A stretch of 64,000 nt of DNA from Chlorobiaceae bacterium (GTDB lineage: Bacteria > Bacteroidota > Chlorobiia > Chlorobiales > Chlorobiaceae), in contig JAAXWS010000008.1 in assembly GCA_013334865.1 (NCBI GenBank), forward strand, positions 62,001 through 126,000, written 5' to 3'. A model generated the notes under the pieces. The model saw only the letters and a list, made by a program, of their open reading frames with translations, ran no database searches and was not told the DNA's origin. A program made the translations under genes and the position numbers. Positions within the stretch are counted from its first letter, which is position 1. Each line of letters opens with the position of its first letter. Below are positions 1 to 64,000 of this stretch, piece by piece.

Positions 1-959
1 AGGTATTCCGCGAAACCGGGCGAGCCGTTCAGGCAGGGAAGCGCTTCGACGCCGAGACCCGGCACGGCTGCGGAGAGCTGCGCGGCTCTATGGAGCGTTT
101 CGTTCCCGTCGGAGAAATAGCCGGCGGCAAAGAGCCACACGCCGTCATACCCTCCATCCTTGATGGCCCTGCCGGCCTCTTCGAACGACGGACGGGTCCA
201 CTCCCCTCCGACGTCGTGGTTCAGGTAGGCGACCATGACCGTGCCCCACGGGTTCCGGTCATCGGCCTCGATCGCGGCAGTGAGCCGCCGGGCGAAAGAT
301 GCCGTCTCGTCGCGGCCGGTACGGAAATCGGGCTCCCTGCCCGAAGCGTCCCTGACCAGGGTGCCATGGAAGGTGAGCAGCAGGAGGTTGCGGGGGCCGG
401 CGCGTTCAGGAAGCTTCCGGCCGGTCGCGAAAAGGTGGTCGAGGTAGGAGCGGATGAGGGCGTCGTCGTTCCAGAGCCTGCCGACGACCCTGACCCGATG
501 AAGCTCTCCGGCATGCCGTGCTTCGGAGAGATGGGCGCAGATGAGACCGCAGCTCAGGGCGTTGTCGACGGGGGCCATGGGGACGACGACCTGGCCGTCA
601 TGGCCCGAGGTTTGGGCAAGCACCTGCTCGACATAGGGCCTGGACGCGGAGTGTGCCGCCCGGACATCGAACGCGATGCCCGAAGAGGCCGGATGGCGGT
701 CGAGATGCTGCTGCAGGAGGGCCGCCTGCTCCCTGGTGAGGAGGTTCTGCGGCGAACCCGCGGCTCCGGGAGCCTTGCGGAAGCGTTTCTTCAGCGAAGA
801 ACTGAGCGAAATGAGGTGCCGGAGGGGAACCGGGATGCGCATCACCGTCGACGCGTGCGAAAGGGTGTGAAGGCTGACCCGGTAGTTTTCGATGAAACCG
901 GGGGTTTCCGCCTCTCCGTGGGAGGCCAGGATAACGGCGATTTTCCTTCGGGCCGTCAT
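1..959 (-). CDS. hemH: Ferrochelatase family protein (C-terminal end cut by window edge)
   Basis: The frame is open from the ATG at 959 to the window edge (about 319 residues seen), so the C-terminus is missing. Ferrochelatase inserts Fe2+ into protoporphyrin IX in the last step of heme synthesis. The start (KIAVILASHGEAETPGF) resembles the family's N-terminal strand. A central LLLLTFHGTLV fits the catalytic-His segment (FSAHG in typical members), and GYFSDGNETLHRA fits the SDH-ET-L motif with the catalytic Glu. The HlyD gene upstream stops 6 bp before this start, so the two are probably cotranscribed. The His context is divergent, so another chelatase of the superfamily remains possible. Confidence 0.65.
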   Translation of the reverse strand, partial: MTARRKIAVILASHGEAETPGFIENYRVSLHTLSHASTVMRIPVPLRHLISLSSSLKKRFRKAPGAAGSPQNLLTREQAALLQQHLDRHPASSGIAFDVRAAHSASRPYVEQVLAQTSGHDGQVVVPMAPVDNALSCGLICAHLSEARHAGELHRVRVVGRLWNDDALIRSYLDHLFATGRKLPERAGPRNLLLLTFHGTLVRDASGREPDFRTGRDETASFARRLTAAIEADDRNPWGTVMVAYLNHDVGGEWTRPSFEEAGRAIKDGGYDGVWLFAAGYFSDGNETLHRAAQLSAAVPGLGVEALPCLNGSPGFAEY

Positions 960-965
960 GCCCGG

Positions 966-2054
966 TCAGGATTTTGCCTTCTTTCCGTTGGCGAGCTTCG
1001 CCTCCATGCCTTCGCGGAACTTCTCCTCGGGCGAGACGACCACCATGTCGCCGGGCTTCAGGCCGCCGACCACCTCGATGAAGGTCAGGTCGCTGTCGCC
1101 GGTCCTGACAGGCTGCTTCTTCAGCCGCCCCCCCTCGACCTTCCAGACGTAGTCCTTCCGCTCTTCCTGGAACACCGAGCTCTTGCGCACCAGAAGGGCG
1201 CCCTGCCTGGTGCTGTAGACGATATTTGCCGTCGCCGTCATGCCCGCCTGCACCGCGGCCACCGGCTGGTCGAAGCGGAGGTAGACCCTGGAGGTCTTGG
1301 TGACCCGGTCGGTCTGGGGCACGATGCGGGTGACTGTCGCGTTGAAACGCTTCTCGGGCATCGAGTCAAGCGCGATGACCGCGGCCAGCCCCACCCGCAG
1401 CCGCGGCACATCGAGCTCGTCGACCTCCACGGTCACCAGGTAGCCCCCCGGATCGGTGACCGAGGCTATGGGCGTACTGGCGTTGACATAATCCCCGGCC
1501 TTCACGTTCTGGAGGGTCAGGATGCCGTCGAACGGAGCGGTAACGGCAAGCTTCTTCAGGTCGTCTTCGCGGCTTTTGAGCTGGAGGGACCTCTGGCTCA
1601 GCATCTCTGCGGCCTGGATGCCGTTCCGCTCGGCTTCGTCGAGCTGCTGGCGGGCGACGGCACCTTCGCTGAACAGCCTGCGGTTGCGATCCAGCTTGAG
1701 ACGGCTGTCACGGGCCAGCGCCTGCTGCTCCGCCACCGCCGCGCGGGCCTCCTGGACAGCCAGAAGAGGTTGCCGGCTGTCGAACTCGATGATCACCTGG
1801 CCCCTCCTGACCCGCTGCCCCTCGAGGGCGCCGATAGCCCGGACCTTGCCGGAGATCTCGGCACTCAGGCTCGCCACGCTCTCGGCTTCGACGTAGCCGG
1901 TGGCATAGACCGCCTGGACCAGTTCGGCCCTGGTGACCTTGCCGGCCTCGACGGTTACGGTGTTGCCCCGGGTCAGCAGGTAGCCGACCGTCACGACGAA
2001 CACCACGGCGAGTGCCATCGAGTACCTGGGGAGCATTTTCTGCAGGTTCTGCAT
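966..2054 (-). CDS. HlyD/MacA-type periplasmic adaptor (membrane fusion protein)
   Basis: 362 aa. One N-terminal membrane anchor (about residues 12-28) is followed by a split lipoyl/barrel-sandwich domain (ISGKVRAIGALEGQRVRRGQ and APFDGILTLQNVKAGDYV). A coiled-coil hairpin rich in Ala, Glu and Arg lies between the two halves, and a beta-barrel and membrane-proximal domain come after. This is the standard plan of adaptors for MacB-type ABC or RND exporters. No pump gene adjoins it: downstream is the ferrochelatase and upstream is the divergent hisI. The LolD-like ATPase at 8.9-9.6 kb could belong to the same kind of exporter, but that is only inference. Confidence 0.85.
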   Translation of the reverse strand: MQNLQKMLPRYSMALAVVFVVTVGYLLTRGNTVTVEAGKVTRAELVQAVYATGYVEAESVASLSAEISGKVRAIGALEGQRVRRGQVIIEFDSRQPLLAVQEARAAVAEQQALARDSRLKLDRNRRLFSEGAVARQQLDEAERNGIQAAEMLSQRSLQLKSREDDLKKLAVTAPFDGILTLQNVKAGDYVNASTPIASVTDPGGYLVTVEVDELDVPRLRVGLAAVIALDSMPEKRFNATVTRIVPQTDRVTKTSRVYLRFDQPVAAVQAGMTATANIVYSTRQGALLVRKSSVFQEERKDYVWKVEGGRLKKQPVRTGDSDLTFIEVVGGLKPGDMVVVSPEEKFREGMEAKLANGKKAKS

Positions 2055-2288
2055 GGGGTCAGGAGGTTACGATTGATTGCCCGGCCGGCTATACGGACGC
2101 GTCCGGAGCAGACGGTAGAGGTTGGACAAAGGTCCCGCAGGCGGGTTCGCGGAGCGGATTCGGGTGGTTGGCACTTTTTGTGGTCCGCAACCTTGGTTTT
2201 TCCATATATTTGGCCAATCTTAAAAGTCATTTCGCCGTGCGGACCCCGGTCCGGAGCGTTACGGCAGGAACACTAATCTACATCTTCA

Positions 2289-2702
2289 ATGAGCGAGAAT
2301 CAAGATTTGCAGAAGAGCTTTCTTGAAACGGTGAAGTTCGACGAGAAGGGGCTGGTCCCCGCCATCGTGCAGGACCACGAAACCGGCAAGGTGCTGATGA
2401 TGGCATGGATGAACCGCGAAAGCCTCGAAATGACCCTCGAGCGGAAGAAGGCCTGCTACTGGAGCCGCAGCCGCAAGCAGCTCTGGCTGAAGGGAGAGTC
2501 CTCCGGCAACATGCAGGAGGTCCACGACATCCTCATCGACTGCGATGGCGACACCCTCCTGCTCAAGGTTTCGCAGAAAGGCGGCGCCTGCCATGTCGGG
2601 TACCATTCCTGCTTCTACCGCAGGACGGGGGACGGAAAGGCCATGGAGATCTGCGACACCCTGATGTTCAACCCGGAAGAGGTCTACGGAAAAAAAAGCT
2701 GA
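2289..2702 (+). CDS. hisI: Phosphoribosyl-AMP cyclohydrolase
   Basis: 137 aa, the normal length for a stand-alone HisI without the HisE pyrophosphohydrolase domain. It opens the purine ring of PR-AMP in the third step of histidine synthesis and needs Zn2+ and Mg2+. Hallmarks are [14 protein letters not shown], the segment [15 protein letters not shown], the Mg-binding [11 protein letters not shown] (D-x-D-x-D pattern), and the zinc cysteines in [14 protein letters not shown]. It is followed 7 bp later by menG, suggesting cotranscription. The 234 bp upstream separate it from the divergent HlyD gene and must contain both promoters. Confidence 0.95.
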
Positions 2703-2709
2703 CCCCCCG

Positions 2710-3435
2710 ATGAGCAGTTCAAAAGAAACCGCAAAGTCCCTGATCCAGACCAAGTCGCGCTCCTCGATCAGGAACATGTTCGACGAGGTGGCGCCAACCT
2801 ATGACTTCCTGAACCACCTGCTGAGCCTCGGGATCGACAACTACTGGCGCGCGGCCGCGTCGTCCAAAGCCGGAAAGCTCCTTTCGGGAGTGCGCGAGCC
2901 CAGGATCCTCGACGTCGCCACAGGCACCGGCGACCTTGCTGCCGCGATGGCGAAGCTCCCGGGGGCAAAGGTCACCGGCTTCGACCTTTCGCCGGAGATG
3001 CTCTCGATCGCCAGGAAGAAGTACCCCGGCATCACCTTCCTCGAAGGCTATGCCGAGCAACTTCCGTTCGAGGGAGCAAGCTTCAACGCGGTCAGCGCCG
3101 GGTTCGGCGTAAGGAACTTCGAGAACCTCGAACAGGGAATGCGCGAATTCGTGCGCGTGCTCAAGACCGGCGGCTGCGCTCTGATCATCGAACCGATGAT
3201 CCCGCGAAACCCGGTCATGAAAAGCCTGTACCTGATCTATTTCAAGAAGGTGCTGCCGAAGGTGGCGGCGATGTTCAGCAAGTCCTCGTTCGCCTACGAC
3301 TACCTGCCGAACTCGGTGGAACAGTTCCCCCAGGCCGAAGCGTTCACCTCGATCCTGAAAAAAGCGGGGTTCAGCAAAGCCGACTACTACCCCATGACCT
3401 TCGAGACCTCGATCCTGTACGTTGCGGTGAAGTAA
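2710..3435 (+). CDS. menG: Demethylmenaquinone methyltransferase (MenG/UbiE)
   Basis: 241 aa SAM-dependent methyltransferase of the UbiE/COQ5 family, converting demethylmenaquinone to menaquinone. The sequence shows the family opening [19 protein letters not shown], motif [10 protein letters not shown], and the late block [20 protein letters not shown]. Green sulfur bacteria use menaquinone-7 and chlorobiumquinone, so MenG is the better name than UbiE. It lies immediately behind hisI. A 28-bp-arm perfect palindrome starts 18 bp past its stop and could act as a transcript end. Confidence 0.93.
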
Positions 3436-3453
3436 GGAAGAAAATGCAGCCTC

Positions 3454-3515
3454 TGGGGTCAGGTCTTGCGTTTTAGCATTTGTTGCGAAATGCTAAAACG
3501 CAAGACCTGACCCCA
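3454..3515. repeat. Perfect REP-like palindrome, copy 1
   Basis: Two 28-bp arms (3454-3481 and 3488-3515) are exact reverse complements around a 6-nt loop. The outer arm begins TGGGGTCAGGTCTTG. An almost identical palindrome lies at 5126-5187. This outer sequence resembles REP-like elements linked to REP-associated tyrosine transposases (RAYT) in many bacteria. No such transposase is in the window. Confidence 0.9.
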
Positions 3516-3517
3516 CT

Positions 3518-3955
3518 TCATTTCACCAGCGCAAAGTTGCCTTCGAACTTCACGGCCGGGCCATCCTGCCCGTTTACCACGGCATGTATGGACATTTTCG
3601 CCTTGCCGGTGCGGCCGTAGGTATCGAGGAACTCCAGGAACTCCCCGTCGGGCGGCATGGTGCCTGTGGCGATGATGTCGCCGGTGACCGGCCTGAGGTA
3701 CTCGACACTCCCCTTGCGGATCACGATGTTGCCCTGTACTCCGGCCTCCCGAAGACGCAGGTAGAGCAGGCCCCATGATGAAAGCACCGCGGCGATGTAG
3801 AGGCTGCCGCCGAAGGCGGTGCCGAGATGGTTGAAGTTGTTGGCGAGCGGAGCCCGGATCGTGAGCTCCCTGCCGCTGTAGCGCTCGACCGTAATGCCCA
3901 TGGCCTGGGTGAGCGGAATGGCCTGGTCGAGTATGGACTGCAAGGTCTGTTCCAT
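3518..3955 (-). CDS. YiiD_C-type thioesterase domain protein (hot-dog fold)
   Basis: 145 aa, a single hot-dog-like domain. NNFNHLGTAFGGSLYIAAV is the helix-containing motif where GGxL/S sits in the fold, and the C-terminal half (GKAKMSIHAVV...VKFEGNFALVK) gives the long strands. It resembles the thioesterase domain found at the C-terminus of YiiD. Substrate unknown, presumably an acyl-CoA or acyl-ACP. The stop codon directly abuts palindrome copy 1. Upstream is the LOG-family gene, 29 bp away on the same strand. Confidence 0.75.
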   Translation of the reverse strand: MEQTLQSILDQAIPLTQAMGITVERYSGRELTIRAPLANNFNHLGTAFGGSLYIAAVLSSWGLLYLRLREAGVQGNIVIRKGSVEYLRPVTGDIIATGTMPPDGEFLEFLDTYGRTGKAKMSIHAVVNGQDGPAVKFEGNFALVK

Positions 3956-3984
3956 GGATCGGATGAGGGTGACTGGTTGATGGT

Positions 3985-4614
3985 TCAGCTTGGGGCCAGG
4001 CCGGGAAGATCGCTGCGATAGCGGGAGTAGTTGGTGCAGACATGTTCCGATTGGGGCCGGTCCCCATGGATCCGCACCACCAGATCCACCACCTGGGAGG
4101 GCTCAAGGACATGGAAGAGCATGTGCATGTCATCCCGGTCGAAAAGATGACGCCGCATCACCTCGGCTTCGAGCCACTCGAGCAACCCGGTCCATATTGC
4201 GCCAAAAAGGATGATCGGGGTTTCGCAGATCTGATGTACCTGGACGAGTTGCCAGGTGTAGAAGAGCTCGAGGAGAGTGCCGACCCCTCCGGGCGCAACG
4301 ACGACCGCATCCGAAAGCGCCATGAAGGTATCGAGGCGGCTGCTGAAGCGGTCGAACTCGGCCTTGATGTCGAGGAACCGGTTGGGATGCTGTTCGTGCG
4401 GAAGCCTGATGTTGAGTCCGATAGACTGGCCTCCGTTGGTGATGCTCTTCGACCCTGCGTTGGCCGCCTGCATGAGTCCCGGCCCGCCGCCGGTAACGAT
4501 ATCGAACCCTGCTCCGGCAAGCCCTTTGGCTATCGTGTAAACATCACGGTACTCTTCGTCCCCTTCGCTGATCCGGGCCGATCCGAAGATCGCCACCCTG
4601 TATTTCGGTTCCAT
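3985..4614 (-). CDS. LOG-family nucleotide phosphoribohydrolase
   Basis: 209 aa Rossmann-like protein with both LOG signatures: [11 protein letters not shown] at residues 42-52 and [11 protein letters not shown] at 108-118. The family (Lonely Guy / TIGR00730) hydrolyses the N-glycosidic bond of nucleoside 5'-monophosphates and, in some members, releases cytokinin-like bases. Bacterial substrates are often plain AMP or pyrimidine nucleotides (PpnN group). It sits between the thioesterase and the DUF2147 gene in a minus-strand trio enclosed by two palindromes. Confidence 0.88.
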
Positions 4615-4628
4615 GGCCTTATGAGGTT

Positions 4629-5105
4629 TCAGTTGAGGTCAGCGCCGGACGCACGGGTCCACTTCTCGGTACGGCCGAGCAGCGAGATGCCCACATAGCC
4701 CCGCAGGCGTAGCGTGTTCATGTCCTTGCCGCCGTCTTCGAGCTTCATGTACGACCGGTACTCGTGGCCGCTGTCCGGATCGTAGATCCTGCCGCCGGAC
4801 CAGTCGTTCTCATCCTGGTACCGGAACTCCCTGAGAAAGACCGTGCCGACCAGCAGGCGGTTCCGGAGGGCAGGATCGGGGTTCTTCTCGTCGAGCCTGC
4901 CGGGGTGCTCGCCCCAGACGATCTTTCCTTCGTAGGTATTTTGGCTCGTCCGGTAGATCTCGACCGTTCCGTGATGCCGGCCATCCCTGAATGTTTTCCA
5001 TCTTCCGACGACATCGTCCGGCTGGACGGCCAAGGCAGGCGACGCCCGCACTATCGACAGGAACAACAGCAGGAGCCGTGCCAAAATTGCCAAGATCCTC
5101 TTCAT
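4629..5105 (-). CDS. Secreted DUF2147 protein
   Basis: 158 aa. I start it at the ATG at 5105 because GGAGG lies 6 bp upstream; the in-frame TTG 12 bp earlier overlaps that site. A signal peptide ([18 protein letters not shown], cleaved after the SPALA region) precedes a single DUF2147 domain: [35 protein letters not shown], and [23 protein letters not shown]2147 proteins are periplasmic, lipocalin-like and of unknown function. It heads the minus-strand trio with the LOG and thioesterase genes. Confidence 0.85.
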
Positions 5106-5125
5106 GGGAACCTCCAATTAGTTAG

Positions 5126-5187
5126 TGGGGTCAGGTCTTGTATTTTAGCATTTTGGGGAAAATGCTAAAATACAAGACCTGACCCCA
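5126..5187. repeat. Perfect REP-like palindrome, copy 2
   Basis: Arms of 29 bp (5126-5154 and 5159-5187) are exact reverse complements around a GGGG loop. The arm differs from copy 1 (3454-3515) only at a CG to TA pair after TGGGGTCAGGTCTTG, with compensating changes in the other arm. It lies in the 5' flank of the DUF2147 gene, so the two copies bracket a three-gene block. Confidence 0.9.
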
Positions 5188-5282
5188 GTGTTACATTCTT
5201 GCCCCGGGGTACGTGAGGATTTCGATCCCGACCTGTCGGGACCAACGCAGCATTCGAATCTCGCAATAGCTTTACAAGATAC

Positions 5283-7307
<2,025 letters not shown>

Positions 7308-8846
7308 TCAGCGTCTCCCGGTCGATGTCGCCATGGCCCAGCCGGCGATATTCTTGACGAACCCTGCCGACCCCTGGAGGCCGAGCTTCGACCAGGTTGC
7401 GGCAAGGATCTTCGGATAGCGCCAGGCCACCTTCAGCATGACCGTCGCGAGCTCGTCGAGGGTCATCTCGTCACGGAACATGGCCTGGCGGTAACGCGGC
7501 GGCAGGCCGTCGAGCACGATCATCACCTCGTTCATGAGCTCGTTGACGAAATCCGGCTCGTCCGTCCTGGCGTCGAAACACATGTACTTCATCAGGTTCG
7601 CCATGGAGGCGACGTTGTGCTCGAAGGCGCTCACGCCGGCAAGCGAGTCGCGTCCGAGGGTGCCGGCGCGCAGCGCGTGGTCGAGGCCCGAGGTGAGCCG
7701 GTCGAGGTTGCGCACCATGGAGCCGAAACCGCAGAAGGTGAGGGGCGATCCCAGCGAGGCCGCGTCGCCGAGCAGCAGGATGCGGTCGTCCGACACCGCC
7801 CTGGTGCAGCCGGAACCGTCGTGGGACCAGGCCGGTATGATGCCGTAGACCGGCCGGAGTACCGTGAAGCCGGCACCCGGACGCTTGTAGTCCGGCAGCT
7901 TCCGGAAATAGGTCTCGAACAGGTTGAGCAGCGACTTGTCGTTCGGGGAGTCGACCCGGTCATAGAAGAACAGGTAGGTGATGTACTCCTCGCCTTTCGC
8001 CGGGAACCCCTCCCAGATCAGCTGGCGCCCGCCGCGCCCGGAGAGCTCCGCCGGTTCGGTGCTGGCGAGGATCTCCCCCACCTCGAAGTCGGCATTCTCG
8101 AAGCCGGTCGCGATGGTGCCGACCGTCGGGCAGACGTGGGTCTGCGGACGGCCGCCGTTGAGCTGCATGGCCACCGGCGAGACGATGCCCATCGAGTCGA
8201 CGAGCATCTTCGCCCTGAACCTGAGCTGCACGCCGTCATGTCCTTCGGCCTCAACGACCACGTGGTCGTCGAAGCGGTAGCAGGCCCTGAACGAGGTACG
8301 CCCCATGATCCTGGAGCCGGGTGTCGAAACGATCTTCGCCATGGCCATGCCGAGCAGGCGGTCGGCGTCCACCGCGCAGTCGAGCACATCGTCGATATAG
8401 AGCCGTTTCCTGCGTTCCTGCGAGGCGTGGAACTCGACCCAGCCGGTCCGGTACCGCCTCACGATGAGCGAATCGAGCTCGGTTTCGGTGAACACGCCGG
8501 TCCCGGAGAGGCGGAGCAGCTCGCCACGCGAGATGTTCCAGTCACGGGTCGTGCGGGCCGGTTCGCCACGTTCCATCACCAGCACGCGCCAGCCGTAACG
8601 CACGGCCATGACGGCCGCATGCAGCAGGCCGAGCGTCCCTCCGGCATAGACGATGTCGAAGTCGCCGGAAACCGGAACCCCGGTTGGCATTTTCCCGCCG
8701 TCGAGCAACACCTCCGGCACCGGCAGCGAAAGCTGCTCCCAGTACCGGTCGATCGCCAGGATCGAGCCGAGCTGCTCCCCGCCGTTGTCAAGTGCACGGA
8801 AATGGCGGTAGACGAGGGGATGCGTGGTCCTGATTCGATCGAGCAT
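7308..8846 (-). CDS. cruA: CruA-family lycopene cyclase (FAD-dependent)
   Basis: 512 aa from the ATG at 8846; an in-frame TTG five codons earlier is a weaker start. A dinucleotide-binding segment (DFDIVYAGGTLGLLHA, then WRVLVMERG) and RDWNISRGELLRL are typical of the CruA/CruP family. CruA cyclises lycopene to gamma-carotene on the way to chlorobactene, the chlorosome carotenoid. Late motifs include LLLGDAASLGSPLTFCGFGS, the FAD-binding C-terminal Asp region. It could instead be the paralogue CruB found in brown-coloured strains; the sequence alone does not let me separate them. It is flanked at 3 bp by ligA and 20 bp by the ABC ATPase. Confidence 0.8.
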   Translation of the reverse strand: MLDRIRTTHPLVYRHFRALDNGGEQLGSILAIDRYWEQLSLPVPEVLLDGGKMPTGVPVSGDFDIVYAGGTLGLLHAAVMAVRYGWRVLVMERGEPARTTRDWNISRGELLRLSGTGVFTETELDSLIVRRYRTGWVEFHASQERRKRLYIDDVLDCAVDADRLLGMAMAKIVSTPGSRIMGRTSFRACYRFDDHVVVEAEGHDGVQLRFRAKMLVDSMGIVSPVAMQLNGGRPQTHVCPTVGTIATGFENADFEVGEILASTEPAELSGRGGRQLIWEGFPAKGEEYITYLFFYDRVDSPNDKSLLNLFETYFRKLPDYKRPGAGFTVLRPVYGIIPAWSHDGSGCTRAVSDDRILLLGDAASLGSPLTFCGFGSMVRNLDRLTSGLDHALRAGTLGRDSLAGVSAFEHNVASMANLMKYMCFDARTDEPDFVNELMNEVMIVLDGLPPRYRQAMFRDEMTLDELATVMLKVAWRYPKILAATWSKLGLQGSAGFVKNIAGWAMATSTGRR

Positions 8847-8866
8847 GGCTTGCTGGTGCAAAGGGT

Positions 8867-9580
8867 TCAGGCAGGAACTTCATGGTTCTTGCGGGAATCG
8901 CTTTCGATCTTGCCGTCGACGAGGTGGATGCGGCGACCGGCCCGGTTGGCGAACTCCTCGTCGTGCGTGACAACGATCACCGTCTGGTCGAGCTCGCGGT
9001 TGAGGCGATCGAACAGATGGTAGACGTTGTCGGCCGATTTCGAATCGAGGTTCCCGGTCGGTTCGTCGCCGAGCAGGACCTTCGGCTCATTGGCCAGCGC
9101 CCTGGCGATGGCCACCCGCTGCTGCTGGCCGCCGGAGAGCTGGTTCGGTTTGTTGGTGTACTTGTCCTCGAGGCCGACCATGTCGAGCAGCGCCATGGCC
9201 CGGTCGCGTATCTCCTTACGGCTGAGCTTCCTGCGGATCAGCATGGGCAGGCAGACATTGTCGAGCGCGCTGAACTCCGGCAGCAGGAAGTGGAACTGGT
9301 AGATGAAGCCGATCTTCTCGTTCCTGATAACGGTCATCTCCGCCTCGTCGATCACGGTGATATCCTGGCCGTCCAGCCAGACCTTTCCGAAGGTCGGCTT
9401 GTCGAGCCCACCCATGATGTAGAGCAGGGTCGACTTGCCGGAACCCGAAGGTCCGGTGATGGCTACGAACTCACCCTTGAAGATGTCGAGCGACAGGTTC
9501 GGAATGATCGTCTGGCGGACATCACGCGAAAGTTCAAGCTCCCTGCGGATACCTTCGAGACGGAGGATCGTTTCAGCCAT
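8867..9580 (-). CDS. LolD/MacB-type ABC transporter ATPase
   Basis: 237 aa, a lone nucleotide-binding domain. Walker [10 protein letters not shown] is at residues 43-51, the Q-loop region is [14 protein letters not shown], the signature [15 protein letters not shown] follows, and Walker B is [13 protein letters not shown]. The [14 protein letters not shown] tail is typical of the LolD/FtsE/MacB subfamily, which powers lipoprotein release or substrate extrusion from the periplasmic side. No FtsX-like permease is nearby, so its partner must be encoded elsewhere. It leads the unit with cruA and ligA. Confidence 0.9.
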
Positions 9581-9709
9581 CGGCCACCGGTTTCGTTACG
9601 CTTCTGTTGTTGTCGGGCAAGCATGGTCATCAACCGGCCGTGACCGGCAGCAACCTCTTGAAGTATAGCAAAAAAGCGGCAGATACGGCATCATCGGATG
9701 CTTGAGTAA

Positions 9710-9949
9710 TCATCCGTCGGACATGACGCCAAAATATTTCTCCCGGAACCATAACGAAACATTGACCAGGCCGATCAGCGCGGGAACCTCGACAAGGGGA
9801 CCTATGACGGCCGCGAAAGCTTCGCCCGAATCGATGCCGAACACGGCTACCGCCACGGCGATGGCGAGTTCGACGACGCCCATGGCCATGAAAATCCAGA
9901 GGATCAGGTAACGGTCAAGATACGACAGCTGTTTGGTCGACATGCCCAT
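9710..9949 (-). pseudogene. Collapsed ACR3 arsenite efflux pump (large in-frame deletion)
   Basis: 79 codons, open throughout. The first about 24 residues ([19 protein letters not shown]) match the N-terminus of ACR3-family arsenite permeases. The remainder ([18 protein letters not shown] ... [16 protein letters not shown]) matches their last membrane segment and C-terminus. Intact ACR3 proteins are about 350 residues with ten membrane spans, so some 270-280 codons from the middle are missing and the frame is kept. It is 6 bp behind arsC, the usual operon place. The product cannot be a working pump; it may be untranslated or a small two-span protein. Confidence 0.85.
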
Positions 9950-9955
9950 AACTGC

Positions 9956-10384
9956 CTAGCCACTGTTTTGGATTTCGTCCGAGAACATCCTCATGCGTGC
10001 GGCAATTTCGTCGCGCACGCGCCGGAAAACGGCCAGCCGCTCCTCTTCGCTGCCGGTCGCAGCGGCCGGATCGTCGAAACCCACGTGTATCCGGTTCTGC
10101 ACCGCAGCGGGAAAAACAGGACACTGATCTTTGGCCGCTTTACACACGGTCACCACATAGTCGAACCAACGGTCGATAAACTGATTGATGTTTTTCGGCT
10201 GCTGTCCGCTGATGTCGATGCCCGATTCACGCATGACCTCGACCGCCAGCGGATGGATCTCGTATGCTGGACGGGTGCCTGCGGAATAGATATTGAGGGA
10301 AGGATTGAACCATCGGAGAAACCCCTCGGCCATCTGGCTCCGGCAGGAGTTCCCTGTACACAGGATGAGAATGGATGTCTTCAT
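9956..10384 (-). CDS. arsC: Arsenate reductase, thioredoxin-coupled (LMW-PTP type)
   Basis: 142 aa from the ATG at 10384 (a TTG three codons earlier is possible). It reduces As(V) to As(III). The P-loop CTGNSCR spans residues 9-15, and the redox pair C81 and C88 (TVCKAAKDQC) has the same seven-residue spacing as Cys82/Cys89 of the Staphylococcus ArsC, so the thioredoxin-dependent mechanism should hold. The DP of FDDPAAATG supplies the general acid. It is fourth gene of the ars operon, just ahead of the collapsed ACR3 pump, so As(III) made here must leave another way. Confidence 0.93.
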   Translation of the reverse strand: MKTSILILCTGNSCRSQMAEGFLRWFNPSLNIYSAGTRPAYEIHPLAVEVMRESGIDISGQQPKNINQFIDRWFDYVVTVCKAAKDQCPVFPAAVQNRIHVGFDDPAAATGSEEERLAVFRRVRDEIAARMRMFSDEIQNSG

Positions 10385-10610
10385 CGTCGTCAATGTGTGA
10401 TGTTATCGTTGCATGTTCTTCAGAGGCAACCCACAGAAATACATTAACAGCATGGGTTTCTCGCCTGAATCGAAATCGTCATCGATATCGTTTGTTCCTC
10501 TTGCACTTCAACCGGCATTTCAAACAAGTACAGAGCAGAAGCGAGGGCGATTTCGATACCTATGGCGATACCAAGCTCACCGGAATGAAACCCCCTGACG
10601 TTCTTTCCTT

Positions 10611-11657
10611 TTACATCAAAAGATTAAACACATAGCCGACCAGCATGATTCCCACCGCCACGACACCGGCGAAGACCGCGATAAGCCGGGGCTTGAGCAC
10701 CTTGCGCAGGATGATCATCTCGGGGGCCGACAGGGCGATCACGCTCATCATGAAGGCCATCGCCGTGCCGAGCGCGGCCCCCTTGCCGAGCAGCGCCTCG
10801 ATCACCGGCAGGATTCCCGCGGCGTTCGAGTACATGGGGACGCCGAGCAGCACGGCGACCGGCACGGACCACCACTCGCCCCGCCCCATCAGCGAAGCCA
10901 TGAAATTTTCCGGAACGTAGCCGTGGATGCCGGCACCGAGGCCGACGCCCAGGACGATGTAGAGCCATACCCTTCCAAAGATCTCGCGCACATGCCTAAG
11001 CCCCTCGCCGAATCGCAGTGGCCATGATTGGGATTCGGCTGCGAATTGCTCACCGGCAGCACTGCGCTGAAGCTGCTGCACCCACTCCTCAAGCTGCCCC
11101 TCCATCCTGAGCCTACCGATCACGACGCCCGCGGCGATCGCCACCAGCAGCCCCATCACGAGGTAGAGCAGGGCCACCTGCCAGCCGAACATGCCGAACA
11201 GCAGGGCAAGCGCGACCTCGTTGACCATCGGCGCCGAGACCAGGAAGGAAAAGGTGACGCCGAGAGGCACCCCCGCCTGCAGGAAGCCGATGAACAGCGG
11301 CACGGCCGAGCAGGAGCAGAACGGGGTCACGACCCCGAGCGCCGAGGCCATCACGTTGCCGACCCCCTCCCTTCTGCCCGAAAGGAGCGCCCGTGTCCGC
11401 TCCGGCGAAACGAAGGTGTGGACCACCCCCATCACATACACCACGCCGACCAGCAGCATGAGTACCTTGGGCACTTCGTAGATGAAAAAATGGAGCGACT
11501 CGCCGGCCGGCATGGCTCGGGTAAGCCCTGCGGCTGCGACGACAAGATCCGCCGCAGCCTCAAGATGCGAATAGGCGAGGACCCAGAGGGCAGCGGCTGT
11601 AGCTAAGCCCGACACCCATGCACCGGCCGAATCCTTCAGCGACGTATCCCTGCTCAC
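10611..11657 (-). CDS. ArsP/YraQ-family (PF03773) permease
   Basis: 348 aa, eight or more predicted membrane spans. It starts at a GTG (11657), as no ATG is well placed. The family hallmark TPFCSCSAVPLFIGF carries the Cys-x-Cys in a membrane segment, and a second half repeats the pattern around LLGVPMYSNAAGILPV. Relatives include ArsP, which exports trivalent organoarsenicals, and the SO_0444-type metal efflux permeases; the substrate is not decided here. It lies 12 bp behind the thioredoxin-like gene in the ars operon. It is the only intact transporter left in the operon. Confidence 0.85.
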   Translation of the reverse strand: MSRDTSLKDSAGAWVSGLATAAALWVLAYSHLEAAADLVVAAAGLTRAMPAGESLHFFIYEVPKVLMLLVGVVYVMGVVHTFVSPERTRALLSGRREGVGNVMASALGVVTPFCSCSAVPLFIGFLQAGVPLGVTFSFLVSAPMVNEVALALLFGMFGWQVALLYLVMGLLVAIAAGVVIGRLRMEGQLEEWVQQLQRSAAGEQFAAESQSWPLRFGEGLRHVREIFGRVWLYIVLGVGLGAGIHGYVPENFMASLMGRGEWWSVPVAVLLGVPMYSNAAGILPVIEALLGKGAALGTAMAFMMSVIALSAPEMIILRKVLKPRLIAVFAGVVAVGIMLVGYVFNLLM

Positions 11658-11669
11658 GCCGTCCAGCCC

Positions 11670-11972
11670 TCAGCAGCAGGAGCCGTTCTGGCGGCCGGTC
11701 CCCTTCGCATGGTCGCCGCAGCAGCACTTGTGCGGCTGGGCAGTCAGCATGTCGCGGATCTCGTCGTTCGAAGGCAACCGTCCGGAACAGACCACCCTGC
11801 CGTCGACCACGAGGCCCGGAGTGGACATAACCCCATAACCAACGATCTGCCGGATATCCTCGATCTTTTCGACCGAAGCCTCAATCCCCTCTGCGGCAAT
11901 CACCGCCTTGACCGCATCGGCGAGCTGGTTGCATCTGGCGCATCCGCTGCCGAGAATCTTCACCTGTTTCAT
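11670..11972 (-). CDS. Small thioredoxin-like disulfide protein with Cys-rich tail
   Basis: 100 aa of the TM0996/MTH895 'redox-active disulfide protein 2' family. The active site CARC follows the first strand (KILGSGCARCNQL), and the cis-Pro region is VMSTPGLVVDG. The C-terminal 20 residues hold five cysteines (KCCCGDHAK and a terminal SCC), an extension that could bind As(III) or hand it to the permease; that is inference. Proteins of this kind are regularly encoded between arsR and a PF03773 permease. Confidence 0.85.
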   Translation of the reverse strand: MKQVKILGSGCARCNQLADAVKAVIAAEGIEASVEKIEDIRQIVGYGVMSTPGLVVDGRVVCSGRLPSNDEIRDMLTAQPHKCCCGDHAKGTGRQNGSCC

Positions 11973-12034
11973 GCGTACTCCCTCTTTTTATTATGTGTTT
12001 ATCGCAAATGAACGATCATAAATCCCAAAAAAAT

Positions 12035-12370
12035 TCAGTCGCAATCGCACCCGTCTGCGGCGCCCTGCCCGAAAAAACCCATGAACAGTTCCTGCGCCAG
12101 AAGCCAGTGATCCGCGTTGATGCAATACTTCACTTTGGGCGGGTCGATCTGCCCCTGTATCAGGCCTGCATCGAGCAGGGCCTTCAGGTGCTGGGAAATG
12201 GTGGACTGCGCCATGGGGATGAGTCCGGTCAGCTCACCGGTAAAGCAGCAGGTCTCGCCGGCAAGGAGCTTGAGGATCCTTACCCTGACCGGATGGGCGA
12301 GCGCCCTCGAGATCAAGGCGATCGACTCTTCGTCAACGGTGTACTCCATCGAGCTCAGGGTTCTCTGCAT
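12035..12370 (-). CDS. arsR: ArsR/SmtB-family metalloid-sensing repressor
   Basis: 111 aa winged-helix repressor. The recognition helix region is MAQSTISQHLKALLDAGL. A Cys pair in the helix before it (GETCCFTGEL) and a C-terminal DGCDCD are candidate As(III) ligands, so de-repression by arsenite is expected. It is the first gene of the minus-strand operon arsR, trx-like, permease, arsC and acr3 remnant, and therefore likely autoregulates. A sigma-70-like promoter lies at 12394-12422. Confidence 0.92.
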   Translation of the reverse strand: MQRTLSSMEYTVDEESIALISRALAHPVRVRILKLLAGETCCFTGELTGLIPMAQSTISQHLKALLDAGLIQGQIDPPKVKYCINADHWLLAQELFMGFFGQGAADGCDCD

Positions 12371-12393
12371 AAATGCTGCTGTTTGTTCATCGG

Positions 12394-12422
12394 CAATATA
12401 CGATTAACCAACAAAAAGTCAA
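12394..12422 (-). promoter_or_regulatory. Probable ars operon promoter
   Basis: Read on the minus strand: TTGACT (12422-12417), a 17-bp spacer, then ATATTG (12399-12394), 24 bp before the arsR start. The -35 and spacing are close to the sigma-70 consensus. The AT-rich spacer (TTGTTGGTTAATC) is a plausible ArsR operator, but I see no clear dyad. Confidence 0.5.
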
Positions 12423-12690
12423 CGACCATCGGTATCCGGCGCACCGGATGTTCCGTTTTTTTTCAGGAACATTTTTTTGCTATGCCCTGCATTACATATC
12501 GATACCTGCCGACCGATAATTCGACTTATATGTAGATTAACCAAACCCCGCCAGCGCCACAAATCTGATTTATTTAGGATTATTTATTATTCCTCCTTAT
12601 TGTTTTAGGTAATTATGGGACTACGCAAGAATCCGAGCCACCAACAACGACAACAGCGGCATCGATAAGGATGTAGGACAGACACTGGTG
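12423..12690. other. Intergenic spacer between the divergent ars and mod operons
   Basis: This is the middle of the 383-bp gap between arsR and modD. It is noticeably AT-rich around 12560-12610 compared with its surroundings. I find no convincing open frame, RNA or repeat. A Moco-type riboswitch ahead of modD was considered, but no recognisable core is visible by eye. Confidence 0.5.
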
Positions 12691-12738
12691 TTGGCGGCAA
12701 GAAAGATGTCCGTCGATATAGAGAGAACAACATAACGG
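12691..12738 (+). promoter_or_regulatory. Putative mod promoter with ModE-like operator
   Basis: TTGGCG at 12691-12696 and CGATAT at 12714-12719 form a weak sigma-70 pair with 17-bp spacing. The 26-bp stretch 12713-12738 fits the ModE consensus layout (TCGNTATATA, six bases, TATATAACGA). The left half matches 9 of 10 positions (TCGATATAGA), the right half 7 of 10 (AACATAACGG), and the spacer is exactly 6. It overlaps the -10 and ends 15 bp before modD, the position expected for molybdate-dependent repression. No modE gene is in this window. Confidence 0.55.
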
Positions 12739-12753
12739 CCCACAGGAAGACAA

Positions 12754-13611
12754 ATGCACTACCGGATCAGCGATATGGAACTGGAACGTTTCATCGACGA
12801 GGACGTGCCATACGGCGACCTGACGACCACGCTGCTGGGCATCGGCAGCGAACCGGGCGATATCACCTTCACGACACGGGAGCGGACGGTCGTCTGCTGC
12901 ACCGAGGAGGCCGGGCGGGTGCTGGAACGGTGTGGAGCCGGGGCCGCCTTTTCGGTTCCGTCGGGTACCCCGGTCGATGCAGGCACCGTCATCCTGCAGG
13001 CCGAAGGCAGCGCCGCAGCCCTGCACGAAGGGTGGAAGGTGGCACTGAACCTGCTCGAATACGCATCGGGCATCGCGACCCGCACCCGCATGATCGTCGA
13101 CCGCGCCAGATCGGCTAACCCGGACATCGTCGTCTTAGCCACCCGAAAGACCTTTCCCGGCACGAGAAAGGTCGCCATGAAAGCCATAACCGCGGGAGGG
13201 GCGCTCCCCCACCGTCTCGGGCTTTCTGAATCGGTCCTCGTCTTCAGCAACCACACGGCACTCCTCGGCGGGCTCGACCGTTTCCTCGACACCCTTCCCG
13301 CCATCAGGAAAAGCGCTCCGGAACAGAAAATCCTCGTCGAAGCGGACTCTGCCGATGAGGCGCTCCGCATCGCAAGGGCCGGAGCGGACGCCGTACAGGT
13401 CGACAAGATGAGCGTGCACGAGCTGGCAAGCCTCGTCGCCGAACTCCGCAAGGAGTGCCCCGGCGTCGCCGTCTCCGCGGCGGGAGGCATCAATTTAGAC
13501 AACGCCGCAGAGTACGCTTCGACAGGCGTCGACATCATCGTGCTCTCGTCAGTCTATTTCGGCAAGCCATCCGATATTTCCGCAGTCATCAATTCCAAAC
13601 CAAAACCCTGA
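12754..13611 (+). CDS. modD: ModD, quinolinate phosphoribosyltransferase-like protein of Mo operons
   Basis: 285 aa, homologous along its length to NadC (type II PRTase barrel): IDEDVPYGDLTTTLLG at the N-terminus, the core ATRKTFPGTRKVAMKAI, and the C-terminal VSAAGGINLDNAAEYASTGVD. The heading position in a molybdate operon and the TRKTFPGTR variant point to ModD rather than NadC. The true reaction of ModD is not established. RBS AGGAAG lies about 5 bp before the ATG. modA begins 5 bp after its stop. Confidence 0.85.
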   Translation: MHYRISDMELERFIDEDVPYGDLTTTLLGIGSEPGDITFTTRERTVVCCTEEAGRVLERCGAGAAFSVPSGTPVDAGTVILQAEGSAAALHEGWKVALNLLEYASGIATRTRMIVDRARSANPDIVVLATRKTFPGTRKVAMKAITAGGALPHRLGLSESVLVFSNHTALLGGLDRFLDTLPAIRKSAPEQKILVEADSADEALRIARAGADAVQVDKMSVHELASLVAELRKECPGVAVSAAGGINLDNAAEYASTGVDIIVLSSVYFGKPSDISAVINSKPKP

Positions 13612-13616
13612 CATCC

Positions 13617-14375
13617 ATGACAACCGCAAAAAACACCATGAGGCGCTTCGCTGTCGCCCTGTTCACCCTCATGATGGGATCGGCGCCGGCCATGGCCGGA
13701 CAGCTCAACATCTCCGCAGCGGCAAGCCTCAAGGAGGCCGTCAACGAAATGGCCGAGAAGTACTCGGCAACGCATCCCGGCACCACCTTCGTGAAGAACT
13801 ACGGGGCATCGGGCGCCCTGGCCGGGCAGATCGAGAACGGTGCGCCGGCAGACCTTTTCATCTCCGCAAGCACCGAGTGGGTTGAGCACCTGAAGGGCAA
13901 GGGCCTGCTCGATGCTTCGAGCCAGAAGAACTTCGCGTACAACACGCTCGTCTTCGCCGGCACGACCACCAAAAAGGTCGGCGGCATGAAAGACCTTGCC
14001 GGGCTCGAAAAAATCGCCATCGGCAGCCCGAAGAGCGTACCCGCCGGTCAGTACGCCACCGAAGCCATGAAGAACGCCGGTGTCGACGGGCAGCTCGCCT
14101 CGAAGCTGGTCATGGCCAAGGACGTTCGGGAGTGCCTGACCTATGCGGAGATGGGCGAGGTCGACGGCGCGTTCGTCTACCGTACCGACGCCATGCAGGC
14201 CAAAAAGTCGAAGATCCTCTTCGTCGTCCCGTCGAACCTCCACGAAAGGGTGGTCTATCCCATGGCCCTGACCATTGCCGGAGCAGGCAATGCCGAAGCC
14301 AAGGCATTCATCAGGTGGCTTCAGGGCAGCGATGCGAAGTCGATCCTGAAGAAGTACGGCTTCGAACTGAAATAA
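13617..14375 (+). CDS. modA: Molybdate-binding periplasmic protein
   Basis: 252 aa. The frame is open much further upstream, but the start is placed at the ATG at 13617, directly after modD, which leaves a signal peptide (MRRFAVALFTLMMGSAPAMA, cleaved at AMA-G). Mature ModA features: LNISAAASLKEAVNEMAEKY, the oxyanion loop YGASGALAGQIENGAPADLF, and GEVDGAFVYRTDA near the hinge. It delivers molybdate or tungstate to ModBC. A strain of this group fixing N2 would need Mo for nitrogenase. Confidence 0.95.
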   Translation: MTTAKNTMRRFAVALFTLMMGSAPAMAGQLNISAAASLKEAVNEMAEKYSATHPGTTFVKNYGASGALAGQIENGAPADLFISASTEWVEHLKGKGLLDASSQKNFAYNTLVFAGTTTKKVGGMKDLAGLEKIAIGSPKSVPAGQYATEAMKNAGVDGQLASKLVMAKDVRECLTYAEMGEVDGAFVYRTDAMQAKKSKILFVVPSNLHERVVYPMALTIAGAGNAEAKAFIRWLQGSDAKSILKKYGFELK

Positions 14376-14394
14376 ACCGACACAACAGGACACC

Positions 14395-15081
14395 ATGAAC
14401 CTGTCGCCACAGGACATAACGGCCATCGGCCTCTCCATGAAGATAGCCGTCACGGCGACAATCCTCTCGTTGCCGATAGGGTTCGCGACGGCATGGCTCA
14501 TGGTGTTCAGGAATTTCCGTGGAAAGGTGCTGCTCGAAGTGCTCGTCAACCTTCCGCTCACCCTGCCCCCGGTGGTCATCGGCTACCTCCTGCTGCTCTT
14601 TTTCGGGAAGAACGGCTGGGGCGGCTCGTTGCTCAAGTCTGCCGGCATCAGCTTCATCTTCACCTGGAAAGCTGCGGTCGTCGCCTCGGCGACCGTCGGG
14701 TTCCCGCTGCTGGTAAGGTCCATCCGGCTCGGCATGGAGTCGATCGACCGGCAGCTCCTCCAGGCTTCCCGGAGCCTCGGGGCCCCCTGGTACGACACCC
14801 TCGCCACGGTGGTCCTGCCGCTCTCCTTCAGGGGCATGGTCGCCGGTTCCTCCCTCATGTTCGCCCGCAGCCTCGGCGAGTTCGGCGCGACCATCATCGT
14901 CGCCGGCAACATCCCCGGCGTCACCCAGACCATCCCCCTTGCCATCTACGACTACGCCAGCTCTCCGACCGGCACCGCCATGGCCCTGTCGCTCTGCGCC
15001 GTGTCAGTCGCCCTGTCAGTCGTCATCCTCCTGCTCCACGAGGTGATCGGCAATAAACTTGAGCACCGGAACGACGCATGA
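14395..15081 (+). CDS. modB: Molybdate ABC transporter permease
   Basis: 228 aa inner-membrane permease with five to six spans. The PLTLPPVVIGYLLLLFFG segment and the coupling (EAA) loop ASRSLGAPWYDTLATVVLP, followed by FARSLGEFGATIIVAGNIPG, are typical of ModB/CysT permeases. It starts 19 bp after modA and overlaps modC by 4 bp (ATGA), which implies translational coupling with the ATPase. Confidence 0.96.
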   Translation: MNLSPQDITAIGLSMKIAVTATILSLPIGFATAWLMVFRNFRGKVLLEVLVNLPLTLPPVVIGYLLLLFFGKNGWGGSLLKSAGISFIFTWKAAVVASATVGFPLLVRSIRLGMESIDRQLLQASRSLGAPWYDTLATVVLPLSFRGMVAGSSLMFARSLGEFGATIIVAGNIPGVTQTIPLAIYDYASSPTGTAMALSLCAVSVALSVVILLLHEVIGNKLEHRNDA

Positions 15082-16133
15082 AGCTGCAGATCAACATCGG
15101 GAAGCGGCTCGGCAGCTTCTCCCTCAACATGGAGGCAACCGTCTCGGGTGAGCGCATCGGCATCTTCGGTGCTTCCGGCAGTGGCAAGACGACCCTCGTC
15201 CACGCCATCTCTGGCCTCACGGCACCGGATTCCGGGGAGATCACCCTCGACGGAGCCTGCCTGTTCAGCAGCCGGAAGGGAGTAAACCTCGCCCCGGAAA
15301 AGCGGCGCATCGCGATCGTGTTCCAGCATGCGAGGCTCTTCCCGCACCTCGGAGTGAAGGCGAACCTGCTCTTCGGGTATCGTCGCTGCCGGCCGGAGCA
15401 CCGCAAGATACGTCCGGAATCGATCATCAAGGTCCTCAACCTCGAGCACCTCCAGGGCAGGGGTGTCGGCAACCTCTCCGGAGGGGAGAAGCAGCGCGTC
15501 GCGCTGGGCCGCGCGGTGCTTGCCAATCCCAGGCTGCTGGTCATGGACGAACCGCTTTCGGCGCTCGACGACTCGCTCAGGTTCCAGATCATCCCCTACC
15601 TGCGGAGCGTCAGCGAAAAGTTCGGCATCCCCTACCTGTTCATCTCCCATTCGCTCACCGAGATGCAGCTCATGGCCGACAATGTGCTGGTCGTGGCGGA
15701 CGGGAACATCACCGGCGTCTCGACTCCCGACGAACTCGCTCGCACCGGCATGGCCCGCAGCCCGAGAGGCTATCTCAACCTGCTGCGCCTGGGATCCGCC
15801 ATATCACATGACGGCCTGTTCCATTACCCGTGGGGTGACGGAACGTTCATCGTCTCTGACGGCCGTACGAATGGTGATTCGCTCTTCGAGCTCTCCTCAC
15901 GCGATATCATCCTCTTCAAGAAACACCCCGAAGCGGTAAGCGCCAGGAATATGCTCGAGTGCCGGGTGGCGGAGATGTTCGATTCCGATGGACGGAAAGG
16001 CGTCGTCCTCGAATCGCGCGGCCAACGCCTCGTGGCCGAAATCGTCCACTCCGCGGCCGTCGAACTCGGGATCAACCCCGGATCGACCGTGTTCGCCGCC
16101 ATCAAGGCCTCTGCGTTCAGGCGGCTCGACTGA
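15078..16133 (+). CDS. modC: Molybdate ABC transporter ATPase
   Basis: 351 aa. Walker A GASGSGKTT is at residues 31-39, the signature LSGGEKQRVALGRAV follows, and Walker B is LLVMDEPLSALD. The C-terminal part (about 285-351) is a Mop/TOBE domain that binds oxyanion, as in full-length ModC. It energises molybdate uptake through ModB. It is the last transport gene; mop follows after 146 bp. Confidence 0.96.
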   Translation: MKLQINIGKRLGSFSLNMEATVSGERIGIFGASGSGKTTLVHAISGLTAPDSGEITLDGACLFSSRKGVNLAPEKRRIAIVFQHARLFPHLGVKANLLFGYRRCRPEHRKIRPESIIKVLNLEHLQGRGVGNLSGGEKQRVALGRAVLANPRLLVMDEPLSALDDSLRFQIIPYLRSVSEKFGIPYLFISHSLTEMQLMADNVLVVADGNITGVSTPDELARTGMARSPRGYLNLLRLGSAISHDGLFHYPWGDGTFIVSDGRTNGDSLFELSSRDIILFKKHPEAVSARNMLECRVAEMFDSDGRKGVVLESRGQRLVAEIVHSAAVELGINPGSTVFAAIKASAFRRLD

Positions 16134-16196
16134 AGCGGGTCAAGATCCCGCAACCGCCAGGAGGGGGCGAAATAAACAAACAGCTGACACTTTCAT

Positions 16197-16247
16197 ACGT
16201 TTATGTGGGAAGACTGAAAAATCATCCGTTTTTTTCATACATAAGCG
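16197..16247 (+). promoter_or_regulatory. Candidate control region ahead of mop
   Basis: In the 146-bp modC-mop gap, ACGTTTATGT (16197-16206) and ACATAAGCG (16239-16247) form an imperfect inverted repeat, and TTTCATAC occurs twice. The halves resemble ModE half-sites but are too far apart for one dimer site. Either separate control of mop or a weak stem-loop is possible. Confidence 0.25.
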
Positions 16248-16279
16248 AACGGCAACACAACCCTAAAAGGAAAAACACC

Positions 16280-16705
16280 ATGCACATCAGCGCACGCAAC
16301 ATCTTCAAGGGCACCGTCTCGTCGATCGTCAAGGGCGCCGTGAACGCCGAAGTCAGTATCGACCTGGGCGAAGGGAGCTCGATCGTCTCGATCGTCACCA
16401 TCGGCGCCATCGAGCGTCTCGGGCTGAAAGAGGGCATGACTGCCAGCGCCATCGTCAAGGCGAGTTCGGTCATCCTCGGAACCGGCATTCTGGAAGCCAG
16501 GCTGAGCGCCCGAAACATCCTTCCCGGCAAAATCAGCCGCATCATCGAGGGCCCGGTCAGCACCGAGGTGGACCTCGAGATCGGCGGCGGCAACACCCTG
16601 TCGGCCGTCATCACCCACGGCAGCTCGGAGCGGATGGGCCTCGCCGTCGGCGGCACCGCCTGCTCCATCTTCAAGGCATCGAGCGTGATCATCGGCGTGG
16701 ATTGA
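16280..16705 (+). CDS. mop: Di-Mop molybdate-binding protein (molbindin)
   Basis: 141 aa made of two Mop domains of about 65-70 residues each: ISARNIFKGTVSSIVKGAVN then LSARNILPGKISRIIEGPVS. Each ends in (I/F)KASSVI(L/I)G. Such proteins oligomerise and store molybdate in the cytoplasm. RBS AAAAGGAAAA precedes the ATG at 16280. It closes the mod operon and is followed by a strong terminator. Confidence 0.93.
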   Translation: MHISARNIFKGTVSSIVKGAVNAEVSIDLGEGSSIVSIVTIGAIERLGLKEGMTASAIVKASSVILGTGILEARLSARNILPGKISRIIEGPVSTEVDLEIGGGNTLSAVITHGSSERMGLAVGGTACSIFKASSVIIGVD

Positions 16706-16708
16706 GCA

Positions 16709-16746
16709 AAGGATGGCGGACATTCCTGTCCGCCATCCTTTTTTTA
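16709..16746 (+). terminator. Rho-independent terminator of the mod operon
   Basis: A perfect 12-bp stem (GGATGGCGGACA / TGTCCGCCATCC) with a TTCC loop is followed by TTTTTTT. It lies 5 bp after the mop stop. Confidence 0.95.
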
Positions 16747-16790
16747 TCTTACCTGCAGCAGCCCCCCTCACGAACAAACTTCACGATACG

Positions 16791-17528
16791 ATGAGCGTCT
16801 CAGGAAAGAAAGTATGCTTCATGACCGGAGCTACCGGCAAGCTCGGCAGGGAGATCGCGCTGGCGATCGCCGGACAGGGTTATTCGATCTTCTTCACGTG
16901 GAACTCGTCCGAAGAAGAGGCCAACGAGGCCCTCGACCAGATCCGCTGGGTCAGCCCGGAATCGCAGATGGTGCGCTGCGACGTTTCGAAGTCGGTGGAG
17001 ATCGCAGAGGCATTCCGGGTGTTCGGGCAACATTTCGACCGGCTGGACCTCCTGGTGGCCAGCGCGTCGAATTTCTTCCGGACCGACCTGCTGGAGGTCA
17101 CCGAGGAGCAGTGGCACAGCCTGGTGGACACGAACCTCAAAGGAACCTTCTTCACCATGCAGGAGGCGGCGCGGATCATGCTGAAGCAGCCGTTCCTGTC
17201 GCGCATGATCACCATGACGGACATCTCGGCCGGCCTTGTGTGGCGCAACTTCGCCCCATACACCGTTTCGAAATCCGGGATCCAGCACCTGACCCGCATT
17301 TTCGCGAAGGAAACCGCCCCGCGCATCCTGGTGAACTCGATCGCGCCCGGCACCATCTCCGCCTACCCCGGGCGGGAGGATGAGCCTGAAGCCGGGCTGC
17401 TCGGCAAGATCCCTCTGCAGCGCCTGGGCGACCCGATGGACATCGTGGGCGCCGTGAAGTTCCTCATGGAGAGCGAATACATCACCGGCCAGGTGATCAA
17501 CATCGACGGCGGGCGCATGCTGTTTTGA
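16791..17528 (+). CDS. Short-chain dehydrogenase/reductase (FabG/FolM-like)
   Basis: 245 aa. Started at 16791 because the mod terminator occupies the preceding open sequence. The NAD(P) motif is TGATGKLGREIA, the NAG region is replaced by VASASNFFRTD, and the catalytic part is MTDISAG ... YTVSKSG (Y-x3-K present; the expected Ser position is an unusual DIS). It ends in the classical SDR closing GQVINIDGG. The divergent catalytic block resembles pteridine-reductase-like SDRs (FolM/PTR1) more than FabG, but the substrate is unknown. Confidence 0.8.
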   Translation: MSVSGKKVCFMTGATGKLGREIALAIAGQGYSIFFTWNSSEEEANEALDQIRWVSPESQMVRCDVSKSVEIAEAFRVFGQHFDRLDLLVASASNFFRTDLLEVTEEQWHSLVDTNLKGTFFTMQEAARIMLKQPFLSRMITMTDISAGLVWRNFAPYTVSKSGIQHLTRIFAKETAPRILVNSIAPGTISAYPGREDEPEAGLLGKIPLQRLGDPMDIVGAVKFLMESEYITGQVINIDGGRMLF

Positions 17529-17539
17529 AGGAGGGGGAA

Positions 17540-17659
17540 CGCGTGACGCGTAACACGTGACGCGTCACGAAAATCGTGTATGTTGCGGGGTTTGGTTTAT
17601 GGGTCGAATGGGTCGCATAGGTCTTATGGGTCCTATGTGTTGAAATCGAGGATCTCTCC
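17540..17659. repeat. Intergenic repeat block upstream of the small membrane-protein trio
   Basis: Three repeat types sit together: a CGTGACGCGT/ACGCGTCACG dyad (about 17540-17570), an ATGGGTCGCATAGGTC element at 17608-17623 (same 16 bp at 32956-32971), and the 26-bp unit 17634-17659 that recurs exactly at 18934-18959. Confidence 0.85.
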
Positions 17660-17777
17660 CGGACAGCCCCAGGTTGCGCCCACTCGTCACTTGTTCCGAC
17701 CGGTATTGCCGCGTCGTCTTTTATTTTTTCTATATTTATCAAACAACAGCGCCGTTCAACCATACCTCATCACGGAC

Positions 17778-18047
17778 ATGGAGCACGAGATACCGGTCAC
17801 TATCATGGGTCAGGAGAAGCCTGAACCGAAGCATTCCACACAGCCCGAACTGCCCGAGCAGATAAGGGAGATCTCCGATACGGTTTGCGCCGCATTCAGG
17901 GATTTCAAGGAGAGCGCGGCTTACGACAAGCTGCTCGAAGGGAAGGAGACCGCCCGTGAATATATCCGTCAGAACCCCCTCGCATCGCTCGGTTATGCCA
18001 TCGGTGCCGGCGTGCTGTTCGGGTTCATCCTGAAGAGAAACCGTTAG
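17778..18047 (+). CDS. DUF883/ElaB-like membrane-anchored protein
   Basis: 89 aa from the ATG at 17778; an ATG nine codons later is also possible. An acidic amphipathic helical part (LPEQIREISDTVCAAFRDF) leads to the typical DUF883 ending RQNPLASLGYAIGAGVLFGFIL plus a short positive tail. ElaB/YqjD-type proteins of E. coli anchor ribosomes or stress complexes to the inner membrane in stationary phase; a similar role here is inference. It is followed by the DUF1469-type gene, as in the E. coli yqjD-yqjE-yqjK set. Confidence 0.75.
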   Translation: MEHEIPVTIMGQEKPEPKHSTQPELPEQIREISDTVCAAFRDFKESAAYDKLLEGKETAREYIRQNPLASLGYAIGAGVLFGFILKRNR

Positions 18048-18059
18048 GCCAACGCGCAC

Positions 18060-18449
18060 ATGACGAACATGGAACAGAACAGTGCTTCACCAAGGGGAGC
18101 GAAAAGAGGCATTCCGGGGCTGATCGACAAAACCGTCTCGTCGACCTATGATGACCTGATGGCCATCATCGAGGCCAAGATGGAACTCATCAAGATCGAC
18201 CTCACCGAAAAGGTGGCGCTCGTCGGGGCGCTGCTGATCCTGCTGGTCATCTTCATGATCGGGACCGCCTACTTCATCACCTCGGTTGCGCTAATGGTCG
18301 GCGAACTCGTCGGGCACCCGTTCCTCGGCTACCTGGCCATCAGCCTGTTTTTCCTCGCGACATTCACCGTACTGACCAAGTTCAGGCCGGACCTCCTGAA
18401 GAATTTCATCCACAAAATCCTCCTTTCCGCCAATGACTACCGCAAATGA
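18060..18449 (+). CDS. YqjE/phage-holin-superfamily (DUF1469) membrane protein
   Basis: 129 aa with two central membrane spans (VALVGALLILLVIFMIGTAY and the segment around LAISLFFLATFTVL) between charged ends. This is the PF07332 'Phage_holin_3_6' plan shared by E. coli YqjE. The family is common in non-phage settings beside DUF883 proteins, and nothing phage-like is near. It overlaps the next gene by 17 bp. Confidence 0.78.
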   Translation: MTNMEQNSASPRGAKRGIPGLIDKTVSSTYDDLMAIIEAKMELIKIDLTEKVALVGALLILLVIFMIGTAYFITSVALMVGELVGHPFLGYLAISLFFLATFTVLTKFRPDLLKNFIHKILLSANDYRK

Positions 18450-18834
18450 ACACCTGAAAAGCATCCAGTCGCGGATCGACGAGCTTGAACAGACCATCAG
18501 CGAAAGAGGGGAACAGATCAGGACGAGGGCGCAGCACCTGAAGAAGGAGATCCAGGAGGAGCTTGCACCAGAGGAGCTGGTCAGGAAGCATCCGTTCAAG
18601 ACGACGGGTGTAGCCCTGCTCACGGGCCTCCTGATCGGCAGGATCGCCAAATCCGTCATCGCGCCTTCGCCGCGACCCGCAGCAGCAGCAGAAAGCCTGC
18701 CGGTCGTGAGGCAGGAATCATCAGCCCTGAAGACCGCCCTCGCGGCCGTCGGCGCCGAAGCGCTGCACGCCGGCAAGGACCTGGCGATCACCTGGCTCAG
18801 GAACTATATCGAGGAGAAGAAGAAAGTATCGTAA
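18433..18834 (+). CDS. DUF883/YqjD-like coiled-coil membrane protein
   Basis: 133 aa. A coiled-coil N-terminal half (IQSRIDELEQTISERGEQI) leads to the DUF883-like segment VRKHPFKTTGVALLTGLLIG, then an Ala/Pro linker and a C-terminal amphipathic part ending in EEKKKVS. It overlaps the preceding gene, so the three small genes form one unit. The whole unit is enclosed by a 26-bp direct repeat. Confidence 0.72.
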   Translation: MTTANEHLKSIQSRIDELEQTISERGEQIRTRAQHLKKEIQEELAPEELVRKHPFKTTGVALLTGLLIGRIAKSVIAPSPRPAAAAESLPVVRQESSALKTALAAVGAEALHAGKDLAITWLRNYIEEKKKVS

Positions 18835-19001
18835 CACGTGACACGTGACGCGGAACAGTCAAGGCATGGGAGTGTTCAACCATTGGTGTGGTTCAGCCTT
18901 TTATGCGATTCTGCTTATGGCTCACAGCAGTAGTATGTGTTGAAATCGAGGATCTCTCCGGTAACCTCCAGACTTTGCCCGTCACGCGTCACGGGTCACG
19001 C
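18832..19001. repeat. Intergenic repeat block downstream of the small membrane-protein trio
   Basis: It contains GTAACACGTGACACGTGACG immediately at the stop codon, the 26-bp unit at 18934-18959 identical to 17634-17659, and a CGTCACGCGTCACGGGTCACG element at 18980-19000. I see no gene in it. Confidence 0.85.
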
Positions 19002-19010
19002 ATCCCCCCA

Positions 19011-19535
19011 TTACCAGTTCGACACCATCCTGTTGAAAAGCGCGTCCGCCGCCTGGTCCATCGCATTGGCGATGGCGGTCTGCTGGGCGCTGTAGCTGCC
19101 AACCGTATAATCCGAAAAACCAACGAAGGTCTGGGAGAAAAGCATGGTGTTCTTGACCCTGTCCTCGAAATCCGCCTTGACCACGATCGTGATCCTGTTG
19201 GTGACGGCGCGTTCGGAAGAGCTTCCGAGCTGGCTCGGTTCGTCGGCATAGGAGATGATGACACCCGTCAGGACCGCATCGGCACGGGCAGGATCGGCCT
19301 CGATCGACAAGCCGCTCTGTGACTGGATCCTGTCGGTGACCTTGCGAGTGATGGTCTCCCGGAACTGCGCGATGCCGGCCTGCGAAGCGTCGTCGAAAAG
19401 CGGCACGGCCACGCGGTTCATATGCGGAGGAATCGATGCGCCGGAGAAGCTGTAGCACCCCTGAAGCGCAGCGGACACCATGCAGATCAGCGCCAGAAGC
19501 AGCGCCCTTGCCGTTTTCCAGTTCATGGCCCGCAT
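19011..19535 (-). CDS. lptE: LPS-assembly lipoprotein LptE
   Basis: 174 aa. A signal peptide ends in the lipobox LQGC (Cys27). The mature part has the LptE/RlpB-type pattern: IPPHMNRVAVPLFDD, the FRETITRKVTDRI helix, and YSAQQTAIANAMDQAADALF. LptE plugs the LptD barrel that inserts lipopolysaccharide in the outer membrane. It is the last gene of the minus-strand run that begins with bchV, 13 bp behind the SDR gene. Confidence 0.85.
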   Translation of the reverse strand: MRAMNWKTARALLLALICMVSAALQGCYSFSGASIPPHMNRVAVPLFDDASQAGIAQFRETITRKVTDRIQSQSGLSIEADPARADAVLTGVIISYADEPSQLGSSSERAVTNRITIVVKADFEDRVKNTMLFSQTFVGFSDYTVGSYSAQQTAIANAMDQAADALFNRMVSNW

Positions 19536-19548
19536 AGTTCCGCCTGTT

Positions 19549-20379
19549 TCAGTAGGTTCGACGATCGATTCTGTTGAGAAGTTTACGAAAAGGATAGCTC
19601 AAAAGCATGAGCTTCTTCCGTTTTCCGTCAAGGGCGGACAGGTAGAGCCCCGTCTTCCCGTCGCTCCAGTCCGAGGCCATCCTCACGGCGTATCGGGCAG
19701 CCCGGTCCGGGGACTGCGCGAAGATATCCTGGATCGTGTTGAAAGTAGCGAGCTGGCGGTTGAACTCGGCCGTCGGGTTGGCCGGGCTGACGATGCCGGT
19801 CCTGACGAGGCCGGGATGGAGGAGCATCACCGAGACGCTGGAGTTGCGGTACTCTTCGGCCATGGCGAAGGTGAAGCGGGCGATGGCTGCCTTGGTCGAG
19901 CCGTAAGCCGAGATGTAGGGGGTGTTCGATGCCCTGTCGGTGCCCGAGCCGGCGAGATTGATGATCTTGCCTTTCCGGCCTGCGGCAAGGAAGTACCGGA
20001 CCGCCGCGCGGCTTCCGTAGTAGGTGCCCTTGAGGTTCGTGTCGATGACCCGTCCCCAGGCCTCCGGGCTGCTCTGTCCGACGCTTTCGAAGGGATCGGA
20101 GATGCCGGCGTTGTTGATGAAGCAGTCGATGGCGCCGAACCTTGCGACCGAGGCGTTCACCAGCCCCTCCATCTCCTCGTAGGACGATGCATCGCAGACG
20201 TGGCCGAACACCGATCCCGACGAGTCGGAAAACCCGCGGATGGCCTCTTCGACGTTCTCCCTGCGGCTGGAGGTGATCACGACCCTCGCCCCCTCCCTGA
20301 CGAACTCATGCGCGATGGCAAGACCGATACCGCGGGTAGATCCCGTGATGACGGCGATTTTATTCTTGAGCCTGTTCAT
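19549..20379 (-). CDS. Short-chain dehydrogenase/reductase in the RLP operon
   Basis: 276 aa classical SDR: cofactor motif TGSTRGIGLAIA, INNAGIS, the catalytic Ser in INLAGSGTDR, and the Y-x3-K in YISAYGSTKAA. The DNLKGTYY-type motif is DTNLKGTYYG. The Arg-Arg pair after strand 2 (SSRRENVEE) suggests NADP(H). Its ending is not the standard SDR C-terminus but a basic tail (KRKKLMLLSYPFRKLL). It lies 36 bp behind the RLP gene, so an oxidoreduction step in that pathway is likely; the substrate is unknown. Confidence 0.85.
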   Translation of the reverse strand: MNRLKNKIAVITGSTRGIGLAIAHEFVREGARVVITSSRRENVEEAIRGFSDSSGSVFGHVCDASSYEEMEGLVNASVARFGAIDCFINNAGISDPFESVGQSSPEAWGRVIDTNLKGTYYGSRAAVRYFLAAGRKGKIINLAGSGTDRASNTPYISAYGSTKAAIARFTFAMAEEYRNSSVSVMLLHPGLVRTGIVSPANPTAEFNRQLATFNTIQDIFAQSPDRAARYAVRMASDWSDGKTGLYLSALDGKRKKLMLLSYPFRKLLNRIDRRTY

Positions 20380-20415
20380 TGGGTCGGCGGTTGCGGTTCA
20401 GGCGATCTTCATGGC

Positions 20416-21720
20416 TCAGCGCTTCGCGCCGGCCATCTGGACCACCATGGCCTGGAGTTCCGGGCGCCCCTCGGCGTACTCCTCGATCGGTATGCCCTGT
20501 TCGATCGCCTCCCAGGCCTGCCGGATGCTGCGGGCGCCGGCCTTCGGGCCCATGGGGTGGCCGAACACGCCACGCCCCGGCACGAAGCCGAAATCGACGC
20601 TGCCGACCTTGCGGTAGACCGTCTCGAGCGTCAGGGCCGAATCGCTGCCGCCCGGCACGGGCAGGCAGGGCTTGATGTGGCCCATAGGCCTGATGCACTC
20701 CTCGATGTTCTCCAGGACCTCCTCTTCAGGCGTCATCATCCTGTCGCCAAAGCCGGGCATGATGACCGCGTCGAGCCCGGCAAGGCGCTGCAGCTTGGTC
20801 ATCACCCTCGAATGGATGCCGTACTTCTCCATCCTGCTGAAGGCGGCGATGAACGGGAAATGTCCGATCAGGGGCACCTGGGTGTAGTTGCTCAGCATGC
20901 GCACCGCGCTGAGGCCTACCGGCAGGGCGTTGATCAGGAGGGCGTTGGCGCCGTTGCGCACGGCGACGTCGTGCTTCTCGATCAGGCTGTCCACCTCGTC
21001 GGTGACGTTGGCCAGGTAGATCTTGGGGTCACCGGTCTCCTCTTCGGCATGGCGGCGCGCCGCGCCAAGGTGGGCCGCACGGTCGGCCATGGCCGACCAG
21101 GTGACGTCGGCGAGCATCTCGTCGTCCTTGGCGATGTCGAGGCCGCCAAGCCAGCTCTGGTGGGCGATCTCGGCGAACTCTTCGGGGCTCAGGCCGATGT
21201 TCGGCTTCACGACCCCGAAGAAGATCGGGCGGTCATAGGCATTCAGGATTTTGCGCAACCCGTCGATGCCGAACTTCGGTCCTTCGAAATCGGCGAGGTA
21301 GGAGTCCGGAAACCCGATATCCATGAGCTTCACCACCGGGACGCCGGGGGTGAAGAAAGTACCTTCGCCGCAGACGGCGGTCAGGAGGTTGGGCAGCTTC
21401 GGACCGAAATTGCAGTGGGGGTGGGCGACGGTCACACGGCAGGCGTGGATCCTCCCGCTCTCGGCGTGCTTGACCGGGTAGCTGAGCTGCTCCAGTTCGG
21501 CAACGACCTTCAGGCCGATCACCTTTGCCGCATGGATGGGGCGGAAATCCTCGTCCCTGCCTACCCGTTTCCACTGGGCGGTGGACTGTTCACTGCAGAA
21601 GTGGGCAAGCGCCGTCTCGACGTCACCGACGCATTCGAGATAATAGTCGAGAACCAGGTACTGCTCCATGTCGAGCGAGGCCCTGTCGGCAAAGAACCCT
21701 CTGATATCTTCAGAATTCAT
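20416..21720 (-). CDS. RuBisCO-like protein, form IV
   Basis: 434 aa from the ATG at 21720, giving the same start and length as I recall for the C. tepidum RLP. The Lys of the RuBisCO carbamylation site is kept ([11 protein letters not shown]198), but the substrate-binding KPKxG loop reads VVKPNIGLS (residues 171-179, second Lys replaced by Asn). The SGG phosphate-loop region is VPGGSDS, so CO2 fixation is not expected. In C. tepidum, loss of RLP disturbs sulfur oxidation, lowers pigment and raises oxidative stress; the reaction is unsettled. It is flanked by aldolases and an SDR. Confidence 0.96.
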
Positions 21721-21779
21721 AAGTAAAAGATCAACCTCTGCAGTTTTATAAAATCGGGAGGCGGTACGTCCCGCCCCCC

Positions 21780-21830
21780 TCAACTATCAACTATCAACTA
21801 TCAACTATCAACTATCAACTATCAACTATC
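21780..21830. repeat. Heptamer tandem array, 7.3 copies
   Basis: Plus-strand unit TCAACTA (minus strand TAGTTGA) repeated seven times plus two bases. It begins within the LsrF-like stop codon and fills half of the gap to the RLP gene. The minus-strand unit holds stops in every frame. Confidence 0.97.
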
Positions 21831-22707
21831 CTTCCGCCTTGATCGAGTTGAAGTACTCGAACGCCTCGGCCGGAGTCAGGTTCTCGTGCACGATTTTGTT
21901 GACCGCCTTCATCATGGCGAGCGGAGCATCGCTCTGGAAGATGTTGCGGCCCATGTCGACGCCTGCGGCGCCCTCCCGGATCGCGTTGTAGGACATCGTC
22001 AGCGCGTCGAGTTCGGGCAGCTTCTTGCCGCCGGCCATCACGATCGGCACCGGGCAGGAGGCCACGACGGTCTCGAAATCCTCCTCGACGTAGTAGGTCT
22101 TCACCAGCTGGGCGCCGAGCTCGGCGCAGATGCGGGTGGCGAGGCGGAAGTACTTGGCGTCGCGCACCATCTCCTTGCCGACCGCGGTCACGGCCATCGT
22201 CGGGATGCCGTAGCGCAGCCCCATGTCGACCAGCCTGGTCATGTTCCTGATCGAGCGGGTCTCATACTCGCCGCCGATGAAAACCTGCAGGGTGATGCAG
22301 GCGACGTTCATGCGGATGGCATCCTCGATGTCGACCGCGAGCTCCTCGTCGGAGAGCTCCTTCAGGATGCTGGGGCCGCCGCTGCACCGCATCACGACAG
22401 CCTTGTTGAGCGTCGGCGGCACCGTGGTGCGAAGGATGCCGCGGGTGAGCATGATGGCATCGGCGTGCGGCATGAGCGGCACGATATTCACGTCGGGGCG
22501 CTCCAGGCCGGTGGTCGGCCCCTGGAAGTAGCCGTGGTCGATGGCGAACATGACCGTCCTGCCGGTCTCCGGCCTGAAGATGCGGGCCAGGCGGTTCTTC
22601 ATGCCCCAGTCGAGCGAGTGGGCCCCTTTCAGGTAGAACCCGTAGTTGTTCACCGGGATATCGGTGTAATACTCCTTTGCCTGTTTGTCCTTGTCGTATT
22701 CCGCCAT
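21826..22707 (-). CDS. LsrF-like class I aldolase/thiolase
   Basis: 293 aa, very close to LsrF of enterics along its whole length: [32 protein letters not shown], the Schiff-base Lys in [11 protein letters not shown], and [11 protein letters not shown]. LsrF transfers an acetyl group from 3-hydroxy-5-phosphonooxypentane-2,4-dione to CoA at the end of autoinducer-2 breakdown. No lsrK, lsrG or lsr transporter is in the window. Its place between a class II aldolase fusion and RLP suggests a related phosphorylated diketone as substrate. The SD AGGAGGTCACGACG is excellent. Confidence 0.88.
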
Positions 22708-22759
22708 CGTCGTGACCTCCTGGTTGTGTTGGTTTGTATGTTTGGCTCTCTTATTCCGG

Positions 22760-24880
22760 TCAGCGCAGCGCCGCAGCGATGTTGCCGCCGTCGACCGTGG
22801 TTACCGAGCCGGTCGTCTTCGTTTCAAGGGCGAGATGCACGAAGGCGTCGGCCACATCCTCGGCCGTCACTTCGAGGCCGAGCAGGTTGCCGGCCATGTA
22901 CTCCTTTTCACTCAGGCCGCGGGCCGAGGAACGCGACTGGATCATCTCGGGGGTAAGCAGGCCGCTGCGTATCCTGTCGGCGTTGACGCCGTTGGCGCGG
23001 ATGCCGTCCCTGCCGTGGTCGAGGGCATACTGCCTGAGCAGGAACAGGGTCGCCGCCTTGGGCAGGCCGTAGGGCCCGAAGTCGGGGCCGGGATTCACCG
23101 CCTGCTTCGAAACGTTGAACAGCAGCACGCCGCCGGTGCCCTGCAGCCGCATGATGCGCACGGCGTTCTGGGCGATCGTCTGATGCGAGAAGAAGTTCAG
23201 TTCGAAGCTCTTCCTGAGAAGTTCGTCGGCAACATCGCCGATCCGGCCCTGCAGGGCCACACCGACGTTCGAGACGACGATATCGAGGCCGCCGAAGGTC
23301 TTGAGGATGATGTCGAACGCACCGCGAACGGCGTCGCGGTCGGTCACGTCGCAGGGGATCGTGAGCGTGCCGGGGCCGAGCTCCCCTGCCGCCCGGTCGA
23401 GGGCTGCGGGATCGAGGTCCATGATCGCGACCTGCGCACCCCTGGCGCGGAACGCCTTCGCCGTGGCAAGCCCTATGGCGCCGGCACCGCCGGTCACCAG
23501 AGCCACCTTTCCGGCGAACTCGCCTCCGTTGCGGTTCTTCCTGACCTTGGCCTGCTCCATGTCCCAGTACTCGATCTCGAAGGCGTCGCGTTCAGAGATC
23601 GACTCGAAGGAACCGACCGACTCGGCGTCGAGCATGGCGAGGGCGGACTGTTCGGCGATGTCGGCCGTGAGCCAGGCATCGGCGACGCTCCTGCCGAGGC
23701 CGAAAAGCCCGAGCCCCCGGACCAGCACGACCCTGGGCATCGGATCGATCATGCCGACCTGCATGCCTGTCGCCTGGCGGTTGCGCTCGAAATAGGCCCG
23801 GTACTCCCCGACATAGCCGTCCACGCGTTCCCGGACCGAGGCCTTGAACCCTTCGAGGTCGGACGCGTCGGGGGCAGGCAGCACCAGCGGGCAGTTCTTG
23901 GTGCGGATGATGAAGTCGGGCGTCATGGCCCCTTTCCTGACAATCGATTCCAGATCGGCCGAATTGACGAACACGTCGAGCGCCGAAGACTTCCTGAACT
24001 CGAGCACGAAGCTCTCGTAATCCTTTTCGCCGGGGGTCTTCTCGAACGAACAGGCCCCCCTTACGATGGGCGCGACTTCGTCCAGGCTCGCGATCTTCGC
24101 CGGAAGCCCGACCGACGGGAAGCTTTTCCTGCCGGCAGAGGCGATGCGCTCCTCGATGCGGCTGACGCCGTCAATCATCCGGTCGTAGGCCTCCCTGGCC
24201 GTGTCGCCGAATGTCACCAGGCCGTGGTTGTGCAGCACCATGCCCTGGATCGAGGGCTCCTCGTCGTAGGCATTCGCGGCGAGCCTTGCCAGCCCGAGCC
24301 CCGGCTGGATGTAGGGGACCATGCCGTACGCTTTCCCGAGCGCCTCGCGGCAGAAGCGGTCACCTTCGGCCTGGTTGCTGAGGGTCAGAAGGGCAAGCGA
24401 ATGGGTGTGGAATATGTAACGGTGGGGCAGGAACGCGTGCAGGAGCGTCTCGATGGAGGGGCTCAGCGAGCGGTGCACCATCTGGTCGGTCAGGGTGAAG
24501 AGGTTCAGGAACAGGAAGTTCTTGAACTCCCTGGTCGAAAAGCGCTTGATGTCCTCCTCGCTGTGCCGCTCGCCCGAGGCATACATGCGCTGGAGCCTCT
24601 GGAGGGGCTCGATCCGAACCGGGGTGAAGTCGTGCACGTCGACCGAGGCGAGGTTGACGCCGCTGGCCTTGATGAAAATGACGTTGGAGTGGTTGCCGAG
24701 GAAGTCGGTCAGGACGCTCTTGACCGAGGTGTTTCCCCCGCCATGCATGACCAGCCGGTCATCCTTGCCGAGCAGCCGCGACGCGTAGACCAGGTCGACC
24801 AGTTCGGCCGGCGTATCGGCGGCATGGATCTTGCCTGCCGCCATCGAGTGCAATTCGGAGTCGTTCCAGAGATTCTTCAT
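22760..24880 (-). CDS. Bifunctional class II aldolase / short-chain dehydrogenase
   Basis: 706 aa from the ATG at 24880. Residues about 1-420 form a zinc class II (RhaD/fuculose-type) aldolase: HGGGNTSVK, the metal His pair in [11 protein letters not shown], and [11 protein letters not shown]. Residues about 450-706 form an [26 protein letters not shown], a YGLPKAA Y-x3-K site, and [11 protein letters not shown]. The layout equals the RhaD/AldE-type bifunctional rhamnulose-1-phosphate aldolase/lactaldehyde dehydrogenase. With RLP and LsrF nearby it could split a ketose-1-phosphate into DHAP and an aldehyde and then oxidise or reduce the aldehyde (inference). Confidence 0.88.
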
Positions 24881-24928
24881 AAGGTTGGGAGCTCTTGTGA
24901 ATGCTTGCCTTTTGTTGCGCAATCCGCC

Positions 24929-25150
24929 TCAGGACGCGCCGCCCTGCATCTTTTTCGCGTGGCGGTTCCGGATAAGGAATCCAGAGAGGTAGATCAGGGT
25001 GAACCCGGGTATGACGATAGCGAGGAACAGGGTATGGTCCTGGGGGGTCCTGAGCTGGCCGGAGGACCAGATCATCCATGCGAGCACGGCCCATACCGGG
25101 CCGGTGAAGGCGAAGGTGATATTCCAGAGGGTCGTGAAACTTTGGTTCAT
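24929..25150 (-). CDS. Small two-span membrane protein, unknown
   Basis: 73 aa with two hydrophobic helices (around TFAFTGPVWAVLAWMIW and LAIVIPGFTLIYLSGFLI) and a basic tail RNRHAKKMQ. I do not recognise the family. It is placed 39 bp behind bchV and 48 bp ahead of the aldolase fusion, so it is translated from the same message. It could be a membrane anchor for a chlorosome-pigment enzyme, but there is no direct sign of that. Confidence 0.65.
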   Translation of the reverse strand: MNQSFTTLWNITFAFTGPVWAVLAWMIWSSGQLRTPQDHTLFLAIVIPGFTLIYLSGFLIRNRHAKKMQGGAS

Positions 25151-25189
25151 GGTTCGGTTCCGATGCGGTATCGAGAGAACAGCGGAGGG

Positions 25190-25663
25190 TCAGATCTGAC
25201 CCTGGACACGCAGCTTCTTCTCGTTGTTTTTTTCAAGAATGATACGGATCAGGTACTGGAGGGCATTGACCACGTAGGTCAGGTAGGCGATGTACGCTTC
25301 TATGACGAGCACATCTTCCGGGTAGCCCATCCAGGCCATGACGAAGTAGAGCAGGTGGAAGAAGGCAGCCACCGTGCTGCCCACGTCTTCCCAGAGGAAT
25401 TCCGGGGAGTAGACCCACTTGTCGAAGATCTCCTTTTCGAAAAACATGCCGGTGATGAACAGGATGGCGAAGAAAAGGGTTTTGAACAGGATCGCGATAC
25501 TGATCCAGAAGAAGTCGATGGCCACGATATGGTTGGCGTAAAGGGTATTGAGCGTGACGCCGGTAAGGAAGATGATGAACTGTATCGGGGCGAGGATGAT
25601 CTGGAGTTCGGTCCAGACCGATGCATTGCGTTTGGCGAGCTGTTCGGGTGTATAACGCGGCAT
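25190..25663 (-). CDS. bchV: 3-vinyl bacteriochlorophyllide hydratase (BchF/BchV)
   Basis: 157 aa from the ATG at 25663, which yields the family N-terminus [19 protein letters not shown]. Four membrane spans follow, with the [10 protein letters not shown] motif near the third and [10 protein letters not shown] near the end. It hydrates the C-3 vinyl group to hydroxyethyl in bacteriochlorophyll c/d/e synthesis. Green sulfur bacteria have two paralogues. Location beside bchQ fits BchV, which favours pigments with enlarged C-8 alkyl groups and gives the 3(1)S product; the choice of BchV over BchF rests on that synteny from memory. Confidence 0.9.
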
Positions 25664-25834
25664 GATCTCTTGTGCACGTTGCTTGTGTGATAAGGAAACA
25701 GCCAGATCGGCTTCGTGAAGCAGGGAATATAGTAAAATCCACCCGCCCCGGAAAACCTGCCGGGCAGGAAAATAGGACCTTCCTGAAGATACGGAGGCCA
25801 AATATACCTGCTTTCGGTATGTGAATGTTTTGGT

Positions 25835-25863
25835 ATGACGTACAGGTTTTGTACGTTTGTCAT
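25835..25863. promoter_or_regulatory. Nested dyad in the bchV-bchQ divergent promoter region
   Basis: A perfect 7-bp inverted repeat ACGTACA-(5)-TGTACGT occupies 25838-25856. It is enclosed by a second pair ATGAC (25835-25839) / GTCAT (25859-25863). It lies about 100 bp ahead of bchQ and 175 bp ahead of bchV in the 298-bp divergent spacer. This looks like a regulator site; the spacing is the reverse of the TGT-N12-ACA PpsR box. Confidence 0.45.
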
Positions 25864-25961
25864 TCCGGCAGGTTCCCCGGCGGCTCCCTGGCTTCCGGAA
25901 CGAGTAGAACATTCACAGCCTGAGTTTTCTTTGATTCAGAACAACCCGGTTATCTCATCCG

Positions 25962-27368
25962 ATGCAAGCCTCTGATCCAGAATCGACCAAACCACTGAAC
26001 ATCCTGCTGGTCTCGCCCCAGGGCAAGATGGACGACGACAGCAACCAGAAGCCTCTTTTCCATATGGCCCTCGGCGTACTGGCAAGCATCACGCCGAAGC
26101 AGCACCGGATCGAGATGGTCGACGAGCACTTCCACGACGAGATCGATTACGACGGGAACTACGACCTCGTCGGCATCACTTCGCGGACGCTCGAGGCGAC
26201 CAGGGCATACGAGATCGCCGACGAGTTCAGGCGGCACGGCAAGACGGTCGTCATGGGAGGCCTCCACATCTCGTTCAACCCGGACGAGGCTGCCAGTCAT
26301 GCGGACTCGATCGTGGTTGGAGAAGCCGACAACCTGTGGGTGACCCTCCTCGACGACGCGGCCAACGGGCGCCTGTTGCCCCGCTACGACGCGAAGGAGT
26401 TCCCGCCCGTCAACTCGATCGTACCCATCGACTACGAACGCATCGCGGGGGCGTCGAAGCGGGGAAAGGTTGACGGCACCAAGTCGATCCCGATCTATGT
26501 CACCCGGGGCTGCCCTTTCAACTGCTCGTTCTGCGTCACGCCCAACTTCACCGGCAAGAAATACCGCTCGCAGAACCCCGAATCGCTGAAGGCGCAGGTA
26601 GAAGCCGCCAGGAAGCACTTCTTCAACCCCAAGGGCAAGGGCTCGAAACCCTGGTTCATGCTGACCGACGAGAACCTCGGCATCAACAGGAAAAAGCTCT
26701 GGGAATCCCTCGACCTGCTCAAGGAGTGCGACATCACCTTCAGCGTCTTCCTCAGCATCAACTTCCTCGAAGACCCGCAGACGGTCAGGAAGCTGGTCGA
26801 TGCCGGCTGCAACTTCGTGCTTGCGGGCCTCGAATCGATCAAGCAGAGCACACTGGAGACCTACAACAAGGGGCATGTCAACTCGGCAGAAAAGTATTCG
26901 AAGATCATCGACGACTGCCGCAAGGCAGGCCTGAACATCCAGGGGAACTTCCTCTTCAACCCGGCCATCGACACCTTCGAGGATATCGACGAGCTGGTGA
27001 AGTTCGTGGAGAAGAACCACATCTTCATGCCCATCTTCCAGATCATCACCCCCTACCCGGGCACCCAGATGTACCACGACTACAAGGAGCAGGGGCTGAT
27101 CACCATCGAGGACTGGGAGAAGTACAACGCCCTGCACCTGGTCATCAAGTCCGAACGCTACGAGCCGCTGCTGTTCCAGTACAAGGTGCTGAAAAGCTAT
27201 GTCAGCGTCTATTCATGGCGCCATATCTTCGCCCGCACCTGGTACAATCCGAGGAAGCTGATCAACCTGATCACCAGCCTCGCCTTCAGGAACCACCTGC
27301 AGAGCGAGCTCAAATCGTTCGAAGAGAAGCACTCCATGACACCCGCAATGCTTGCCGGCGTCAAATAG
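25962..27368 (+). CDS. bchQ: Bacteriochlorophyllide C-8 methyltransferase BchQ (B12/radical SAM)
   Basis: 468 aa. An N-terminal B12-binding-like domain ([30 protein letters not shown]) precedes a radical-SAM core with the cluster motif C184-x3-C188-x2-C191 (GCPFNCSFC). This is the BchE-like family to which BchQ (C-8(2)), BchR (C-12(1)) and BchE belong. BchQ adds methyl groups to the C-8 ethyl chain, tuning chlorosome absorption. I choose BchQ over BchR because the neighbours (bchV, RLP, recX-pyrH) match the C. tepidum bchQ locus as I recall it. Confidence 0.85.
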
Positions 27369-27393
27369 AGAATAAACTCCTTCCCGTCCGCCG

Positions 27394-27861
27394 ATGAGCG
27401 AAAGGACCATCGAAGAGGCCGTCAGGAACGGCATCAGGCTGCTGGGGCTGCGTGCCCACGGCCGGGCGGAGCTCTCATCGAAACTCAGGAAAAAGGGCTT
27501 CGAGCCGTCGATCGTCGAAGCCGCCATCGCGCGCCTCGAGTCGCTGGGTCTCATCAACGACCGCACCTTCGCGGAAAGTTTCGTGGAGAGCATGTCGAGA
27601 CGGCGCCCTGAAGGCAAGATGAAGGCGAGGGTAAGGCTGCTGCAGAAGGGGCTCCCGGAAGAGGTTGTCGAGGAGATGCTGGCAGGATACGACCAGGTGG
27701 CGATGTGCCGTGCGGCGGCGGAAAAAAAGATGCGGACCCTCACGGGCCCGCAGGAAACAAAGCTGAAAAAGCTCGAAACCTTCCTCCGCAACCGCGGCTT
27801 CGACTGGCAGACGATCAAGGAAACAATGGATAATGGACAATGGATAATTGAAAGGCAATAG
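27394..27861 (+). CDS. recX: RecA regulator RecX
   Basis: 155 aa of three-helix repeats: GIRLLGLRAHGRAELSSKL, VEAAIARLESLGLINDRTFA, and ETFLRNRGFDWQTIKETM. RecX caps RecA filaments and limits recombination. It follows bchQ by 25 bp. Its last ten codons (MDNGQWIIERQ) lie inside a short repeat (ATGGATAATGGACAATGG), so the natural C-terminus may have been replaced. Confidence 0.9.
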   Translation: MSERTIEEAVRNGIRLLGLRAHGRAELSSKLRKKGFEPSIVEAAIARLESLGLINDRTFAESFVESMSRRRPEGKMKARVRLLQKGLPEEVVEEMLAGYDQVAMCRAAAEKKMRTLTGPQETKLKKLETFLRNRGFDWQTIKETMDNGQWIIERQ

Positions 27862-27882
27862 ACCTCTCCCCATTATCCATTG
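27824..27882. repeat. Inverted repeat spanning the recX 3' end and the gap to pyrH
   Basis: CAATGGATAATGG (27824-27836) pairs perfectly with CCATTATCCATTG (27870-27882), with another partial copy CAATGGATAATT between. It lies between convergent recX and pyrH and may end both messages. Confidence 0.85.
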
Positions 27883-27884
27883 CC

Positions 27885-28604
27885 CTACTCCTCCCCCACA
27901 TGCACCAGCGTGCCGATGGGTTCGCCCTTGAGCAGGCTGGTGAAGTTCCCTTTCACGTTCATGTCCATTACGACGATCGGCAGGGAGTTCTCCCGGCAGA
28001 GCGTGATGGCGGTCATGTCCATCACCCTGAGGTTCTTCCTGATGACGTCGAAATAGGAGATGCGCGGGAAGAACTCCGCATTCGGGTTCTTCTCCGGATC
28101 CGAGTCGTAGACGCCCCTGACCCTCGTGCCCTTGATGATGACGTCCGCCTCGATCTCGATGGCCCGCAGCGAAGCCGCCGTATCGGTCGTGAAGTAAGGG
28201 TTCCCTGTGCCGGCGCCGAAGATGACGACGCGCCCCTTCTCGAGATGCCGCACCGCACGGCGGCGGATGAACGGCTCGGCGATCTGCTCCATCTTGATTG
28301 CCGTGAGCAGCCTGGTGTAGATCCCCTTCCGCTCAAGCGCGTCCTGAAGCGCCATCGAGTTGATCACCGTGGCGAGCATGCCCATGTAATCTGCCTGCAC
28401 GCGATCCATCGACGAAGCCGCAGCCGACAGCCCCCGGAAAATGTTCCCGCCACCGACCACAAGGGCGATCTCGGCACCGAGGTCGTGCGCCTCGCGGATC
28501 TCCTCGGCGAAAGCCTCGAGAACCGATGCATTGATGCCGTAGCCCTCCTCACCGGCCAACGCCTCGCCGCTGATCTTGAGCAGGATCCTCCTGTACCGTA
28601 GCAT
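27885..28604 (-). CDS. pyrH: UMP kinase
   Basis: 239 aa from the ATG at 28604 (GGGAG about 9 bp upstream); this removes a 13-residue leader with no family match. Motifs are [21 protein letters not shown], and [20 protein letters not shown], then [16 protein letters not shown]. It phosphorylates UMP to UDP and is hexameric, inhibited by UTP. It lies behind the tsf terminator and so has its own promoter or depends on readthrough. Confidence 0.97.
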
Positions 28605-28650
28605 AGCTGTACTCCCGTGCTTGTTGACTGAACCCGACTTCATTAATAAG

Positions 28651-28686
28651 CAAAAAAAAAGCCTCGTGACAACGAGGCTTTTTTTC
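28651..28686 (-). terminator. Terminator between tsf and pyrH
   Basis: Stem AAAAAGCCTCG / CGAGGCTTTTT with loop TTGTCA read on the minus strand, followed by TTTTTTTTTGC. The A and T runs on both sides make it bidirectional. It ends the ribosomal-protein/tsf message. Confidence 0.9.
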
Positions 28687-28688
28687 GG

Positions 28689-29555
28689 TTACGCTCCCAG
28701 CTGGTAGCGAACAAAGGCCTTGACCTCGGCCTGCGCCTGATTCTTTTTCCTGAACTCGTTCAGGACATCCGACACGCGGGCATTCTGGTCCTTGATGAAG
28801 GTCTGTTCGGTGAGCACCACCTCCTGGTAGTACTTGTCGATGCGTCCGCTGACGATCTTGTCGACGAACTGCTCGGCCTTGCCCTGGGCAAGCGCCTGCT
28901 GGCGGTAGATCTCACGTTCCTTCTCGACGAACTCGGCCGGCACGAGCGAACGGTCGGTCACGATCGGTGCGGAAGCGGCGACCTGCATGGCGAGGTCCTT
29001 GGCAAGCGACTTCGCGGCATCAGGCTTGTCGGTGGACATATAGATAAGGGCACCGAGCTGCGAACCCGAGTGGATATAGCTCTCGAGCACGCCGTCCTCA
29101 GCGGTCAGCATGGCCAGGCGCTTCAGCTCGAGCTTCTCACCGACCTTGCCGGTCATCGACTTCAGGGTCTCTTCGACGCTCTCGTTGCCGTAGGCTTCAC
29201 CAAGCTTCACGGCGAGCAGCTCCTCCCTGGTGGCGCACTTGCGCTCGAGGGCGAGGCAGGCGAGTTCGTTGGCGAAACCGGTGAACACCTCGCCCCTGGC
29301 GACGAAGTCGGTCTCGCAGTTCAGTTCAAGGATGACGCCGGCCTTCTGGTCGTCGGTCATCCTGATGCAGATCGCACCTTCGCCGGCTTCACGGTCGGCG
29401 CGCTTTGCTGCCATGGCCGCACCCTTCTTGCGGAGGTATTCGATCGCTTTCTGCATATCACCCCCGGTCTCCTCGAGGGCCTTCTTGCACTCCATCATGC
29501 CGACGCCGGTGGTATCCCTGAGGTCCTTGACGTCCTTGGCGGAAATCTGGCTCAT
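28689..29555 (-). CDS. tsf: Elongation factor Ts
   Basis: 288 aa from the ATG at 29555 ([20 protein letters not shown]), dropping an 11-codon upstream extension. The UBA-like N-terminus [16 protein letters not shown], the [13 protein letters not shown] core motif and a C-terminal domain of usual size are present. It recycles GDP from EF-Tu. It follows rpsB in the standard rpsB-tsf order, with 84 bp between them. Confidence 0.97.
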
Positions 29556-29639
29556 AAAACAGTCTGAATTATCGTGGTTGTAAGTCAAAAACCGCTGCAG
29601 ATCCTGTGAAGGCGCTGCAGCGGCATGATAGTGTATGGA

Positions 29640-30386
29640 TCAGTCGTTCTCCGACTCCTCATCGGCCGGTTCGTCCATCTCGGCGAGCACTTCCTGCTCG
29701 ACCTGGAGGGAACGGGCGTTGATGATGGTGTCGGCAACGGCCTTGACCATGAGATCGATCGAGCGGATGGCATCATCGTTTGCCGGGATCACATAGTCGA
29801 CCTCGTCAGGATCGCAGTTGGTGTCGACCATGGCGAAGATCGGGATACCGAGGGAACGGGCTTCCCTGATGGCGATGTGCTCTTTCTTGATGTCGACCAC
29901 GAACAGCGCAGCAGGCAGGCGGTTCATGTTCGAGATGCCGCCGAGGATGCGGACGAGCTTGTCCTTCTCGCGGAGCAGCATGAGGCGCTCCTTCTTGGTG
30001 ATCATGTCGAAGGTGCCGTCGCTCTCCATGCGGTCGATGGCGTTCATGCGGCGGATGCTCTGGCGGATCGTCGAGAAGTTGGTCAGCATGCCGCCGAGCC
30101 AGCGCTCGCAGACGTAAGGCATGCCGGCGCGCTCGGCCTGTTCGGAGATGATGATCTTGGCCTGCTTCTTGGTACCGACGAACATGATCTCCCTGCCGGT
30201 CGAAGCGATGGCTTCGATCGCCTTCAGGGCCTCGTCGGCGAGCACGAGGGTCTTCTTGAGGTCGATGATGTGGACGCCGTTCTTCTCCATGAAGATGTAC
30301 GGCTTCATTTTCGGGCTCCAGCGGCGGGCGAGGTGACCGAAGTGCACGCCGGCCCTGAGCATTTCTTCAAGCTGGAAGTGTGACAT
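29640..30386 (-). CDS. rpsB: 30S ribosomal protein S2
   Basis: 248 aa. [21 protein letters not shown] and [20 protein letters not shown] are diagnostic of uS2. The C-terminal acidic tail ([11 protein letters not shown]) is lineage-typical. It is third in the minus-strand order rplM, rpsI, rpsB, tsf, with a 148-bp gap to rpsI. Confidence 0.98.
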
Positions 30387-30440
30387 GGTATGTCTTCCTT
30401 GGTTTTAGTTGTTCCTCTACCCTGCCGTCGTTCAAGGGGA

Positions 30441-30458
30441 TCCCGAATACATTCGGGA
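30441..30458. other. Small hairpin in the rpsI-rpsB spacer
   Basis: TCCCGAAT-AC-ATTCGGGA, a perfect 8-bp stem. Its position ahead of rpsB on the minus-strand message could make it an attenuator or an S2-binding leader element, but there is no T-run. A related TCCCGACCTGTCGGGA hairpin is at about 5227-5242. Confidence 0.35.
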
Positions 30459-30534
30459 CACTTCCCCAGAACCTCGTCCGGTGGCCCGGACTGGCAGGGT
30501 ATGCGAGATGTTGACTACAGAAAAAAAGAAAAGA

Positions 30535-30924
30535 TCAGCGCTTCGAGAACTGGAAGGACTTACGGGCTTTCTTGCGGCCGTACTTCTTCCTCTCGACCAT
30601 ACGGGGATCCCTGGTGAGCAGGCGGTCGCCCCTGAGCGCTGCGCGGATGCTCTCATCGTACTCGACGAGCGCCCTGGCGATCGCGAGGCAGACAGCGCCG
30701 GACTGGCCGGTTACACCGCCGCCGCGGACATTGACCTTGATATCGAAATCGTTCTGCTTCTCGGCGACGACCAGCGGCCTCAGGGCCTGGCTGCGCTTGT
30801 ACTCATCCTTGAAATACTCTTCGACCGGAAGCTTGTTGACCACGATCCGGCCCTTTCCGGGTGCCATGAAAACCCTGGCAACCGAGGTCTTTCGGCGTCC
30901 GACGGTATCGATAACCTCTTTCAT
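30535..30924 (-). CDS. rpsI: 30S ribosomal protein S9
   Basis: 129 aa. Hallmarks are [40 protein letters not shown], and the basic C-terminus ending FQFSKR, whose final Lys-Arg contacts P-site tRNA. It begins 15 bp after rplM in the usual pair. Confidence 0.98.
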
Positions 30925-30939
30925 CAGTATACGTTGTGT

Positions 30940-31392
30940 TTATTTATTGACTTTCATTTCAAGCGGGCACTGCGCGGCATGCGGGTGCTCTGCGCCGGAG
31001 TAGACCTTCAGTTTCCTGAAGAGCTGGCGGCCGAGGTTGTTGTGCGGAAGCATGCCCCAGACGGCCTTCTCGATGACCCGTTCCGGCTTGTCCCTGAGCA
31101 GGTCCTTGACGCTGTCGATCCTGACGCCGCCCGGATAGTGGGAGTGCGAGAAATAGGTCTTGTCGTCCTGCTTCTTGCCGGTGAGGGCGACTTTCGCCGC
31201 GTTGGTCACCACCACGAAATCGCCGGTGTCAACGTGCGGGGTAAACTGTGGCTTGTGCTTGCCCCTTAAAACGGTTGCAATCTGTGCGGCCATCCTGCCG
31301 AGCACCTGATTCTCCGCATCGATGACATACCATGCCCTTTCCACTTCGACCGGCTTGGCCGAATATGTTTTAAAACTTAACGTCTTGCTCAT
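30940..31392 (-). CDS. rplM: 50S ribosomal protein L13
   Basis: 150 aa. [37 protein letters not shown], and [19 protein letters not shown] identify uL13. It is the first gene of the rplM-rpsI-rpsB-tsf run and is transcribed away from der. Confidence 0.98.
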
Positions 31393-31469
31393 GCTTCACA
31401 ATGGATTATCTGGACTATACCGAAAAATAAGTCGAACAATGTAAATTATTTCGATTAATTCTACAAACT

Positions 31470-31475
31470 ATTATA
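31470..31475 (-). promoter_or_regulatory. Candidate -10 element for the rplM operon
   Basis: A perfect TATAAT is read on the minus strand about 78 bp before rplM. The region at -35 (CTCCTG) is a poor match. A second possible -10 (TATAGT) lies closer to the gene. Confidence 0.3.
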
Positions 31476-31564
31476 CCTTGTTCTTCCCTTGCAGGAGATC
31501 CTGAAAATTTCAGGGTGCCCTTGAAAGATCGACAATCCGGCCCCGGCCGTTTACGCACTTCGAC

Positions 31565-32878
31565 ATGAAACCCCTGATCGCCCTCGTCGGCCGGCCGAAC
31601 GTCGGCAAATCGACCCTCTTCAACCGCATCCTCCGCGAGAGGAGCGCCATCGTCGACCCGACTCCCGGAGTCACGCGCGACCGGCACATCAGCCCCGGCG
31701 AATGGCAGGGCAAGCAGTTCCTGCTGATGGACACCGGCGGCTATGCCCTGGAGAACGACACGATCAGCACGGCCATGCTCGAACAGACGATGCGCGCCAT
31801 CCAGGACGCCGACGCCGTCATCTTCATGGTCGACGCGCGTTCGGGGCTCACCTACGTTGACCTCGACATCACCAAGATCCTGCAACGCACCTTCAAGGAC
31901 AAGAAGATCTTCTTCGTGGTCAACAAGGTCGACAACCCTCAGGTAGCCCTCGAGGCCCAGACCCTGGTCAGGAGCGGCTTCACCGAGCCCTATTTCATTT
32001 CGGCACGCGACGGCAGCGGCGTGGCCGACATGCTCGAGGATGTGCTCGAGACCCTTCCCTGCCCTGAAGGCGAGGGGATCGAAGAGGACGAGACGATCAA
32101 GCTCGCCGTACTCGGCCGGCCGAACGTCGGCAAGTCGAGCATGGTCAACACCCTGCTCGGCACCGATCGCCAGATCGTCTCGGACATCCCCGGCACGACG
32201 CGCGACGCCATCGACAGCATCCTCAAGCGCAACCAGCAGGAGCTCACCCTGATCGACACGGCCGGCCTGCGCAAGAGGACCAAGATCGATGCCGGCATCG
32301 AGTACTACAGCTCCCTCCGCACCGAAAGGGCCATCGAACGCTGCAACGTGGCGCTGGTCCTGCTCGACGCGCAGCTCGGGCTTGAGAGCCAGGACATGAA
32401 GATCATCAACATGGCCGTCGAACGCAAGAAGGGCGTGGTCATCCTGGTCAACAAATGGGACCTCGTCGAGAAGGACTCCAAGACCAGCAAACGCTTCACG
32501 GACATCCTCGAGCAGCAGCTCGGCAACCTCGGCTACATCCCGGTGATCTTCACCTCCGCGCTGACGAAGAAGAACTGCTACCGCGCCATCGACACGGCGG
32601 CCGAAGTCGCCATGAACCGCCGCCAGAAATTCAGCACCAGCGCCCTGAACCGTTTCCTTCAGGAGACGATCGCCATGAGGCACCCCTCGACGAAATCGGG
32701 CAAGGAGCTGAAGATCAAGTACATGACCCAGATCGAATCGGGACACCCCGTCTTCGCCTTCTTCTGCAACGATCCCGAGCTGCTTGAAAACAACTTCAGG
32801 CGCTTCCTCGAAAAACGCCTCCGCGAAAGCTTCCCTCTGGAAGGCATCCCGATCACCATGAAGTTCGTCAGGAAGTAA
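31565..32878 (+). CDS. der: Ribosome-assembly GTPase Der (EngA)
   Basis: 437 aa with two GTPase domains in tandem: P-loop GRPNVGKS at residues 8-15 and again near 182-189, with DTGG/DTAG switch motifs and NKVD / NKWD specificity motifs. The C-terminal KH-like domain carries [14 protein letters not shown]. It is needed for 50S maturation. It diverges from rplM across a 172-bp spacer. Confidence 0.97.
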
Positions 32879-32955
32879 GAGGTTTGCTCCGGCAGGAACC
32901 GTGGAGCCAGCTCGAAAGTTCTTTCTCGGAACTGGCTTAATAAAAAACAGGTCTG

Positions 32956-33003
32956 ATGGGTCGCATAGGTCAAACAGGAGTCTTCTGACCCATAGGACCC
33001 ATT
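32956..33003. repeat. ATGGGTCGCATAGGTC repeat with inverted partner
   Basis: The 16-bp element 32956-32971 is identical to 17608-17623. Downstream GACCCATAGGACCC (32987-33000) is its inverted relative, giving a hairpin in the der-mrp gap. An imperfect hairpin with AGCCAG/CTGGCT arms precedes it at about 32911-32939 and may terminate der. Confidence 0.7.
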
Positions 33004-33034
33004 ATTCACCCAACTCACAACCATCCCCAATACT

Positions 33035-34162
33035 ATGTCTTCAATACAGGATTCGCAGATCCTGGCGGCGCTGGGAACCGTCATGGAACCCGACCTCGGC
33101 AGCGACCTCGTCTCACTCGGCATGATCAGTGACGTCGCGGTCGACCAGGCCGGCAACGTCTCGTTCACGGTCACGCTGACCACACCGGCCTGCCCGATGA
33201 AGGAGAAGATCAGGCAGGGCTGCATCGACGCCATCCGGAGCGCCGTTCCCGGAGTGGGTGGCATCGACGTGAAGATGGACTCGAAGGTCACCTCCTCGTG
33301 CAGCCACCACGGGCAACCCGGCCATCACGGTCACCACGGCCACGGGGGGCACGGAGGCCACGGCGCCCCGCAGCGCATCGCACTCAACAATGTCAGGAAC
33401 ATCATTGCGGTCGCATCAGGCAAGGGCGGCGTCGGCAAATCCACGGTGTCGGTCAACCTCGCCGTGAGCCTGGCCGAGTCGGGCGCGAAGGTCGGCCTTA
33501 TCGACGCGGACCTCTACGGCCCGAGCATCCCCACCATGTTCGGCCTCCCCGATGCGCGCCCGGAAGTGGTGGACGGCAAGATCCAGCCGATCGAAAAGTA
33601 CGGCGTGAAGCTCATGTCGATCGGATTCCTCGTTGACCCCGAGACCGCCCTGATCTGGAGGGGGCCAATGGCCTCGAGCGCCATCCGCCAGCTCATCACC
33701 GACGTCGACTGGCAGGAGCTCGACTACCTCATCTTCGACCTCCCTCCCGGCACCGGCGACATCCAGCTGACCCTGGTGCAGGCGCTGCCGCTGACAGGCA
33801 CGGTCATCGTGACCACGCCGCAGGATGTGGCCCTCGTCGACGTCTCGAAGGCGCTGACCATGTTCCGCAAGGTGGAGGTGCCGATCCTTGGCGTGGTCGA
33901 GAACATGAGCTGGTACGAGCTGCCGGACGGCACGAGGGACTACATCTTCGGGAAACAGGGCGGCGAGAAGTTCGCGAAGGCCAACGGCCTCGAGTTCCTC
34001 GGCTCGATCCCGATCGGCAGCGCGGTCCGCGAAGGAGGCGACAGCGGCAAACCGGTCATCATCGGAAGTCCTGAGGCCCCGACCTCGGTGGCGGCAAGGA
34101 AGGCTGCCGGTGAGATCGCCAGGCGGATCTCCATGCAGAACGCGGCCTGCGCCCGCGGCTGA
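33035..34162 (+). CDS. mrp: Mrp/ApbC Fe-S cluster carrier ATPase with His-rich linker
   Basis: 375 aa. An N-terminal MIP18 (DUF59) domain (about 1-85) is joined to a MinD-like ATPase (P-loop GKGGVGKST, residues 129-137; DPETALIWRGPMAS; FDLPPGTGDIQLTL). The linker at 91-110 has nine histidines interspersed with glycine. The C-terminal region reads NMSWYELPDG, so the CxxC that holds the bridging cluster in many Mrp proteins is absent; some relatives in Bacteroidota also lack it. A Nfu scaffold gene follows. Confidence 0.92.
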   Translation: MSSIQDSQILAALGTVMEPDLGSDLVSLGMISDVAVDQAGNVSFTVTLTTPACPMKEKIRQGCIDAIRSAVPGVGGIDVKMDSKVTSSCSHHGQPGHHGHHGHGGHGGHGAPQRIALNNVRNIIAVASGKGGVGKSTVSVNLAVSLAESGAKVGLIDADLYGPSIPTMFGLPDARPEVVDGKIQPIEKYGVKLMSIGFLVDPETALIWRGPMASSAIRQLITDVDWQELDYLIFDLPPGTGDIQLTLVQALPLTGTVIVTTPQDVALVDVSKALTMFRKVEVPILGVVENMSWYELPDGTRDYIFGKQGGEKFAKANGLEFLGSIPIGSAVREGGDSGKPVIIGSPEAPTSVAARKAAGEIARRISMQNAACARG

Positions 34163-34292
34163 GCCGGCTCGATTGCCCCGGCTTTCAAGCCGGGGATGCT
34201 TGTTTTTTTCGCTGGGGTGAGTGATATTAGGTCAGGTGCCTGGAACACAGCACCCCCCATTTTCCCAACACAACGCACAACCCGGATTCATC

Positions 34293-34544
34293 ATGAAGGA
34301 TTACCTGCCAAACAGCGACCCGCTTTACGACAGGGTCATCAACGCACTCGAGACCGTCCGTCCGTACCTGCAGGTCGACGGCGGCGACTGCCAGCTCGTC
34401 GGCATCACCAAGGAGATGGTCGTGGACGTCAAGCTCCTCGGCGCCTGCGGCTCCTGCCCCATGAGCACCCTGACCCTCCGCGCCGGCGTGGAACAGGCCA
34501 TCAAGAAAGCCATTCCCGAGATCGCCCGCGTCGAGCAGGCATAA
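34293..34544 (+). CDS. NifU-like C-terminal (Nfu) Fe-S scaffold
   Basis: 83 aa from the ATG at 34293. A single Nfu domain: VRPYLQVDGGDCQLVGI, then the cluster motif ACGSCPMSTLTLRAGVEQAI (CxxC). It carries or transfers [4Fe-4S] clusters as a homodimer. It lies 130 bp behind mrp and is followed by a strong terminator, so the two probably make one Fe-S unit. Confidence 0.95.
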   Translation: MKDYLPNSDPLYDRVINALETVRPYLQVDGGDCQLVGITKEMVVDVKLLGACGSCPMSTLTLRAGVEQAIKKAIPEIARVEQA

Positions 34545-34560
34545 GCAGGGAAACATCGAT

Positions 34561-34598
34561 AAAACAGGAAGGCCGCCCGAGGGCGGCCTTCCTGTTTT
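34561..34598. terminator. Strong bidirectional terminator
   Basis: The stem AACAGGAAGGCCGCCC / GGGCGGCCTTCCTGTT is flanked by AAAA and TTTT, which gives a terminator in both directions. It lies 16 bp after the Nfu stop. Confidence 0.93.
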
Positions 34599-34719
34599 AA
34601 AGCAAACGACAACAAGGAGTTCAAGGACAACAAGGACGAAGCCCAAGACTTTGCTTCGGATAATCATATCCTTCTTCGTCCCTGATATCCCCGCAGTCCT
34701 TCATCATTGTCACTCATCA

Positions 34720-37212
34720 CTACTCATCAAGGTTCCTCAGCAGCAGCTCGAGCGAATCCTCGTTCCTGACGAGCACCTCCCTGGGTTTGCTCCCGTCACC
34801 CGCGCTCACGATGCCGCATTCGTAGAGCTGGTCCATCACCCTGCCGGCACGGCTGAAGCCGAGCCGCAAGCGGCGCTGCAGGAGCGAGACGCTCGCCTGC
34901 TGGTGCATGACCACAAGCCTGGCGGCCTCTTCGAACATGCTGTCGCGCCCGTCCCGGTCCTGACCGGAAGCTGATGAATCCCCTTTGCCGTTGCCTGCTT
35001 CGGGCAGCGAGTAATCGTCCTTCTGCTCGGGCTGCGATCCGATGAACGAGGTGATCGCCTCCACCTCCTCCGAAGAGACGTAGGGGCACTGGACGCGGTC
35101 GGGCTTGGGCATCCGGGCCGACTGGAACAGCATGTCGCCGTTGCCGAGCAGCTGGTCGGCGCCCGAAACGTCGAGGATCGTGCGCGAATCGACCTTGCTG
35201 GCAACCTGGAAAGCGATGCGCGACGGGAAGTTCGCCTTGATGACGCCGGTGATGATGTCCACCGACGGGCGCTGGGTGGCCACGATCAGGTGGATGCCGA
35301 CGGCCCTGGCCATCTGGGCAAGCCTGGCAATGGGCTCCTCGACCTCGCGGCCGGCGGTGATCATCAGGTCCGCAAGCTCGTCAATCACCACCACAAGGTA
35401 GAACATCGCCTCATCGGCCATCTTCTGGTTGTACTCGCGGATATTGCGCACGCCGCCCTTCTCGAGCATCTCGTAGCGGCGTTCCATCTCGCGGACGACC
35501 GACTGCAGGGCTCCCGAAGCCTTCTTCGGATCGGTGATGATGATCTGGTCCTCGAGCCCCCTGATCTTCGGCAGGAAATGGTTCTTCAGCTTCTGGTACT
35601 GTGAGAGTTCGACCCGCTTGGGATCGATCAGCACGAACTTGACCTCGTCAGGCCGCTTCGCGTAGAGCAGGCTCGTGAGGATCACGTTGATGGCGACCGA
35701 CTTGCCGGCACCCGTCGCGCCGGCGATCAGGAGGTGCGGCATGGTCGCCAGGTCCTCGACCAGAACCTCGTTCGAGATGGTCTTGCCGAGGGCGATCGGC
35801 AGGGCCATGCTGCTGTTCTTGAACTTTTCGACCTGCAGCACCGAGCGCATCAGGACGTTCTTGGGCTTGCTATTCGGGATCTCGACGCCGATGGCGTTCT
35901 TTCCGGGAATCGGGGCGATGATCCTGATGCCGCCCGATGAGGAGGCGAGGGCCATGGCGAGGTCGTTCTCCAGCGTCTTGACCCTGCTGATCTTCACGTC
36001 GGGGGCGAGCTCGAGTTCAAACAGCGTCACGCGCGGCCCGACAGTCGTCGAGATCTTCACCACGTCGATCTTGTAGATCTTCAGCTTCTCGAGGAGGCGG
36101 CTCTTGCTCTCGGCGAGATGGCTTTCGTCATAGACCGTCTCATCATGCCGCGGCACCTGGAGCAGGTCGATCGAGGGGAAGCGGTACGGCACCCAGTCCT
36201 TCGTCCGGACCTTCATGCTGCGCTCGTCGAGATCGGCCTCCCGTTCATGGATCCCCTGCCTGATGACCATCTCGGGCTCCTCTTCGAAAGGGGCGGGAAG
36301 TTCCGGTTCCCGGTAAGGCTCCTCGACAGGGCGGTAGGGCGGGGGCGCCGGGGCCCTGAACCCTTCATCTTCGATTTTTGGCTCGGACGGGCCTTCGATG
36401 GCGACGGTCACAGGTGCTGAAGCTGCTGCCGGAGCAGGCTTCAATGCCTCTTTCGCGGCGGCTTTCAGGGCTTTCTCCTCGGCCTTCTCTCTCGCCTTCG
36501 CCTCCTTTGCAGCCTCACGCCCGGCGATCCTGGCTGACTTCTCGGCCTCCTTCCCGGCAAGGCTCCGGGCCTTCTCGGCTTTGTATGCCGCCATGGACCT
36601 CGACACCTTGCCGAAGAAGGCGAGCGTCGATGAAACCGCCTTCAAGATCGCCCCGCGCCCCGTGAGGAATATCAGTGCGGCGCCGGCCGTCAGGGAGAGG
36701 GCCCAGGCGCCGGCAGGGCCGATCACCCGTGAAAGGAACTCGGCGACCATGCGGCCGATGGCGCCGGCCATATGATCGCTGAACGAGGCCCAGGTCAGGC
36801 CGAAAACGACCGAAAGGTCGAACGAGATCAGGATGGTGAAGATCATGAACAGTCCGGCAGGCCCGAGAGGCCTCCTGCGCAGCATCTTCCAACCCAGCAC
36901 CGACACGGAGAAGATCGGCAGGGCCGAAGGATAACCGAACAGGTCATGGATGAAGAACGTGGCGATCCTCGGCCCGAAAAGCCCGAACGGATTGCGGATC
37001 TGCGCGGCCACCGCCTTGGCGGCCGGGCTGAAGACGTCGTACCAGGCGAGCGTCGAGATGTAGATCTCGAAGCGCTCGGGATAGAACGGGTAATAGAGCA
37101 CTGCCGCGACGCCGAAAAGCGACAGCAGCATCAGGAGTATGCCGCCGGCCTCCCTGACGAGGTTCTCCTTGCCGAGGGCCTTGATGCCGCCGAGGATCTT
37201 CAGAAGAGGCAT
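34720..37212 (-). CDS. ftsK: DNA translocase FtsK/SpoIIIE
   Basis: 830 aa. Four or five N-terminal membrane spans (to about residue 180) are followed by a short Ala/Lys/Glu- and Pro-rich linker (about 200-310), the beta domain, and the motor with Walker A GATGAGKS near residue 500, and a C-terminal winged-helix gamma domain (EAARLVVMHQQASVSLLQRRL). It pumps chromosome arms through the septum and activates XerCD at dif. gcvT ends 12 bp upstream. Confidence 0.96.
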   Translation of the reverse strand: MPLLKILGGIKALGKENLVREAGGILLMLLSLFGVAAVLYYPFYPERFEIYISTLAWYDVFSPAAKAVAAQIRNPFGLFGPRIATFFIHDLFGYPSALPIFSVSVLGWKMLRRRPLGPAGLFMIFTILISFDLSVVFGLTWASFSDHMAGAIGRMVAEFLSRVIGPAGAWALSLTAGAALIFLTGRGAILKAVSSTLAFFGKVSRSMAAYKAEKARSLAGKEAEKSARIAGREAAKEAKAREKAEEKALKAAAKEALKPAPAAASAPVTVAIEGPSEPKIEDEGFRAPAPPPYRPVEEPYREPELPAPFEEEPEMVIRQGIHEREADLDERSMKVRTKDWVPYRFPSIDLLQVPRHDETVYDESHLAESKSRLLEKLKIYKIDVVKISTTVGPRVTLFELELAPDVKISRVKTLENDLAMALASSSGGIRIIAPIPGKNAIGVEIPNSKPKNVLMRSVLQVEKFKNSSMALPIALGKTISNEVLVEDLATMPHLLIAGATGAGKSVAINVILTSLLYAKRPDEVKFVLIDPKRVELSQYQKLKNHFLPKIRGLEDQIIITDPKKASGALQSVVREMERRYEMLEKGGVRNIREYNQKMADEAMFYLVVVIDELADLMITAGREVEEPIARLAQMARAVGIHLIVATQRPSVDIITGVIKANFPSRIAFQVASKVDSRTILDVSGADQLLGNGDMLFQSARMPKPDRVQCPYVSSEEVEAITSFIGSQPEQKDDYSLPEAGNGKGDSSASGQDRDGRDSMFEEAARLVVMHQQASVSLLQRRLRLGFSRAGRVMDQLYECGIVSAGDGSKPREVLVRNEDSLELLLRNLDE

Positions 37213-37224
37213 AATGCTGGCGGA

Positions 37225-38322
37225 TCAGGCTCTTTCGACATGGACGAACGGCAGCGGCCGGACCGAAGCCGGCTGCAGGGCCCCCCGGATTTCGACGAAG
37301 AGCCGTGTACCGACAGCCATATATTCGGCAAGCACGCTCGCCGTACCGATCGGCTCCTGCAGGGTGGGCGACATGGTGCCGCTGCAGACCTTCCCGATCT
37401 CCTGGTGGTCGCTGTTGAAGACCTTGAAACCCTGGCGCGGGATGGCGCGGCCTTCCATGGCGAAACCGACGAGGCCGTTCCTCGGGTCGATCTCGACCTG
37501 CTGGCAGGCCTGCTTGCCGATGAAGTTGCTCTTGCCCGTCTTGACGACCCACTTCAGGCGGGCCTCGAGTGGATTGACGTCGCGCTCGATTTCATGGCCA
37601 TAGAGGGAGTAGCCCATTTCGAGCCGGAGCGTGTCACGGGCGCCGAGGCCGATCGGCTGGATGCCGTCCTGCCGGCCATCCTCCATCAGCGCGGTCCAGA
37701 GCGGCAGGGCCTTGTCGTTCGGAAGGCAGATCTCGACCCCCTCTTCGCCGGTGTAGCCGGTGCGGGCGACCATGATCTCCGAACCCAGGTAGGAGATGGT
37801 GCTGAAATGGAACGAACCGAGGTTGCGCAGCCCCGCCCCGGGGAAGACCCGGTCGAGGATATCCATGGCTTTCGGCCCCTGCAGGGCGATCAGCGACAGG
37901 TCGGCAGTACGGTCCTCGAGCGTCACGCCATCGAACTCCCGGAGGTGCCCGGCGATCCATTCGTAATCCTTTTCGCAGTTGCTCGCATTGACGATCAGGA
38001 AAAAGGTGTCGGCGCTGACCCGGTAGACGATCAGGTCGTCGACGATCCCGCCGTCGGGGTAAAGCATGAGCGTGTACTGCGCCTGGCCGTCGACGATCCT
38101 GCCGAGGTCGTTGGTGGTCAGGTACTGGAGGAACTCCAGGGCGCGCGCGCCCCTGACATAAAAGTTGCCCATGTGGGAGACATCGAAAAGACCTGCGGCT
38201 TCACGGACGGCCCGATGCTCGGCGATGATGCCGGCATACTGCACGGGCATGAGGAAGCCGCCGAAATCGATGATCTTGGCCCCGGCCTGTTCATGCCAGG
38301 GATACAGCGCTGTTTTTTTCAT
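37225..38322 (-). CDS. gcvT: Aminomethyltransferase (glycine cleavage T protein)
   Basis: 365 aa. It transfers the aminomethyl carbon of glycine to tetrahydrofolate. Motifs are the N-terminal MPVQYAGIIAEHRAVREAAGLFDVSHMG, the folate-binding YTGEEGVEICLP, and RDTLRLEMGYSLYGHEI. It is the only gcv gene in view. No glycine riboswitch core is recognisable in the 163 bp upstream. Confidence 0.95.
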   Translation of the reverse strand: MKKTALYPWHEQAGAKIIDFGGFLMPVQYAGIIAEHRAVREAAGLFDVSHMGNFYVRGARALEFLQYLTTNDLGRIVDGQAQYTLMLYPDGGIVDDLIVYRVSADTFFLIVNASNCEKDYEWIAGHLREFDGVTLEDRTADLSLIALQGPKAMDILDRVFPGAGLRNLGSFHFSTISYLGSEIMVARTGYTGEEGVEICLPNDKALPLWTALMEDGRQDGIQPIGLGARDTLRLEMGYSLYGHEIERDVNPLEARLKWVVKTGKSNFIGKQACQQVEIDPRNGLVGFAMEGRAIPRQGFKVFNSDHQEIGKVCSGTMSPTLQEPIGTASVLAEYMAVGTRLFVEIRGALQPASVRPLPFVHVERA

Positions 38323-38485
38323 TGAAACTCAATGCTGAAACGTTGTGTACAGATGGGAACTGACTTGTAAAGAAACATTTCATCCTAAACATCAAAGCAC
38401 TTTTTCACCGGCGGCACAAGAGGCTGCACCTGCCCGGCAAAGCGATGACGGTAAAATCAAGAATACGGATTTCAGGACAATATGG

Positions 38486-39133
38486 CTAACGGTCTACGGA
38501 TCCGATGATCATCGCGTCGTCAAGTTCGTTGATGTCATCGGATTTTCCCGGGAAATGCTGCTGCAACAGCACCCCGCATCGATCGACTGCGGAGCATATC
38601 GCCTCAGCCTGCCGCCCCTGGCGGATGCCTGCCGTGATGATGTCGACGATCGCCGTCCATGCTTGAGGCCCGACCTTGGCGTCGATGCCCGTATCGGCAA
38701 GCACGCGCACGCTTCGTTCGAAGAGAGAAATGTAGATGAGGATACCGGTATGTTCCCTGGTTTGGTGCACCTTCCTGAAGTAAAATGCCTTGATTGCCCC
38801 CTCCTCCACCTCTTCGGCCAGGTCGCGCCGGCTCACGAACGGACGTTTCAGGAGAGGAACCCGCTTGACGAGTTCATGCCCGGCGATGAACAGAGGCACG
38901 AAGACCGTGAGGAACAGCCACAGGCTGTCGCTGGCAAGGAGCCGCGAGGTCGCGATGGCCATGGCCATGGCAACCGCTCCGCTGGAGGCAAGTGCGGCCA
39001 CCGGATAGGCGCTGCTCGCCGATACCGCCATGACCACGATCTCTCCCGACGTACCAGATTCGGCAGCCTTGACCCGTTTCTCAACCGCCAGCCGCTCAGC
39101 CGCGGTCAGGAATTTCTCGACGTTGTCTTTCAT
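38486..39133 (-). CDS. TPM-domain membrane protein (no signal peptide)
   Basis: 215 aa. An N-terminal cytoplasmic part (MKDNVEKFLTAAERLAVEKRV) leads to two hydrophobic spans (AVAMAMAIATSR..., LWLFLTVFVPLFIAGHELV) and a C-terminal TPM-like half (TREHTGILIYISLFERSVRVLADTG). It is the second TPM protein of the cluster and resembles the partners of lemA/TPM operons. The function of this branch is unknown; some TPM proteins have phosphatase activity. Confidence 0.75.
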   Translation of the reverse strand: MKDNVEKFLTAAERLAVEKRVKAAESGTSGEIVVMAVSASSAYPVAALASSGAVAMAMAIATSRLLASDSLWLFLTVFVPLFIAGHELVKRVPLLKRPFVSRRDLAEEVEEGAIKAFYFRKVHQTREHTGILIYISLFERSVRVLADTGIDAKVGPQAWTAIVDIITAGIRQGRQAEAICSAVDRCGVLLQQHFPGKSDDINELDDAMIIGSVDR

Positions 39134-39167
39134 TCGTTATGCTTCCGGAGTGTTTTGCTTCCTGCGC

Positions 39168-39941
39168 CTACCAGTCGCCGGAAGCCCCGCCGCCGCCGAA
39201 CCCGCCGCCACCGCCGCCGAAGCCGCTTCCTCCGCCGAAGCCCGAACCACCGAAACCGCCCCCCATGGGAAACCCTCCGGGCCCGGGGACGCCGCCGGAC
39301 ACGAACGGCCCCCCTCGGTGACGGCCGCCCTGCATGCGGAGATAGAGGTACAGCAGGATGAGGATGATGAAGACCAGCGGAAGGGATGGACCGTTGCGCT
39401 CGCCTTTTTTGGCGACCGGGGCCTTGAACTCCCCCCTGGCCGCTGAAACGAGCGCATCGACAGCTGCGATGAAGCCTGAGTCGAAATCCCCCTTCGCAAA
39501 GGCCGGCTTGATGATTTCATTGATGATCCTGCCGGACTGCAGGTCGGTCAGGCGCCCTTCGAGCCCATATCCGACTTCGATCCTGACCTTGCGATCTCCC
39601 TTCGAGACGATGAGCAGGATGCCGTTGTCACGCGCCTTGTCGCCCAGTTTCCAGGCCTCGACCACCCTGATCGAGTAATCCTCGATCGGCTCCCCTTCGA
39701 GAGAGGGTATCGTGAGAATGGCGATCTGCGTCGACTCGGCCGCGTCGAGGGCCTGGAGTTTCCCCTCGATGACCGCCCGTGCCGACGGGGAGATCATCGA
39801 AGCGTAGTCGTTCACCCTTCCGGTGAGCGCAGGAACCTTTGCGGGAACCGCACACAGGGGAAGCGCCCAGAAAACGGCCAGAAACAGGCCGATGACCGGC
39901 GCAGGCCAACCCAGGCACTTTCGGCGATTCACGGTCGGCAA
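39168..39941 (-). CDS. TPM-domain exported protein with glycine-rich tail
   Basis: 257 aa. A signal peptide (WPAPVIGLFLAVFWALPLCA) precedes a TPM domain (residues about 35-165: RVNDYASMISPSARAVIEGK, KARDNGILLIVSKGDRKVRIEVGYGLEG). One membrane span (SLPLVFIILILLYLYL) and a Gly/Phe-rich C-terminus ending in SGDW follow. That glycine tail is the standard ending for this family (YgcG type). It is 2 bp behind lemA, so they are co-expressed. Confidence 0.88.
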   Translation of the reverse strand: MPTVNRRKCLGWPAPVIGLFLAVFWALPLCAVPAKVPALTGRVNDYASMISPSARAVIEGKLQALDAAESTQIAILTIPSLEGEPIEDYSIRVVEAWKLGDKARDNGILLIVSKGDRKVRIEVGYGLEGRLTDLQSGRIINEIIKPAFAKGDFDSGFIAAVDALVSAARGEFKAPVAKKGERNGPSLPLVFIILILLYLYLRMQGGRHRGGPFVSGGVPGPGGFPMGGGFGGSGFGGGSGFGGGGGGFGGGGASGDW

Positions 39942-39943
39942 GC

Positions 39944-40531
39944 CTAAAATTTCACCTGTGGCACGGCCCTGGCTGCCTCATCGGCCTTGAAATACTCCTT
40001 CGGTTTCAGCTTCAGCATCACGCTGTTGGTCATCGAGTTGGGAAACTTGCGGATCGAGAAGTTGAATATCTCGGCCGCTTCGTTGTAGCGCTGACGTGCG
40101 ACGCTGATCCTGTTTTCCGTACCCTCGAGCTGCACCTGCAGGTCGCGGAAGTTCTGGGTAGCCTTCAGCTCGGGATAGCGCTCGACGGCCACCAGCAGCC
40201 GGGAAAGCGACGAAGAGAGCTGCCCCTGTGCAGCCTGGAACTTCGACATCGCCGCAGGATCGCTGAGCATCTGGGGGGTAAGCTGGATGGAGGTGGCCTT
40301 CGCCCGGGCTTCGATCACAGCCTGCAGCGTCTCCTTCTCGAAGTTGGCCGCCCCCTTGACCGTAGCCACCAGATTGGGCACCAGGTCGGAACGGCGCTGG
40401 AGCTGGGACTCGAGGTCGCCCCAGGCTCGGTTGACCGCCTCCTCGTTCTGCTGCATGGTGTTGTATCCGCACCCGCTGAGCATGACGAGTGCGACCAGGA
40501 AAGGGAAAAGTCTTGACATGTATCGGATCAT
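39944..40531 (-). CDS. lemA: LemA family lipoprotein
   Basis: 195 aa from the ATG at 40531 (GAGGAG about 5 bp upstream). The signal peptide ends in the lipobox LSGC. The LemA core is [32 protein letters not shown] and the C-terminal helix [12 protein letters not shown]. LemA proteins are helical envelope proteins of unsettled role, usually paired with a TPM protein as here. Confidence 0.92.
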
Positions 40532-40744
40532 GCTGGCTCCTCGATGGTTTGCCCGGCCAAGCCTGGAGGACGGGGGCCGGGACGCGTTAAGTTCCGTCAA
40601 AAAAATATAACATTCGCCAGCCCCGCCTCAAACATCCATGCCACATATATCAAATGCGGTGTAGCGAATATTCCCGGCGATAGCTAATTTCAGGCTATGG
40701 CGGCGGAAGCGCCCGCCGGCGTTCACCCCCAAACCCCCGACCAT

Positions 40745-41569
40745 ATGCACAAGGCCCCCATACTCCTCGCGCTCTGCGGCTGCATGAGCGCAACCACACT
40801 GTACGCATCATTCGAACCCGTCCCGGCGGACCCGAGGGGCGTCGCCATGTCCGGATCGCTGGCGGCTCTCCCCGGCGACACCTTCGGCATGCGCTACAAC
40901 CCCGCCGCCCCGGCCCTGTCGACAGGCATCTCCATCGGTGCAGCAGGATCCATCCCCTATGGCGACGGTACGCTCACGACCTCTTCGGGGGCGGCCAGCT
41001 GGGCAGGGCTTCCCTTCGACCGTTATGGCGCTGTTTATGCTTCAGCAAGATGGTTCTCCCCACAGGGGTACCGGGAGCAGACGCTTTCAGCCGGATACGC
41101 GAGAAAACTCTCTCCGTCGATCAGCGTGGGAGTCTCAGCCTCCAGGATGTCGCTCGGAGTCTCCGGCATGCCCGACCGGGACGCCACCGCCTTCGACGCC
41201 GGGTTCATGGCGGAACTCCGCCCCGGACTCATGCTCGGCGTGAGCAGCTTCAGCATCAACGCCCCGAAGATCGGTGCGGACAACCCCCTGCCCAGGACGA
41301 CGCTCGCCGGCGTTTCCTACCGGTTCGAAAATGGAAACATCCTGACGGCGAGCGCCCAGGGCGCCCCAGACCGGCCCGGGCGGCTGCTGGCCGCAGGAGA
41401 GTTCAGGCTCATGCCTTCAGTGCGCTTCATGCTCGGCGCCGGCACCAATCCCTCGGCGGTTTCGGCGGGCACGGCCGTCACGGCGGGCGCCGTCAGGGCG
41501 ACCGTCGCAGCCAGCCGCAACCTCGACCTGGGCACCACCGCAGCCTTCGGCCTCGAACTGGGTCTTTAG
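40745..41569 (+). CDS. Outer-membrane beta-barrel protein, PorV/UPF0164-like
   Basis: 274 aa from the ATG at 40745 (MHKAPILLALCGCMS), giving a signal peptide. The mature start PADPRGVAMSGSLAALPGDT...MRYNPAAPAL matches the opening of PorV/PorQ-type and UPF0164 barrels (small-residue GVAMSGS, then NPA). Alternating strands fill the rest and it ends in AFGLELGL. It may be a small surface barrel; the direct function is unknown. It is alone between lemA and relA, with no operon partner. Confidence 0.65.
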   Translation: MHKAPILLALCGCMSATTLYASFEPVPADPRGVAMSGSLAALPGDTFGMRYNPAAPALSTGISIGAAGSIPYGDGTLTTSSGAASWAGLPFDRYGAVYASARWFSPQGYREQTLSAGYARKLSPSISVGVSASRMSLGVSGMPDRDATAFDAGFMAELRPGLMLGVSSFSINAPKIGADNPLPRTTLAGVSYRFENGNILTASAQGAPDRPGRLLAAGEFRLMPSVRFMLGAGTNPSAVSAGTAVTAGAVRATVAASRNLDLGTTAAFGLELGL

Positions 41570-41616
41570 AGAAAAAGGACTGAAAGGACTGCAGGAACAT
41601 CAGGCGCAACAATAAA

Positions 41617-41680
41617 AGGGGACGACATTCATTCTTTACACTCCAATGTCGCGAAGTGCAAAAAATGAATGTCGTCCCCT
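41617..41680. repeat. Palindromic repeat, second REP-like family
   Basis: Perfect 17-bp outer arms AGGGGACGACATTCATT (41617-41633 and 41664-41680) enclose a weaker inner pair (TTTACACT / AGTGCAAA). It differs in sequence from the 3454/5126 family but has the same architecture, and ends 11 bp past the relA stop. Confidence 0.88.
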
Positions 41681-41691
41681 ATAGTCTCTGT

Positions 41692-43887
41692 TCAACTGCT
41701 GAGGCGTTCGACGGTGAACACCCCCTGCACCCTCCTGAGCTTGTCCATCAGGGTGGTGAGCTTGTCGGTGTTCTTGACGAAGACCATCAGGTTGCAGAAG
41801 AAGATCCCGTCCTTGGCGTTCAGGGCGATGCTCCGGATGTCGGTGTCGAACTTGGAGATGACGCCGGTGATCTGGTTGGTCATGCCGATCTTGTCCTCCC
41901 CGACGACGCGGATACCCGCCAGGAAGTCCGACTCGAGCTTCCGGTTCCATGCCACCGCAACGATCCGCTCGCTCTTGATGAGGTTCTCGTTGGTGACGTT
42001 GACGCAGTTCTTGCGGTGGATCTTGACCGAACCCTCGGTCGTGACGAATCCGATGATGTCGTCCCCCGGCACCGGGTTGCAGCACTTCGCGTAGGCGTAG
42101 GCAATGTTGTTGAGCCCCGATATGATCACCTCGTCCTTATGGTCGGTCGGCCGTTCGAGGACCTGGCGGGCGATCTCCGAGAAATCCTTTGTCGGCGCTT
42201 TCTCATGGGCGGCCTTCTCGGCGGCTTCAGCGCCCTTCTGCGGATTGGTGATGCTCTCCATCACCTCCTCGCTGCTGATCTGCTGGTTGGCAAGCGCGCT
42301 GAACAGGTCGGATGGGGTCTTGATGCCGTGTCCGCGTATCGAACGGATGGCATCGTTCTCGGTGAAGAGCTTCTTGGTCCCGGCAAGCATCTTCTCCCAT
42401 ATACCGCGCCCCTTCTCGATCTCCAGGCGGCGCTCCTCATTGATGGCCGTGCGGATCTTCATCTTCGCCCTGTGCGTCACCACCATCTTGAGCCAGTCTG
42501 CCTTGGGCTTCTGGTTCTTGGAAGTGATCACCTCGCAGCGGTCGCCGGACTTGAGCTCTGCGTTGAGGCGCACGATCTTGCCGTTGACCTTGGCGCCGAT
42601 GCAGCCGTTGCCGATCTCGGTGTGGATGGCGTAGGCGAAATCGATCGGGGTGGCGCCGGCAGGCAGGATCTTCATGTCCCCCTTCGGGGTGAAGACGTAG
42701 ATCTCGTCGTGGTAGAGGTTGAGCTTGAAGCCCTCCATGAATGCTGCCGCAGTGTCGGCATCCTTGATGAGCTCGCGGGCCCACTTCAGGAAGGAATCGA
42801 CCGCAGCATCGTTCTTGGAGATCTTCTCCTTGTATCGCCAGTGCGCTGCGACGCCGAGCTCGGCGAACTCGTGCATCCTCCGGGTCCGTATCTGCAGCTC
42901 GATCACATAGCCCCTCGGCCCGATGATCGCCGAATGCAGCGACTGGTAGCCGTTGTGCTTCGGGATGGAGATGTAGTCCTTGAAGTGGCGCGGGATCGGC
43001 GGGTACTTCTGGGTGATGTAGCCGTAGACCGCGAAACAGTCGGAGATCTTGTCGGTGTCGATGACGACGCGGATACCGTAGAGGTCGTGGATGTCCTCGA
43101 ACTCCTTGTTCTTCTGCCGCATCTTGTTGTAGATCGAGAAGAGGTGCTTGGCGCGCCCCTGCACCTCGACCTTGAACCCCTGCTTTTCGAGGTCGTTCCG
43201 GATCGGGTCGATCATCTTGTTCAGGTACGAAATGCGCTCGTTCCTGCTGAGGCGCACCCGCTTGAGCAGGAAGTCGTACATCTCCGGGTCGATGTAGCGG
43301 AGCGCGAGGTTCTCCAGGTCGACCTTCATCTTGCCGAGGCCGAAGCGATGGGCAAGCGGGGCGTAGATGTCCCGCGTCTCGAGGGCCATCTTCACACGGC
43401 GGTGCTCGGGAAGGGAATCCAGGGTCCGCATGTTGTGCAGGCGGTCGCAGAACTTGATGAGGATCACCCTGATGTCCTTGACCATCGAGAGCAGCATCTT
43501 CCTGAAGCCTTCTGCCTCGGTGGTCTCCCGGTTGGTCATGATCTCGGAGATCTTCGTCAGGCCTTCGACGATGTCGGCGACCTCGGTTCCGAGCTCGGCG
43601 GCGATGTCCTCGTAGGTGTAGCCGCTGTCCTCGATGACGTCATGCAGCAGGGCGGCAGCGACCGACACCCCGTCGAGCGGAAGTTCGGTGACCAGCAGCT
43701 TGGCAACCTCGACCGGATGGTAGAAGAAGGGCTCGCCGGAGGCGCGCTTCTCCCCTTCGTGCGCCCGGTAGCACATGAAGAATGCACGCTGGATGAGCGA
43801 TTCGTCGTAGTTCTTGAGGTTCGCCCGGCAGAGGCGGAGGATCTCGTGAAGCTTCTCGTAATGCTCCTGTTCTATCTGGGCCAGCAT
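41692..43887 (-). CDS. (p)ppGpp synthetase/hydrolase (RelA/SpoT)
   Basis: 731 aa. An HD hydrolase domain (ALLHDVIEDSGYTYEDIA, HD at 82-83; EGEKRASGEPFFYHP), the synthetase domain (about 245-360, DLYGIRVVIDT, HNGYQSLHSAIIG), a TGS domain (YVFTPKGDMKILPAGATP, near 395-455) and a C-terminal ACT domain are present. Both catalytic sites look intact, so this is a bifunctional Rel-type enzyme and probably the only long RSH in the genome. It ends just before the 41617 palindrome. Confidence 0.95.
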   Translation of the reverse strand: MLAQIEQEHYEKLHEILRLCRANLKNYDESLIQRAFFMCYRAHEGEKRASGEPFFYHPVEVAKLLVTELPLDGVSVAAALLHDVIEDSGYTYEDIAAELGTEVADIVEGLTKISEIMTNRETTEAEGFRKMLLSMVKDIRVILIKFCDRLHNMRTLDSLPEHRRVKMALETRDIYAPLAHRFGLGKMKVDLENLALRYIDPEMYDFLLKRVRLSRNERISYLNKMIDPIRNDLEKQGFKVEVQGRAKHLFSIYNKMRQKNKEFEDIHDLYGIRVVIDTDKISDCFAVYGYITQKYPPIPRHFKDYISIPKHNGYQSLHSAIIGPRGYVIELQIRTRRMHEFAELGVAAHWRYKEKISKNDAAVDSFLKWARELIKDADTAAAFMEGFKLNLYHDEIYVFTPKGDMKILPAGATPIDFAYAIHTEIGNGCIGAKVNGKIVRLNAELKSGDRCEVITSKNQKPKADWLKMVVTHRAKMKIRTAINEERRLEIEKGRGIWEKMLAGTKKLFTENDAIRSIRGHGIKTPSDLFSALANQQISSEEVMESITNPQKGAEAAEKAAHEKAPTKDFSEIARQVLERPTDHKDEVIISGLNNIAYAYAKCCNPVPGDDIIGFVTTEGSVKIHRKNCVNVTNENLIKSERIVAVAWNRKLESDFLAGIRVVGEDKIGMTNQITGVISKFDTDIRSIALNAKDGIFFCNLMVFVKNTDKLTTLMDKLRRVQGVFTVERLSS

Positions 43888-43988
43888 CGGTGTCGGGTAC
43901 TCCGGGACTTGAAATGTTGTCGAGGCACGGTTTTCGAACCGTTTGTCATCCTTTTATATATGAAATCGCCGGCAATGGTCAATAGCCC

Positions 43989-46040
43989 TCAGCCCGGATA
44001 CTGCGCAATCTTCTCCTGCAGCATGATTATTTCATCGCGAAGGTAGGCGGCCTTCTCATAATCGGTCTCTTCGGCGGCGACCTGCATTTCGGCGCTCAGT
44101 TCAGCCACCATCTCCAGCACCTCGTCGCGGTTCATCCGGTTGAGCAGCCCCTGAAGCTCCAGCTCAGGCCGTTTCTGCAGGCCTAGGCGCTTGCGCCTGT
44201 AGCGCTCCTCTGCGTCGGCCACGCTGGTGGTGTTCAGCACCTGGTCGACCGACTTGACGATCGAACGCGGCTCGATGCCATGCTTTCGGTTGTACTCCTC
44301 CTGGACAGCCCGACGACGGGCGCTCTCGTCGAGCACCTCGCGCATCGATTCGGTGACCTTGTCCGCATAGAAGAGCACGATGCCCTCGACGTTGCGCGCC
44401 GCACGGCCGGAGATCTGCATGAGCGACTTGGCGTCCCGCAGGAACCCCTCCTTGTCGGCGTCGAGGATGGCGACCAGCGCCACCTCCGGCAGGTCGAGCC
44501 CCTCGCGGAGGAGGTTCACCCCGACAAGCACGTCGATATCGCCCGCTCGCAGCTCCCGCAGGATCTGCATGCGTTCGAGGCTCTTGATCTCGGAGTGGAG
44601 GTACTGCGACCGCAGCCCCACCTTCCTGAAATAAGCATGGAGATCCTCGGCCATGCGCTTCGTCAGGGTCATGACCAGCGATTTCTGCCCCTTGCCGATG
44701 CAGCTCCTGATGCGCGCGAGCAGGTGGTCGATCTGCCCGGAGACCGGATGCACCTCGATGACCGGGTCGAGCAGGCCGGTCGGCCGGACCAGCTGTTCGA
44801 CAACCACACCGCCGGAGCGCATCAGTTCATGCCCGCTCGGCGTGGCGCTGACGCAGATGATCTGCGGCACCATCTCCTCGAACTCCTCGAAGCGGAGCGG
44901 CCGGTTGTCGAGCGCCGAGGGGAGACGGAAGCCGTGCTCGACCAGGATGGTCTTCCTCGAGCGGTCGCCGCCGTACATGCCGCGGATCTGCGGCAGGGTG
45001 ACGTGCGATTCGTCCACCACGACCAGGTAATCATCCGGAAAGTAGTCGAGCAGGCACCAGGGACGGTCCCCCGGCTGCCGCCCCGCCAGGTGGCGGGCGT
45101 AGTTCTCGATGCCGGAACAGTAGCCGAGCTCCTTCATCATCTCGAGGTCGTACCGGGTCCGCTCCTCCAGCCGCTGCGCCTCGACCAGCTTCTCCTCCGA
45201 GCGGAGCGCGTTCAGGCGCCACGCCAGTTCGTTCTCGATGTCGAGCATGGCCCGCTCCAGCTTCTCCCCGTCGGCCACGAACTGCCGTGCCGGATAGATG
45301 AAGGCGTACTCCTCCGCGCCCACGATCTCCCCGCTGCGTGGATCGAAGGTCTGCAGGTTGTCGATCTCGCTGCCGAAGAACTCGACGCGGAGAGCCAGCT
45401 CCTCATGGCCCGGTATCAGGTCGATCACGTCACCGCGCACCCGGAACCGGCCTGGGGAGAGGTCGACGTCGTCCCTGAAGTAGTGCAGCGACACCAGCTT
45501 CTGCAGGAACTCGTCGCGGTCCAGCTCCATGCCGCGGCGCAGCTCGACGACCTGAGAAAGCCAGTCCTCCGGCGAGCCGAGGCCGTAGATGCAGCTCACC
45601 GAGCTGACCACGATCACGTCGTTGCGGCCGCTGAGCAGGGCGCTGGTGGCCCGCAACCGGAGACGCTCGATCTCGTCGTTGATCTTGAGGTCCTTGGCGA
45701 TGTACTTGTCGAGCGACGGGATATAGGCTTCGGGCTGGTAGAAGTCGTAGTAGCTGATGAAGTACTCGACCGCGTTGTCGGGAAAGAACTGGCAGAGCTC
45801 GCCATAAAGCTGCGCGGCCAGGGTCTTGTTGTGGCTGAGTACCAAGGTCGGCCGGTTCACCTCCGCGATGACGTTCGACGCCGTAAAGGTCTTGCCCGAC
45901 CCCGTGACGCCGAGGAGGGTCTGCCAGCGGTCCCCCCGCAGTACCCCCTCCGTCAGGGAGCGAATGGCCTCGGGCTGGTGGCCCGTCGGAGCGTATGGGC
46001 TGACCAGCCTGAACTCACCGCCGGTTCTTTTACGGTACAT
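43989..46040 (-). CDS. uvrB: Excinuclease ABC subunit B
   Basis: 683 aa from the ATG at 46040; the ten upstream codons lie in the repeat region. Walker [14 protein letters not shown] is at residues 44-56, the beta-hairpin follows ([18 protein letters not shown]), helicase motifs V/VI are [26 protein letters not shown] and QISGRAARN, and a C-terminal UVR domain closes it ([18 protein letters not shown]). It is the damage-verifying helicase of nucleotide excision repair. Confidence 0.97.
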
Positions 46041-46052
46041 GATGAATGGTAT

Positions 46053-46190
46053 GGTCGTAACGCGTAACACGTGACGCGTGACGAATTAAGAGTGACTTCC
46101 CGCATGTTATTATTAATTATCGTGACACGTGACTCGGAATTTATCATCAGTTACGTGTTACGCGTCACGTGTCACGGATCACGGATCACG
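46053..46190. repeat. Inverted CGTGACGCGT-type repeat cluster
   Basis: CGTAACGCGTAACACGTGAC (from 46054) is answered at about 46155-46180 by its inverted relatives GTTACGTGTTACGCGTCACG and CACGTGTCACGG, with a further CGTGACACGTGAC in between. The same motif family occurs near 17540, 18832 and 18980. It fills the first half of the 316-bp uvrB-M16 spacer. The second half holds a TTCCTGC/GCAGGAA hairpin at 46262-46281 but no gene that I can see. Confidence 0.85.
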
Positions 46191-46356
46191 GATGAAGAAC
46201 GAATAAGCCCCCCAGTTAGTTCTGGATGCTGTCGGCGCCACGGGCCCGGGAGGGTGCTTTTTTCCTGCCGGTTTGCAGGAATTTTCGTAATGTACGATTT
46301 TGGGCACCCGAATGCGCCTCGACGATGACCACGATTACCGACCATGACGACGACCC

Positions 46357-49302
46357 ATGACCCGACATCCTCTGAACCCGGCTGCCAGGACCGGCGCGCT
46401 GCTCGCCTTCGGACTCCTGCTGCTCCATCTCATCTCCTGTAAATCAATGACGACCGAACCACAGCACTACCCATACACGACCGTCCCCGGAGATTCGCTG
46501 CACACGAGGATCTACAGGCTCGGCAACGGCCTGACCGTCTACATGAGCCCCAACAGCGACGAACCGAGGATCTACACCTCCATCGCCGTCAGGGCCGGCA
46601 GCAAGAACGACCCCGCAGAGACCACCGGCCTGGCCCACTACCTCGAGCACATGCTCTTCAAGGGCACCGACTCGATCGGCTCGCTCGACTACCAGAAGGA
46701 GCACGTCGAGCTCGAGAAGATCATCGACCTGTACGAGAAGTACCGCACGACGAGCGACCCGGAGAAACGGGCGGCCATCTACCGCGACATCGACAGCATC
46801 TCGAACGTCGCCGCCCGGTACACCGTACCGAACGAGTACGACAAGCTGCTCAACTCCATCGGCGCCCACGGCACGAACGCCTACACGTGGGTCGAGCAGA
46901 CCGTCTACATCAACGACATCCCGTCGAACGAGCTGGAGCGCTGGCTGAGCATCGAGGCCGAGCGGTTCCGCAACCCGGTCATGCGCCTGTTCCACACGGA
47001 GCTCGAAACGGTGTACGAGGAGAAGAACATGACCATGGACAGCGACAGCCGCAAGCTGTGGGAAGAGCTGTTCAGCGGCCTGTTCAGGAAGCACACCTAC
47101 GGCACGCAAACCACCATCGGCAAGGCGGAGCACCTCAAGAAACCGTCGATCCGGAACGTCATGGAGTACTACCGGACCTGGTACGTACCGAACAACATGG
47201 CGATCTGCATCGCGGGCGACTTCGACCCGGACACGGCCATCAGGATGATCGACCGCAAGTTCTCCGCCCTGCTGCCGAAGGAGGTGCCCGGGTTCCATCC
47301 CCCCGTCGAGCAGCCCCTGACGAAACCGGTAGTCAAGACCGTGACCGGCCCCGAGGCCGAGGAGCTGGTGCTCGGGTTCAGGTTCGGAGGGGTCGATTCA
47401 CCCGATGGCGACCTCTTGACCATCGTCGACAAGATCCTCTACAACCAGACGGCCGGCCTGATCGACCTGAACCTCAACCAGCGGCAGTTGGTGCTGGACG
47501 CCGGCTCCATGCTGGTCCAGATGAAGGATTACTCGGCCCACATACTCAGCGCCAAGCCGAGGGAGGGCCAGAGCCTCGACCAGGTCAGGGAGCTCCTGCT
47601 CCAGCAGCTCGAACAGCTCAAGGAGGGGCGCTTCCCCGACTGGCTCATCGGCGCCATCATCAACGACATCCGGCTCGAGGAGCTCAAGCTCTACGAAACG
47701 AACCGCGGCCGGTCTGAAGCCTTCGTCGACACCTTCGTCTGGGGCATGGAGTGGGACCGCCACGTCCACCGGCTCGAACGCCTCGAAAAGATCACGAAGG
47801 AGCAGGTCGTGGCGTTCGCCCGCAGCCATTACGCCGACAACTACGTGGCCATCTACAAGAAGAACGGCAAGCGCAGGAGCGAAGCGAAGATCCAGAAACC
47901 GGCCATCACCCCGATCAAGGTGAACCGCGACCGCTCGTCGTCCTTCGCCGAAGAGCTCCTTTCGCGGAAGGCGGCGGACGTCAAGCCGTCGTTCGTCGAC
48001 TTCCGCAAGGACATCGGCTACCATGACGTCACCCCGGATATCCGACTCCATTACGTGCCGAACCGGGAAAATGACCTCTACAGCCTCTACTTCATCTTCG
48101 ACACGGGCCTGAACCAGAACCGGAAGATCGACACCGCGCTCGACTACCTCTCCTACCTCGGGACCTCCAGGCTGAGCCCGGCCGAGCTGAACCAGGAGTT
48201 CTACAAGCTCGGCGCGGCCTTCACGGTCTTCACCTCGGAAGACTACGTCTACCTGAAGCTCACCGGCCTGAAGGAGAACTTCCCCAGGGCGCTCGCCCTC
48301 CTCGACGAGCTGCTCGGCGATGCGAAGGCGGATCCGGAAGCGCTCGAAAAGCTCAAGGATGGCATCCGCAAGGAGCGTGCCGACGACAAGCTCGCGAAGC
48401 GCAAGATCCTGTTCGAGGCCATGGTCAACTACGGCAAATACGGCCCGAAATCGCCCTTCACCAACGTGCTGAGCGACCGGGAGCTGGAGCACCTGACACC
48501 GCAGGAGCTGCTGGAGGAGATCAGGAACCTCATGGGCAACCGGCACCGGGTGCTCTACTACGGCCCTGAAAAACCGGAGCCGCTGCTCGCACAGCTGCGT
48601 GGCATGAAGCACTTCGACCGGACATTCACCCCCGTCGCCACGGCACAGCCCTTCCTGGAGCTCGAGACCGACCGGAACCGGGTCTACGTGGTCGATTACG
48701 ACATGAACCAGGCGGAGATCATCCTCCTGTCGAAAGGGGATGCATACGACGCATCCAGCGTCCCGCTCATCACGCTCTTCAACGAATACTACGGCGGCGG
48801 CATGTCGTCGGTGGTATTCCAGGAGATGCGCGAGGCCAAGGCCCTCGCCTATTCGGTCTTCTCGGTCTACCGCCTGCCGAAGGACAGGAGCCGCCACAGC
48901 TACGTGTTCAGCTACATCGGCACCCAGGCGGACAAGCTTCCCGAAGCGCTCGAAGGGTTCGACGGGCTGATGCGCAAGCTTCCCGAGTCCCCGGAGCTGT
49001 TTGCCTCGGCCAAGGCCGGCATCGGGCAGAAGATCCGGACCGAACGGCTCACCAGGAGCGAAATCCTTTTCGCATGGGAGGAGGCCAGGAGGCTCGGGCT
49101 CGACCACGACATCAGGAAGGAGGTCTTCGAGAAAACCCCCGCCCTCGGATTCGCCGACATCGAACGATTCCATGCTACGAAGTTCGGGAACCGCAACCAG
49201 GTGATGCTCGTCCTGGGCAAGAAGAAGGACCTGGACCTCGAGCTCCTCAGGAAGCACGGCGAGGTCACCTTCCTCACCCTCGAGGAGATCTTCGGCTACT
49301 GA
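46357..49302 (+). CDS. M16 (insulinase/PqqL-type) metalloprotease lipoprotein
   Basis: 981 aa. A lipobox-like ISC (Cys28) follows the signal peptide, so it should be membrane-tethered in the periplasm. The inverted zinc motif HYLEH (H94-x-x-E97-H98) and the distal Glu in [11 protein letters not shown] mark the active N-terminal M16 domain. A second, catalytically dead M16 half fills residues about 530-981 ([23 protein letters not shown]). Such clamshell peptidases degrade periplasmic peptides. lptF/G follows after 73 bp. Confidence 0.9.
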
Positions 49303-49375
49303 AGATGGGCATGGGCTGCAAGACACAGAGGCGACCGGCACGAAGCTGCCGGCGCAACCCGGAAGGATCGGCAGG

Positions 49376-50449
49376 ATGAAAATCGTCGACAGATACATCT
49401 CCAGGCAGTTCCTGGTCACCTTCCTGTTCTCGTCGACGAGCTTTGTCGCCCTGTTCACCCTGATCCACATGGTGGACAACCTGGACGACTTCTACAAGCA
49501 TAACGTCCCCGGCTCGCGGATCGTCATGTTCTACCTGAGCAGCCTCCCGGAGACCATCCTCGTCACCACGCCGCTGAGCGTGCTGCTCGCCTCGCTGTTC
49601 GTGACCGGCAAGCTCTCGATGCAGAGCGAACTCCCGGCGCTGAAGTCCGCCGGGCTCAGCCTCGGCCGCCTGCTCAGGCCGTTCGTGGTCGTCGCCTCCT
49701 GCATCACCCTGTTCAATTTCGTGAACTCCTGCTGGATCGTACCCTCGATGTACGACTGGGCGAGAGGCTTCGAGAAACGGTACCTGAAGAACGAGAGCCG
49801 TGAAAACGACCTCGTGCATATCCGGGAATCGAACGACAGGATCCTGACCGTCGGCCGCATCGGCGACGACCTCGTGAGCGCCTCGTCGGTCTCCCTCGAA
49901 GAGTTCAGGGGAAGCCGCCTCACCTCGAGGATCGATGCCGACTCCATCAGGATCACCCCGTCCGGAAATCGCTGGCGCTTCTCCAACGCCAGGCACCGCT
50001 CGTTCACCGACAGCGGGGAGCGGCTGACCGTAAACCCCGGCGTGGAAACCGTCGACATCCGCCTGTCACCAGACACCTTCCGGATGCTCAACGCCGATCC
50101 CGACCAGATGACCCTCTGGCAGCTCCAGCGCTTCATCGGGCACCAGGAGGAGGCCGGCATTTCAGGTCTGGAACGGGCGCGGGTCAAGCTGAACACCAAG
50201 ATCGCCCTTCCTTTCGCCGGGGTGATCATCGTCATGATCGGCGTACCGCTCTCGACGAGGAAGAAGCGGAGCGGCCTGGCGCTCGAAGCGACCATCAGCC
50301 TGCTGGTGGGCTTCCTCTACCTCGGCATGCAGAAGACCCTGACCGGCATCGGTTACAGCGGGTTCATCAACCCCGCGCTTGCCGCATGGCTGCCGAATCT
50401 CATCTTCGCGGCGGCCGGTGCCGTCCTCTACCGAACGGCAAACGACTGA
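49376..50449 (+). CDS. LptF/LptG-family permease
   Basis: 357 aa. YjgP/YjgQ layout: N-terminal spans (LVTFLFSSTSFVALFTLIHM; TILVTTPLSVLLASLFVTGKL), a large periplasmic jellyroll domain (about 120-250) and three C-terminal spans (LPFAGVIIVMIGVPLSTRKKR). It forms the inner-membrane part of the LptB2FG exporter that extracts LPS. lptE is encoded at 19 kb in the same window. The SAM hydrolase gene follows 4 bp later. Confidence 0.92.
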   Translation: MKIVDRYISRQFLVTFLFSSTSFVALFTLIHMVDNLDDFYKHNVPGSRIVMFYLSSLPETILVTTPLSVLLASLFVTGKLSMQSELPALKSAGLSLGRLLRPFVVVASCITLFNFVNSCWIVPSMYDWARGFEKRYLKNESRENDLVHIRESNDRILTVGRIGDDLVSASSVSLEEFRGSRLTSRIDADSIRITPSGNRWRFSNARHRSFTDSGERLTVNPGVETVDIRLSPDTFRMLNADPDQMTLWQLQRFIGHQEEAGISGLERARVKLNTKIALPFAGVIIVMIGVPLSTRKKRSGLALEATISLLVGFLYLGMQKTLTGIGYSGFINPALAAWLPNLIFAAAGAVLYRTAND

Positions 50450-50453
50450 CCGT

Positions 50454-51251
50454 ATGGCCCTGCCGCCACCCATCGCGCTCCTGACCGACTTCGGCACCGC
50501 AGACACCTTCGTCGGCGTCATGAAAGGGGTGATCGCCTCGATCTGCCCCCGGGCCACGGTCATCGACCTGACGCACGCCGTCCAAGCCCAGGACATCGCA
50601 GAAGCGGCATTCCACCTCGACAGCGCGCTTCCCTACTTCCCTGACGGCACCATCTTCGTCTGCGTCGTCGACCCCGATGTCGGCACCTCCCGGCGCCCAA
50701 TCGGCGTCGAGGCAGGCCCGTACAGGTTCGTCGCCCCGGACAACGGCCTGCTCACGCCCGTATTCGAACGCTGGCCCGCTGCCCGCTGCCGGGTGCTCGA
50801 CGACAGCCGGTACCACCTGCCGTCGCCGGGCAGCACCTTCCACGGCCGCGACATCTTCTCCCCGGTTGCGGCGCACCTTGCGGCTGGGGCGGCCTTCGAG
50901 AGCCTCGGCACACTCGCGGACCCGGCGTCATGCTCCCGCATCGAACGCTTCGCCAACCGCCCGCTCGAAGATGCCGAAGGATGGGTCGGCCGGGTAGTGG
51001 CTATCGACCGGTTCGGCAACGTCGTCACCTCGTTCAACTCCGCCACGATTGCCGCCAGACCACCCTGGTGCGTCTCGGCGGGCAGGTCGGCCGCCATCCC
51101 CATCTCCTCCACCTACGGCGACGTCGCCATCGGCATGCCCCTCGCCTACATCGGCAGCAGCGGCATGATCGAGATAGCCGTGCGCAACGGCGACGCCTCC
51201 CGGGAACTGGGCATCGACCGGGAGACCCCCGTCTACCTGACGGTCATGTGA
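50454..51251 (+). CDS. S-adenosyl-L-methionine hydrolase (DUF62, SAM hydroxide adenosyltransferase)
   Basis: 265 aa from the ATG at 50454. The fluorinase-like fold begins IALLTDFGTADTFVGVMKGV with the conserved Asp. Further motifs are VVDPDVGTSRR, FVAPDNGLL and the substrate loop FHGRDIFSPVAAHLA; late in the chain is IDRFGNVVTSFN. This family hydrolyses SAM to adenosine and methionine rather than halogenating it. It is almost directly coupled to lptF/G; the reason is unclear. Confidence 0.92.
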   Translation: MALPPPIALLTDFGTADTFVGVMKGVIASICPRATVIDLTHAVQAQDIAEAAFHLDSALPYFPDGTIFVCVVDPDVGTSRRPIGVEAGPYRFVAPDNGLLTPVFERWPAARCRVLDDSRYHLPSPGSTFHGRDIFSPVAAHLAAGAAFESLGTLADPASCSRIERFANRPLEDAEGWVGRVVAIDRFGNVVTSFNSATIAARPPWCVSAGRSAAIPISSTYGDVAIGMPLAYIGSSGMIEIAVRNGDASRELGIDRETPVYLTVM

Positions 51252-51411
51252 CGGCGGGGCCAGTCCCCTCGAAGGTATTTCAGTTGACCGGAAAAATCAG
51301 CGCTTGAGCAGCACGGAAATAACGTCAACACTGAGAGTACCCGATGAACATGAACAGAGCACATGAACGCATCGGTACGAGGAACATTACCCAAGCAAAC
51401 ACGAGGTTTCC

Positions 51412-52251
51412 ATGAAAACACAGATTCTCCTTGCCATCGGCGTCGCCGGGATGCTCGGAGCGCAGCCAATGAGCGATGCCGTTGCGGATGTACGGATAGG
51501 CATCAACATCCCCGGCGGGCCCGGATTCTTTTTCGAGAGCCGGCCCGATTTCATCTACCTGGACGACTACGGGTTCTCGGTCTCCTACGGCGGCCCCCAT
51601 GACGTCGTCTATTTCGACAACGCCTACTTCATCTTCCGCGACGGCTACTGGTACCGCGCCTGGGACTATCGCGGCCCGTGGGGGCGCATCGACTATTACG
51701 AACTCCCGATGCCGATACGGAGGCACGGATGGGACCAGATTCGGAGATACCGGGACATCGAATACCGCAGGCACGACCGGAGGTATTGGGACGACCGGTT
51801 CAGGCGTGACCGTGACCGATGGGGCGGCCCGGAAGAGCGGCGCCGGCCAGACGACCGCCGCGGGCCGGATGATCGGCGAGGCTTCGACGACCGGCGTGGA
51901 CCCGGCGCCCCTCCGCCGCCACCTCCTCCGCAGCCACGGGAGCAGCGGGAGCCTTCCGGGCCGCAGTTCATGAGGGAGATGTTCGGGCAGCCTCCGGGAG
52001 GTCCGAGCCGGCAGTCCGTACCGCCGGCTCCTGCTCCGTCAGGGCCTCAGGCCCCGTCAAGGCCCGCGGCTCCAGCAGCTCCTCCCGCGCCGGCGCCACA
52101 GCCTGCCCCGCAGAGGCCCGAGAACCAGCAGAAGGGCCCTGACAGGCGCGACGGCCGTGACCGGCGTGACGATCGCGATGATCGCGATGGCAGGTCAGGC
52201 CCCGATGGCAGGCAGCCGGAACAGGACCGCTACCGTCAGGACCGAAGGTAA
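51412..52251 (+). CDS. Exported Arg/Asp/Pro-rich protein, unknown function
   Basis: 279 aa. A signal peptide (QILLAIGVAGMLGAQP) precedes a compact part (residues about 26-115) rich in Tyr/Trp/Gly with FIFRDGYWYRAWDYRGPWG, similar to aromatic YxxxGxWY motifs of exported proteins. From about 120 onward it is low complexity: RRDR/DDRR tracts, a Pro run, and Ala/Pro stretches. GAGGT lies 6 bp before the ATG. I do not recognise a function; its layout suggests an envelope-associated or polyanion-binding protein. Confidence 0.7.
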   Translation: MKTQILLAIGVAGMLGAQPMSDAVADVRIGINIPGGPGFFFESRPDFIYLDDYGFSVSYGGPHDVVYFDNAYFIFRDGYWYRAWDYRGPWGRIDYYELPMPIRRHGWDQIRRYRDIEYRRHDRRYWDDRFRRDRDRWGGPEERRRPDDRRGPDDRRGFDDRRGPGAPPPPPPPQPREQREPSGPQFMREMFGQPPGGPSRQSVPPAPAPSGPQAPSRPAAPAAPPAPAPQPAPQRPENQQKGPDRRDGRDRRDDRDDRDGRSGPDGRQPEQDRYRQDRR

Positions 52252-52287
52252 ACAACCGGGGTCATGTCTGCCCCGTTCCGGATCGGT

Positions 52288-52335
52288 ATCCAAATCCAAA
52301 TCGCTATCGTCATCGAAATCGATTTGGATTTGGAT
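52288..52335. repeat. Long palindrome with 16-bp perfect arms
   Basis: ATCCAAATCCAAATCG (52288-52303) pairs with CGATTTGGATTTGGAT (52320-52335). A weaker outer pairing (TCCGGATC / ATTCCGGTAT) extends it. It is a candidate mobile palindrome, distinct in sequence from the 3454/5126 and 41617 families. Confidence 0.8.
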
Positions 52336-52380
52336 CTGGAATCAGATTCCGGTATCGAGGGGATGGATACAAAAGCGAAA

Positions 52381-52418
52381 GCCGCTTTCCCGTGAGGAAG
52401 AGCGGCCTTGTTTTTTTA
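52381..52418. terminator. Terminator between convergent genes
   Basis: GCCGCTTTCC / GGAAGAGCGGC stem (one bulge) with loop CGTGA, then TTGTTTTTTT on the plus strand. The minus strand also reads a stem followed by TTTCGCTTTT, so it can serve both the exported protein and the sigma-factor gene. Confidence 0.8.
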
Positions 52419-52440
52419 GGTCAGGAGCATGCGGCGCCGG

Positions 52441-53340
52441 TCAGCTGCCGATGTACTCCTTAAGCACCTTGTTGTAGGCCGACTGGCGGAGACGGCGGAT
52501 GGCCTTCTCCTTGATCTGTCGCACGCGCTCGCGGGTCAGCTTGAACTTCTCGCCGATCTCTTCGAGGGTCAGCGGGTTGTCCATGCCGATGCCGAAGTAG
52601 GAACGGATGACGTCGGCCTCCCTCGGCGCGAGCACCGACAGCGAACGCTCGACCTCGAGGGTCAGCGAATCGCGGTTCAGGCCGTGGTCGGGCATGTGGC
52701 CGTCGTTCTGCAGCACGTCGAGCAGGCGGTTGTCATCGCCCTGAGCGAACGGCGCGTCGACCGACACATGGCGTCCGGCGATCTTCAGGGTATCGGCCAC
52801 ATCCTGCGAATCCATGTCGAGCAGGTTGGCGAGCTCCTTGGTGTTCGGGTCGCGCTCGTACTCCTGTTCAAGCTGGCTGTAAGCCTTGCTGATCTTGTTG
52901 AGGGTGCCGACCCTGTTGAGCGGCAGGCGCACGATGCGCGACTGCTCGGCAAGGGCCTGCAGGATGGACTGCCGGATCCACCAGACGGCGTAGGAGATGA
53001 ACTTGAATCCACGGGTCTCGTCGAAGCGTTTGGCTGCCTTGATCAGGCCGAGGTTACCTTCGTTGATGAGGTCACCGAGGGTAAGTCCCTGGTTCTGGTA
53101 CTGCTTGGCCACCGAAACGACGAACCTGAGGTTGCCCTTGATCAGTTTGTCGAGGGCACGCTTCGCGCGCTTGTATTCGGGGGTGTCGACCGGCATGTCA
53201 TAGCCCTCCTTGATCGCCCTGGTCAACTTCACTTCGTCTTCCGCAGTGAGCAGATCGTACTTGCCGATCTCCTGGAGGTAACGGTCGAGCGAAAGGCTCT
53301 CCCTGTTGGTTATCTGCTTGCTGATTTTCAATTGCCTCAT
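52441..53340 (-). CDS. rpoD: Primary RNA polymerase sigma factor, short form
   Basis: 299 aa, much shorter than E. coli RpoD because region 1.1 and the non-conserved region are absent; this short form is typical of Bacteroidota and Chlorobiota. Region 2 is [19 protein letters not shown] with [15 protein letters not shown], and the region 4 helix-turn-helix is [20 protein letters not shown]. It binds -10/-35 promoters and is essential for housekeeping transcription. Confidence 0.95.
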
Positions 53341-53496
53341 TGGTTGGTCCTCTTTCGAACTTCACGATACTTGCAGGGATGCGGCACTGCTGCCCACCCT
53401 TCCGTACCTGGTCCGGCAGGGAACCTGCGGGCGTACGGACTCAAGCTGGGAATATCCGAAAAAAAACTGATTTTTCAGAGTGATTTTATTTGCACG

Positions 53497-56205
53497 TTAC
53501 TGCGAAAGCACTTTCAGGTTATCCTGGAGCTTCGACGACAGGGAACGCGCTTCTTCGAGCTTTTCATGCTCTTTGGCCACGACGTCAGCCGGGGCATTGG
53601 CGACAAAGGCCTGGTTCGAGAGCTTTTTCTCAAGCGACGCGATATATCCTGACACTTTCGAAATCTCCTTCTGCAGGCGCTCCTTCTCCTTTTCGAACGA
53701 TATCAACCCTTCGAGGCGTATAAATAGTTCATTGCCGTCGACGACCGAACCGGCCGACTGGGCGGGCCGTTCGGCATCCCTCGACAGGGCGACCCCGCAC
53801 CGGGTCAGGGCAGGAAAGATCCTTGCCGACGAGGAGAGCGCCCGCTCCGCCTCGTCGGATGCGACCCTGACGACCGCCTCCGCGCGCAGGTCATGCGGCA
53901 CGTTGAAGGCGGAGCGCAGGCTGCGGATCTCGGAAACCATGTTCCGAACCAGGTCGAAGGGTGCCGCGTCCGCGGCGGTCCACGACGGGTCGGCCTGCGG
54001 CATGGTGGTCAGCGAGATGCTCTCCTCCGTGCTTCGCGGCACGATCGCATGCCATACCTCGTCGGTGATGAACGGCATCACGGGATGGAGGGTCTGGAGC
54101 GCCCCCTCGAGCACGCGGACCGCAAGGCAGACCGCATTCCGGGCCTCTTCAGGCGTGGCGTCGCCGGCAAGCTCGCTCTTGAGCGCCTCGAGGAACCAGT
54201 CGCAATAGTCCCCCCAGAAGAACTCGTGCGAGATCTTCACCAGGTCGTTGACCTTGAAGCGGGCCATGGCGTCGTGGTAGCGCTCGAGCATGGCGTTGTA
54301 GCGGCTCATGAGCCAGCGTCCCGAATCCGACAGGGAGCTCCGCTCCGGCACGAATGATGCGTAGGCGTCGGCGAACTCCCCGAGGGATGCGAAGTGCCGC
54401 TCCCGCTGCATGAAGACGAAGCGCGAGGCGTTCCAGACCTTGGTGGCGAAGTTCCTGCCGAGCTCGCACTTCTCCTCGCCGAACAGCACGTCCTGGCCGA
54501 GCGGCGCGATATAGACGATGGTGAACCGGAGCGCATCGGTGCCGTAAGCCTCGATCACCTTGAGAGGGTCGGGCGAGTTGCCGAGGGACTTCGACAGCTT
54601 GCGCCCCTTCATGTCCCTGATGATGCTGGTGAAGTAGACGTCGCGGAACGGCACGTCGCCCCGGAAGTGCATGCCGGCCATGATCATCCTGGCCACCCAG
54701 AAGAAGATGATGTCGGGGCCGGTCACGAGGGTGTCGGTCGGGTAGAAGGCCTTCAGGTCCTCATTGTCGCTATGCAGGCCGGTCCAGCCGAGCGTCGTCA
54801 GCGGCCAGAGCCAGGAGGAGAACCAGGTGTCGAGCACATCCTCTTCCTGCACCAGCTTGTCGGTGCCCGCCAGGTGGCACGCCTCGTCATAGGAGGAGGC
54901 GACCCAGACGTTCCCCTTTTCATCATACCACGCCGGGATGCGGTGGCCCCACCAGAGCTGGCGGGAGATGCACCAGTCCTGGATATTCTCCATCCAGTGG
55001 CGGTAGGTGTTGATCCAGTGCTCGGGATGGAAGCGGATATCTCCGTCGTTGACCGCTTTCAGTGCGGGTTCGGCCAGCGGCTTCATCTTCACGAACCACT
55101 GCTCGGAGAGATAGGGCTCGACCACCACGTCGGCCCGCTCCGAATAGCCGACGTTGTGCTCGTACTCCTCGACCTTCACCAGGTGGCCGAGCTCCTCGAG
55201 GTCGTCGATGATCTTCTTGCGCGCCTCGAAACGGTCCATGCCGGCGTAGCCGCACTCGTCGGTCATCCGTCCGTCCTTGCCGACCACCGAGAATGCAAGC
55301 AGGTTGTGGCGCCTGGCCACCTCGTAGTCGTTCGGGTCGTGCGCCGGGGTGATCTTCAGCGCGCCGGTACCAAACTCGATATCCACGTAATCGTCGGCGA
55401 TAACCGGCACGTGGCGTCCCGCAACGGGCACGACGACCAGTTCGCCGACGAGGTCGGCGTAACGTGGGTCGTTCGGGTTGACCGCGATGGCGACGTCGGC
55501 GAGGATAGTCTCGGGCCGGACCGTGGCGATGGTGATCGAGCGCGAAGGATCCTTGGCCAGCGGGTAGCTGACGTAGACGAGCTGATCCTTGCGGCTCTTC
55601 ATGATGACCTCCTCGTCGGAGAGGGCGGTCTGCGACACCGGGCACCAGTTGATGATGCGCGTGCCGCGGTAGACGAGCCCTTCGCGGTAGAGGGCGACGA
55701 AGGCGTTGATCACCGCCTCGGAGGCGCGGTCGTCCATGGTGAACAGGTTGCGGCGCCAGTCACAGGAGATGCCCAGCTTGCGCAGCTGCTTCAGGATGAG
55801 CCCGCCGTACTCGTCGCGCCACTCCCACACCTTCGAAAGGAACTCCTTGCGGCCCAGGTCGTGGCGGGTGACGCCTTCACCGCGGAGCTTGCGCTCCACC
55901 ACCGTCTGCGTGGCGATGCCAGCGTGGTCGGTGCCGGGAAGCCACAGCGCCTCCTTGCCGTTCATGCGGGCGTAGCGGATGAAGATATCCTGCAGGGTGT
56001 GGTTCAGCACGTGGCCGAGCGTGAGGCTGCCGGTGACGTTCGGCGGCGGCATCAGCACGGTATAGGGGGTGCGGCCCCCGCGGACGCGGGAGCTCTCGGC
56101 ATGGAACGAGCCGAGCGCCTCCCAGTGCGCGCTCCGCCAGCGCTCCTCGACGGCTTGGGGATTGTAGGTTTTCTCGAGTTGCTGCGGGGAGGTCTGTTCG
56201 CTCAT
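53497..56205 (-). CDS. valS: Valyl-tRNA synthetase
   Basis: 902 aa class I synthetase. The HIGH motif appears as [20 protein letters not shown] near residue 60, and the KMSKS motif as [15 protein letters not shown] near 537. The editing (CP1) domain lies between, with [12 protein letters not shown]-like sequence [19 protein letters not shown]-terminal coiled coil ([19 protein letters not shown]) is present. A 12-bp hairpin separates it from clpP. Confidence 0.97.
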
Positions 56206-56230
56206 GGCTTTACTGCACGTTCCTGTTCAC

Positions 56231-56260
56231 GTAAAGGCCGGAATTCGCTCCGGCCTTTAC
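56231..56260. other. GC-rich hairpin between clpP and valS
   Basis: A perfect 12-bp stem GTAAAGGCCGGA / TCCGGCCTTTAC with loop ATTCGC. There is no T-run, so it is a weak terminator or mRNA-processing site for the upstream clpP message. Confidence 0.55.
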
Positions 56261-56303
56261 GCATGTTATGTGATTCCTGTCGTCGTTCCTTTCCGGAACG
56301 GCC

Positions 56304-56981
56304 TTAGTCGGCCTTGGCCGGCGCCGGGCGTTTTTCGAAGATCTGGTCGATGATGCCGTACTCCTTCGCTTCGGTGGCGTTCATCCAGCGGTCGCGCTCC
56401 GAGTCCTCGCGCACCTTCGTCACATCCTGGCCGGTGTGCTTGGCCAGCATCTCCTCGAGCAGGCGGCGGATCTTCTCGATCTCGCGGGCCTGGATGAGGA
56501 TGTCGGTCTCCTGACCCTGCGCCCCGCCGGAGGGCTGGTGGATCATGATGCGGGAGTGCGGCAGCGAGGCGCGCTTGCCGGACGTGCCGCTGGCGAGCAG
56601 GAAGGCCCCCATGCTGGCGGCCATGCCCACGCAGACCGTGGCGATGTCCGGACGGATGTACTGCATCGTGTCGTAGATGCCGAGGCCGGCCGACACGCTC
56701 CCGCCGGGGGAGTTGATGTAGATGTAGATGTCGCGCTCGGGATCCTCGGACTCGAGAAAGATGAGCTGCGCCATGATCAGCCCCGCCACGTGCTCGTCGA
56801 TGCCCGAGCCGAGGAAGATGATGCGCTCGCGGAGCAGGCGCGAGAAGATGTCGAACGCGCGTTCGCCGCGGCCCGAGGTCTCGATGACCATCGGCACGAG
56901 CTGGCTCTGGATGCCCTGTTCGATCGCCCCGGAGTAGAGCTTCTTTGCCTGGTGTTCGAACCCGAAATTGATATTTGCCAT
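56304..56981 (-). CDS. clpP: ATP-dependent Clp protease proteolytic subunit
   Basis: 225 aa from the ATG at 56981 ([15 protein letters not shown]); this removes a 22-codon extension without family match. The catalytic Ser123 lies in [14 protein letters not shown] and His148 in [14 protein letters not shown]; the Asp is in the last 30 residues. It forms the tetradecameric barrel that works with ClpX or ClpA. No clpX adjoins it. Confidence 0.97.
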
Positions 56982-57408
56982 TGGATGGATGTCTATTGGA
57001 TTGAATCCGGTTGCGGCGCACCGCCCGCGGAGCCTGAAAATCAACACCTAAAATACAGAGTGTGAACAAGAAAACCTTGGAGAAGGTTTCTGCTATTTAT
57101 GTGAATTGATCGGAAAGACCCACAGAATCAGGACGATGGCTATCAACCGCCGCCAGTGGCTTCATTCCGCGCTCGGTGGACGGGGGACTACGTTGCCTGT
57201 AAGCGCTACGTAGCCTGTAAGCGGCCCCGATCCATTTTCCGGCGGGTCCAAGCCCCGGAGGAGCGGCATACCGGTAGCGCGGGTTGAAACCCCGGGAAAA
57301 ACGATGAAAATAATTAATCAAGCCCTGCAAGTCCAAGGTATCCGGCACCCGGCGAAACAGAATCGGAGTTTGTGGTAACTGTCATGAACGTCCCGGATCT
57401 CCCTCAGC
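56982..57408. other. 427-bp spacer with degenerate short repeats
   Basis: The gap between clpP and the export cluster contains a direct repeat of CCTGTAAGCG (about 57196 and 57213) and a GGGTTGAAACCCC hairpin near 57282. A minus-strand frame of 83 codons (57097-57348) exists, but its product (GFNPRYRYAAPPGLGPAGKW) is the type of low-complexity translation often produced by intergenic repeats. I do not call a gene. Confidence 0.5.
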
Positions 57409-59529
57409 TCAGAACCCGGTCTCACGGATCAGGACGCCGGCCGCACGCTTCACCAGCCTGCCGAGCATGCTCTCCGGTTTGCACCGGAGCACCAGCGTTC
57501 CCCGGTACTGCCCTGCCGGAAGCCCCGTCTTGCCTGTCGGTGACCAGAAGACCCTGTAGACCGCCTTTTCCGGGACCACATCGCCGTTCTTGGCGATCCT
57601 TGCCGGAATTGCCCCTTTGTAGACCGAAGCCAGCACCGGGCGATCGAGCACGTCGGAGCCTACGGCCTCGACGGCGGACACCCTGCCGGCGAGCGGGGGC
57701 TGGTCAGGGTTTTCAGGGTAGAAGATGCACGAGGCTCCCGCCGAAACCCGGTCGAGATCCTCTTCGGAGATGTAGCTCTCGCCGGTGATCGGCCCGCCGC
57801 CGAGCATGGTCAGCAACGGAGTGTCCCTGGCTACCCACTGGCCGGGGGCGAGATCCCTCGACAGCTTCTCCACCCTGCCGGCGAACGCGGCGGAGATCAC
57901 CAGCCGCTCCCTGCGGTCGAGATAGACGTCCAGCCGGCTTTCTGCGGATTCTAGCTCGCGCTGGGCCACGAGCCTCCCCGACTGCCTGGTGAGGTCTGCG
58001 GCCGTCGCGGCGATCTGCCAGCGCATGATCTCGGCCTGCCGCTGCTCCCTGGAGATCCGGTACTCGAGTTCCGGCGATTCGAGGGTGATGAGCACCTGCC
58101 CCTTTGCCGCACGGTCGCCCTGCCGGACGGACATCGTCTGAACGAAGGAGTTTTCCGGTGCGTAGAAGACGGCCTGTTCCGAAGGGCGGAGCAGGGCCGG
58201 AGCCTGGACCGAGAAGCTCAGCGGAAGCACCAGCAGGGCAAGGATGGCGCCGGCTGCCCAGGCAGTAGCCTTCGTATGGCGGTTCCAGGACAACCTTTCG
58301 CGGAACCCGTACCAGACCCTGAACTCCCTGATGAACGGCAGGGAGACAAACCAGCCGAACTCGACGAAGAACAGGATGATGCCCAGCGCCTTGAAAAAAT
58401 AGTGGTAGACGAGCAGGGCGATGCCGGTGAACAGGACGAGCCGGTAACCCCAGACCCCGAGTGCGTAGGCGATCAGGATGTTCCGGGTATGGGGGTCCCA
58501 CTCCTCGGGAGGGGGATCGCCGAGCCCGAAGAGCTTCTCCCGTATCCACCATCGGCCCATCGCGAAGCTTCGGTCGAAGAGGTTGGCGATGCCGAGCCAG
58601 TCGGAGAAGAGGTAGTAGCCGTCGAACCTCATGTAGGGCATGAGGTTGACCGCAAGCGTCCTCAGCCAGGAGGTCGTCGCCACCATCAGGGCGGCGCTGC
58701 GGAACCCTCCCTCCGGCAGGAAGTTCCAGAGGAAGGTGGCGGCGACGGCAAGGGCAAGTTCGGCAAGCATCCCCGCGGCGCCGACGGCCATGCGCTTCTT
58801 CTTCGAGGTCAGGAGCCATACCTCGCTGGCATCGGTATAGAGCACCGGGGTCATCACGAGGAACACGACCCCCATGCTGGTCACCCTGCAGCCGTGGCGG
58901 TAGGCCGTATAGCCGTGGCCGAGTTCGTGCACCGCTTTGACCAGGAACGTGGCGACACCGAACCAGATGAGGCCCTGCAGGGAGAAGAAATGGCTGAGTC
59001 CGTGGGTAAACTCGTTCCACTGGCGCCCGGCGAGGTAAATGCCTGCCAGCCCCAGGAAAAGTATGACGGGTACCATGAGCGGTGAGTAAGCCCACCTTAT
59101 GAAGGGGTATGTCCTGGCGAGGAGACGCTCGGGATTGAACAGGTGGATCCGGAAATAGAGGTAGTGCTCCAGAAGGAACTTCAACGTATGGAAGCGCCCT
59201 TTCAACACCCTCGACAGCAGGAGCCCCCGTCCTTCGGCCCCCGACACCTGCACCAGTTCATGGATGACCAGGAACCTCGCCATCTCCATCACATCTTCCG
59301 GATCGGCGTCCAGGGTGCTCTCATCGCGGACCCCCGCCGCGATGCGCCCTGGGTCCCCGGCTCCCCAGCGGCAAAGGATTTCAAAACCGAGCCGGTCGAT
59401 CTGGAAGAAGCGGTTCCTCGACGGGTCGTGGAGGATCCAGAGCGGCGAACCGTCACGTGCCGCTGGCCCCGGATTAAGTGAAAGGTCCTCCCTGAGCGCG
59501 GGCAGACCCCTGGGCTGCTGCCTCTCCAT
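57409..59529 (-). CDS. M50-type membrane metalloprotease fused to an HlyD/lipoyl domain
   Basis: 706 aa from the ATG at 59529, 2 bp after the preceding stop. In order: an N-terminal PqqD-like segment (LHDPSRNRFFQIDRLGFEIL, about 32-95), membrane spans from about 147, the zinc site HELGH (201-205), the distal NLMPYMRFDGYYLFSDWLG (295-313) carrying the third ligand Asp, further spans to about 440, and a barrel-sandwich/HlyD domain with coiled coil to the end. Catalytic residues are intact. This is the 'putative peptide zinc metalloprotease' (YydH-like) branch. It is the last gene of the export cluster. Confidence 0.88.
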   Translation of the reverse strand: MERQQPRGLPALREDLSLNPGPAARDGSPLWILHDPSRNRFFQIDRLGFEILCRWGAGDPGRIAAGVRDESTLDADPEDVMEMARFLVIHELVQVSGAEGRGLLLSRVLKGRFHTLKFLLEHYLYFRIHLFNPERLLARTYPFIRWAYSPLMVPVILFLGLAGIYLAGRQWNEFTHGLSHFFSLQGLIWFGVATFLVKAVHELGHGYTAYRHGCRVTSMGVVFLVMTPVLYTDASEVWLLTSKKKRMAVGAAGMLAELALAVAATFLWNFLPEGGFRSAALMVATTSWLRTLAVNLMPYMRFDGYYLFSDWLGIANLFDRSFAMGRWWIREKLFGLGDPPPEEWDPHTRNILIAYALGVWGYRLVLFTGIALLVYHYFFKALGIILFFVEFGWFVSLPFIREFRVWYGFRERLSWNRHTKATAWAAGAILALLVLPLSFSVQAPALLRPSEQAVFYAPENSFVQTMSVRQGDRAAKGQVLITLESPELEYRISREQRQAEIMRWQIAATAADLTRQSGRLVAQRELESAESRLDVYLDRRERLVISAAFAGRVEKLSRDLAPGQWVARDTPLLTMLGGGPITGESYISEEDLDRVSAGASCIFYPENPDQPPLAGRVSAVEAVGSDVLDRPVLASVYKGAIPARIAKNGDVVPEKAVYRVFWSPTGKTGLPAGQYRGTLVLRCKPESMLGRLVKRAAGVLIRETGF

Positions 59530-59531
59530 GG

Positions 59532-60881
59532 CTACACCCCTACCCAGCGCCGCAATGCGGCAACCGGCCTGCGGAAAATGTAGTAAACGAGCGGGACGCG
59601 CTGCCCGTAGACCTTGGCCGTACCCTTCAGGCCGACCCTCGGCAGTTCCCTTTGATCGGAGAAGCTGGCTTCGAGGTTGTAGACCAGAGTGCCGTCGGGT
59701 CGGGCCTCTGGCGTGTAGGAGGCGTAAACGAGCCTGGAGTGCACGGCTTTGAGCGGGTTCGATGAAAGGAAGAAGACCACTTCGGCTCCGTTGTCGAATG
59801 CTACGGCATCCTCCACGGCCAGCCAGATGTCGAGTTTGACGCGTTTGGGGTCGGTGATGGTCAGGATGCGTTCCCCGGTCTTCACCGGACGCCCGGCCCA
59901 CTCTTCAGGATCCGCATAGACCGCCACGCCTGATCGTTCGGCCCGGATGACGGTCCGGTCGAGCTGGTCGAACGCGTAGTCCTCCTCGGTGCGCAGCGTC
60001 GCCACCTTCGAGCGGAGCACGGACATCTCCGACATGCTGGAGCGGTCGAATATCGACTGCTGGGCCGCACGGCGGTACTCCGCCTCGGCGACAAGCCGGT
60101 TCTGACGGGAGACGGCAAGCTGGTTCTCGAGGTTCTGCCGCTCGAAACGGACAAGGACCTCTCCGGACTTCACCACCTTGTTCGGAAGCACGTCGATGCT
60201 CTGGACGATCCCGTCGATCGGAGCCCTGAGGACCCACGGATCGCGGGCCGCCACTTCAGCGGGGGCGAGCACCGAGATCCGGACGGGGAAAAGTGACACG
60301 ACCAGCAGGGCTGCGATGAGGTAGGTCAGTTTCTTTCTGTCGAGGGACAGTCGTTCGGGTATCCGCAGCCTGCGCTTCGGCTTGAGGCCGTCGAGGGCGT
60401 GGCCGTAAGCCTCGGCAAGCTGGAACAGCAGGGCCAGCTCTTCGTCCCTGAAAGGTTCAGGCCTTGCGAGCAACAGGAGCGCCCCCAAGGTGCCATCCCT
60501 GGCGGCAAGGGGGAGAGCAAGGGCATGTTCAGGAAGCCAGTCGCCCCAATCGGCGGCAACGGCATCCTCGACGTCGGCCGCCGTGACCCTGAAAGGGGGA
60601 AGCCCTTTTTCGGGCATGAGATTTCCGGCTTTCCTGCGCAATGAGGCCATCAGGCGCTTCAGCCACACGACGAACGGGGCGTTGGAGTCGGGAAGGCTGA
60701 CGCCGGAAAGAGCACTGAGCCCCTCGAAGCCGGGCTCCCAGAGCGCAGCCTGGCGGTAAGGAACGAGGGAGTTTGTCTCGTTGACGATCACATATCGGAG
60801 CGAGGGAAGGGTCTCTGCCCTCCGAGCCATGCGTTCGATTTCGAGCAGGAGCCCGAGGGTGCCCAGGCGAAGGTCGTCCAT
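59532..60881 (-). CDS. HlyD adaptor with N-terminal GAF-like sensor domain
   Basis: 449 aa. Residues about 1-165 form a cytoplasmic GAF-like domain (SLRYVIVNETNSLVPYRQAAL, then ALALPLAARDGTLGALLLLAR). One membrane span (about 184-202) leads to a periplasmic HlyD adaptor: PIDGIVQSIDVLPNKVVKSGE, a short coiled coil, and RAERSGVAVYADPEEWAGRPVKTGE. Fusion of a sensor-type domain to an adaptor is unusual for classical efflux systems. It lies 5 bp behind the HlyD gene and 2 bp ahead of the M50 gene. Confidence 0.85.
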   Translation of the reverse strand: MDDLRLGTLGLLLEIERMARRAETLPSLRYVIVNETNSLVPYRQAALWEPGFEGLSALSGVSLPDSNAPFVVWLKRLMASLRRKAGNLMPEKGLPPFRVTAADVEDAVAADWGDWLPEHALALPLAARDGTLGALLLLARPEPFRDEELALLFQLAEAYGHALDGLKPKRRLRIPERLSLDRKKLTYLIAALLVVSLFPVRISVLAPAEVAARDPWVLRAPIDGIVQSIDVLPNKVVKSGEVLVRFERQNLENQLAVSRQNRLVAEAEYRRAAQQSIFDRSSMSEMSVLRSKVATLRTEEDYAFDQLDRTVIRAERSGVAVYADPEEWAGRPVKTGERILTITDPKRVKLDIWLAVEDAVAFDNGAEVVFFLSSNPLKAVHSRLVYASYTPEARPDGTLVYNLEASFSDQRELPRVGLKGTAKVYGQRVPLVYYIFRRPVAALRRWVGV

Positions 60882-60886
60882 CGCCG

Positions 60887-61681
60887 TTACGGTTTCGGCG
60901 CGTCGAAAATGGCGTGTCCGCTCATGCCCGGCAACAGTTCAGGGTTGTTGCCCCTGAAACGGCCGAAAATGCTCACCGACTGGCTCACCGCATCGATCGA
61001 CACCCCGGTCGCGCGAACCTCCGCGTCATACTGGCGGTCAAGCTCGTCGATCCACACCTTGAAAAGCTGGCCCTTTTTGAGCCACTTCAGCCACTTCGAC
61101 GGGACGAACATCTGTATCTCCAGGTTCCCGGTATTGACGATCCTCATGAGCGGGTCCCCCTTCTTGACCGTCTGGAAACGCTGGACGTGCATTTCCGAGA
61201 CCCCGCCCGAAAACGGGGCGATCACCTGGCATTTCTTCAGCGCCTCGAGTTCTATTGAAGCCTCCGCCCTGGCCTTGCCCAATTCCGCCTTAGCCGTGGA
61301 GACCTCCATGGTGCTGGAGGAACCCATCTGATAGAGCTTCAACTGGATGTCCGAGTTCTTTTCGGCAAGGTTCAGCACCGCCGTGGCCCGGTCGTAGCGC
61401 CCCTGTTCGGTCACCGAATCAAAACCGAGGAGCAGCGCCCCCTTGCGGAACTTGTCACCCTCGCGAAAGGGAATCTGTATCACCTTGCCATCCATGGGCG
61501 AGGCGACCGTCACCTGTTCACGGGCGATGACCTGGACCAGGATCTCTCCTGACGAAGGACGTTTTTTGGCATCAGAATTGCCAGCCGAAGCGGAGCAAGG
61601 CATGGCAAGCAATCCTGCCAGAGCCATGGCGGCGAAGGGTTTCCTGAAAATTGGAAAGCGCAGGTATTGCTGGTTGAACAT
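60887..61681 (-). CDS. HlyD-type periplasmic adaptor
   Basis: 264 aa. A signal peptide (FAAMALAGLLAMPCSASA) is followed by the lipoyl half-motif ASPMDGKVIQIPFREGDKFRKGA, a coiled coil, and CQVIAPFSGGVSEMHVQRFQTVKKGD. The beta-barrel ends the protein without a long C-terminal domain, so it is shorter than usual RND adaptors. SD AGGAG lies 8 bp before the start. Confidence 0.87.
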   Translation of the reverse strand: MFNQQYLRFPIFRKPFAAMALAGLLAMPCSASAGNSDAKKRPSSGEILVQVIAREQVTVASPMDGKVIQIPFREGDKFRKGALLLGFDSVTEQGRYDRATAVLNLAEKNSDIQLKLYQMGSSSTMEVSTAKAELGKARAEASIELEALKKCQVIAPFSGGVSEMHVQRFQTVKKGDPLMRIVNTGNLEIQMFVPSKWLKWLKKGQLFKVWIDELDRQYDAEVRATGVSIDAVSQSVSIFGRFRGNNPELLPGMSGHAIFDAPKP

Positions 61682-61720
61682 GTAAAACTCCTGTGATCCG
61701 GACGCTTCCGGTAGGAAAGG

Positions 61721-63133
61721 TTACTGTGATACGTATTCGAAATTCTGCACGGCAAGGACCCTGCCAGCGCCGGTGACCACCTTGACCGTCCAGGTACCTG
61801 TCAATTCAGGCTCCATCCATTTACGCGACCAGATCCTCCAGCTCGACGACCTGATTTTTCCTAAGGGGAATCGGGAAACAACCTTGCCGTCATGTTCCCA
61901 CACATGGGTCACGCGCTCTCCTTTCACTCCGTTCAGCTCAGTGAAGCAGTAGAGCTTCGCATCCCCGGTTGTGGCATTCGCAAGAGTCTCGCCGGGCTTC
62001 CTGGCCTTGAGGTCGATCGTGCGGGTTATGATGCAGCTGCTGGCCGCAACTTCCTCCCCGCCCTGTTGGGCCGCAACCGGAAGAGGCCGGGCAACGGGAG
62101 CAGGCGAAGGTCTCTGTGCGGGAGATGGTTCTGAAACAGCCTTCGACACCGGGGCCGGATCAACCGCAGGCTTCGGAGATGAAAGCACTTCAGTGGCTGG
62201 TTTGACAGGAGCCACCTTAGCCGAAGGAGCTTCGGAGACTGCCGGAGGAAGTTCTTCCGCCTTGAGCACAGGGGTAGGCTTTGGGACAGGTGATGCGTTT
62301 TCGGCCTGGCGCTCAAGCTCACGAAGCTGATGCTGGAGCCCGGTGTCGCCGGTAATGGCGATGGCTTCCTCCCAGGCCGCCCGTGCAGCCTTGAGCTCTC
62401 CCTTGGCGAACAGGTCGTTGCCCCTGGCGAACGCATCCCGGGCCTGCCGCTCCTTTTCGGCTGCCGCCAGCTCCTTCTGGCGCTCGGCTTCCCGTTTCCG
62501 GGCCGCATCCTCCTCCCGCTTTGCGAGTTCCCTCCTGAGGTCGGGCAACTTAGACTTGACATATCGGTCTGCGCCGGCATTGGCGGGATCGAGCGAAAGC
62601 ACCTCGGCGAACTTCGCCTCGGCGGCGTCACACTTCTCCTGCCTGTACAGGGCCACTCCCTCTTCGTAGGTCGCATCGATGCGGTGCTTCAGGGCTGCGG
62701 CTTCCTGCTCGAGCTTCTCGCGAGCGGCCTTTTCTGCCGAGAGCCTTTCGGCCTCTGCACGTGCTGCCTTTTCCCTGGCCTGTCGTGCCTGTTCGGCGAT
62801 ATGCCCTTTCATTTCGGGATTGCCGGAGATGTCGAGGGCCTCCTTCCAGGCCTTCGTTGCGCCTTCGAGGTCGCCCGAAGAGTACAGCGCATTACCACGC
62901 TCGAACGATTCGCGGGCTTTCGACTCCCTGGCCTCGTTGCGGCGTTCGCGCTCCCGCTGGTCGATGATCTGGTCAACCTTCCTGATGTTCTCCTGCGCCT
63001 GGAAGATGAGCTCCTTCAGCGTCGCCTTGGACTTTTCATAACTGCCAGCCCCCTCTTCGGCATGCAGGCTGGCCGTAACCGGAATCATGAGGACGAACAG
63101 GCCGGCGGCGAACCTTGAAATCCTTTTGCTCAT
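61721..63133 (-). CDS. Periplasmic TPR and DUF2914 protein
   Basis: 470 aa from the ATG at 63133, whose A is shared with the TAA stop of the upstream gene (TAATG), so translation is coupled. A signal peptide (FAAGLFVLMIPVTASLHA) leads to at least three TPR-like units (ARESFERGNALYSSGDLEGA; EGVALYRQEKCDAAEAKFAE; AFARGNDLFAKGELKAARAA) in long Ala/Glu helices. A Pro/Ala/Lys linker and a C-terminal DUF2914 domain (TRTIDLKARKPGETL ... KIRSSSWRIWSRKWMEPEL) follow. DUF2914 is of unknown function and is typically extracytoplasmic. Confidence 0.82.
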   Translation of the reverse strand: MSKRISRFAAGLFVLMIPVTASLHAEEGAGSYEKSKATLKELIFQAQENIRKVDQIIDQRERERRNEARESKARESFERGNALYSSGDLEGATKAWKEALDISGNPEMKGHIAEQARQAREKAARAEAERLSAEKAAREKLEQEAAALKHRIDATYEEGVALYRQEKCDAAEAKFAEVLSLDPANAGADRYVKSKLPDLRRELAKREEDAARKREAERQKELAAAEKERQARDAFARGNDLFAKGELKAARAAWEEAIAITGDTGLQHQLRELERQAENASPVPKPTPVLKAEELPPAVSEAPSAKVAPVKPATEVLSSPKPAVDPAPVSKAVSEPSPAQRPSPAPVARPLPVAAQQGGEEVAASSCIITRTIDLKARKPGETLANATTGDAKLYCFTELNGVKGERVTHVWEHDGKVVSRFPLGKIRSSSWRIWSRKWMEPELTGTWTVKVVTGAGRVLAVQNFEYVSQ

Positions 63134-64000
63134 TACTGCAACTCCTTTTGTGCCTTGATGATTATATCGTTCCACATCTGCCTGGATTCGTCATGCCGGC
63201 CTTCTTTTTCGAGGCTCCGCGCCTGTTCTGCGAGCGAGGACAATTCCGAAGCGCACGAGATGCTCTTGAGGCGGGCCGGGATGAGGATTCCGGTATACTG
63301 CCTTGCCGGCTCGTTGACCGGGTCGAGCAAAAGCAGCTCGCGGAAAGCCGCCTCCGACCTGGTGTACTCTTCACGGTCGAACAGGCCGACCGCGCCGGCA
63401 TAGAGTTCCGAGACCTTCGACATCCGGGTTCTCTCCTCATCGAGCCAGCCGAACCGGCCCTGGCTCCATGCGCCGAAGGCTCGGGAAATGGTATCGGTCA
63501 TCCGCTCGAGGCTGACGTCGGCATCGATTTCCGGAAGCGGGTCAAGGCCTATCGACGCATACACGTTGCCCCTTGCCTGCTCCAGCGCGGCATGCGACTG
63601 GTACAGGGCGAGTTCCGCCTTCAGTGCGTTGGCTTCGGCCTGGATGAAATCACGCTGGCTCACCACGTCAAGGGAGCGGCCCGTGCGGATATACCAGAGC
63701 ACCTGTTCCTCGATCTCCCGCTGTTTACGGTTCAGGGCGTACTGCTTCAAAGCGGAGCCGTACTCCTGGTTGCTGATGTAGACCTGCGACAGCACCGCCA
63801 TGGAGAGGGCGAGGGTGTTCGCCCTGGCGACGGACTTGCCGGCTTTGGCCGCGTTGATGCGGCTGGGCGCCGACGGCAGGCTCATGATGTTCCATGCGAC
63901 GTTCAGACCACCTTCGTACCAGTTGTTGTAGGCCGAGAAACTGTTGCTGGTATACTCCTTCGAGCCGGTCAGCTGGATTCCGGGAAGCAGGCGGGCCAGC
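63133..64000 (-). CDS. TolC-family outer membrane factor with TPR tail (N-terminus beyond the window)
   Basis: 289 codons are visible; the frame is open at the window edge. The visible start (LLPGIQLTGSKEYTSNSFSA, YEGGLNVAWNIMSLPSAP) is the second strand-and-helix repeat of a TolC-type channel, with long helices (QYALNRKQREIEEQV; ALYQSHAALEQARGNVYASIGLDPLP). Instead of ending there, it carries on for about 110 residues of TPR-like repeats (YAGAVGLFDREEYTRSEAAF), unusual for TolC proteins and resembling the TPR protein that follows. Confidence 0.85.
   Translation of the reverse strand, partial: LARLLPGIQLTGSKEYTSNSFSAYNNWYEGGLNVAWNIMSLPSAPSRINAAKAGKSVARANTLALSMAVLSQVYISNQEYGSALKQYALNRKQREIEEQVLWYIRTGRSLDVVSQRDFIQAEANALKAELALYQSHAALEQARGNVYASIGLDPLPEIDADVSLERMTDTISRAFGAWSQGRFGWLDEERTRMSKVSELYAGAVGLFDREEYTRSEAAFRELLLLDPVNEPARQYTGILIPARLKSISCASELSSLAEQARSLEKEGRHDESRQMWNDIIIKAQKELQ

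Follow-up and report, generated by a model that had tools for sequence, protein, structure and literature searches.

A TolC, HlyD and M50-protease gene cluster of a Chlorobiaceae bacterium as candidate export machinery for giant LEPR-tagged surface proteins

The window analysed here is a stretch of 64,000 nucleotides from a Chlorobiaceae bacterium (GCA_013334865.1; contig JAAXWS010000008.1, positions 62,001 to 126,000), whose last part, positions 57409-64000, is packed with five co-directional minus-strand genes encoding a TolC-TPR protein, a TPR-DUF2914 protein, an HlyD protein, a GAF-HlyD protein and a fusion of an M50 protease with an HlyD part (M50-HlyD). On the window scale, the features are:

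57409..59529, minus strand: M50-HlyD, 706 aa, with a putative RRE/PqqD-like N-domain, a membrane M50 domain and a periplasmic adaptor domain (Pfam, fold comparison)
59245..59529, minus strand: N-terminal domain of M50-HlyD, predicted beta3-alpha3 and RRE/PqqD-like (model pLDDT 58; leader-binding RRE structures at the top of the PDB ranking, E 0.15-0.95, not significant alone)
58915..58929, minus strand: HELGH zinc-binding motif of M50-HlyD, residues 201-205, intact (HExxH in 48/48 aligned proteins)
58615..58629, minus strand: RFDGY, third zinc ligand motif of M50, residues 301-305 ([RK][FWLY]D[GA]Y in 48/48)
57460..58212, minus strand: periplasmic HlyD/adaptor part of M50-HlyD, alpha hairpin, lipoyl and barrel (Pfam HlyD_3, fold match)
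59532..60881, minus strand: GAF-HlyD, 449 aa, with GAF, one transmembrane helix (184-212) and HlyD (Pfam, hydropathy)
60887..61681, minus strand: free periplasmic adaptor MFP/HlyD, 264 aa, with a Sec-type hydrophobic start (RND_mfp 118 bits, over cut-off)
61721..63133, minus strand: TPR-DUF2914 protein (Pfam)
63133..64000, minus strand, on to contig position 126947 (window scale 64947): TolC-family outer membrane factor with a C-terminal TPR extension (Pfam OEP)

The tolC gene, a complete ORF of 604 aa with its start outside the window, overlaps the TPR-DUF2914 gene by 1 bp, and gaps of 39 bp, 5 bp and 2 bp separate the latter from the HlyD/MFP gene, this from GAF-HlyD, and GAF-HlyD from M50-HlyD. 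The Pfam domains found were OEP, TPR, DUF2914, HlyD_3 (three proteins), GAF (weak, 1e-4), and Peptidase_M50 with HlyD_3 in a single chain; coordinates and Pfam together confirmed the five packed genes, their domains and the intact HELGH motif as described in a first-pass annotation made from the sequence alone. In GAF-HlyD, we infer a cytoplasmic GAF part and a periplasmic HlyD part. TPR genes were observed at that position only in Chlorobiaceae operons, so the TPR-DUF2914 protein is accessory and lies outside the conserved core of the five-part set first put forward, most of which is conserved across loci. Neither the cluster nor the 1.1 kb of contig past the window contains an ABC, RND or MFS gene; the contig end at 127147, 200 bp upstream of the tolC start, limits the view on the upstream side. 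A complete relative (G031), in which that side is visible, has no dedicated motor in the operon either, which bears out the earlier description of an operon without one.

M50-HlyD carries HExxH and a distal Asp ligand within a hydrophobic multi-helix domain, and since both motifs are invariant in all 48 aligned proteins, its catalytic activity appears to be under selection. The M50 part of the full-length model is mostly below pLDDT 50. The C-terminal half matches the MacA/MexA/EmrA adaptor folds (E about 2e-12), a fold shared with the MacAB/MexAB/EmrAB-TolC pumps; the cassette differs from these in having no energised inner-membrane transporter, and neither an RND nor an MFS transporter, as in such tripartite pumps, is present in the operon. 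For the N-domain, the order of three strands and three helices is predicted, and comparison of this low-confidence model with the PDB placed the RRE leader-binding structures TbiB1, lasso B1 and CteB at most of the top ranks, while the Pfam PqqD model gave no match in the domain. The daptide protease model matched both the window's M50-HlyD (2.5e-41) and a sister protein (5.7e-51, from residue 22, and so spanning the N-terminal start), each below cut-off. M50-HlyD likewise does not reach the YydH/LiaK or daptide equivalog cut-offs (142 vs 300 bits; 28 vs 225 bits). The modelled start of M50-HlyD thus shows a weak agreement in kind with an RRE/PqqD-like fold. Its earlier reading as a substrate-docking part gains from this likeness and from the N-terminal LEPR tag common to the substrates described below, which makes docking on a substrate leader plausible; the fold match itself is weak. 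Compared with the M50 metalloproteases of the YydH/LiaK and daptide RiPP pathways, M50-HlyD is a homologous membrane protease, but its chain also includes a periplasmic adaptor domain, and it is linked to proteins thousands of residues long rather than to small peptides. In G031 (C1:410532-412631; L014; L030:10496-12634), a TAG stop interrupts the M50-HlyD gene within its adaptor part, while the reading frames of the giant and of the rest of the cassette are intact.

Read in operon direction, the final 153 bases of the contig (C39) code for the C-terminal end of a further protein, ...GLSEQLAEAGRMGLFRKLHLLKAQLGADELQEKV, which stops about 47 bp ahead of tolC. In G031 the same C-terminal end closes a 6,686-codon open frame that starts near MFLALEPRILLDAAAAV and continues into DUF4347 and repeats, and this 6,686-aa giant lies directly upstream of tolC, TPR, HlyD, GAF-HlyD and M50-HlyD genes in that order. 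The genome of the window (G000) also holds a 5,067-aa ORF with the start MFIALEPRIMLDAAG that runs off another contig (C25) and has thyX and accD as neighbours, as in a further relative (G024); thyX also flanks the G031 giant. Because of this synteny with G024 and G031, C25 and C39 are likely to be the two ends of one giant gene. The substrate of the window's cassette is therefore probably the giant DUF4347/Ig-cadherin protein encoded just upstream, presumably that of C25. The first-pass annotation had stated that the substrate is not in the window; by this reading it lies just beyond the edge. A small, RiPP-like peptide is not favoured, as we noticed no small precursor, and in most loci whose sequence reaches far enough the upstream neighbour is a long gene for a repeat protein.

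From the N-terminus on, these giants comprise a LEPRxMFDAA tag, DUF4347, Ig/cadherin repeats amounting to thousands of residues and, near the C-terminus, a conserved S[LF]xxQ[LF]-like motif. A strict form of the C-terminal motif taken from the first locus set (10/27) was too narrow, and a looser form, adopted before the held-out test, was found in 12 of 16 held-out giants and in 3.4% of random windows. DUF4347 (e.g. L035:817-2016, L041:6830-8029) contains an SHG...YGC pattern and gave one weak Peptidase_C80 match, from which it may be a caspase-like, self-cleaving domain.

Every complete cassette-adjacent giant that was analysed has, close to its start, a short motif whose L, E and R do not vary (LEPRxMFDAA and variants). 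A tag regex, fixed on the first locus set before its use on held-out loci, matched 13 of 16 complete held-out giants, the remaining three reading LE[RK]R..FDA, and only 2 of 1,216 other ORFs of these loci, both of them long and giant-like. In 398 sampled Pseudomonadota genomes, M50-HlyD was present in 89; a tag profile built from 17 tags was found in 71 genomes, 69 of them with M50-HlyD, and the LEPR-XLL model NF012209 in 33, every one an M50-HlyD genome. Overall, the tag in either form occurred in 80 of the 89 M50-HlyD genomes and in 2 of the 309 others (Fisher p 7e-71), a p value that overstates independence because common ancestry and horizontal transfer inflate the co-occurrence and tags of some matched genomes trained the profile; the 307 negatives among the 309 are independent of both profile training and kinship. 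Similarly, full-length M50-HlyD and the tag were found in the same 3 of 61 relatives. DUF4347 was considered as the address tag and rejected: it occurs in 14 of these 61 genomes and does not track M50-HlyD. G031 further provides an internal control, in that an untagged DUF4347 giant of 7,284 aa (L031:2706 onward, into L045) is followed there by an LssB-type ABC gene and an HlyD gene, a classical ABC system.

The NF012209 cut-off was exceeded by the G031 and G024 giants (27.5 bits) and by a giant of a second system in the window's genome (38.8 bits, see below), and the FDAA form of the tag often scores below its cut-off; the C25 giant, which reads LEPRIMLDAAG, was not among the matches listed. 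The LEPR-XLL domain corresponds to the N-terminal tag of the sister-clade substrates described below and nearly matches that of the TolC type, but the sources read present it as a sequence model only and name no partner in transport. The tag region is on median much less hydrophobic (peak hydropathy 1.13) than the signal regions of MFP and TolC proteins (1.8-2.35), with a few tags reaching similar values.

The gene set recurs in Chlorobiaceae and across Pseudomonadota. GAF-HlyD and MFP were present in 23 of the 24 TolC-type loci of the first set, and the 40 held-out loci, several of them cut by contig ends, contained GAF-HlyD in 36, MFP in 33 and TolC in 24. On plasmids of E. coli, Kosakonia, Burkholderia, Azospirillum and Niveispirillum, the order giant, TolC, MFP, GAF-HlyD, M50-HlyD is annotated; on a Magnetospirillum plasmid, the upstream gene encodes a 492-aa repeat protein. 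Within E. coli, M50-HlyD was found in 24 of 5,426 complete genomes, with 21 of 25 places on plasmids and nearly identical copies. Recurrence in more than 60 other loci rules out a chance arrangement. Giants and efflux genes can both occupy surface-gene islands, and the adaptors, the protease and the giant could in principle serve separate functions in one such island; with co-occurrence and gene order extending over two phyla, the specificity of the motif and the control given by giants with DUF4347 only, we consider an accidental pairing of this kind highly improbable.

No ABC gene was found inside the cassette in the window, in G031, in six annotated plasmid loci or in 64 TolC-type loci. In type I secretion (HlyB/HlyD/TolC; LssB-type adhesin exporters), TolC and HlyD-type adaptors likewise stand beside a giant repeat protein, and the cassette has both of these components. 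However, it lacks the ABC transporter in the gene set that defines type I secretion, and has instead a membrane protease, GAF-HlyD and an N-terminal substrate tag. An alternative explanation is that a housekeeping or unlinked ABC exporter joins the cassette adaptors in trans, since the TolC and MFP parts resemble those of type I and efflux systems and the giants carry a conserved motif at the C-terminus, the end at which type I substrates have an uncleaved secretion signal. An LssB or PrtD protein over cut-off was present in 23 of 38 cassette genomes, a count that covers these two exporter types, and an unlinked motor is therefore possible in these 23. However, the other 15 have neither, several of them with generic ABC scores only; type I ABC homologues lie within 20 kb in just 5 of the 64 loci and never between cassette genes; and the giant beside the LssB-type ABC gene of G031 is the untagged one. 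Type I secretion with a motor in trans is thus unlikely.

The M50-HlyD tree, split at its midpoint, separates a 16-member clade, in which a SecA-like gene is adjacent in 14, from a 77-member clade, where TolC was detected beside 52 and SecA beside none, and the window's genome carries both forms. At its second locus (contig C24, L011), the order is giant end, HlyD, double-GAF-HlyD, M50-HlyD, SecA-like. Another contig (C35; L049-L051; 7172-53134) encodes an LEPRILLSADPL giant, 15,320 aa or longer, with an assembly gap of N inside it and a TolC-like gene behind; we infer that C35 and C24 adjoin. The SecA-like proteins, of about 670 aa and below the SecA cut-off, are additional to the normal SecA. 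A second, shorter SecA besides the housekeeping one is also a feature of accessory Sec (SecA2) export of large surface proteins, but here the partners are M50-HlyD and GAF-HlyD and the envelope is Gram-negative. By sequence reading, a SapC-like gene lies beside SecA-type cassettes and a LEPR giant (L121-L123, L135; G000 C35:53682-54431).

The sister clade bears on the proposal of the first-pass annotation that the membrane protease may take the place of the inner-membrane pump; in such a reading, the substrate would thread through M50-HlyD without an ATPase, driven by folding outside. That no motor is found in the cassette agrees with it, as does the position of M50-HlyD, which brings its own adaptor part, at the operon place expected for a motor gene. 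The sister clade, however, adds a SecA-type ATPase gene beside M50-HlyD, and translocation of whole proteins is not known to us for any M50 protein; the protease as pump is therefore quite improbable. In that clade the M50-HlyD/GAF-HlyD core goes together with a SecA paralogue, which makes M50-HlyD more likely a tag reader and leader protease than a pump.

How proteins of 2,000-19,000 residues leave the cell without a usual signal peptide or an adjoining ABC exporter is an open question. In our reading, to which we assign a probability of roughly 50%, the cluster encodes the machinery, and the upstream gene the substrate, of a system dedicated to exporting and processing giant surface proteins that bear a LEPR tag at the N-terminus. 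This tag would dock on the RRE/PqqD-like domain of M50-HlyD, and the M50 site would cut it off at the inner membrane. Three proteins, M50-HlyD, GAF-HlyD and the free MFP, would line up their adaptor parts as a conduit to TolC, which GAF-HlyD may gate by coupling it to a cytoplasmic signal. Passage across the inner membrane would most likely be Sec-driven, by the housekeeping SecA here and by the dedicated paralogue in the sister clade; for the TolC type this extrapolates from the sister clade, as the tag is no classical Sec signal.

The main rival is that the giant is exported otherwise and held by its N-terminus in the HlyD/TolC assembly until the M50 protease cuts the tag, when GAF-HlyD senses a cytoplasmic signal, similar to LapA/LapG adhesin retention. 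LapA-type retention parts sit at the protein N-terminus, and so do the tag and DUF4347; the C-terminal motif of the giants is conserved too, and GAF lies ahead of a single transmembrane helix in GAF-HlyD. Against this, TolC and adaptors are encoded in the cassette itself, and there are cassette genomes in which neither an LssB nor a PrtD exporter exceeds the cut-off; we regard retention and release as rather unlikely. Export through the cassette itself remains our preferred reading, and we consider it rather probable that it represents a previously undescribed Gram-negative pathway, in which a LEPR tag leads to M50-HlyD and a signal-sensing GAF-HlyD, with one form using TolC without a dedicated motor and another a SecA paralogue. 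If so, about a fifth of the sampled Pseudomonadota genomes carry an export route that has no name yet, as do some E. coli plasmids; it would combine a membrane-protease core and a cytoplasmic sensor with a readable address tag, and the LEPR-XLL domain would gain a function. No published account of the cassette was found in the open-access literature (PMC); one article deals with a PrtD-type system (PMC13274458) and another mentions an 8,000-aa LEPR-XLL protein only (PMC10868602).

Two further candidates were dismissed. A role in defence found no match in PADLOC, and clustering of neighbour genes in search of a hidden extra motor family yielded response regulators, plus the SapC-like gene in the sister clade, with no widely common ATPase. 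The response-regulator-like gene cluster lies near 19 loci (neighbourhoods L101-L180), and small 'tail fiber' (tail-collar) proteins adjoin cassettes on several plasmids (L039:17128-19235, L036:5460-6074, L042:22510-23409).
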